Below are positions 1 to 33,138 of a DNA stretch of 33,138 nucleotides, piece after piece. The stretch lies in NCBI GenBank assembly GCA_003249035.1, contig QBMK01000038.1, positions 1-33,138 on the forward strand, written 5' to 3'. This DNA is from Pseudanabaena sp. (GTDB taxonomy: Bacteria > Cyanobacteriota > Cyanobacteriia > Pseudanabaenales > Pseudanabaenaceae). The translations under genes were made by a program, and so were the position numbers. Each line of letters begins with the position of its first letter. Position 1 is the first letter of the stretch. Under the pieces are notes generated by a model. The model worked only from the letters and a program-made list of their open reading frames with translations, was not told where the DNA came from and searched no databases.

Positions 1-1
1 C

Positions 2-67
2 ATCAAGGATTGGAAAGCTGCTCTCAATCGTTTTGCTATTGAGTTTGGCGATCGCTTTCCCCTCTGA
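2..67 (+). other. End of an open frame cut by the window edge
   Basis: An open frame enters from the left edge and stops at TGA 65-67. Its last residues read IKDWKAALNRFAIEFGDRFPL, shown here only as the C-terminal end. A HIP1 octamer lies inside it. I do not recognise the family. It may be the end of a real gene or of another mobile element fragment. Confidence 0.3.
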
Positions 68-92
68 TTTTTTCTTGACACAATCTTATTGA

Positions 93-458
93 CAAACCCA
101 GTTACATTGGACTCTGCCCCAGATTACCTCTACTCAGGCTGCTGAGCGTTGGAGCGCTTTGATGCCTTTAATGACTTGGCAACTTTGGTTCGCTCGTCTC
201 GATTGTGTTGATGCTCCTTTACCTTGGCAGTCTCCTCAGGATAATCTTGCTCCTGGTCGTGTCGCTCAATCTTTTGCGGTAATTATTGCCGCGATTGGTA
301 CTCCTGCAATCCCTCCTAAACTACGCGGTAAATCGTCCGGGCGCTCCTTAGGCGATCGCCTCCCTCCTCGTATTCGCTATCCCACTGTTAAAAAACGCGC
401 CTCAAAAAGAAAGAAAACTGAAAAGACTCCTGTGCCAACCCATCCAATTGCCATTTAG
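93..458 (+). pseudogene. C-terminal fragment of a DDE-type transposase
   Basis: The frame is open from codon 93, directly after a TGA, to the stop at 458, and has no credible start; the first ATG is internal at 162. The translation contains RWSALMPLMTWQLWFAR, LAPGRVAQSFAVIIAAIGTP and a basic end with PPRIRYPTVKKR. These match the C-terminal part of a cyanobacterial transposase family whose members end in a lysine- and arginine-rich tail after a conserved KxRGKSxGR stretch, seen here as LRGKSSGRSLGDRLPPRIRY. The catalytic DDE core is missing, so this is a remnant. It sits beside another transposon remnant and a repeat array, which marks the left end as an insertion hotspot. The family call rests on memory of similar proteins. 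Confidence 0.65.
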
Positions 459-570
459 GTTCTGCTTCTTTTCTCACTTTTGGGCTGGAGTTTTCCATTA
501 CTGGCTCCTGCTTCATTTTTTCGCAGCTTTTTGTTGCTTTCTCCTTCCTGCCTGTTAGTCCAAACTAAAG

Positions 571-756
571 TTGTATTGTTGCTGCTTGATTTTCAGTAAG
601 TACAATATTTGCAATCGCTCTTTGTCTGTGCCTGTTTTCTGCTGCCTTAGCATCTCTTTCAGATCTTCTTCACTTTCGCTTATTTCTAATCTGTAAACTC
701 CTGCCATTTTCTTTTTTTTCTTGTATCTTCTGTTGCCTCTCGTTTGTGTTTTGGTA
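571..756 (-). mobile_element. IS630-type element remnant (5' end of transposase plus one terminal repeat)
   Basis: This segment matches the start of the larger IS630 copy at 11041-11241 over its whole length. Its terminal sequence GTGTTTTGGTA (746-756) is the same as the end of that copy. The encoded N-terminus begins at the ATG complementary to 705-707 and reads MAGVYRLEISESEEDLKEML, against MVGVYRLEISKSEEELKEML in the other copy. Homology stops abruptly at 571, so the DNA-binding and DDE domains are gone. As in the other copy, the frame runs LYLLK and then must step back one base to reach the QAATIQ frame. Confidence 0.75.
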
Positions 757-966
757 TTAGTCCTCACAGAGGTGTTCAACAATAAGCCTCTACTTCAAAT
801 TTTCTCAACGTTCGCTCTTAGCATCATTCAACTAAACGCTACGGGGTTTCTGCTTGGGTTGTAAAGCAATTATCCATTCTTGTTCATCACTCTTATACCC
901 TGATTCCGCTCATTGCTTCTATCTTTAAGAAATTGATATCCTTCGTCTTCACCTATTTTCTTAAAT
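757..966. other. Intergenic stretch, nothing recognised
   Basis: Between the IS remnant and the tandem array I see no start codon with a ribosome site, no open frame of note and no strong hairpin. It may be debris of earlier insertions. Together with the array it makes a gene-free stretch from 757 to 1427. Confidence 0.4.
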
Positions 967-1430
967 AAAAAAGCGATCGCATCCACCAAATATCAAAAAC
1001 TGCGATCGCCCCATCATCTCCCTCACCACAAAGCGATCGAGCCCAACCAAATACCAACAAACTGCGATCGCCCCTTCATCTATCCATCACAAAGCGATCG
1101 CCCCCAATCAAAATCAACAAACTGCGATCGCCCCTTCATCTCCCAACACAAAGCGAGTACACCCAACCAAATCTTAAAAACTGCGATCGCACATTCATCT
1201 CCCCACCACGAAACGATCGCCTTCAACCAAACATCAACAACCAGCGATCGCCCCTTCATTTCTCCACCACAAAGCGATCGCACTCGATCAAATATCAACA
1301 AACTGCGATCGCACATTCATCTCAACACAATAAAGCGATCAGCCCAACCAAAATCAACAAACAGAGTTCGTCCATTACAAAGCGATCGCCCCAATCAAAA
1401 ATCAAAAACTGCGATTACCAATTCATTCTA
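967..1430. repeat. Tandem array of eight imperfect ~60-bp units rich in HIP1
   Basis: Each unit has the pattern ACAAAGCGATCGC, about 20 bases rich in C and A (CCCAACCAAATATCAACAAA), CTGCGATCGC, then CCCTTCATCTCC. The first HIP1-like octamer of successive units starts at 973, 1033, 1094, 1153, 1213, 1274, 1335 and 1382, a period of 59-61 except for the last, shorter unit. The second octamer sits 29-31 bases after the first. Several octamers are mutated (GCGAGTAC at 1153, ACGATCGC at 1213, GAGTTCG near 1365). Open frames crossing it are products of the repeat. The array ends at the stop codon of the ImmA-like gene. Confidence 0.85.
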
Positions 1431-2747
1431 ATAGGGTAGCCCGGCTTCTAAATAACTAGAAGATATTAGATTGTTATTCACGAGTATTGATTCGACTGTT
1501 TGTGAACTTACATTGAAATGTTCAGATGCTTCTTCTATAGCTGATTCCGAGTAGTCATTATCTAAATAGGCTTGTAAGCTAATGATCGGACAAAGAAATT
1601 CAGCAGCAAAGGCGCGCTGATATTTTTGCCTTGAAGTTCTAAGGTCTGTGCTGGCAAGCCAAGATGTACCCTTACTACCGTAGAGTAAATAGTCGCCAAG
1701 AAGTCTAGCTAATTCAAATCTCTTTGCAGTTGGATAGCGCTTCCTAGGATGGAAGTAAAGTCCATTACTATCTGAAGGAAAGGCAACTGAGATATGCTGT
1801 CCTTTGGGAGGATTCCAATCTTCATATTCTGATTCCTGCAAACCGAGCAAGTCACAAAGTGTGTTGTTGGTGATTGGTTCTTCACCGATATCAATAGACT
1901 GACGCACTCGAATTGCCGCTTCTTTAGCTCTCTGCCAAGGTATTTTTGAAGATTCTTGCTCGAAAGAACAGTCGATCAAAATATCAGGTGTTCCTCTAAG
2001 TCCTGATCGGCTATTAATTAAGTCAGTTATTAAACTGAGTGGCGTTGCATTCATTGAATCTTTGCCACAAGTGGGAGCTAGCTCTGAAAGTGTTTTACTA
2101 CCCATTCGATCGGCAAGGTCAAGAGCAGCTTTCATAATAATTTCGGGACACTCATCAGGATCAAAACCCAATTCTGCTTCACAACGACGGTAATTCGTTG
2201 CGCATATATCAGAACGTTCTTCTTTAACTTCCTCCCAAAGGTTAGACAATGACGTATCGTCAACTGAAGTTGCTTTGAGACGACTTATGACAGATTCAAT
2301 GAATGTCTCTGCTATCTGATCAAATTCAAGAAAGTTGACTGAGACTGGAAAATCAAGACTATTTATGTACCTAACAGACTGTTTATCAGCAGCGTTAGAT
2401 GGGGTAGACCACATCTGTATTGATTCGGTATCTGAAGCAAATATTACCCTTGGCCAAATAAACCCTTGGTTAGCAGCAGTGAGTTCATGCGCCATCCTCC
2501 AGTCAACCGATGGCTTAATTCCTTTAGCTGGTAGAGGTTCAAAAAGCAGCCTCCACCATGAGGATGCCATCCACATAGCAATCGGATAAGCGGAAACTAG
2601 AACAGTGTCGTGAATCTTTTGAGACCAAATGTTCTCATTCTCAGTAAGATTTATGCCTCCTGCTCTTAAGCCAAACTCACCCATAGTTTGCTGAATTTCG
2701 GGAGAATCATTTCCACTTATCAGCCAATCAAAATTAAGTCTCAGCAT
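1428..2747 (-). CDS. ImmA/IrrE-like protein lacking the HExxH zinc motif
   Basis: A protein of about 439 residues. The C-terminal part (roughly 335-395) has the layout of ImmA/IrrE (COG2856) peptidase domains: KRFELARLLGDYLLYG, then RQKYQRAFAAEFLCP, then a late helix with FNVSSQTVESIL. In active members the first segment reads like RFTLAHELGHYLLH. Here both zinc histidines and the catalytic glutamate are replaced (ARLLGDY), so peptidase activity is unlikely, although the downstream AAEFL is kept. The N-terminal two thirds carries a Trp-rich segment (AMWMASSWWRLLFEP). I chose the ATG at 2747 because AAAGGA lies seven bases upstream; an earlier in-frame ATG at 2774 lacks this. The start overlaps the end of the upstream gene by 14 bases, so the two are translationally coupled. 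Function is unknown; a toxin-antitoxin or defence role is inference. Confidence 0.7.
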   Translation of the reverse strand: MLRLNFDWLISGNDSPEIQQTMGEFGLRAGGINLTENENIWSQKIHDTVLVSAYPIAMWMASSWWRLLFEPLPAKGIKPSVDWRMAHELTAANQGFIWPRVIFASDTESIQMWSTPSNAADKQSVRYINSLDFPVSVNFLEFDQIAETFIESVISRLKATSVDDTSLSNLWEEVKEERSDICATNYRRCEAELGFDPDECPEIIMKAALDLADRMGSKTLSELAPTCGKDSMNATPLSLITDLINSRSGLRGTPDILIDCSFEQESSKIPWQRAKEAAIRVRQSIDIGEEPITNNTLCDLLGLQESEYEDWNPPKGQHISVAFPSDSNGLYFHPRKRYPTAKRFELARLLGDYLLYGSKGTSWLASTDLRTSRQKYQRAFAAEFLCPIISLQAYLDNDYSESAIEEASEHFNVSSQTVESILVNNNLISSSYLEAGLPY

Positions 2748-3180
2748 ATTTATTCCTTTCACTCCATGCATCAATTACTTTGGCGCAAAAAGGATCTTCC
2801 GTTTGCATAGGATATCCGTGGTAAGAACCTGTTTCAGATGACTCAATCTGTGCTTCTAGTGGAGTCCCATCATCCATAACTGACCAAATGTTTTTAGGCC
2901 ACTGTCCCTCAAAACGGTCACTAACTAAGCCATTCTTCAAACCTTTCTTTAGCAGTTCTAGAGCTACTTTTCTAGTAAAGACTTTAACAGAGTCACAAAG
3001 AGATTTACCTGCTCTAGGAAGACTAGGCGGGGTGAGTTTAAAATCGCCTGGATTTTTCTTGTGTTCAGGGTTTCCACCATATTTAGCCTTTAGAGAAAGG
3101 GCTAAAAGGTGCTTAAAGTCACATTTGTTGATCTCAAGCATTCTACGTTTGGGGTTGAACTGATTGTTGCGCTGTTTCAT
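2734..3180 (-). CDS. Conserved 148-residue partner of the ImmA-like protein, function unknown
   Basis: The protein has conserved-looking blocks: GGNPEHKKNPGDFKLTPP, PRAGKSLCD near residues 55-63, WPKNIWSV, then LEAQIE and SYHGYPM near the C-terminus. I recall this block pattern from a widespread family that often sits next to an ImmA/IrrE-type gene, which is the arrangement here. No signal peptide or membrane segment is visible. Conserved His, Tyr and Lys residues (NPEHK, YHGYP) could form an active site, and an RNase-like toxin is one possibility, but nothing in the sequence proves it. The gene is first in a two-gene unit, and its last 14 bases contain the ribosome site and start of the next gene. 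A second ATG at 3141 is possible; neither start has a good ribosome site. Confidence 0.65.
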   Translation of the reverse strand: MKQRNNQFNPKRRMLEINKCDFKHLLALSLKAKYGGNPEHKKNPGDFKLTPPSLPRAGKSLCDSVKVFTRKVALELLKKGLKNGLVSDRFEGQWPKNIWSVMDDGTPLEAQIESSETGSYHGYPMQTEDPFCAKVIDAWSERNKYAET

Positions 3181-3371
3181 GACTACAAAAAGGGTCGTCT
3201 GATCGTAACATATTTCATTCAGACAGCAGTTGCATTTTAAGTTTTATGTGCGTTTTGGGAGCATATCTTCTCAGATTTGCTCTAGCTCATAACTTCATCA
3301 TAGATGGTGTAAAAATAGAACTAACTTTATTAATTGCCAAAAAACCAAACGCACTCTATTGCTTATAGATT

Positions 3372-3593
3372 TTAATGTCTAATTTTTACAAAAGTTTGTA
3401 GTTTCCATGATTGGTAGTACGAGTAAGCCTCATCACCAAAAAGTAACTCATCATCTTCTACTTCCTGCATCAACTTAGACAAGCCAAAATTTTCTAAAAT
3501 TTCTTCTATTTGGTTATATATGGCTATAGGAATTTGCACTGCAAGGGGACGGTGCTGTTCATCAAAAACATATTGCTTTGGGATATCAAGCAT
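3372..3593 (-). CDS. Orphan RelB/Phd-like antitoxin
   Basis: A 73-residue acidic protein beginning MLDIPKQYVFDEQHRPLAVQ, then IPIAIYNQIEEILENFGL and a C-terminal DDELLFGDEAYSYYQS. This matches the cyanobacterial antitoxin type in which an N-terminal strand (DEQ.RPLAVQIPI) and helix pair precede an acidic toxin-binding tail. Such genes normally overlap a RelE/ParE toxin gene that starts just after the YYQS segment. Here the frame continues into an unrelated basic end (WKLQTFVKIRH), and the 190 bases downstream hold no open toxin frame. An ATG at the expected toxin start (ATGGAAACTACAAAC) meets a stop after nine codons. The toxin appears lost, or the antitoxin acts alone. Confidence 0.6.
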   Translation of the reverse strand: MLDIPKQYVFDEQHRPLAVQIPIAIYNQIEEILENFGLSKLMQEVEDDELLFGDEAYSYYQSWKLQTFVKIRH

Positions 3594-3620
3594 TAATTTA
3601 CCTTGAGTTTGTATGATTTT

Positions 3621-3645
3621 ATATCACCTGATATCTAGTATATCA
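3621..3645 (-). promoter_or_regulatory. Candidate operator upstream of the antitoxin gene
   Basis: Three half-sites lie just upstream of the antitoxin start: ATATCA (3621-3626), TGATAT (3629-3634) and ATATCA (3640-3645). They form two adjacent inverted repeats. Antitoxins of this kind usually repress their own promoter through such palindromes. Binding here is inference. Confidence 0.4.
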
Positions 3646-3650
3646 AAACA

Positions 3651-3677
3651 AAAAAGCCCCGCATTGCGGGGCTTTTT
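3651..3677 (-). terminator. Terminator after rbcS
   Basis: A 12-bp stem (3651-3662 with 3666-3677) with a three-base loop, GC-rich at the apex and followed by a T run in the minus direction. It lies 13 bases past the rbcS stop and is flanked by A/T runs on both sides, so it can also work in the other direction. Confidence 0.9.
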
Positions 3678-3690
3678 TGTTTGTTAAAGC

Positions 3691-4026
3691 TTAGTAACGA
3701 GCAGCATTAGGCTTGTGTACGATGAAGCTTTGGACTTGGCACTGCTTGATGTTGTCGAAAGCAACAACACGGATGAAGCTACCAGGATAGCTAGAGCGGC
3801 AAGCTTGAACTTCAGTCAAAACTTCTTGAGGAGTTCTGGCGCTGAACAAGGGCAACTTCCAAAGAGTCCAGTAGTGGATAGCTGGATCGGAATCTTCATT
3901 GAATTCGATCGCAGGGTAGAAACCTTGCTTAAGGGTGTACTCGATTTGACGAGTGATTTGAGCATCGCTCAAAGGGGGAAGATAAGAAAGAGTTTCGTAA
4001 CGACGCTCTTTTGGTAAAGTTTGCAT
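3691..4026 (-). CDS. rbcS: RuBisCO small subunit
   Basis: The 111-residue protein is the small subunit of form I ribulose-1,5-bisphosphate carboxylase/oxygenase. It caps the L8 core of the L8S8 enzyme in the carboxysome. Recognisable stretches are [46 protein letters not shown] and the C-terminal [11 protein letters not shown]. Its length fits cyanobacterial RbcS. AGGA lies upstream of the ATG. It is the last gene of rbcL-rbcX-rbcS, 27 bases after rbcX, and is closed by a strong terminator. Confidence 0.97.
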
Positions 4027-4053
4027 TATTTCCTCGCGATTAGAATTATATTT

Positions 4054-4575
4054 CTATTGATTTTGTTGAGTGGTAGCGCGATCGCCATCAACATCTGAAT
4101 CCGCAATCGATTCTAAAGGTTCTTCTAAGAGATTTTCGAGACTAACTTCTAAACTAGATTCTGGATTGCTTTTCTCATCAATCCCAGTATCTAACTTATT
4201 TTCTAGATTCTCGCATTCTGCATATCCCTCAGAAGCCTGAACACTCATGATGCGTTCAAAATGCTGACGACGAAGTTGCATATTTGATTGTTGGATGCCA
4301 GTACGAGTCATTTCAGGCAAAAATTCTAAAATTTCATTAGCCAAATGCTCTCGAACTGTCATTACTCGAAAAGCCATTTCTTGGTTGACCTCAAAAAGGT
4401 CTTTGATATAAAGCTCGCCATTTTGGAGTCGCGCGCGCGTTGAGAACTGATTAAACCAAAGAGCTTTTAACTTATCGGTTTCCTGCAATTGCTCACCAAT
4501 TGTCTTAACAGCCTCGAAGGTCAAAAAATTGATCAACATATTGGCTGTGGACTTAGTACTGCGCTTAATATCCAT
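4054..4575 (-). CDS. rbcX: RuBisCO assembly chaperone RbcX with an acidic C-terminal extension
   Basis: RbcX is a homodimeric chaperone that clamps the C-terminal peptide of RbcL and helps build the L8 core. The helical core is clear at residues 1-111: STANMLINFLTFEAVKTIGE, then LWFNQFSTRARLQNGE, then REHLANEILEFLPEM and QLRRQHFERI. Most RbcX proteins are about 130-135 residues; this one has 173. The extra region (about 115-173) is rich in Glu, Asp and Ser (repeats of LENLL and EEPLES) and looks disordered. The gene sits between rbcL and rbcS, the usual place. Confidence 0.93.
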   Translation of the reverse strand: MDIKRSTKSTANMLINFLTFEAVKTIGEQLQETDKLKALWFNQFSTRARLQNGELYIKDLFEVNQEMAFRVMTVREHLANEILEFLPEMTRTGIQQSNMQLRRQHFERIMSVQASEGYAECENLENKLDTGIDEKSNPESSLEVSLENLLEEPLESIADSDVDGDRATTQQNQ

Positions 4576-4598
4576 AGGCTGAACTTAACCAAGAATTT

Positions 4599-4633
4599 TT
4601 TTGTGAGAATGGGCTTAGCCCATTCTCACAAAA
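4599..4633 (-). terminator. Hairpin between rbcL and rbcX
   Basis: A perfect 17-bp stem (4599-4615 with 4617-4633) ends 10 bases past the rbcL stop, ahead of the rbcX start. In the minus direction it is followed by T residues. It probably lets part of the transcripts end after rbcL, or protects the rbcL 3' end, so that rbcL message exceeds rbcX-rbcS message. That role is inference. Confidence 0.65.
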
Positions 4634-4643
4634 GCTAATCAAT

Positions 4644-6074
4644 TTAGACGGTATCCATTGCTTCAAATTCAAACTTGATTTCTTTCCAGAGTTCAAGTGC
4701 AACGTTCAATTCAGGAGACCAACGACCAGCTTCACGGAGGATGTCGCCACCTTCACGCATCATGTCGCGACCTTCGTTACGTGCTTGTACGCAAGCTTCA
4801 AGAGCAACGCGGTTAGCGGTTGCACCAGGAGCAGCACCCCATGGGTGACCCAATGTACCACCACCGAACTGTAGGCAAGAGTCATCGCCGAAGATTTCGA
4901 CGAGCGCAGGCATGTGCCATACGTGGATACCACCCGAAGCAACGGGCATAACACCAGGCATAGAAGCCCAATCTTGAGTGAAGTAGATACCACGTTCGCG
5001 ATCGAGTTCGATGTGGTCTTCACGCATTAGGTCAACAAAGCCCATGGTGATTCCCTTTTCGCCTTCGAGTTTACCAACAACGGTTCCAGAGTGGAGGTGA
5101 TCGCCACCAGACATACGGAGACACTTAGCCAAAACGCGGAAGTGAATACCGTGGGTTTTTTGACGGTCAATAACTGCGTGCATTGCGCGGTGAATGTGCA
5201 AGAGCAAGCCATTGTCGCGGCAATACTTAGCAAGAGAGGTGTTAGCGGTGAAACCACCAGTCAAGAAGTCATGCATGATGATCGGTGTGCCGATTTCCTT
5301 TGCGAATTCTGCACGCTGCATCATTTGCTCAGATGTAGGAGCAGTTACGTTCAAGTAGTGACCCTTGATTTCGCCAGTTTCAGCTTGAGCTTTTTCGATT
5401 GCTTCTTGCACAAACAGGAAGCGATCGCGCCAACGCATGAAGGGCTGAGAGTTAATGTTTTCGTCGTCTTTGGTGAAGTCCAAACCGCCGCGCAAACATT
5501 CGTATACTGCACGACCGTAGTTCTTCGCAGATAGACCCAATTTAGGCTTAATGGTACAACCCAATAGAGGACGACCGTACTTGTTCAACTTGTCGCGCTC
5601 AACTTGGATACCGTGAGGAGGTCCTTGGAAAGTCTTGAGGTAAGCAATAGGTACGCGGATGTCTTCTAGACGAAGTGCGCGAAGAGCTTTGAAACCGAAT
5701 ACGTTACCAACCAATGAGGTTAGCAAGTTGGTTACAGAACCTTCCTCGAACAAGTCTAGAGGATATGCGATGTAAGCGATATATTGATTGTCTTCGTTAG
5801 GTACTGGCTCGACATCATAGCAACGACCTTTGTAGCGATCGAGGTCGGTCAACAAATCTGTCCATACAGTTGTCCATGTACCTGTAGAAGATTCAGCGGC
5901 TACCGCAGCAGCAGCTTCTTCTGGGGGTACGCCTGGTTGAGGCACGAAGCGAAAAGCAGCGAGAAGGTCAGTATCTCTGGGTGTGTAATCGGGGGTATAG
6001 TACTTTAGTTTATAGTCCTGAACACCTGCGTCGTACCCAGCCTTAGCTTTAGACTGTGTTTTTGAGTAAGACAT
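4644..6074 (-). CDS. rbcL: RuBisCO large subunit, form IB
   Basis: The 476-residue catalytic subunit carboxylates or oxygenates ribulose-1,5-bisphosphate in the Calvin cycle. Key parts are visible: the KPKLGLS segment (Lys177 and Lys179), the carbamylated Lys202 in [10 protein letters not shown] with the metal ligands Asp204 and Glu205, and the mobile loop 6 GTVVGKLEG. The N-terminus ([20 protein letters not shown]) and overall sequence are those of cyanobacterial form IB enzymes. AAGGAG stands six bases before the ATG, an unusually good ribosome site for this window. It is first in the operon, preceded by about 710 bases without a gene. Confidence 0.98.
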
Positions 6075-6755
6075 TAATATCTCCTTACTATGGTTGAATG
6101 AAAATCAGTAAACTGCAAACGGGAATCTGCAAATTGGCACTGCAAAAAGAACTAAAGAGTCAGAGTCAGTAGTCAAATCGAAAATTAAAGAAAGATTGAA
6201 AATCTATTAAAAATCTAATTAGTCCGTTGATATCTGCTTCTTTGGTGGAATACTTTTTTGCTTTATATAAGTTAATCCTATCAGGAATTCTTCGTGAGAA
6301 GTCCTTGAGCGATGTCTTTAATTTAAACATAAAGTGCGTATCCACATTTACTTTTTTTGAAATTTTTTTTTTGAAACTCTCCATTTTTGGCAACAAATTC
6401 ATATAAAAAATTTATATAACTCTAATAAGCTAGATATATCCTCTAGCACTTGTTTTTCCGAGGTGTTTCTAAACTCATATGTGTAAATCCTCTATATATA
6501 AGGATTAGATGGCAAGGCAGCAAGGTGGTTTATGTTAAGAAAAATAGCGATTTGTCAATATGTTTTTGCGATCCAGAGATACATAATGATACAAAAAATA
6601 ATATTAATAGTCAGTAATCTTAATAAGATTAAAAAAATATTAGAAATCCTAATGACTTATATATCGATACAGAATCAATCGATTTGATCGAACTTTGTTG
6701 TTAAGTTGACCGTTTATTTCATTAGAGTATTTTTACTCATTGTTATTACTTCCTA
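6075..6755 (-). promoter_or_regulatory. Upstream and leader region of rbcL
   Basis: About 680 AT-rich bases separate rbcL from the next gene, which lies on the same strand and is closed by its own hairpin. The rbcL promoter must be here, and a long 5' leader is likely, as known for other cyanobacterial rbcL genes. Several TATATA-like stretches occur at 6400-6500, but I cannot assign a -10 box or a regulator site with confidence. A 78-codon open frame at 6166-6402 has no ribosome site and lysine-rich low-complexity content; I do not call it a gene. Confidence 0.5.
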
Positions 6756-6788
6756 AAAAAGTAGGGGTGCAAAGCACCCCTACTTTTT
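6756..6788 (-). terminator. Hairpin at the end of the DUF1350 gene
   Basis: A perfect 15-bp stem (6756-6770 with 6774-6788) with an AAA loop and GGGGTGC/GCACCCC core, flanked by A and T runs. One arm overlaps the stop codon of the minus-strand gene. Confidence 0.8.
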
Positions 6789-7548
6789 AAACAATTTGCT
6801 TAGCCAGCCATGCGAGCAAGACTAGTTCTAGGCTCTGATTATTTTTGTGCATTTCTTGCTTAACCCATTGCGCGATCGCGTCGATCGCCGAGAAATTTGA
6901 ACCCGCTTGCCATTTCATATCAATCCCCATAGATGTGAGGTGAGTTCCTTCGAGGGTCTGCAAGCTGACAGTTTTAGGGAATTTTTGGGTGAGTAGCTGG
7001 GAAAGGGTCGAAATTTCGTCAATACTATCATCCACAAATTTGACTAATAAGTTATTTGCAGTCTGATAATTGGCAGTGACAAGCTGTTCAGTTTCCTTTG
7101 GTGAGGGAGTAAACTCCATTGATGACATTTCGGGGATTGTGCCTGCTAGTTCCTTAAAAAATGGAATCGAGCGATCGGCGCTGTAGTTGTTGTAGGAGAT
7201 GTAAATATTGCCAGCACGGGTAGGTTTGTAGAGGCTATTGATCAATAGATGGATTTTGCAGCCCATGCTATGCCCCATGCCAAATACTGGGAAATAATCA
7301 AGAAACAGCTTGCTACGTGCTTTACGAAATGAGGTGTTGACTTCACGAGCAATCTGACGATGATCGAAAGTATTATTCAGAAATGGAGTAGCGACGATCG
7401 CATAGTTGTTCTTTGCAAGTTGCTCTAGTACGTGACTATAGGCAACATGGGGCGCAGCCGCAAAAAATGCACCACCAAGAAAGTGAATGACTCCCTTGGG
7501 TTTGGCTGGGGTCAATACCCAATTTTCTTCAATTTGCTTCCATTGCAT
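6787..7548 (-). CDS. DUF1350 family alpha/beta-hydrolase-like protein
   Basis: This 253-residue protein belongs to a family conserved in cyanobacteria and plastids (DUF1350). The N-terminus shows VIHFLGGAFFAAAPHVAYSH, typical of the family, and FGMGHSMGCKIH (GHSMG at residues 92-96) is the nucleophile elbow of an alpha/beta hydrolase, with Ser94 the likely nucleophile. A late GTHLT could supply the catalytic histidine. The substrate is unknown. No signal peptide is visible. The gene is divergent from the BASS transporter with only 58 bases between starts, so the promoters overlap. Confidence 0.85.
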   Translation of the reverse strand: MQWKQIEENWVLTPAKPKGVIHFLGGAFFAAAPHVAYSHVLEQLAKNNYAIVATPFLNNTFDHRQIAREVNTSFRKARSKLFLDYFPVFGMGHSMGCKIHLLINSLYKPTRAGNIYISYNNYSADRSIPFFKELAGTIPEMSSMEFTPSPKETEQLVTANYQTANNLLVKFVDDSIDEISTLSQLLTQKFPKTVSLQTLEGTHLTSMGIDMKWQAGSNFSAIDAIAQWVKQEMHKNNQSLELVLLAWLAKQIV

Positions 7549-7606
7549 TTTAGTTTAGTTACTGTTTACACTTTCTTACATCTGACTTATCTTAGCCAAT
7601 TCACCT

Positions 7607-8476
7607 ATGGAATCAAATGTTTTTACATCGCTAATCTTGCCGATCGCTCTCGGAACAATGATGCTTGGCATGGGTCTATCCCTTGTGCCAGAAGACTTTC
7701 AGCGTGTTGGGAAATATCCTAAAGCAGTAGTAATCGGCTTAATAAGTCAATTGATTTTACTGCCGATCATTGGGTTTATGATCGCTAAGGTTGTCCCTAT
7801 GCAACCTGTGATCGCCACAGGTTTGATGATTATTGCCTTGTGTCCTGGGGGCGTTTCCTCAAACTTGGTCACATTTTTAGCGAAAGATGATGTTGCCCTC
7901 AGTGTGACATTGACAGCTTTAAGCAGTCTTATCACTATATTTACGATTCCCATTTTTACTAATCTGGCTAGCCAACATTTCTTTGGGAAAAGTGCGACGG
8001 TTGAGTTGCCAATTGGTACGACGATTCTGCAAATTTTTGTGATTACATTTTTACCGATCGCCATTGGTATGAGTATTCGTCAATTTGCGCCCACCTTATC
8101 TGCAAAATTAGAAAAAGTAACCAGTGGGTCTGCCGCAGCATTACTTGGTTTGATTATTTTGTTACTGATTATTAAAGAATGGAGCCGCCTGCCAAATTTT
8201 ATCTTCCAAGTAGGTGTTGGCGTTTTGCTATTAAATACCCTGTCAATGGCAGCAGGATTCTATTTGAGTAAATTTTTTAACCTTAACCCTAATCAGCAAA
8301 TTTGCATTGCCATTGAAGTCGGACTCCAAAACGGAACCCTTGCCATCGCCATTACCGCAGGGCTACTCAATAATCCTGATATGGCAATCCCCGCTGCAAT
8401 TTATAGCTTACTGATGTATATAACGGGATTTTGGGCGATCCTTTACGGGCGTAAACTGGCTGCTGCAGAAGCATAA
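7607..8476 (+). CDS. Bile acid:sodium symporter (BASS) family transporter
   Basis: A 289-residue polytopic membrane protein with about nine hydrophobic segments. Family marks include ALCPGGVSSNLVTFLAKDDV, which corresponds to the conserved crossover region, and AIEVGLQNGTLAIAI near residues 240-254, typical of BASS proteins. Members move organic anions such as pyruvate, pantoate or bile acids with sodium. The substrate cannot be read from the sequence. It is divergent from the DUF1350 gene and convergent with the DUF3611 gene, sharing a hairpin with the latter. The sodium-coupled bicarbonate carrier SbtA is a different family. Confidence 0.88.
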   Translation: MESNVFTSLILPIALGTMMLGMGLSLVPEDFQRVGKYPKAVVIGLISQLILLPIIGFMIAKVVPMQPVIATGLMIIALCPGGVSSNLVTFLAKDDVALSVTLTALSSLITIFTIPIFTNLASQHFFGKSATVELPIGTTILQIFVITFLPIAIGMSIRQFAPTLSAKLEKVTSGSAAALLGLIILLLIIKEWSRLPNFIFQVGVGVLLLNTLSMAAGFYLSKFFNLNPNQQICIAIEVGLQNGTLAIAITAGLLNNPDMAIPAAIYSLLMYITGFWAILYGRKLAAAEA

Positions 8477-8528
8477 ACTCCAAAAGAGTGTTACGGCGCG
8501 GCGCTCCGCACAACACTCTTTTGGGTTT
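8475..8528. terminator. Shared terminator of two convergent genes
   Basis: The palindrome (8475-8492 with 8512-8528, one mismatch) fills the whole gap between the convergent BASS and DUF3611 genes and overlaps both stop codons. Its outer arm ends read AAACTCCAAAA and TTTTGGGTTT, as in other palindromes of this window. It can serve both strands. Confidence 0.8.
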
Positions 8529-9144
8529 ATTCTCGGTTAGGCTTGTCAGTAGCGCGGTTGAGCAGCCAGAGGGAGGATACTAAGCCAACGAAATGAGCAA
8601 AAATAATATTGAAACTAGCTTGGATAACTTGAAAATCCAAAGGCTGAATTAGAGGGTTAATTCCACCTCCGCCTACTATTACCGTTTGCCCCTGCCCCGA
8701 TCTCAAGGTTAAAGCACCAATAATCGCAAAGGCACCTAGTAAAGTTACAAACATCCCAATTAGGTTAATAATCAATCCGATTTTGATTTGAAATATGGTT
8801 TGGCTTTTCGTTGGGCGATCAGGCGATCGCAGTTTTTTCGCCATTTGCGTATAACGAAAATTCCAGAAAATACTTGCGCCTAGCACTGCCACACCGACCC
8901 ATGCAAAACTCAGTCCCGGTAATGAGGCAGGGTTGCTGTCTATACCTGTTGGAACTGCTGATGTCCCACCCCTAGGAAACAAAAAAAGCTGTAATAAGAC
9001 AACCGATGAAACTACGCACAAAACAACTTGTGCCCAAAACGCGGTCCAGCCCCAGCGTCTAAAAGATAAAACAACTCGCAATACGTTGGGGGAAACATCA
9101 CTGTTATCTTCTTCGTTTTTGGCGTTTTTTAGTTCTCTGGGCAT
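8527..9144 (-). CDS. DUF3611 family membrane protein
   Basis: A 205-residue protein with four hydrophobic segments, of the type conserved in cyanobacteria and chloroplasts (DUF3611). The N-terminal cytosolic part contains VLSFRRWGWTAFWAQVVLCV, a family hallmark. A hydrophilic stretch with RYTQMAKKLRSPDRPTKSQT joins the second and third membrane segments. A glycine-rich loop (VIVGGGGINPL) precedes the last segment, which starts FNIIFAHFVGLVSSLWLLNR. Function is unknown. No enzyme motif is visible. Confidence 0.85.
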   Translation of the reverse strand: MPRELKNAKNEEDNSDVSPNVLRVVLSFRRWGWTAFWAQVVLCVVSSVVLLQLFLFPRGGTSAVPTGIDSNPASLPGLSFAWVGVAVLGASIFWNFRYTQMAKKLRSPDRPTKSQTIFQIKIGLIINLIGMFVTLLGAFAIIGALTLRSGQGQTVIVGGGGINPLIQPLDFQVIQASFNIIFAHFVGLVSSLWLLNRATDKPNRE

Positions 9145-9203
9145 TTTTTTGGTGTGGCTGCTAGTAAAACCAGTAAATACTATAGCGTTTTACGCTTTCA
9201 TAA

Positions 9204-9252
9204 AATCCAGAAAATCAAAGGCGTGCTAATCACGCCTTTGATTTTCTGGATT
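9204..9252 (-). terminator. Hairpin after the Mo-nitrogenase-like gene
   Basis: A perfect 22-bp stem (9204-9225 with 9231-9252) with a CTAAT loop. Its outer end touches the stop codon of the gene at 9251-9898, and it lies upstream of the DUF3611 gene on the same strand. Confidence 0.75.
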
Positions 9253-9898
9253 AACAATATTTTGAGACATCTTCGCCTTTGTCAGCGAGGTAACTTAGCG
9301 ATCGAAACCGCAAACCTACGAGTTGATCGTATAGGGGATTAATCTCACACATAGCGGGAATATGCATGATTTTGCGACCAAATAAAACTACATCGCGCTC
9401 AAAGGGGCATTGAGCAGGGACGACCTTACAAATTAAATTAGCAAGGCGGGAATCATGAATATCCATATGATCGAGCCATTCTTTGACAGGCTCTAACAGA
9501 TTTGGATGATGTTCCTCATGGTGAGATGAGGATTCTAGCTTTTGCCGCAAATCATTAATTGGCTTAATTTCTTGATTTAGCGCCTTGCAAAATTCTTGAA
9601 TAATGCAATCTTCAGTATCTGTATATTTGCCATCGGCAAGTGCCATCATCACTGCCATCCGTAAAAAGTTTTCGCCTACCTTGCGATCGCTACCCAATGC
9701 ATCAGCTAAGTCTTGAGCGCTAATCGGTTCAAAATTAGAGATGCTTACTTCTTCGCCCCATTCTTCGCTATGGCTGATTTGATCGAAGAGAGTACGCTCT
9801 TGCTCACTGTAATCATTGTCTGCAAGGGCAATGCTCATGAGGCCTCGAAACCAAGCTGAAATCTGTTCTTGCGTATAAGTCTGGTGATTTTTTTGCAT
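9251..9898 (-). CDS. TerB-like protein with a Mo-dependent nitrogenase C-terminal-like domain
   Basis: The 215-residue protein has two parts. Residues 1-115 look like a TerB-type helical domain, with two acidic segments that resemble each other (IALADNDYSEQERTLF and MALADGKYTDTEDCII). Residues 130-215 match the domain named Mo-dependent nitrogenase C-terminus (PF06967): PVKEWLDHMDIHDSRLANLI, VVPAQCPFERDV, IPAMCEINPLY and VGLRFRSLSYLAD, ending SKYC. Several cysteines (in VVPAQCPFER, AMCEI and the final residue) are spaced as in that family. Despite the domain name, stand-alone members occur widely in cyanobacteria without nitrogenase, and no nif gene is in this window. Function is unknown; the gene stands alone. 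Confidence 0.82.
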   Translation of the reverse strand: MQKNHQTYTQEQISAWFRGLMSIALADNDYSEQERTLFDQISHSEEWGEEVSISNFEPISAQDLADALGSDRKVGENFLRMAVMMALADGKYTDTEDCIIQEFCKALNQEIKPINDLRQKLESSSHHEEHHPNLLEPVKEWLDHMDIHDSRLANLICKVVPAQCPFERDVVLFGRKIMHIPAMCEINPLYDQLVGLRFRSLSYLADKGEDVSKYC

Positions 9899-9940
9899 AA
9901 CAAGTCAGTCTACAGGTTGAATAAATCATATAGCAATTTA

Positions 9941-10068
9941 ATTAGAGGTGATGCTTTGCACCGCCTCTAATCTCTGAGTTTTATACTCACAGAAATTTTC
10001 GATCAAGCGAACGCCAAAATTTTTAAAAAGTGTTGCAAAGCAAGACTTTTTAAAAATTTTGGCGTTCG
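9941..10068. repeat. Two palindromes upstream of the Mo-nitrogenase-like gene
   Basis: The first palindrome is ATTAGAGGTG paired with CACCGCCTCTAAT around a GCTTTGC apex (9941-9970). The second has a perfect 24-bp stem (10008-10031 with 10045-10068) and a loop containing GTTGCAAAGCAAG. Both belong to the window-wide GCAAAGC palindrome group. The second lies directly beside the left end of the IS630 element. Confidence 0.7.
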
Positions 10069-10098
10069 GGTTTGACGGTAAAGCGCTGTAATACCAAA

Positions 10099-11178
10099 TC
10101 ACAAAAGAGCGGCAACAGATAGAGCATCGAGTATAGAATCTCTACCGACAAGGGAGGCTATGACAGATTTAGACACCTCAGAGAAACGATTCTTGACCAA
10201 AAGCCTTAACTCATCCATATTTTTGGGTAAAGTAAACCGCAACCCTTGCTTTAAATGTAACCAAACTCGTTCAATCGGGTTTAATTCTGGAGAATGAGCA
10301 GACTGAAATATCAAAATGATGTTTTGCGGCAATCGTAAGCGCTTAGCCCAATGACAACCAGCTTGATCGACTTGCATGAGGAGGATGCTGTCCGCAAATT
10401 TCCCTGATACAAGGTCAAGAAATATTTGAAAACAGTCGGTGTTGAGATGACTAAATTCATAGAAAAAGCTTTCTCCCGTGGCAGGTTCGACGATACCGTA
10501 TAGCCATGTAGCTAGAAGCTGCCACTGGACTTTTGTCTTGGGCTTAACCCCACGGGCGGTGATTTTACGGCAACTGATAGTTTTCAAACCAATCCTTGTT
10601 TCATCTTGGCAAAAGAAACGAACTTTTACCGATAAGCCCAGCACTGATACGACATACCATGCAATCATCGCTAGGTTGTCAGAGAGTTTTTTATAGTCCT
10701 CGCATTGCGCTTGGTTTTGGCTGGCGCTATAGGAACGTGCTACCTTTGATCTGGCTCTCATTCGGTAATGTACCAAGTCATGCACATTTTTGTATGAAAT
10801 TTTTATATGAAATTTCGATTCCTAGTTTTTCCTGCAACCAGTGACGTATCTCTCCGTAACTATTAAATCCTTCTTCCTGTTGCAGTTGTTTGTCCAGTGC
10901 TTTTTGCGGCCACTCTGGGATTTTGGGCATTCTGCCTACTCTTGGTTTATGGCTTAGTATTCCTGTAATTCCTCCCTCTCGATATCCTCTTATCCATTCT
11001 TGCACTGTGCTACGGTTTCTCCCGATTAGTTTGGCACAGGCTTGTATTGTTGCGGCTTGCTTTTCAGTAAGTACAATACTTGCACTCGCTCTTTGTCTGT
11101 AACTGTTTTCTGCCACCCTAGCATCTCTTTCAGCTCTTCTTCACTTTTACTTATTTCTAATCTGTATACTCCTACCAT
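10099..11178 (-). pseudogene. IS630-family transposase, split over three frames
   Basis: The first frame starts at the ATG complementary to 11176-11178 (MVGVYRLEISKSEEELKEML) and runs to LYLLK. The helix-turn-helix part is in a second frame: QAATIQACAKLIGRNRSTVQ, WIRGYREGG, ending in LGIEISYKN. The catalytic part is in a third frame from 10785: FFCQDETRIGL holds the first Asp, LLMQVDQAGCHW the second, and SPELNPIERVWLHLK the final Glu of the DDE triad, as usual in this family. The step between frames two and three is caused by a 13-bp tandem duplication. The first step is shared with the remnant at 571-756, so it could be a programmed -1 shift or an inherited lesion. The protein is unlikely to be made whole. 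Confidence 0.85.
10787..10812 (-). repeat. 13-bp tandem duplication breaking the transposase frame
   Basis: TTTTTGTATGAAA (10787-10799) is followed at once by TTTTTATATGAAA (10800-10812), one mismatch in 13. Removing one copy joins the frame LGIEISYKN directly to VHDLVHYRMRAR, the expected continuity in this transposase family. Confidence 0.85.
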
Positions 11179-11274
11179 TTTTTTGCCCTCTTTCTTCTTT
11201 TTCTCATATATTATCTGTTGCCTCTCCATGGTGTTTTGGTATAAATACTTGTATTGCTAACGATACTTTTAGAG

Positions 11275-11308
11275 CCCAAAACTAGAACTATGTTAGTCTA
11301 GTTTTGGG
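11275..11308 (-). terminator. Hairpin after the M20 amidohydrolase gene
   Basis: CCCAAAACTAGA (11275-11286) pairs perfectly with TCTAGTTTTGGG (11297-11308) around a ten-base loop. It lies 30 bases past the stop of the minus-strand gene and just outside the IS630 right end. Confidence 0.6.
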
Positions 11309-11337
11309 AACTTAAGTCTAGTGTAATAAACTTAAGC

Positions 11338-12555
11338 CTAAACCAAAAATTTCTCCACACAACGCGCAAAAATCTCCACACCAGTTACCAAAGCCGTCTC
11401 ATCAAAATTGAAGCGGGGATGATGGTGGGGATAGGCTAAATCCTTATCAGGATTTGCTGAGCCAAGAAAGAAATAACATCCAGGAACAGCTTCCAAAAAG
11501 AAAGATACATCTTCACCGCCCATCGTTTGACATTCGGGAACGATACCTGCGGGAGTCTCGATCACAGTCTCCACGACGGAACGAACTAATTCAGCAATCG
11601 CGTAATCATTAATTACAGGAGGATACAATTTTGTATATTTCAACTCGTAATTGGCTCCATGAGACGCACAAACTCCAGCGATCGTTTCTTCCAAACGCAG
11701 TGCTAATTTTGCGCCAACTTCAGGATTAAAAAATCGAACCGTACCACTAATTCTTGCGGAATCGGCAATGATATTCGTAGCAGAACCTGCATGAAATTCC
11801 CCAATGCTAATTACGGCGGACTCAATTGGACTGACATTGCGCGATACGATTGTATGAATAGCATTCACAACTTGAGCCGCCACCAAAATTGAGTCAATGG
11901 TTTGATGGGGAAGCGCACCATGTCCACCACGCCCAATAATTTTGCAATGGAAAAATTCTGTTGCTGCCATTAATGCCCCTGCCCGCACGCCGACAGTGCC
12001 AAGGGGTAAGCTATTCCATAGATGTAACCCAATCACCGCATCAACTTTAGGATTTTTGAGTACTCCTGCTTCAATCATTGGTTTTGCTCCCCCTGGTCCC
12101 TCCTCAGCTGGCTGGAAAATGATTTTAACAGTACCGCTAAAATCAGCACGATTTTCCCAGAGATATTTTGCAATGCCAAGAGCGATCGACGTATGACCAT
12201 CGTGACCACAAGCGTGCATTACATTATCAATTTGCGATCGATAGCTAACAATATTTTCTTCTTGAATCGGGAGCGCATCCATATCTGCACGGATCGCTAA
12301 AACTTTGCTATTGCCTTTCTTTGTCCCAGAGATCGTAGCAACGATTCCAGTTTGGGCGATCTCAGTTTGATGTGGGATGCCCCATGCGATTAATTTTTCA
12401 GCGATCGTATTAGATGTGCGCTTTTCATTAAACCCAAGCTCAGGGAAGCGATGGAAGTCTCTACGCCATTGAACGAGGCTAGATTGAAGTGCGAGGATAT
12501 CGGGACGAATCTTAAAATTGGTATAGGTGGGAGAGGTGGTGGTGGCAAAAGACAT
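11338..12555 (-). CDS. M20 family amidohydrolase (N-acyl amino acid or IAA-conjugate hydrolase type)
   Basis: The enzyme of about 405 residues belongs to the M20D group, which cleaves N-acyl or N-carbamoyl amino acids and related amides with a two-metal centre. Visible motifs are WRRDFHRFPELGFNE near the N-terminus, AIRADMDALPI, MHACGHDGHT with the metal-binding Cys/His pair and Asp, QPAEEGPGGA with the catalytic Glu, and a late YPHHHPRFNFDE. The dimerisation lid starts at GRGGHGALPH. I place the start at ATG 12555, because the upstream part of the open frame does not resemble the family. The substrate cannot be decided; HipO, AmaA and ILR1-type enzymes share these motifs. It follows ccmP on the same strand by about 120 bases. 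Confidence 0.88.
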   Translation of the reverse strand: MSFATTTSPTYTNFKIRPDILALQSSLVQWRRDFHRFPELGFNEKRTSNTIAEKLIAWGIPHQTEIAQTGIVATISGTKKGNSKVLAIRADMDALPIQEENIVSYRSQIDNVMHACGHDGHTSIALGIAKYLWENRADFSGTVKIIFQPAEEGPGGAKPMIEAGVLKNPKVDAVIGLHLWNSLPLGTVGVRAGALMAATEFFHCKIIGRGGHGALPHQTIDSILVAAQVVNAIHTIVSRNVSPIESAVISIGEFHAGSATNIIADSARISGTVRFFNPEVGAKLALRLEETIAGVCASHGANYELKYTKLYPPVINDYAIAELVRSVVETVIETPAGIVPECQTMGGEDVSFFLEAVPGCYFFLGSANPDKDLAYPHHHPRFNFDETALVTGVEIFARCVEKFLV

Positions 12556-12676
12556 TAGCTTGTGAATTTTTGATTGCAAAAAAAAAGAGACTTCTAATCT
12601 CAATATAACAACCTAACTCAAAGAACTACAGCGAACACTCAAGTCAATTTGTCTACATTTCGATTTGTACTGAAAT

Positions 12677-13315
12677 TTATTCTTTGCGACTACCGTATAC
12701 ATCTCGACCTTTGACATTGTTAATCGTATTTAATACCGCCGTCGAAGCCGCCATAATATCTCGCTCTTCTCCACCAAGATAAAGACGCCCAAAGCTACCC
12801 ACCGCAACAATTTCCAGAATATTAATCGAGGCAGCTTTCTCAGCTTCATTAGCCGCAAGAGCCGCATAAGCTGCCGGCTCAACTTCCATGATGTATAAAG
12901 TCTGCCCAGACAACAACATTTGCCCCCGTCTAAAGCGATTAATTAGTTGCGTTTGGTGAGCGTCAACATTACGAATAATCTGACTAGATAACAACCTTGG
13001 CTTAATCCGATCTTCCTCAACAACTCCTAGCATCTCGAGAATTGCGCGACCTGCGGCTTGGGTTTCACCTTGACTCGCAGAATGAATTTCTAACAATCCA
13101 TACAAGCGCTCAACAATTTGCACACCCGGTCTGACTGACGTCGATTTCAGGGCAACGTCTGTAATTCGGTTGATTTCAATACCCGGAGAAATTTCAATCC
13201 AAAGAGAGGTGTCACCTGGTAAGGGTAAAAATCCTTGTGCGACCGTTCCTAAATAAGCAGCATGTTGTTTTTGAAGATTGTCTAGGTAGACGTAGCTGCG
13301 TAAATCGATGCCCAA
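12677..13315 (-). CDS. ccmP: Carboxysome shell protein CcmP (tandem BMC domain)
   Basis: CcmP is a tandem-domain (BMC-T) shell protein of beta-carboxysomes. Pseudotrimers stack face to face and have a large gated pore, thought to pass metabolites such as RuBP and 3-PGA. The 212-residue sequence matches my recollection of CcmP closely: [20 protein letters not shown], then [37 protein letters not shown] and [16 protein letters not shown]. Two BMC halves are seen at about residues 45-100 and 140-205. The gene begins with TTG; GGGAG ten bases upstream and the family N-terminus [12 protein letters not shown] support this. It sits apart from any ccmKLMN cluster, which is usual for ccmP. Confidence 0.9.
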
Positions 13316-13403
13316 AAAATTTTTTCTCCCACGAGGCTTTTACTGGGTTTTACTAGCTGTCCGAATCAAAAAATTAGTTGGCTACCCAATATGTAATTTT
13401 ATA

Positions 13404-13461
13404 GCAATAGCAACAAAAAATAGAGAACGCTTTGTTCCTCTATTTTTTTTGTTGCTATTGC
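13404..13461 (-). terminator. Hairpin between the DUF3862-like gene and ccmP
   Basis: A long stem of GCAATAGCAAC paired with GTTGCTATTGC continues through A and T runs to a GAACGCTTTGTTC apex. It lies just past the stop of the upstream gene on the minus strand and ends it. Confidence 0.7.
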
Positions 13462-13483
13462 AGTGAATTATGAAAAATGAACG

Positions 13484-14596
13484 TTATAAACCAGCTTGAG
13501 CTTTAGCTACTACTTGACCATCTTTAAATTCAATAATTGCATTACTGCCCTGAGGGTTTTTCCAAGAATAAACTTGTCCAATACTATTGCTTGAATTGTT
13601 CTCAGCAATAACTTTCCCCGACACGCCAAAAATTTTGTTCACCTGCTCAATCGTCATACCTTTTTGAATGCGATTAAACTTTTCTAAGGTTACAGATTCT
13701 TTAGCTTGGTCATTTGGCCTCGGTGCGATCGATTCAACTGAAGTAGAAGGATTAGCTTTAGATGTAGTTTGAGTAGTAACGGCTGATGGCTCACTAGTCT
13801 GGCTTGGAGTAATTTTTGAAGTAGTTGGCGTATCCCTTATAGCCTTATTATCAACAGATGGATCTGAAGATGGAGCCAATACTGATGAAAATGTATTAGA
13901 CTCCAGTCCACTCTTTGCTGTAAGTGCCCTGACTGACGCCCCAATGCCTAAGCCTAATAAAACAATTGATAGACCTACCAATAATACCTGCCAATAATTA
14001 CTGTCAGGTGATTGCATTTTTTGCCTATTATCACCAGAAAGTACAAGCGATGAACTATTTACTAAGCTTTCTGTTGCAGGATACAAATTTAGATTAGAGG
14101 CTAAAAGATTTGGCTTAGGTTGATTATGCGTCGGGAATATTTTAGAGATCGCTTGTTGCAAAACAAAATGCTTAGAAAGTTTCGGTTCAGGTGATCGCGT
14201 TTCTGATTTTCGCTCTTCTGGCGATTTTGAATTATCCAATAATGGTTGTAAATCTGAAATTGAAACTGATCTTGGTGATGATTTTGGCATATCTAGCATA
14301 AATTTCTCCGTCCATAGCAAGCGATGCTCTTGCATTTCTTCATCTTTGCGCCAACAGTGAATCTTAAATTTAGCTATCGATTCTATATGTAAATCTTGGA
14401 GTTTACTATGGACTAATGTCAGCAGTTTTTGCTTGTCAAAGGCTGAATCTGTACGAATTTGTAGCTCTAAACTACTATCGACAATATCGACAGCAACATC
14501 AAGTTGCTTAATGTCAAGAGGCTGCAACTCATGGCAAATTATTTCGGTGATCGCCCTTGGATCTCTTTTATGGGCAAGTTCAGCAATTGAAAGCAT
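13484..14596 (-). CDS. Membrane-anchored protein with a DUF3862/SmpA-like C-terminal domain
   Basis: The 370-residue protein has three parts. Residues 1-100 form a soluble domain starting MLSIAELAHKRDPRAITEII, a module I associate with cyanobacterial proteins of unknown function. One membrane segment (about 202-224, VLLVGLSIVLLGLGIGASVR) follows, and then a Ser/Thr-rich linker (about 230-295). Residues 303-370 read KFNRIQKGMTIEQVNKIFG ... YSWKNPQGSNAIIEFKDGQV and end KAQAGL. That pattern is typical of DUF3862 and SmpA/OmlA-type two-helix, three-strand domains, which lie outside the membrane and often bind protein partners. It is followed on the same strand by ccmP after a hairpin. No function can be assigned. 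Confidence 0.6.
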   Translation of the reverse strand: MLSIAELAHKRDPRAITEIICHELQPLDIKQLDVAVDIVDSSLELQIRTDSAFDKQKLLTLVHSKLQDLHIESIAKFKIHCWRKDEEMQEHRLLWTEKFMLDMPKSSPRSVSISDLQPLLDNSKSPEERKSETRSPEPKLSKHFVLQQAISKIFPTHNQPKPNLLASNLNLYPATESLVNSSSLVLSGDNRQKMQSPDSNYWQVLLVGLSIVLLGLGIGASVRALTAKSGLESNTFSSVLAPSSDPSVDNKAIRDTPTTSKITPSQTSEPSAVTTQTTSKANPSTSVESIAPRPNDQAKESVTLEKFNRIQKGMTIEQVNKIFGVSGKVIAENNSSNSIGQVYSWKNPQGSNAIIEFKDGQVVAKAQAGL

Positions 14597-14877
14597 ACTT
14601 GACTAATCGTCCTAGGCTAATTTGTGAATAGCTTTATAGCTACACTTATCTATCTTAATTTCAATACATTACACTTGCCAACTGAGAGCTGTGATCGGCT
14701 AAATTGCGTGAATGCATCAAAAAAACATATTCGAAATATCTTTAAGAGAATCTCTAACTCTAAAGCCTGCGTGTGTTTCTCGACACATATAACTTAATAA
14801 ATTTCGGTCTTGCACATCACAAACGAGATAAATCCTGATAGGGTTAATTTGGAAACTGTAACTCAAATTTTTTGTAA

Positions 14878-16041
<1,164 letters not shown>

Positions 16042-16061
16042 TATAGCTACCGCCAAGTATC

Positions 16062-16112
16062 AAACCCAAAAGAAAGTGGCGGCGCTTTGCGCCGCCACTT
16101 TCTTTTGGGTTT
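16062..16112 (+). terminator. Terminator palindrome after sqdB
   Basis: A perfect 24-bp stem (16062-16085 with 16089-16112), loop TTT, with outer ends AAACCCAAAA and TTTTGGGTTT and the apex GGCGCTTTGCGCC. It lies 20 bases past the sqdB stop. Confidence 0.8.
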
Positions 16113-16202
16113 AGTCCCTGCGATAGAAGATTTAAGATAAAAAAAGAAGTATCTTAAATTACATAACAGAGTTATTGTCAAGTCCTTCTAACCGAACCTA
16201 CC

Positions 16203-16580
16203 ATGACAGCTTCTACAAAAAACCTGCGCGTTTTGGTGGTGGATGACCACGAACTAACCAGATGCACTTTACAGCTAGCACTTTCACTACAATCTTGTAT
16301 TGGTGCTGTAGAGGTTGCGACTAATGGCAAAGAAGCGATCGCCAAAGTGCAAAATCATAAGCCAGATGTTGTGGTGATGGATTTGCATATGCCTGTGATG
16401 GATGGATGGACAGCATCTAATGCCATAAAAACTGAATACCCCCATATTAAGATTGTCGCTTACTCCGCCGCAGATGGTGGTAAAGATCGTGCTTTGTCCA
16501 ATGGAGCTAACATTGATGCTTTTTGTGACAAAGGAGCTTGCACTCGTAGTTTGCTAGAAGCAATCAGAAGCGTTGCTTAA
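16203..16580 (+). CDS. Receiver-only response regulator
   Basis: A 125-residue CheY-like phosphoacceptor domain with no output domain. The acidic pocket Asp14 and Asp15 (VVDDHE), the phosphorylated Asp60 (VVVMDLHMP), Ser88 in the Thr/Ser switch position and Lys110 (FCDKGA) are present. The DDHELTR start and DGWTA segment resemble the receiver of NarL/FixJ-type regulators, so it may be a member that lacks its DNA-binding part. No kinase is adjacent. It likely passes phosphate or controls a partner protein; partners cannot be named. Confidence 0.9.
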   Translation: MTASTKNLRVLVVDDHELTRCTLQLALSLQSCIGAVEVATNGKEAIAKVQNHKPDVVVMDLHMPVMDGWTASNAIKTEYPHIKIVAYSAADGGKDRALSNGANIDAFCDKGACTRSLLEAIRSVA

Positions 16581-16587
16581 ATTCAAT

Positions 16588-16622
16588 AAAAAAAAGGCGG
16601 CGTTTTACGCCGCCTTTTTTTT
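16588..16622. terminator. Bidirectional terminator between response regulator and rhomboid genes
   Basis: A15-bp perfect stem (16588-16602 with 16608-16622), GC core GGCGGCG, loop TTTTA, with eight A on one side and eight T on the other. It serves the convergent genes on both sides. Confidence 0.93.
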
Positions 16623-17241
16623 ATTGGGCAGTTTTGCTTGGGGACAATAATTTTGCCGCAATGATGCCACCAAGAAAACCAAATAAATGTCCTTCCCATG
16701 AAATATAGGATCTAGTTGGTAATACTCCCCAAATCATTCCTCCATAACCGATCGCGACTATGATCGAAATAGCGATCGCCGCAAAGCTCTTTTCAAAATA
16801 TCCACGAAATAGTAGATAGCCAAAATAGCCAAAAATCACACCGCTAACTCCAATATGCACAGAACATGGTCTACCAAACAACCAGGTTCCTAAACCACCA
16901 ACCACAGCTGATATTACAGACACAAAATAAAAATCTTTAATGTTGCGTAACATTACGAGCCATCCCAACACAATAAATGGGACGGTATTTGCCAAAACAT
17001 GATAGAAACTACCATGCAAAAATGGAGCAAACAAAATGCCTCGTAGACCAACAAAGCTCCGTGGCTCAATTCCCAGGGCATTAAGTCCACGACGCAAGCC
17101 GCAGCCAGTTGAAATAACTAATACATTTTCAAGCAGTGCTTCATTGAAAATGAAGATAATCCAAAAAGTTGCTACCAACGCAGCCAAGATTTTAACTTGA
17201 GTTTTTAGCTCTCCACTAACGGCTTTTAGATTTTGCTTCAC
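16621..17241 (-). CDS. Rhomboid family intramembrane serine protease
   Basis: Rhomboids cleave membrane proteins inside the bilayer with a Ser-His dyad. The 206-residue protein has about six membrane segments. Ser133 lies in the GVSG motif (HIGVSGVIFGYFGYLL), His185 in WEGHLFGFLGG, and the HGSFYHVLANTVPF segment (residues 76-88) carries the conserved His81 and Asn85 of the oxyanion region. No extra domain is present. The gene is convergent with the response regulator. Substrates are unknown. Confidence 0.92.
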   Translation of the reverse strand: MKQNLKAVSGELKTQVKILAALVATFWIIFIFNEALLENVLVISTGCGLRRGLNALGIEPRSFVGLRGILFAPFLHGSFYHVLANTVPFIVLGWLVMLRNIKDFYFVSVISAVVGGLGTWLFGRPCSVHIGVSGVIFGYFGYLLFRGYFEKSFAAIAISIIVAIGYGGMIWGVLPTRSYISWEGHLFGFLGGIIAAKLLSPSKTAQ

Positions 17242-17557
17242 GATTTTTATTCCAACTCTATATAGATCGCATCTTAGACAAACTAGACTGAAATAATCCT
17301 ATCTAAGATTTTACTTTTTCCTTTATCTTTTTGTTCTAGCATATCCACCAACGTTCCTACCTCTACAGAACCTATTTCTACCGTTGTATATTGTCATTAA
17401 GATAAGTCTTGTTTCAAACACAGCTAACCCTAAAATCCTTGACGGAAAAGAGTTTCAGAGATGACGTAAAAAGTAAGTAACTAAGATTCGATATGGCTAT
17501 AGCTCAACGTAAATCACGGATAGTAGTAAATCTAATTCTTCTCAATAATTCAGATAT

Positions 17558-17716
17558 TTACTTGTTGCTCTGTTCGTTTTTTATTTTTTCTCTAATCCGT
17601 TTTTCAATTTCTTGTTCCTGTTTCTTTTTGGAATCGTCAAGAGTCTGACCAATCCACAAACAGTAGCCAAGAATGATGATTCCAAAAAATTCCATGTGAA
17701 TACCATGTAAATTCAT
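17558..17716 (-). CDS. Small single-pass membrane protein (45-52 residues), candidate gene
   Basis: Within the gap 17242-18135 a short frame encodes MEFFGIIILGYCLWIGQTLD followed by a charged tail (KKKQEQEIEKRIREKIKNEQ). A hydrophobic helix followed by a basic and acidic coiled-coil-like helix is a common build for small membrane-associated proteins. Starts are possible at ATG 17716 or 17695; neither has a clear ribosome site. The composition is unlike random AT-rich DNA. I do not recognise the family. Apart from this, I see nothing coding in 17242-18135. Confidence 0.4.
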   Translation of the reverse strand: MNLHGIHMEFFGIIILGYCLWIGQTLDDSKKKQEQEIEKRIREKIKNEQSNK

Positions 17717-18135
17717 GAAAATGAATATTACATTGGTTAAATTTTGTCGGTCAAGTAATTAACAAGAAAAAACATCAAAACTTAACATTTGTATATTCCT
17801 TTATCTACTAAGTAAAGATGGTTCTCTCTTCCACTCTTTATTTTTGGATCTTATTTCTTGCCAAAGCAAGCTAGATATCTCAATATATTTTTAGTTTCCT
17901 AATTGATCTAATTTTGATACTTTCATTACATTTTATTTTTAAGACAGGCATTTTGTGTGTTATGTTAATTCATGGCGCAAGAGTGTCGTATCAGTTTGAT
18001 TAATCGCAGGTAGCATGTAATCAATAGCTCAAATTTAAGCTAGCAAGTAGCGAACAAGTTTTTTAAACAAGTTTTTTGTAGCGGCTGCTCTAGTCACCTG
18101 CTGAAGATTTTATAGCGTAGAGGTTTTCTATTATC
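17717..18135 (+). promoter_or_regulatory. Upstream region of the RNA-binding protein gene
   Basis: About 420 AT-rich bases without an open gene precede the RRM gene. A direct repeat of ACAAGTTTTTT near 18054-18077 lies in the likely leader. Cyanobacterial rbp genes are often cold-induced through long leaders; I cannot point to a specific promoter here. Confidence 0.3.
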
Positions 18136-18651
18136 ATGTCCATTCGCCTTTATGTTGGCAACTTGCCAGCAGAATTAGATCGCCAAGCTCTAGAAAAAAT
18201 TTTCAATGAATCAGGTGATTCAGTATCGTTGAAAGTTATAACCGATCGCAAAACAGGCAAATGCCGAGGTTTTGGATTTGTAACCGTCGGCTCTGATGAA
18301 GTTGCTGACGTAGTAATTGAAAAGTTCAATGGTTATGATTTTAACGGTGCTGTACTAAAGCTAGAAAAAGCTTTGCCTCGTACCAAAGGTAAAGCCGAAG
18401 ATGGTTCTGATTTAGAAGATGTTTCTGATGACTCCTCAGAGTCTGAGAGCGAAGCAACTGTGTCAAGTACAATTGCTGCACCAGTTAAAGCTGCAGCAAA
18501 ACGCAAAAAACGCAGCAATAACAACAAGAAAACTACTGGAAGTGTATCGAGTTCCAGTGGATCCTCTGAATCGCATCAACCTGACCCACGGTGGGCATCA
18601 GATCTTGAGAGATTAAAACAGCTTCTAGAAGCTCAGGGAGCAGCTAAGTAA
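18136..18651 (+). CDS. RRM-type RNA-binding protein
   Basis: The 171-residue protein has one RNA recognition motif (residues 2-80) with RNP2 LYVGNL (5-10) and RNP1 CRGFGFVTV (43-51). The linker (85-148) is acidic and Ser-rich, then basic (KRKKRSNNNKK), and the C-terminus has PDPRWASDLERLKQLLEAQ (149-167). The lack of a Gly-rich tail and the presence of this end resemble the Rbp2/Rbp3 group of cyanobacteria, reported to help place photosystem mRNAs at thylakoids; I infer similarity only. A strong terminator follows within three bases of the stop. Confidence 0.9.
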   Translation: MSIRLYVGNLPAELDRQALEKIFNESGDSVSLKVITDRKTGKCRGFGFVTVGSDEVADVVIEKFNGYDFNGAVLKLEKALPRTKGKAEDGSDLEDVSDDSSESESEATVSSTIAAPVKAAAKRKKRSNNNKKTTGSVSSSSGSSESHQPDPRWASDLERLKQLLEAQGAAK

Positions 18652-18652
18652 A

Positions 18653-18693
18653 TCAAATAAAAAAGCCTCGCTAAGCGAGGCTTTTTTATTTGA
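18653..18693 (+). terminator. Terminator after the RRM gene
   Basis: A 20-bp palindrome with GCCTCGCTAAGCGAGGC core and A and T runs at the flanks, starting right after the stop codon. Confidence 0.92.
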
Positions 18694-18707
18694 TCAATGG
18701 CAACTTA

Positions 18708-18807
18708 TAGCAATTCACAAAAGTGTGTCAATGCTTTTGTGTATTAAAGATCCAATCCAATCAAGGTTTAAAAACACAAAATGACTACGCTATTTTGTGT
18801 TTTGGTA
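18708..18807. mobile_element. MITE-like element related to the IS630 copies
   Basis: The left end TAGCAATTCACAAAAG resembles the IS630 left end TACCAAATCACAAAAG. The right end GTGTTTTGGTATAA is identical over 14 bases to the IS630 right end at 11231-11244. TA flanks both sides. Only about 100 bases lie between, folding into two hairpins (CACAAAAG with CTTTTGTG, 18716-18741; 12-bp stem 18771-18782 with 18792-18803). No coding capacity, so it would need a transposase supplied elsewhere. Confidence 0.6.
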
Positions 18808-19006
18808 TAATTCTTACTTTTTCCATTAAGTATGAACATTTTTTCCATATCTAGATAGGTTGTATCTCCAACTGATAGAACTTAACTATTGACGATGCTT
18901 AAATAGCTTCACTGGTCATTTGAAGGATACTGAGCAGATTCTAGGCAAATAGGCTAGGTCAAGGATGCGACGGAAATTTTTTATGAAAAATATTGGTTTG
19001 TCTTTA

Positions 19007-19660
19007 TCAAGCTTTGGAGTCAGTTTTAAAGTTAAATTCAGTACCGTTGATGATGCGCTCGATATTAGAACGATGTAACCAAATTACAAAGATGCAGCCC
19101 ACCGTTACAAAACTTGAATAAACAATATTTCCTTGTAAGCTCCACATCAAAACCGGAGCAGCAGCAGCGGCAGCAATTGAACTAATCGAAACAGTGCGCC
19201 AAATTGACAATGTCACTAGCCAAACACTGAAAGCCGCGATCGCGACGAGCCAATTCAACATAAATAAGATCCCCATACCCGTTGCTACTGATTTACCACC
19301 CTTAAAGCCTAACCAAACTGGGCGACTGTGCCCAATCAAAGCCATCATTCCTGCTCCAATGACAAATAGAGATAAATTATCAACAATTGGCGATTGATTG
19401 TATCCAAAAATTGATGCTGAGAGTGCTTGTAAGTAATTAGCCGATTGCATCATGTAAATCGCGATCGCACCCTTAGCAAAATCAGTCACAAATACTATAA
19501 TTCCTGCAACCTTGCCAATATTGCGCCATACATTTGTAGCCCCTGTCGAGCCTGAGCCATGCTCTCGAATATCAATACCTGCCATCCTTCCCACCAAATA
19601 ACCTGTAGGGAAAGAGCCTAAAAGATAGGCGATCGCAATCAAGAGATATGGAAACCACAT
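19007..19660 (-). CDS. plsY: Glycerol-3-phosphate acyltransferase PlsY
   Basis: PlsY transfers the acyl group of acyl phosphate to glycerol-3-phosphate, the first step of membrane phospholipid synthesis. The 217-residue membrane protein has the family start LLGSFPTGYLVGR and the motif HGSGSTGATNVWRNIGK, followed by FVTDFAKGAIAIYM. GHSRPVWLGFKGGKSVATGMG carries the motif that binds phosphate. About seven membrane segments are visible. The gene follows a small conserved gene and its hairpin on the same strand. PlsX is not in the window. Confidence 0.96.
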   Translation of the reverse strand: MWFPYLLIAIAYLLGSFPTGYLVGRMAGIDIREHGSGSTGATNVWRNIGKVAGIIVFVTDFAKGAIAIYMMQSANYLQALSASIFGYNQSPIVDNLSLFVIGAGMMALIGHSRPVWLGFKGGKSVATGMGILFMLNWLVAIAAFSVWLVTLSIWRTVSISSIAAAAAAPVLMWSLQGNIVYSSFVTVGCIFVIWLHRSNIERIINGTEFNFKTDSKA

Positions 19661-19681
19661 AAGCTATTTTTAAAAACGTAA

Positions 19682-19732
19682 GACTAAATAAATTTTAAGG
19701 CTCACTTAGCGAGCCTTAAAATTTATTTAGTC
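19682..19732 (-). terminator. Hairpin between the small conserved gene and plsY
   Basis: A perfect 22-bp stem (19682-19703 with 19711-19732) with loop ACTTAGC. It lies directly past the stop of the 65-residue gene and ahead of plsY. Confidence 0.8.
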
Positions 19733-19738
19733 TGGATG

Positions 19739-19936
19739 TTAGTCGATCGAAATAGATTGTGGCCCGTCATTATTGCTAGTAGAAGCAACCGTGGTTGGAG
19801 TTGCTCCTTGTTTTTCTAGCCAACCCTTTAGAGGATCTTGTTGGAGATCGAGCTTGAGAAAGCCCGAAACGAGTCCACCAAAAAATGCAACGGGTTGCCC
19901 TAAGAACTCATTGAGAATCGGTTTTAGCTCGTCCAT
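19739..19936 (-). CDS. Small conserved cyanobacterial protein
   Basis: The 65-residue protein begins MDELKPILNEFLGQPVAFFG, continues GLVSGFLKLDLQQDPLKGWL, and ends in a Ser/Asn-rich tail. I recall near-identical small proteins (PVAFFGGLVSGxLxL ... DPLxxWLE) in many cyanobacteria, annotated as hypothetical. An amphipathic N-terminal helix and a short hydrophobic glycine-rich segment suggest membrane contact. It stands upstream of plsY on the same strand but is separated by a terminator-like hairpin. Function unknown. Confidence 0.75.
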   Translation of the reverse strand: MDELKPILNEFLGQPVAFFGGLVSGFLKLDLQQDPLKGWLEKQGATPTTVASTSNNDGPQSISID

Positions 19937-19973
19937 AAAAATGCAAAAATATAGTTTGGGTTATTGTTTACAG

Positions 19974-20040
19974 CCTTTTGCTGGCAAAAGGATACAAGAT
20001 AGTTTTTGAAACCGTTGCAAAGCAACTCTTTCAAAAAACT
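19974..20040. repeat. Two palindromes in the gap before the DUF6930-like gene
   Basis: CCTTTTG (19974-19980) pairs with CAAAAGG (19985-19991). A second hairpin (20001-20040) pairs AGTTTTTGAAA with TTTCAAAAAACT around GTTGCAAAGCAAC. The rest of the gap 19937-20269 holds only AT-rich DNA; promoters for the diverging genes on both sides must lie here but are not identified. Confidence 0.6.
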
Positions 20041-20269
20041 TTCTGGGTTTTATTTCAGCACAAAGCGCTGTTAATAAGGTTACACCTGTGGCAATTGTAA
20101 CTTCAAAAACTAGAAAGTCGATAGGATTGCAGCTCACAAGGCTAATTTATAACTAGCGATTGATATAATTTCTGAACAAATCTGGCAATTTCTCACCATA
20201 TCGTAGTTAAATCGATCAATGCACTCTGATAAATTTCTTTAAGAGTGGCAAATCTAGAGAATATTTTCG

Positions 20270-21952
20270 ATGACTACGCTAAACCGATCCACTATTCGCC
20301 GCCTCAAAAAACTCAAGCAATCATCTGCAGTTTGGGAAGGTGATCGTCGTGCTTTACCCGCTAAAATCCGTCAACCACAAGACTCTTCCAACATAATTCC
20401 ACTGCATGGTCATGATGAAGAGTCTAAGCCGCATTGTATTTTGTGGGTAGATGGCTCGATGGGAATGGTTCGTTCCATGGACGTAGTCGATTTGTCTGTA
20501 GGGCAAGAAGCCTTTGTCCGCGCTTTGTTACAAGCTATCGAACATCCTCAAAGTCCAGCACAGCCGTCATTGCCCCAAAAAATCTTGGTATGCGATCGCG
20601 AACTTCAGTTTTATTTGCGTGGGGTGCTCCAAGATTTAGGTATATCCGTTGAATATGTTGAACATTTACCCTTAATTGATGAGATTTTTTCGCATATATT
20701 AGAAAGCTTTACGGCAAATCCTCCCGTCGTACCCGAAAGGTTTGAGGCAGCTTTACATAAACAGTCCGAGCAGCTATGGCAAAATGCTCCTTGGAATACA
20801 CTTTGGGATCATCAGGTAATTTCAATAAAGCTCGACCGCTGGGATCTCGACACACTTTATGCGATCGTCATGGGCAAAATAGGCTTAGAGCAGGGTGTGA
20901 TTTTTTATCGCTCCGAAGAGTCCTTGGTAAAATTTCGACAGCGTATTGTTTCTGGCAACTCTGAAGATGAGATCGAAGAGACTTTTTTGCATCAAGACTG
21001 TCTGTTTAATCTTTTTGAAACGCCTGAGTTGGAAATGGAAGACGATATGCCACCATTCCCATTTCGAGGCAAAATCAGGGCTTTACCTGCGGCAAACTCA
21101 CCGATGAAGCCCATTTATGGTGCTTTACATCCTCTTGAAGGCGGCAGACCATATCTCTATGACGAAGAAGCGATCGCCTTGACCGTGGCACTAGAAGTTC
21201 TAAATAAATTCTGGGAACAGTATCATAAACGTTTGAACTCCAGTTTTGGCAAGCTCTCTGGTACTTATACAGTTTATGCGCCAAACCTCGAAAGCGACGT
21301 TGAAGAAACGATCAAGGTCGTCGTTAAGACTATGCCAGAGCTAGCTGATGAGTTGCATCAATTAGTTGAAGAAGATGACGATGATGATGATTCACCTCTA
21401 ATCAACGAGGATCTCTGGCCAGACAATGCCCTGATCCATATGATGACGATTCCTTGGGAGCAGGTGGACTTTTTACGCAACACTGATATCTATTGTCAGA
21501 ACTCTGACGCAATTCCTGCGATCGCACCTACCAAAAAAGGTGAAGGTCTCCCGGGGCTAATGATCCAGACTTCGCGTCCAAAGGCACTAGAATTGATTGA
21601 ACAAATCAATAGTTTTGGCGGTATTCAGTCTTTGTGCTTCAATCCCGCTGAGGATATCTTTGGCAACACTTGTCAGCTTGGCTTAATGGTGATGGGCAAT
21701 GGTGACCTCCATCTATTTGGTGAATTTGACAAACCCACTCTCAATACTGAGCATCATAAGCGATGGAAACAACGCGCCAAAAATACTAAGGGTAATATCT
21801 GCGTAATTATTGCGATGGGAATTACTGGGGCTTCTCGCGGTAATCCTGCTCCCCATCATATTTTGGGCTATTACGAAATTAAACTAATCGACGATAAAGA
21901 ATTGGGATTAGGCAAGTTACGCGCTGAACCAGCTTTTGACTTTGAATTTTAG
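20270..21952 (+). CDS. Large conserved cyanobacterial protein, DUF6930-like
   Basis: A soluble 560-residue protein with no signal peptide or membrane segment. The N-terminus is basic (MTTLNRSTIRRLKKLKQSSA) and leads into VWEGDRRALP, a stretch I associate with a cyanobacterial DUF6930 family. Middle parts contain LWVDGSMGMVRSMDVVDLSV, a repeat-like pair (KILVCDRELQFYLRGVL), and an acidic run EEDDDDDDSP near residue 370. The last 140 residues hold HIMMGN-like hydrophobic strands and GITGASRGNPAPHH. No catalytic motif is evident. The gene is isolated. The family name is given with limited certainty. Confidence 0.55.
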   Translation: MTTLNRSTIRRLKKLKQSSAVWEGDRRALPAKIRQPQDSSNIIPLHGHDEESKPHCILWVDGSMGMVRSMDVVDLSVGQEAFVRALLQAIEHPQSPAQPSLPQKILVCDRELQFYLRGVLQDLGISVEYVEHLPLIDEIFSHILESFTANPPVVPERFEAALHKQSEQLWQNAPWNTLWDHQVISIKLDRWDLDTLYAIVMGKIGLEQGVIFYRSEESLVKFRQRIVSGNSEDEIEETFLHQDCLFNLFETPELEMEDDMPPFPFRGKIRALPAANSPMKPIYGALHPLEGGRPYLYDEEAIALTVALEVLNKFWEQYHKRLNSSFGKLSGTYTVYAPNLESDVEETIKVVVKTMPELADELHQLVEEDDDDDDSPLINEDLWPDNALIHMMTIPWEQVDFLRNTDIYCQNSDAIPAIAPTKKGEGLPGLMIQTSRPKALELIEQINSFGGIQSLCFNPAEDIFGNTCQLGLMVMGNGDLHLFGEFDKPTLNTEHHKRWKQRAKNTKGNICVIIAMGITGASRGNPAPHHILGYYEIKLIDDKELGLGKLRAEPAFDFEF

Positions 21953-22025
21953 AGAGTAAAAGCGCAAAGCGCTTCTACTATTAATTTATAGCTATAGTCA
22001 AAGACGTTAGGACAAAACCCCAAAG

Positions 22026-22068
22026 CCAAAATAGAGTTGCGGCGCTAAGCGCCGCAACTCTATTTTGG
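22026..22068 (+). terminator. Palindrome in the gap between the DUF6930-like gene and thiE
   Basis: A perfect 21-bp stem (22026-22046 with 22048-22068) with GGCGCTAAGCGCC apex, ending TTTTGGGTTTTA. A smaller AAGCGCAAAGCGCTT palindrome at 21959-21975 follows the upstream stop directly. Both are likely terminators. Confidence 0.7.
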
Positions 22069-22099
22069 GTTTTATGTCTTAACTACAATGGCTATAGCT

Positions 22100-22138
22100 A
22101 TATTTAAAGGAGCGTGCTTCGCACGCTCCTTTAAATAT
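22100..22138 (+). promoter_or_regulatory. Perfect hairpin abutting the thiE start
   Basis: An 18-bp perfect stem (22100-22117 with 22121-22138) with a TTC loop. Its 3' arm runs into the first possible ATG at 22137-22139 and ends 10 bases before the ATG at 22149. A hairpin here would affect ribosome access. It may equally be a dispersed palindrome. Confidence 0.5.
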
Positions 22139-22148
22139 GGTTTTTTAT

Positions 22149-23204
22149 ATGTCCCAACAAATCATCTATCGCATTCTTGATGCCAACCTCGATCGCGCCC
22201 GTGAAGCCATACGAACTATTGAAGAATGGTGCCGATTTGGTTTGGAAGATGTAAACTTGTGCGATCGCTGTAAGCAGATGCGTCAAGAACTTGCCCAATG
22301 GCACAAAGAAGAATTTCGTCGCGCTCGCAATACTCCCGACGATCCTGCCACGGAGCTGAGCCATGCTAATGAAGTTATTCGTTCTGATATCCAATCCGTC
22401 CTCAGAGCGAATATGGGACGATTACAAGAGGCGCTCAGAGTTTTAGAAGAATATGGCAAAGTCACCGAGCCAAAACTAGGAGAGGCTATGAAGCAAATGC
22501 GCTACCAGGTCTATACCCTTGAAAGTCAATTATTAGCCCATGAGGTTACTAGCATTGGTGAGATTCGCCGCAAAAAATTACAAGCAGCGAATTTATATTT
22601 AGTAACTATGCCCGTAGATAATATCTTCACTGTTGTAGAGTCAGCTTTGCAAGGCGGCGTGCAGATCGTGCAATATCGACAAAAAGATGGCGAAGATGGA
22701 ACTCGCTATGAGATCGCCCAGCAACTTTGCGAAATTTGTCATAAATACGATGCTTTATTTCTAGTTAACGATCGCGTCGATATTGCGATCGCCGTCGGAG
22801 CTGATGGTATCCATGTCGGACAGACAGATTTGCCAGTTTCTGCGGTGCGCCAAATCTTAAGTGCAAATGGTGGTGATGCATCGCAATACATTATTGGGCA
22901 GTCAACCACTAATCCTCAAGAACTAGAAATTGCGTTAAATAACCAAGTAGATTATGTCGGTGTCGGTCCCGTCCATGCCACACCTACTAAGCCAAACAAG
23001 GCTGCATCTGGCTATGAATATGTCAACTATGCTGCTCAGAATATAAACATTCCTTGGTTTGCGATCGGTGGGCTTGATGAACACAATTTAGAAGAGGCGA
23101 TCGGGGCAGGTGCGAAACGTGTTGCTGTAGTTCGTGCCTTAATGAAAGCTGCAAAACCCGATCTAGTCGCCAAACAAATGCGATCGCTTTTACTTGGAAA
23201 TTAA
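22149..23204 (+). CDS. thiE: Thiamine phosphate synthase with a cyanobacterial N-terminal domain
   Basis: ThiE joins HMP-pyrophosphate and thiazole phosphate to thiamine phosphate. The C-terminal half (from about residue 140) is the TIM barrel: VQIVQYRQKDG, LFLVNDRVDIAIAVGADGIH, VGQTDLP, YIIGQSTTNP, YVGVGPVHATPTKPN and FAIGGLDEHN are the substrate and pyrophosphate binding loops. The first 135 residues (YRILDANLDRAREAIRTIEE, then SDIQSVLRANMGRLQEALRV) form the alpha-helical domain found on cyanobacterial ThiE. I prefer ATG 22149, which gives the family-like start MSQQIIYRILDANLDRA; ATG 22137 adds four residues and sits inside a hairpin. No thiamine riboswitch is evident upstream. Confidence 0.93.
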   Translation: MSQQIIYRILDANLDRAREAIRTIEEWCRFGLEDVNLCDRCKQMRQELAQWHKEEFRRARNTPDDPATELSHANEVIRSDIQSVLRANMGRLQEALRVLEEYGKVTEPKLGEAMKQMRYQVYTLESQLLAHEVTSIGEIRRKKLQAANLYLVTMPVDNIFTVVESALQGGVQIVQYRQKDGEDGTRYEIAQQLCEICHKYDALFLVNDRVDIAIAVGADGIHVGQTDLPVSAVRQILSANGGDASQYIIGQSTTNPQELEIALNNQVDYVGVGPVHATPTKPNKAASGYEYVNYAAQNINIPWFAIGGLDEHNLEEAIGAGAKRVAVVRALMKAAKPDLVAKQMRSLLLGN

Positions 23205-23372
23205 AAACCAAACAAGTATTACGATGCTTTGAACCACATTCTTTTTTGTTCTAGCATCTACTTTTACTCTCTGGACTCATCAAATAGCATACAAATTCAG
23301 CTATGTTGCAATAATGCAGACCTAGAGTATGCGCTTAGCCGAATGTTCATCGCGATAATTTTAGATCTTAGT

Positions 23373-23987
23373 TTATTTGCGCGATCGCTTCCATAGGCGA
23401 TAGCCGACAAATGCAGCGATCGCAATTAACACACCGAAAACTACGACCTTGGTAATGACATCAATATAATCTTCGACTAACTTGTAGTTTTTACCCAAGA
23501 AATAGCCCGCATAGGTTAATAAGGCTACCCAGGCAATCGTTCCCACTGTGGAATAGAGAAAGAATGGGATCAGTGGCATTTTGCTAATTCCTGCGGGAAT
23601 AGAAATCAACGTGCGGATACCAGGAACCATCCGACCGAGCAAAACGGCTGTAGAGCCATGTTTCTGAAACCAATTCACTGATTTATCGATATCTTTTTCA
23701 GAAACGCCAATCCACTTGCCATAGCGACTTGCTAATAATTCTAATCTCTGTTGTCCTAACAACGCTCCAGCATAGTACCAAGGGATAGCGCCTAAGATAG
23801 TACCAATGACCCCTGCCGCTATTGCTGGAACTACCTGAATTTGTGTATTGGGAAAAGTTGCAGTATATCCCGCAAGTGGCATAATCAGCTCCGAGGGAAT
23901 CGGGGGGAAAAGGTTTTCTAAAAACATTAGTAACCCAATCCCTAAATAGCCTAGGGAATTCATCGTATTTGTAATCCATTCCTGCAT
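23373..23987 (-). CDS. DedA family membrane protein
   Basis: A protein of about 204 residues of the DedA/SNARE-associated group, membrane proteins tied to lipid scrambling or flipping and envelope homeostasis. Marks are FLENLFPPIPSELIMPLAGY near the N-terminus, GTILGAIPWYYAGALLG, and LLGRMVPGIRTLISIPAGIS, the conserved GRFxPxxRT/SxPAG loop with its essential arginines. Four to five hydrophobic segments are present, and a basic end WKRSRK. I start at ATG 23987; the open frame runs four codons further only by using TTG. Confidence 0.93.
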   Translation of the reverse strand: MQEWITNTMNSLGYLGIGLLMFLENLFPPIPSELIMPLAGYTATFPNTQIQVVPAIAAGVIGTILGAIPWYYAGALLGQQRLELLASRYGKWIGVSEKDIDKSVNWFQKHGSTAVLLGRMVPGIRTLISIPAGISKMPLIPFFLYSTVGTIAWVALLTYAGYFLGKNYKLVEDYIDVITKVVVFGVLIAIAAFVGYRLWKRSRK

Positions 23988-24079
23988 TGTATTCGCCAAA
24001 TTTAAAGTTGCTGATCAGCCTTTACAACCTCTCAATCCAAAGAATACCAGATTTCATAAAACCCTACCCTCGTTTAATC

Positions 24080-24180
24080 GGGCACTGGTCAGCTAAAACG
24101 TAATCGACGTATTTGCGTCTTTTTTGTTGATATGAAATTTTGCATTTCAGCACCCATCCCTCATTAACTGACCAGTGCCC
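24080..24180. repeat. 101-bp element bounded by 17-bp inverted repeats
   Basis: GGGCACTGGTCAGCTAA (24080-24096) is repeated inverted as TTAACTGACCAGTGCCC (24164-24180), one mismatch. The interior is AT-rich and non-coding. The form is that of a small non-autonomous element (MITE) or an unusually open cruciform. It lies in the 24000-24477 gap, which contains no supported gene. Confidence 0.55.
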
Positions 24181-24253
24181 ACTTTTGTGAATTGAAAACC
24201 AAACCCAGCAAGGGTCTTCAAATCACAAAATGGATAAGCTATTTTGTGATTTG
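24180..24253. repeat. Second member of the CACAAAAT hairpin family
   Basis: CAAATCACAAAAT (24219-24231) pairs perfectly with ATTTTGTGATTTG (24241-24253) around GGATAAGCT. The hairpin in the MITE-like element at 18771-18803 has the same stem core and a similar nine-base loop GACTACGCT. CACTTTTGTGAATTG (24180-24194) is the exact reverse complement of a 15-base stretch of that element (18711-18725). This is a rearranged relative. Confidence 0.55.
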
Positions 24254-24477
24254 TGGTCAAATCAGCAAGACGTTTATTGAAAGGCTGCAATTCTGGAAAT
24301 ATTAGCTGTGATTGAATCCTACCCAAAACCGTAGCGAATATAGCGATCGAGATCAGCAATAAACGTTATGTTATTAGAATATGTTGCTAATTGTATTTGT
24401 AAGCGTATATTTTTAAGCTGGCAAGATTACTATGCAATTACGTAACGTTCATCCAAGGTACTTGTGGCTTATCGTCC

Positions 24478-25002
24478 ATGAAGAATTCTTTTTTTTATCG
24501 CACTTTGCAAGTTGCGTCTGTAGTTGCTACTTACTCGGTGATCTCTATATGGGCTTCTACAAAGCATGTGAATAGTATTTCAAATATTCTGACAAAGATA
24601 GATTCGCTGTTGGTGATTTTAGCGATCGCTTTGGCGATGCCCTATTTTTGCTTTAAAGTTTTGGGTAAGCTCTACACACCGCCAGCATTTCGAAATCCTG
24701 ATAAATCGCAGGCAGGAAGTTCGGAACCCGATCAAGATGATCTTAATGGGATCGATCAAGAAGATTCTAAAGTCATGCAGTACCGCGGAAATAGATACAA
24801 GCCTGAAGAATTAGCGATCAACAACGAAACAAAAAATGTTAGCGAGTCCCAGCCAGTCATCAAATATCGAGGAGTAAATGTTGCAAATAGCGTAGATGAA
24901 TCTTCCGAAGATTTAGCAGATTCGTTCTCAGCCGCAAGAGACTCTCAAAAGTCAGCCAAGCCTAAAGAACGAATTAAATATCGTGGATCTTATGTGGATT
25001 AA
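24478..25002 (+). CDS. Membrane protein with three spaced YRG motifs
   Basis: A 174-residue protein with two hydrophobic segments (about 8-26 and 42-62) and a long hydrophilic, acidic tail. The tail holds three copies of a YRG motif: MQYRGNRY (YRG at 102-104), IKYRGVNV (130-132) and IKYRGSYV (168-170), the last at the C-terminus. This motif recalls the short cyanobacterial DUF4278 peptides (LxYRGxxY), here attached to a membrane anchor and separated by Ser, Glu and Asp-rich linkers. Function is unknown. It may display short binding peptides on the cytosolic or lumenal face. A terminator follows. Confidence 0.65.
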   Translation: MKNSFFYRTLQVASVVATYSVISIWASTKHVNSISNILTKIDSLLVILAIALAMPYFCFKVLGKLYTPPAFRNPDKSQAGSSEPDQDDLNGIDQEDSKVMQYRGNRYKPEELAINNETKNVSESQPVIKYRGVNVANSVDESSEDLADSFSAARDSQKSAKPKERIKYRGSYVD

Positions 25003-25007
25003 GCTTT

Positions 25008-25046
25008 AAAAAGTAAAGTCGGCGCTTTGAGCCGACTTTACTTTTT
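25008..25046 (+). terminator. Terminator after the YRG-motif gene
   Basis: A 16-bp perfect stem (25008-25023 with 25031-25046) with loop GCTTTGA and a T run, starting five bases after the stop codon. Confidence 0.9.
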
Positions 25047-25105
25047 TGGTATAGGTTAAAATTCTGATAGACCAAAATCTATATCTCCATCACCTACTTA
25101 ACTTC

Positions 25106-27007
25106 ATGGTTTTATTGCAGACTTTGCCAGCAGAATCATTCAACCAATCTAGTGACTTAAAAGGTACTGCTCAGAAATTTATGGCGCTGCGATCGCAGCT
25201 CGCTAAACATAACTTAGATGCTTATTTTGTTCCTTCAGCCGATGAGCATCTCAATGAGTATTTACCCGAAGCCAAACAACGTCGTCAATGGATTAGTGGT
25301 TTTACTGGCTCAGCAGGCGATTTTTTGATTGGCACCGATTATGCTTGGGTCTTTGTGGATTCGCGCTATTACGAGCAAGCAGATATGCAAGTGAATGCAA
25401 ATCTTCAAAAGGTTTGCAAAGTGGGATTAGAAGATCATCAAACCGTCGAAGAAGTTCTCGAAGAACTTGCAAAAAATACCACAAATCAATCGCAAACCTT
25501 GAGGTTAGGGGTTGATCCCTTCACTATTACCGTTGCTCAGTATCGCCTCTTTTCAGAACGGTTAAGCAACTGTGGTGTTGAGATCGTCCCTATAATCGAA
25601 AACTTAGTAGATGTAGTGCGATCGCAAAGTCCTTGGGCTGAGAACGAACCCATACCTCCATTTGGCGATCAACCCGTAATCACTCTTCCTGAATCGGTTA
25701 CTGGCGAGAGTGTGGTCAAAAAATTAGAGCGAATCCGAGAATTGATGGACAAAAGGAAAGCCTCAATTTTACCCGTAACTAAGCTCGATCAAATTGCGTG
25801 GCTCTATAATTTGCGCGGTTGGGATGTTGAGTGCAATCCTGTATTTATTAGTTATGCGATCGTAACTAAAACTGATGCATACATATTTACAAATACATCG
25901 CGCATTAGTGAATCGGTCAGTCAGGCTCTTGCGGGACAAGTGCAGATTTTGGAGTATGAGCAGTACATTCCTACTTTGCGATCGCTAATTGATGGAAGTC
26001 AGAATGTACTAGTTTCTTTCTCCCAAACCACCTATGGGACATATCTCCAACTTAAGGAAGTCAAAGCTAAAATCATTAATGGCGAACATCCAATTGAGAC
26101 TTTCAAAGCGAACAAAAATGCTGTGGAAATTGACCAAATGCAGCAAGCTAATCTCAAGGCTAGTTTCGCTAAAACTCTCACCCTAAAATGGATTGAAGAA
26201 CAAATTGATGCTGGCATTTCCATCAGTGAGCGAGATGTTGCCAATAAGATTGAAGGCTTATATAAACAGCAAGAAGGTTTCTACGATCTCAGTTTTCCTA
26301 CAATTGCAGGTGCTGGCGCGAACGGCTCGATCGTTCATTACAGTAATCCTAATCCTGATTGTAAGCTTCTCAATGGCGATTTGCTACTGTTAGATTCTGG
26401 TTCGCAGTTTTACGGCGGTACTACCGATGACACGCGGTCAATTAGCATTGGGATGCCCACTGAAGAACAGCGTGATCGCTATACTGAAGTCCTAAAATCT
26501 CATATTAACTGTGCGATGCAGAAATTCCCGAAAGGTACGACAGGTAGCCAAATTGATGGTATCGCTCGCTCCTCAATGTGGCAAAGTGGACTCGACTATG
26601 GACATGGAACTGGTCATGGAGTAGGTGTATTCCTCAACGTCCATGAGGGCCCAAATGGCATCAGCAAGAGAGTTAATCAATCTCTCGATCTTGGCACAAT
26701 CAATAGTATCGAGCCAGGCTACTATCAACCGAAATGGGGTGGTATTCGCTTGGAAAATCTCTATTTTGTTAAAGCAGTAAAACAAGAATTAGACAGCTCT
26801 CAGGAGACAAATCCCAATAAAACGCCTTGGTATGAATTCGAGTCTTTGACCTATATTCCTTTTGACAAAAAGTTGATCGATCGTAGCAAGCTTAATTCTC
26901 AACAAATCACATGGTTGGAAAATTACTATGCATCAGCAGTGGAGAAGTTATCTTGTTTCCTTACAGATGAGGAAATCGTTTGGTTAAAGGAAGCCTGTAG
27001 CTTTTGA
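25106..27007 (+). CDS. Aminopeptidase P family protein (M24B, Xaa-Pro aminopeptidase type)
   Basis: The 633-residue, three-domain form of aminopeptidase P removes an N-terminal residue ahead of proline. Two creatinase-like N-terminal domains are present (YFVPSADEHLNEYLPEAKQR and later VTKLDQIAWLYNLRGWDVEC). The C-terminal pita-bread domain holds the five metal ligands: LLLLDSGSQFYGGTTDDTRS (two Asp, about 430 and 441), GTGHGVG (His, about 504), SIEPGYY (Glu, about 535) and IRLEN (Glu, about 549). HYSNPN and FLNVHEGP also fit. No signal peptide is seen, so it is cytosolic. The chosen ATG gives the normal length of the long form. Confidence 0.93.
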   Translation: MVLLQTLPAESFNQSSDLKGTAQKFMALRSQLAKHNLDAYFVPSADEHLNEYLPEAKQRRQWISGFTGSAGDFLIGTDYAWVFVDSRYYEQADMQVNANLQKVCKVGLEDHQTVEEVLEELAKNTTNQSQTLRLGVDPFTITVAQYRLFSERLSNCGVEIVPIIENLVDVVRSQSPWAENEPIPPFGDQPVITLPESVTGESVVKKLERIRELMDKRKASILPVTKLDQIAWLYNLRGWDVECNPVFISYAIVTKTDAYIFTNTSRISESVSQALAGQVQILEYEQYIPTLRSLIDGSQNVLVSFSQTTYGTYLQLKEVKAKIINGEHPIETFKANKNAVEIDQMQQANLKASFAKTLTLKWIEEQIDAGISISERDVANKIEGLYKQQEGFYDLSFPTIAGAGANGSIVHYSNPNPDCKLLNGDLLLLDSGSQFYGGTTDDTRSISIGMPTEEQRDRYTEVLKSHINCAMQKFPKGTTGSQIDGIARSSMWQSGLDYGHGTGHGVGVFLNVHEGPNGISKRVNQSLDLGTINSIEPGYYQPKWGGIRLENLYFVKAVKQELDSSQETNPNKTPWYEFESLTYIPFDKKLIDRSKLNSQQITWLENYYASAVEKLSCFLTDEEIVWLKEACSF

Positions 27008-27116
27008 TGATGTCTGCCGTTACCTAAAAGAAACAAGCGATCGCTCGATATGCGTTCGCTATATGCAATATCAAAAATTGTTGAAGGTCAATTAGCAACT
27101 TAGGAATGATACTAAT

Positions 27117-27169
27117 AAAACCCAAAATTGGTTCGGCGGGCAAAGCCCGCCGAACCAATTTTGGGTTTT
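27117..27169. terminator. Long palindrome between aminopeptidase P and the histidine kinase
   Basis: A perfect 25-bp stem (27117-27141 with 27145-27169) and AAA loop, apex GGGCAAAGCCC, outer ends AAAACCCAAAA and TTTTGGGTTTT. It lies between the convergent genes and can end both. The 13 bases CTTAGGAATGATA just before it (27099-27111) recur before a second copy at the right edge of the window. Confidence 0.8.
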
Positions 27170-27180
27170 ACATGCACATG

Positions 27181-29877
27181 TTATTTAATTTTCATTCCTT
27201 CGTCACTAAAGAGATTGCTATATGTTAATGGGATTGTGATTATACAGGTTGTACCTTGTCCAACTTCGCTATTAAGGGAAATACTTCCTTGATGCAAATC
27301 AACGCATTTTTTGACAACAACTAGACCTAAACCAGTGCCAGAAATAGTTTTGACATTCTTTCCTCTGTGAAATGGCTCAAATAATTGCTTTTGATCTTCC
27401 AACAGAATTCCAATTCCTTGATCTTGGACTTTAATTATTAGATTATCTGATTGGAACTCTAGGGAAAGAGAGATATTCCCACCCTGCGGAGAATATTTAA
27501 TTGCGTTGGAAAGTAAATTTGAGAGCATCGATCGCAACAACTTTTCATCAAGACAAACATGCTGAGACTTGCCTTGACAAGTAAACATAAGCTGGCGTTG
27601 ATTGCCAGCACTAAGTTGCATTTCTTCGACAAAGTGACGGCAGTAAGCCTCTAATGCTAGTGGTTTAGGATTAAAGGCGAGTTTTCCAGTTTCAGCACGA
27701 TTAATTGTCAAAATGTCATCAAGTAACTGCACCATATTCCTGACTGAATCTTGGATGCGATGTAAATTACGCAATCTTTTTTCGGTGTTATCCCATTCAT
27801 TTCGAGAATTTTCGAGAACCTGTGCAGCCGCCAGCGCTGTGCTCAATGGCGTGCGAAACTCATGGGATGCCATAGAGAAAAAGCGCGTTTTTAAGGCACT
27901 TAGTTCTTTTTCTCTTTCGAGTGCAAGCCAAATTTCATCAAGGCGTTTACGTTCGGTGATGTCTCGGGCATTGACCATAACTTTCAAGGTTGCGGCGCTA
28001 TCAGCAAAGGGCTGACTGATGGCTTCAAGAATTCGCCAAGAACCATCTTGATGACGATGCCGAAATTCAATGGGATTGAGAATTTCTGTTTGATTATTAT
28101 TGGCAAGAAGATCGCGCAATGCCACTTGCGGAAAACTTTGAGCGATCGGCAAATCTTCTGGATGTATAAATTCGTTCACATTTGCGCCGAAAAGTTCAGT
28201 TACGGCATAACCTAAAACTTTTTCGACGGAGGGACTGACATAGCCAATTGTGCCATCTGGATCGAGGATCATAATGATATCTAAGGCATTTTCGATCAGC
28301 GATCGGAAACGTTCTTCGCTTTGTCGAAGAGCTTGTTCAACTTGCTTGCGCTCGGTGGTGTCACGTTGGACGGCAATCCAATGGGTATACCAACCTTTTG
28401 CGTTAGAGACTGGTACTAAACTAAATTCATTCCAAAATTCAGTTCCATCTTTACGATAGTTAATGACTTCGACGGTGACAGGTTCCCATCTGGCTAGAGC
28501 ATTACGAACTTTATGGAGTTGGGATTGATCGGTTTTTTTCCCCTGTAAAATTCTTGGCGTTTGTCCTAAAACTTCTTCGGGTTGGTATCCTGTGATCCTC
28601 GTAAAAGCTTCATTTACATAGAGGATTCTGGGGCCAGGAGCGTCGATCGGTTCTGCTTCGGTAACGATTACTGCGTCATTGGTATTAACCACAACAGATT
28701 GCAATAGTCGCACCTGTTCTGCTTGTCTTTTTTGTTCGGAAATATCCGCGATTACGGCGACGAGTCCGCTAATTTCTCCATTTGTGTCAGGCAAGGGTGC
28801 AGCGGAAAAAATAATATTGATCTCTTTTCCATCCTTGCGATGACGACATAGCTCCACTCTGGTGTAGGTTTTACCTTGCAGAACGCTGCCTTGGATGGTT
28901 GTATAGTCCTCAATCGGCTCATCAAGGCTAATCGGACTAGGACGATCGATGACTTCAGCTTCTGTCCAACCAAACATCTGTTCGGCAGCAGGATTCCAGA
29001 TCTTGACATTTCCTTCCAAATCAAGCATCAAGATTGCGCGAGGAGATGCACTAACTAGAGCTTGCAGGGTATCATTAGTTTGGCGTAAAGCAATTTCTGT
29101 TCTCTGCCGTTCCGAGATTTCTGCACGCAGAGAAACGTTAACAGTTGCCAGTTCGACTGTGCGTTCTTGGACTCGCTGTTCTAGTTGAGTATTTAGGTAT
29201 TGAAGCTGTTTATATAGCTCTGATTGTTGAATGGCGATCGCTACTTGAGTAGCGAGTTGTTTCATGAGTTCCACTTCCCAATCTTGCCATTGACGAGGGC
29301 GATTGCATTGATGGGCAATTAATAAACCCCAAAGATAAGGATTAGAAATTTCTGAATCACTACCTTCACGGGTTTCTTGGATAATTGGTACTACTAATTT
29401 TGCCTGAACTCCAAACTCTTTCACAAAATCAGCAAGACATGGTTCTACATCTGCTTGCTTGATGTTATTAATGGAGAGAGCTTTTCCTAGAGAGTAAGCT
29501 TGGTGATATTGTTGAGGGAATACCTCCTCGGGGAATACTTGACCCAAAATGCTGGGATAGGGCGACAAGACAGTTTCATGGATAGCACTACCAGTGCCAT
29601 CGTCCCATAGGCGATAGATCAAAACGCGATCAGCTCGTAGAAAGAGTTGGACTTCTTTGACCGTGGTTGCAAGGACTTGATCAAGGTTGAGTGATTTGCG
29701 GATTTGGTGAGCAATTTGCGTAACTAGTCTTTCGCGATCGCTCTGTTGTCGTAGAAGTTTTTCGTTGCGACGGCGATTTCTCTCTCTGATAAAGAAAAAA
29801 GAACCTGCCAACAGGATTAATATACCAAGGCAAATTCCGATCGCATAATAACTAATCATACTCTCAACTATCCCCAT
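27181..29877 (-). CDS. Membrane-bound sensor histidine kinase, TM-GAF-PAS-PAS-PAS-HisKA-HATPase
   Basis: An 898-residue sensor kinase. One membrane segment (about 8-30) is followed by a GAF domain (about 48-220), a coiled coil, three PAS domains (about 270-380, 392-510, 520-642), HisKA with phosphorylated His672 (SMASHEFRTPLS) and HATPase with the N box (SNLLSNAIKYS), DQGIG and GTGLGL. The GAF is close to the cyanobacterial phytochrome-type group: Cys147 (VEPCLADFVKEFGVQAKLVV) stands where bilin-binding Cys sits in cyanobacteriochromes, but the next residue is Leu, not the usual His or Tyr. Chromophore binding is therefore uncertain. The second PAS resembles LOV in layout (GQTPRILQGKKTD) but lacks the flavin cysteine. 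Ligands are unknown. It lies 97 bases past cpcL on the same strand, behind a hairpin. Confidence 0.93.
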   Translation of the reverse strand: MGIVESMISYYAIGICLGILILLAGSFFFIRERNRRRNEKLLRQQSDRERLVTQIAHQIRKSLNLDQVLATTVKEVQLFLRADRVLIYRLWDDGTGSAIHETVLSPYPSILGQVFPEEVFPQQYHQAYSLGKALSINNIKQADVEPCLADFVKEFGVQAKLVVPIIQETREGSDSEISNPYLWGLLIAHQCNRPRQWQDWEVELMKQLATQVAIAIQQSELYKQLQYLNTQLEQRVQERTVELATVNVSLRAEISERQRTEIALRQTNDTLQALVSASPRAILMLDLEGNVKIWNPAAEQMFGWTEAEVIDRPSPISLDEPIEDYTTIQGSVLQGKTYTRVELCRHRKDGKEINIIFSAAPLPDTNGEISGLVAVIADISEQKRQAEQVRLLQSVVVNTNDAVIVTEAEPIDAPGPRILYVNEAFTRITGYQPEEVLGQTPRILQGKKTDQSQLHKVRNALARWEPVTVEVINYRKDGTEFWNEFSLVPVSNAKGWYTHWIAVQRDTTERKQVEQALRQSEERFRSLIENALDIIMILDPDGTIGYVSPSVEKVLGYAVTELFGANVNEFIHPEDLPIAQSFPQVALRDLLANNNQTEILNPIEFRHRHQDGSWRILEAISQPFADSAATLKVMVNARDITERKRLDEIWLALEREKELSALKTRFFSMASHEFRTPLSTALAAAQVLENSRNEWDNTEKRLRNLHRIQDSVRNMVQLLDDILTINRAETGKLAFNPKPLALEAYCRHFVEEMQLSAGNQRQLMFTCQGKSQHVCLDEKLLRSMLSNLLSNAIKYSPQGGNISLSLEFQSDNLIIKVQDQGIGILLEDQKQLFEPFHRGKNVKTISGTGLGLVVVKKCVDLHQGSISLNSEVGQGTTCIITIPLTYSNLFSDEGMKIK

Positions 29878-29908
29878 AGGGACTTAGTGCAAAACGCTCT
29901 AACTAAAC

Positions 29909-29961
29909 ATAAACGTTCTTAAAAAAGCCTTGCTTTGCATGGCTTTTTTAAGAACGTTTAT
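29909..29961 (-). terminator. Hairpin between cpcL and the histidine kinase
   Basis: A perfect 21-bp stem (29909-29929 with 29941-29961) with a TTGCTTTGCAT loop, followed by T residues in the minus direction. It lies just past the cpcL stop and probably ends most cpcL transcripts. Confidence 0.8.
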
Positions 29962-29973
29962 AAATTATAAGGT

Positions 29974-30711
29974 TTACAACCCAAGGAAAACTCCTAATAT
30001 CAAGAAGCTAACAATACCAACTCCAGCATAGGTAATCCCTGCACCAATTTTGCCGATAATTGCGGGTGGATTTTTCTGCCATTCCCAACGCAGATAATCA
30101 AGTTTTGCAGCACCTTTATTGCCTGTAAAGACTTGTTTCGGAAGGCGATCACGGTAGTCAGCGCCATAACGAGCCATGTGCGCAAAGGTGACTTCGCCCT
30201 TGGTCTGCTTAGCCAAGATACGGCGACGTTGATAGGGAACAGTGCTATCGCCAAAGTTACTGAGATATTCTTCGCTATTGAGCAACTCATCCACAAAAAC
30301 TTGAATACCTTTGGTCGCAATTACAATCGACCATGCAATCTTTTCGCGATCACTATAGACATTACGTCCAAGAATTCGCTGGATACAAATCTCTGCAAAG
30401 CGATAGTTATTATTACTATCAAAAGTCAATCGTCTAAAGGAATCAGATAATACCAAGCCGCGAATGAATCCTCTAACCGTAATTTGTCCCGATCTCAACT
30501 GAGACTCTAGGTTTACTTGGCGATGGCTTTCTAGCATTTGCTGTTCGTTGCAGATTTGACGATAGGCGGCGCTGATCAAGAGATCTAGCTCAAAACCAGA
30601 CAGAAGATTATCGGTGCTATAAATCCGAGGTTGCTCATCACCAGCGACCTCAAAACCAGCCACGCGCTGATTTTGGGATAAGGGTTTGTACTCTAATAAT
30701 GGAAGTGTCAT
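29974..30711 (-). CDS. cpcL: Membrane-anchored phycobilisome rod linker CpcL (CpcG2)
   Basis: CpcL connects phycocyanin rods to the thylakoid, making rod-only phycobilisomes that feed mainly photosystem I, instead of attaching rods to the allophycocyanin core as CpcG1 does. The 245-residue protein starts [20 protein letters not shown], the CpcG signature, and contains a linker domain (about 30-190: [58 protein letters not shown]). The C-terminus is a hydrophobic helix ([20 protein letters not shown]), present in CpcL and absent from CpcG1. The ATG at 30711 is set by AGGAG seven bases upstream. It follows the rod linker gene by about 70 bases that contain a hairpin, and the two probably form one operon under CcaR. 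Confidence 0.93.
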
Positions 30712-30742
30712 GAATATTCTCCTAAAAAATCTTAATAAAATC

Positions 30743-30775
30743 TGTAGAACTTGGCGCAAAGCGCCAAGTTCTACA
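30743..30775 (-). repeat. Hairpin between the rod linker gene and cpcL
   Basis: A perfect 15-bp stem (30743-30757 with 30761-30775), AAA loop, apex GGCGCAAAGCGCC. No long T run follows, so it may shape mRNA processing between the two genes rather than stop transcription fully. Confidence 0.65.
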
Positions 30776-30782
30776 TTGAGCG

Positions 30783-31839
30783 TTAACTATTGAAAACGCG
30801 GCTGCGCCATTTGTTCAATCGCGCATCACCGATCGCGGCGTATCTCCGCGCATCAGCAATCTGGGCTTGCAGGGAGGCAATCTGTTCAATCTGATTGTCA
30901 GACTGTTGTAATAACGAGCCAGAGGCATCTCCTTGAACCGAGACAACCGAAGGTTGCCAAGAATTTTTAAGATAAGATGCACCAATAGAAGCCGATGGAC
31001 GAAGATCGGCTAGTTGTTTTTGCAAACTTTCGATGATTAGAGCTTGCTCCAGTAGAGTTTGTCGTAAAGCTTGCTCGGCGGCAAAGTTTGCCGCCACCCA
31101 AGATTCAGTTTGTCCACCCGATGTTTTGGGCTTAAAGACCTCAGCGAGGATCGCCGCAGAATCACTGAACTTAAGCTTGTCGTAGGGCGAATCAGGTGAG
31201 CCGTTGAGTGGTGCGATCGCGCTTGGACGATTTCGGAAAATACAACTATTCAGTCGGAAGCGATTTTGATGAGTTGGATCTTTATCGCTGCTGGCTGATC
31301 CGCGCAAAAGCTGAAACATATGCGTAAACCCAACCATTTTTTTTCCCATCTGGGATTTATACCCACGATAGTAAGGAACGGTATCTTCGCCAAAAGCATG
31401 ATGATATTCATCACTATCGATGTACTCATTGATCTCCATTTCAAGCCCACCGCGATCGAGCAACTGAGCATGATCAGCCATCTCTTCCGCACTTTCAGGA
31501 GCACGACCGAGCAAATGTTTGAAATTAAGTTCAATTAATCGCATTCGTGGACATGTCTCAAAAAATCTAGCGCGATACATCTCTGACAGGGCAATCTGAC
31601 GCACATATTCGCGTACAGAGATATTTCCCTGTTTAAGTTGAGATTCGGCGACAGTCAACCGTTCGCTTTCCATGACATAGGAATTGCCAAGTACTTGGCG
31701 ATAGGCGGCACGAATGACTAGATCGACATCAGATTTGGAATGATTTTGCAAAAAGCTGAATCGGCGCTGTTTCCTCGAATCGGCTAACCCCAAGGTTTGC
31801 CTCTGGATTAACCAGCGGATTTATAAAAGTACTGACCAT
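30783..31839 (-). pseudogene. Phycobilisome rod linker gene with an apparent one-base frameshift
   Basis: Most of the linker is encoded in one frame: SDVDLVIRAAYRQVLGN, YVMESERLTVAESQLKQGNI, SVREYVRQIALSEMYRARFF, IELNFKHLLGRAPES and VPYYRGYKSQMGKKMVGFTH are typical PBS linker (PF00427) segments. The C-terminal third (about 225-336) is a coiled-coil-like extension with two similar blocks (LRPSASIGASYL and ARRYAAIGDARLNKWRS). No CpcD domain is visible. The usual N-terminus, MVSTFINPLVNPEANLGVSR then FEETAPIQLF, is encoded from ATG 31839 in another frame that stops at 31729. Removing one base from the A4 or T5 run near 31744-31754 joins them as a normal linker. Without that, only a TTG start at 31793 is available. 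A sequencing error, a real mutation or a recoding event remain possible. It is first in the unit with cpcL. Confidence 0.8.
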
Positions 31840-32383
31840 ATTAAATATCTATGTACTAAATTAACTTGCGTTTATTTTGAGGGTTGTAATTAAAAGAATA
31901 TTTATTAAAAGTAATTAAGCTTGATCATCAAATCTTGTTTTAAAACTGCCGTATTTAATCCAATATCGCTTTAAATCATAGTGTTGAGTATGCATGCCTT
32001 GGCATGATACTACCCATTCAAATTCTCCAAATCTAAGTTGTATGTAAATTCACTTGGATGCACGACGCTTTGCGATGCACATCCTAACTTCCAGATCAAA
32101 AATTGTTTGTTTAAATCGATAGTGATCGTGACAATCAATCTTTTCTGACAATGAATCTAGATAATCTCATACCAAAAGTAAGGAAACTGGTCAGGGAATT
32201 GTAAAGAAAACGGAAAGATTGACCCTAGTCAATAAATCTTGATACTCTGTTACATTTGTTTGGATTTGGAAGGCGCAATCTATGATATACCAATGCTCTT
32301 AATCTGGATGGAAGCGTATTTTAGCGACAATTTTTTGTAGAATCAGAATAGTTTGATTGCATCTCCAAAAAAATTTCTATCCT
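31840..32383. promoter_or_regulatory. Divergent regulatory region between the rod linker gene and ccaR
   Basis: 544 bases with no supported gene separate the linker start from ccaR. They contain the G-box-like repeat (32196-32217), a CATGCC-TT-GGCATG palindrome (31993-32006), and an imperfect hairpin around GACGCTTTGCGATGC (32056-32084). If transcription of the linker genes starts just past the G-box, their leader would be about 300 bases. Confidence 0.6.
32196..32217 (-). promoter_or_regulatory. Candidate CcaR G-box
   Basis: Read on the minus strand the site is CTTTCCGTTTT followed directly by CTTTACAATTC. The direct repeat reported for CcaR upstream of cpcG2/cpcL genes is CTTTNCNATTT; each half here differs at one defined position. 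Orientation points toward the linker-cpcL unit. Identification is by motif memory. Confidence 0.6.
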
Positions 32384-33070
32384 ATGAGGATTCTTCTGGT
32401 TGAAGATGATATCCGCCTTGCCGAAACCTTGGCAGAAGCGCTAACCGATGAGCGTTATGTTGTTGATATTGCCACTGACGGTGAAACGGGTTGGCATCAA
32501 GCTCAGTCCCTAGATTACGATCTGATGCTTTTGGATTTAATGTTGCCAGAACTGGATGGTATTAGTCTCTGTCATCGATTGCGATCGCATGGTTATAGTT
32601 TGCCAATCCTGATGCTGACCGCCTGTGACACCATCGATCACGAAATAAATGGGTTAGATGTAGGAGCAGATGATTATATTGTCAAACCTGTTGACTTACA
32701 AAAGCTATTTGCAAGGATTCGCGCACTATTACGTCGAGGTAGCCAAACTGCATCGCCAGTTCTGGGATGGGGCGAATTATATCTCAATCCAAGTACATGT
32801 GAAGTGGGCTATGGTAAAAATCCTATCCATTTAACGCCCAAGGAATATGCTCTTTTGGAATTGCTATTGCGCAATGGTCGGCGGGTATTGAGTCGTAGTG
32901 TAATGATAGAACATGTTTGGTCTTTGGAATCACCTCCAGAAGAACATACTGTGAAGGTTCATATTCGGGGATTACGCCAAAAAATGAAAGCCGCAGGAGC
33001 TAATGAAGATTTGATTGAGACGGTTCACAGTATGGGCTATCGGCTCAATCAAATTGATAGCAAATTTTGA
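32384..33070 (+). CDS. ccaR: OmpR-type response regulator CcaR
   Basis: CcaR is the DNA-binding partner of the green/red cyanobacteriochrome kinase CcaS and activates cpcL (cpcG2) and linked linker genes in green light. The 228-residue protein has a receiver (MRILLVEDDIRLAETLAEAL; phospho-acceptor Asp51 in LLDLMLPELDG; Thr79; Lys101 in VKPVDL) and a winged-helix output domain (about 130-225: LTPKEYALLELLLRNGRRVL, ESPPEEHTVKVHIRGLRQKM, IETVHSMGYRL). VKPVDLQKLFARIRALLRRG and RNGRRVLSRS agree closely with my memory of CcaR. Its position, divergent from a linker-cpcL unit, is the known arrangement. ATG 32384 gives the MRILLVEDD family start. Confidence 0.85.
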   Translation: MRILLVEDDIRLAETLAEALTDERYVVDIATDGETGWHQAQSLDYDLMLLDLMLPELDGISLCHRLRSHGYSLPILMLTACDTIDHEINGLDVGADDYIVKPVDLQKLFARIRALLRRGSQTASPVLGWGELYLNPSTCEVGYGKNPIHLTPKEYALLELLLRNGRRVLSRSVMIEHVWSLESPPEEHTVKVHIRGLRQKMKAAGANEDLIETVHSMGYRLNQIDSKF

Positions 33071-33097
33071 TGGTTATGATCCATCAAAATTTGCTAT
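33057..33097 (+). terminator. Hairpin overlapping the end of ccaR
   Basis: A perfect 17-bp stem (33057-33073 with 33081-33097), loop TTATGAT. The left arm includes the last ccaR codons and the TGA stop. AT-rich; terminator role likely but weaker than the GC-rich ones. Confidence 0.6.
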
Positions 33098-33107
33098 AAA
33101 ATATTTT

Positions 33108-33138
33108 CTTAGGAATGATAATTTAATAAAACCCAAAA
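33108..33138. repeat. Partial copy of the AAACCCAAAA palindrome, cut by the window edge
   Basis: CTTAGGAATGATA (33108-33120) is identical to 27099-27111 and is followed, as there, by TAATAAAACCCAAAA. The rest of the palindrome would lie beyond the window. Confidence 0.6.

Follow-up and report, generated by a model that had tools for sequence, protein, structure and literature searches.

An apparently intact green/red switch for a small photosystem I antenna amid remnants of lost phycoerythrin genes

Which type of chromatic acclimation is served by a locus in which a response regulator gene faces a rod linker gene and cpcL? The initial annotation of the window analyzed here (33,138 nucleotides, the entire contig C31, whose end at 33138 falls inside a dispersed repeat) proposed that ccaR faces a minus-strand unit of a rod linker and cpcL and that this arrangement fits the CA1 type. 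The gene order is ccaR on the plus strand opposite a minus-strand unit of LRx, cpcL and ccaS (Table 1). The proposed order, regulator and cpcL hold up; the linker is open only from a TTG and is frameshifted. Our favored reading, to which we give a probability of roughly 0.85, is that the window contains a CcaS-CcaR cluster whose target operon was formerly of a CA2-plus-CpcL kind and was reduced to a CA1 core after the loss of phycoerythrin. The genome assembly is a draft of 60 contigs with a completeness of 95.5%.

Table 1. Features of the locus, with positions in the window.
Feature	Position	Strand	Description	Basis
ccaS	27181..29877	-	898-aa sensor kinase	Pfam, RcaE structure matches, photosensor residues
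cpcL	29974..30711	-	rod-membrane linker, 245 aa, C-terminal hydrophobic helix	8hfq match, hydropathy, tree
LRx, downstream frame	30783..31793	-	phycoerythrin-type rod linker domain (module A) and tail without CpcD	PF00427
LRx, 5' end, other frame	31729..31839	-	conserved N-terminus, ATG 31839, stop after 36 codons	relatives' alignment
T5 run at LRx frameshift	31750..31754	-	one extra base compared with five relatives
cpeR fossil	31915..31998	-	last 27 codons and stop codon; 81% identical to G015 CpeR residues 86-112
LRy stub	32006..32017	-	first four codons of lost cpeE-like linker	alignment with G015, G020
predicted CcaR-binding G-box	32196..32217	-	CTTTCCGTTTTCTTTACAATTC	19/22 to Synechocystis G-box
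ccaR	32384..33070	+	OmpR-class response regulator, 228 aa	Pfam, tree, relatives' loci

The CcaS-CcaR pair and its predicted target

The initial annotation had staked the CcaS/CcaR assignment on the presence of ccaS in the genome. This gene lies inside the window, directly behind cpcL, where it had been overlooked. Pfam searches identified a cyanobacteriochrome GAF domain, three PAS domains, HisKA and HATPase in the protein, and a hydrophobic segment is seen at its N-terminus. The best matches among solved structures are two RcaE entries, 8k9o (residues 41-225) and 7ckv (residues 62-225). The photosensor has a Cys-Leu motif with Glu at -31 and Lys at +13, and the same residues occur in RcaE and in 21/21 aligned CcaS proteins. 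We take this Glu and Lys, with their numbers, to be the triad partners. A GAF domain of the RcaE/CcaS type argues for a green/red cyanobacteriochrome kinase, which with phycocyanobilin would presumably photoswitch; PMC12461855 gives 535/672 nm for CcaS. The Leu adjoining the Cys in CcaS and RcaE is described in PMC9415938.

The coding sequence of ccaR starts with the ATG at 32384; the listed open reading frame begins upstream at TTG 32357. In a tree of 49 rows, built without any named CcaR, the regulator falls in a supported clade of 26 rows; of the 24 of these examined, ccaS was found in the fetched stretch for 21 and was absent there for 3. Among ccaR relatives outside the genus set, 16 of the 20 fetched loci contain ccaS. 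The regulator probably is CcaR, as had been proposed, since it groups with regulators encoded beside ccaS and not with unrelated OmpR regulators. A search of a genome-contig collection with a CcaR alignment resulted in 80 loci, many of which are OmpR regulators of other phyla with 38-47% identity; only L117 (81%) exceeds 70%, and the 80 loci include no Synechocystis or N. punctiforme record.

The predicted G-box precedes the target operon, as is expected for CcaR, and had also escaped notice. Compared with the Synechocystis reference sequence (taken from PMC8256508), it is the only match in the window with ≤3 mismatches, and no such match occurred in 100 shuffles. The best matches in the leaders examined have 17-21 of 22 letters (29/29 leaders). 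The letters are identical in four relatives, and six further members of the genus have 19-20/22.

The CpcL protein matches the solved CpcL 8hfq (297 bits) from residue 1 over nearly its whole length. Its C-terminal hydrophobic segment reaches a 19-residue hydropathy of 2.13 at residue 226, whereas the maximum in the genome's own CpcG is 1.28. It sits in the CpcG/CpcL branch of the linker-domain tree; its matches to four NCBIfam CpcG models all score below cut-off. The combination of a CpcG-like linker domain and a C-terminal hydrophobic helix indicates that the CpcL recognized in the initial annotation is real.

The presence of cpcL alongside the CcaS pathway is the mark of CA1 according to PMC9415938. 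Because the regulator is in the CcaR clade, ccaS is present, cpcL is real and a CcaR box stands before the operon, CA1 is the likely functional end-state of the locus. Purifying selection acts on ccaR, cpcL and ccaS, with dN/dS values of 0.02-0.10 in every pair with the window genome. If the locus follows the known CcaS-CcaR-cpcL pathway (PMC12461855), then CcaS would phosphorylate CcaR in green light; CcaR would bind the box and raise cpcL, and CpcL would anchor rods of phycocyanin to the membrane at photosystem I. Under red light the response would be reversed, and a CA1 strain would be expected to form more rod-shaped phycobilisome in green light than in red.

Phycoerythrin remnants in the operon and the genome

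The locus does not look like an ordinary CA1 arrangement with a working rod linker. The operon leader between ccaR and LRx contains a cpeR fossil, which the initial annotation missed. This fossil occupies the position of the intact cpeR in two relatives, G015 and G020, and it is joined to the LRy stub with a deletion junction at about 32006. The deletion that fused them covers ~1.2 kb; both genes are kept in G015 and G020, where ccaR faces LRy, cpeR, a two-module LRx, cpcL and ccaS.

The open reading frame of LRx begins only with a TTG, while its conserved ATG at 31839 is in a different frame. The aligned sequences of G012, G019, G015, G020 and G024 read uninterrupted through this 5' stretch. 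Programmed frameshifting is an unlikely explanation because the relatives do not have the T run. The protein contains one PBS_linker_poly domain followed by a tail of about 120-135 aa. No CpcD domain was detected in the window copy or in five relatives, and the tail had no match in the PDB at E 10. LRx is 84-85% identical to the copies in G012 and G019. In a quick linker-domain tree of 84 rows, its linker domain falls in the CpeC clade (27/84 rows, SH-aLRT 99), apart from the phycocyanin linkers of the genome; the CpeC names in this tree are assigned partly from operon context. Tail-bearing relatives lie among cpe genes in four of the five outside genomes with strong tail matches. With a domain of the CpeC clade and no CpcD following it, LRx appears to be a tail-bearing relative of the CpeC linkers and not a standard CpeC. 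CpcN-type proteins ranked high among its PDB matches because the score sums over repeated domains; a CpcN-like linker was ruled out by the tree, in which CpcN, Glr1262 and Glr2806 occupy a separate branch.

In pairs with the window genome, dN/dS in module A of LRx is 0.08-0.23. The private changes number 24 silent and 17 not silent in the window copy, against 42 and 17 in G019 plus G012; a test for relaxed selection on LRx was not significant (Fisher p = 0.20). Beyond the frameshift LRx still seems to be under constraint, which suggests a recent frameshift, a sequencing error or an internal translation start that avoids the shifted stretch. We infer that LRx no longer yields a normal linker.

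Family searches of the genome detected no cpeBA, cpeC, cpeE or pebA and no intact pebB. The phycoerythrin pair was not found, neither cpeC nor cpeE is among the eight PF00427 matches of the genome, and the only two intact bilin reductases both score as PcyA. Deletion scars of cpe and peb genes occur at C11, C22 and C10, where both flanks are kept and meet within a contig, with the genes between them missing. The same searches recovered CpeA, CpeB, CpeY, PebA and PebB over cut-off in G012; phycoerythrin was also not found in G019. Genes, box, deletion and frameshift are all present in this assembly as it stands, as are the scars elsewhere. None of the six papers listed in a literature search mentioned phycoerythrin loss in those words, and an earlier report may well exist.

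The cpeR fossil, the LRx of the CpeC clade, the absence of phycoerythrin genes and the scars together suggest that a CA2-type operon decayed to CA1. The ancestral operon would have contained a cpeE-like linker, cpeR, the CpeC-type linker LRx and cpcL, a layout that still exists in G015 and G020. Phycoerythrin would then have disappeared from the lineage, one deletion would have taken LRy and most of cpeR out of the operon, and LRx would have acquired its frameshift, with the CA1 core left intact.

Alternative explanations

One alternative differs from this explanation only on LRx. The locus could be a CA1 locus with a live linker, in which LRx is made and serves phycocyanin rods on CpcL, either because the frameshift is a sequencing error or because translation starts at TTG 31793, which has an AGAGG just upstream. 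The linker domain lies wholly within the downstream frame, silent changes outnumber the others among those private to the window copy, and G019 has an intact LRx while phycoerythrin was not found there by these searches. However, the conserved N-terminal arm of ~28 residues would become unrelated residues, LRx belongs with phycoerythrin linkers in the tree, and the neighboring phycoerythrin parts (cpeR and LRy) are plainly destroyed. We regard a live LRx as possible, at odds well short of even.

The initial annotation implied a simple CA1 locus without any phycoerythrin history. In its favor, cpcL is the only recognized gene between ccaR and ccaS in five relatives (G005, G018, G010, G001 and G008). 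In the window this explanation is refuted on the present sequence by the cpeR fossil and the LRy stub, which lie where such remnants would be expected, and the clade of LRx and the cpe and peb scars at three other loci also speak against it; we consider it very improbable. It is just as improbable that the locus is still CA2 and that the phycoerythrin genes exist but are absent from the draft. The draft is indeed in 60 contigs, but the flanks at three loci are joined within contigs, and the bilin reductases and the missing phycoerythrin pair tell the same story. CA2 means phycoerythrin genes under CcaSR with the pigment present; here both cpeR and LRy have been lost to deletion, and the searches found neither the pair nor pebA. 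Finally, the kinase and regulator might be another two-component pair, unrelated to chromatic acclimation. No CcaS/CcaR model is among the best 25 NCBIfam families for either protein (from lists of 96 and 97), and the top families, a scytonemin-type kinase for the sensor and an RppA-like one for the regulator, are under their cut-offs. This idea is scarcely credible in view of the RcaE-like GAF domain with the photosensor residues of CcaS, the position of the regulator in the CcaR clade and the G-box before the operon.

Known systems, a possible second circuit and the relatives

The CA1 cluster of Synechocystis sp. PCC 6803, compared by its description in PMC12461855, resembles the window: ccaS, ccaR and cpcL stand together, a CcaR G-box precedes the operon, and phycocyanin is the sole rod pigment. 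The window operon differs in its frameshifted phycoerythrin-type linker and cpeR fossil, and the genome in its RcaEFC-like genes. To our knowledge, PCC 6803 has no RcaEFC genes. A CA2 cluster with CcaSR, phycoerythrin genes and cpcL occurs in Nostoc punctiforme (PMC12461855; PMC4417701). This type resembles the layouts of G015, G020 and G213, in which ccaR is opposite phycoerythrin linker(s), cpeR and cpcL, followed by ccaS. In contrast, the window has its cpeR and first linker deleted and its other linker frameshifted, and the genome no longer encodes phycoerythrin. The LRx relatives of G015, G020 and G024 combine two linker modules in a single chain that lacks a CpcD match, like the Gloeobacterial multidomain linkers CpcN, Glr1262 and Glr2806 (PMC10696076; PMC12525769). 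Unlike in those proteins, their modules are in the CpeC clade, and the window copy has a single module.

Outside the window, the genome also holds RcaE-, RcaF- and RcaC-like genes. They encode an RcaE GAF domain, a single receiver, and an RcaC with a receiver, DNA-binding and Hpt parts and a second receiver; L boxes stand before pcyA and cpcBA. The RcaF and RcaC architecture and the L-box consensus are those that we presume to be typical. A hybrid of CcaSR and RcaEFC acclimation, with both green/red systems in one genome, was reportedly described by Otsu et al. 2022. The window genome shares both systems, but here phycoerythrin is lost and the L boxes remain. RcaEFC would raise bilin and phycocyanin in red light via these boxes, and CcaSR would raise CpcL in green light, directing that phycocyanin to photosystem I. 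The strain may thus be a phycocyanin-only cell with two opposed green/red circuits from a phycoerythrin-bearing ancestor; its CA type would have shifted as target genes disappeared and the sensors and boxes persisted, with intermediate stages within the genus. We give this broader reading an even chance.

The types of chromatic acclimation are usually treated as separate states, while this one locus bears traces of a change from CA2 toward CA1. An intact switch among the wreckage of phycoerythrin genes suggests that gene loss converted one acclimation type into a simpler one. PMC12461855 asks for further phycocyanin-only CA1 strains to test the idea of a leaky OFF state. The window strain would be a phycocyanin-only CcaSR strain of this kind, but its RcaEFC-like genes persist.

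Three points were counted against the favored explanation: the constraint on LRx; the situation in G011, where cpcL adjoins LRx with no ccaS or ccaR within the 20 kb fetched; and G012, which has the same single-module LRx-cpcL layout as the window with phycoerythrin still present. The case of G012 shows that the operon can be reduced while the pigment is retained. Within this one genus, the operon occurs in full, partly reduced and minimal forms.

The ccaR-facing operon

The window is the complete contig C31 (33,138 bases) of a 4.55 Mb draft genome in 60 contigs. Reading from ccaR along the minus strand, the order is a leader, the linker gene LRx, cpcL and a sensor kinase gene. The initial annotation had reported the regulator facing a linker and cpcL, all of which are present, but left the kinase behind cpcL unnamed; the ccaS to be looked for downstream of 33070 lies inside the window.

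Features of the operon and of the proposed second circuit (window positions unless a contig is named)
Feature	Position	Strand	Evidence or remark
ccaR	32384-33070	+	OmpR-type regulator
CcaR G-box (predicted)	32196-32217	-	19/22 to Synechocystis G-box
cpeR fossil, 27 codons	31918-31998	-	81% identity
LRx	30783-31793	-	linker gene
cpcL	29974-30711	-	CpcL 8hfq match and hydrophobic helix
ccaS	27181-29877	-	GAF/PAS/HisKA/HATPase domains and RcaE match
RcaE-, RcaF-, RcaC-like genes	G000:C15:22838-26755 (L064:839-4756)		genome without phycoerythrin

The kinase combines one GAF and three PAS domains with HisKA and HATPase. Of the solved structures, RcaE matches it best (8k9o, 170 bits; 7ckv, 154 bits), and a Cys-Leu pair, with Glu at -31 and Lys at +13, is common to RcaE and all 21 aligned CcaS proteins, including that of the window. 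We take these residues to be Glu217, Leu249 and Lys261 of RcaE. Because of the domain set, the RcaE match and the shared residues, the kinase is, judged by its sequence, ccaS. PMC9415938 places Leu directly after Cys in both CcaS and RcaE. The CcaS of the relative G019 (L057:13651-15975) has 774 aa versus 893-894 in G012, G015 and G020, perhaps with one PAS domain fewer.

The naming of the regulator as CcaR was borne out. In a tree of 49 regulators, with no named CcaR among them, it falls inside a clade with support 99/97 that counts 26 rows; for the 24 of these whose surroundings were covered, ccaS is in the fetched stretch in 21 and absent in 3 (one at a contig end). A search of the phylum (386 genomes) found CcaR matches with E no higher than 1e-70 in 98; among the best matches, the fetched surroundings held a ccaS-like gene in 16/20 cases and a cpcL-like gene in 11/20.

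For reference we took a 22-base G-box employed with CcaR of Synechocystis (PMC8256508). With up to 3 mismatches the whole window holds one match, and 100 shuffles held 0; the best match in 500 shuffles of the leader was 17/22 versus the 19/22 observed. The letters are identical in G012, G015, G019, G020 and the window, and all 29 leaders (23 + 6 examined; two more fetched loci had no usable leader and were omitted) have a best match of 17-21 of 22.

CpcL aligns from residue 1 with the solved photosystem-I linker 8hfq (297 bits) and ends in a hydrophobic helix, as had been proposed; the sole CpcG-like gene of the genome is without such a helix. Between these genes, cpcL and ccaS are separated by a strong inverted repeat (29909-29961) that matches itself on the opposite strand and may determine how much read-through ccaS receives.

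Phycoerythrin-type remnants in the operon

The undeleted gene set, found in G015 and G020, runs from ccaR through LRy (a cpeE-like linker), cpeR, a two-module LRx and cpcL to ccaS. Aligned with both, the window retains promoter and G-box, and LRy for its initial four codons; roughly the next 1.18 kb are missing, and the alignment resumes in the final part of cpeR. The window and G015 share the same 178-base distance between the G-box and the first start codon.

A quick tree of 84 rows placed the LRx linker domain in the CpeC clade of phycoerythrin-type linkers (27 rows, SH-aLRT 99); the CpcC1 and CpcC2 of this genome, like CpcN, Glr1262 and Glr2806, fall outside that clade. The supposed rod linker thus has a linker domain, but of CpeC-clade type, and its conserved start (ATG 31839) is not in frame with that domain. 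The frameshift site reads CTTTTTGC in the window and CTTTGGC, one base fewer, in G012, G019, G015, G020 and G024. The downstream frame is under purifying selection and shows no significant rise in amino-acid changes; hence the break arose recently, reflects an error of sequencing, or is bypassed.

Domain search found no CpcD domain in the window LRx, which carries a C-terminal tail instead. At E 0.001 the tail has matches in 27 of the 386 genomes: beyond the window genome and G019, strongly in G144, G296, G186, G193 and G110 (49-56% identity, E 3e-21 or better) and weakly in 20 (E 2.6e-8 or worse). The tail-bearing linker lies among phycoerythrin genes in four of the five strong-match genomes (all except G193), and cpeR adjoins it in three of those four. 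Within the genus, LRx occurs at no less than 65% identity in 7/26 genomes: as a two-module protein of 587-589 aa without a CpcD match (G015, G020, G024), as module A plus tail (window, G012, G019) or as module B plus tail (G011). The two-module genes lie at L059:9225-10994, L060:9185-10954 and L062:283-2046, two of the three belonging to the CcaSR operon. According to two papers, CpcN is exclusive to Gloeobacteria (PMC10696076) and the Glr multidomain linkers occur in Gloeobacter alone (PMC12525769); the two-module linkers of the genus fall in a different clade.

Loss of phycoerythrin and operon variants in the genus

Of the genome's 10 PF00502 matches, four form two phycocyanin pairs, four are singles, which we read as allophycocyanins, and two lie within ApcE; there is no phycoerythrin pair among them. 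Neither cpeC nor cpeE was found among the eight PF00427 matches (two window linkers, CpcC1, CpcC2, one CpcG-like, three in ApcE). A phycoerythrin-like pair is present in 7 of 11 genus genomes searched, confirmed by sequence in G012, G015 and G024 and by match lengths only in G004, G005, G011 and G020.

Compared with G012, contig C11 has lost cpeC and cpeE in one deletion (2.4 kb) and cpeS, cpeT and the larger part of a second cpeR in another (1.9 kb), and C22 has lost cpeB, cpeA, cpeY and part of cpeZ (about 3.2 kb). Compared with G015, about 1.5 kb is missing from C10, with pebA and the larger part of pebB. Both flanks are retained at every deletion. Copies of cpeS, cpeT and cpeY elsewhere in the genome are possible, because these were searched by DNA with the G012 locus alone. 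PebA, PebB, CpeA, CpeB and CpeY of G012 score over the NCBIfam cut-off. The window genome's two intact bilin reductases are both PcyA by NCBIfam; the names CpeC, CpeE, CpeR and CpeZ we assume from gene context. One repeat, about 105 bases long and present in G012 between cpeY and cpeA (L264:6662-6767), has at least 41 matches in the window genome.

G019 apparently underwent its own loss of phycoerythrin, as its breakpoints differ (L314, L262); it retains ccaS, ccaR, cpcL and an intact LRx. We hold this more loosely, because no bilin reductase matched in G019, which suggests gaps in the assembly.

CcaS at 72% identity or more occurs in 12 of 26 genus genomes and is partial in G024, whose locus is divided among contigs. 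Between leader and ccaS lie LRy-cpeR-LRx-cpcL in G015 and G020, LRy-cpeR-cpcL in G003 (fetched part without ccaR), LRx-cpcL in G012, G019 and the window, and cpcL as the only recognised gene in G005, G018, G010, G001 and G008. A G-box precedes all 11 operons with a leader at hand; the same sensors and box therefore precede sets ranging from CA2 (CcaSR with phycoerythrin genes) plus CpcL to cpcL alone. Two observations count against a simple story: a reduced operon coexists with phycoerythrin or a phycoerythrin-like pair in G012 and G005, and the 20 kb fetched for G011 contain cpcL and LRx but neither ccaS nor ccaR.

Since phycoerythrin is gone, the CcaSR-cpcL system here would be CA1 (phycocyanin only). 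The CA1-type acclimation initially proposed holds as the likely end state, reached through visible decay of CA2. The earlier observation is partly confirmed and its interpretation partly supported. The locus is of a known kind, arrived at via visible decay of another; it offers no new mechanism, but a clear CA2-to-CA1 intermediate and a useful test strain.

The proposed second circuit and light response

The genome also carries rca-like genes on C15. The RcaE GAF domain scores 296 bits to 8k9o and has Cys-Leu, Glu and Lys as in CcaS; the RcaF-like protein is a single receiver, and the RcaC-like protein has receiver, DNA-binding, Hpt and receiver parts. Next come pcyA and, further along, cpcBA-cpcC1-cpcC2. 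Two L boxes lie in this stretch: an exact one, ending 66 bases short of pcyA, and a one-mismatch copy, ending 242 bases short of cpcB; none of 200 shuffles held two matches. G012 and G015 have a one-mismatch L box on the opposite strand, 205 bases before cpeC, in a stretch deleted from the window genome. The L-box consensus used, and its effect, are taken as background.

By analogy with the pathway in PMC12461855, CcaS would phosphorylate CcaR in green light, phosphorylated CcaR would bind the predicted G-box and raise cpcL, and red light would undo this rise. CpcL would keep phycocyanin rods on the membrane, feeding photosystem I, and RcaEFC would additionally raise pcyA and phycocyanin in red light.

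Elsewhere in the window, the contig end (33108-33138) is a short dispersed repeat, which took 36 of 43 matches from a DNA search. A transposase at 10099-11116 is split over two overlapping frames, a helix-turn-helix part and a DDE_3 part. At 3691-6074, rbcL (4644-6074) is followed by two small same-strand genes; these are probable rubisco genes, whose names we presume from the protein starts.
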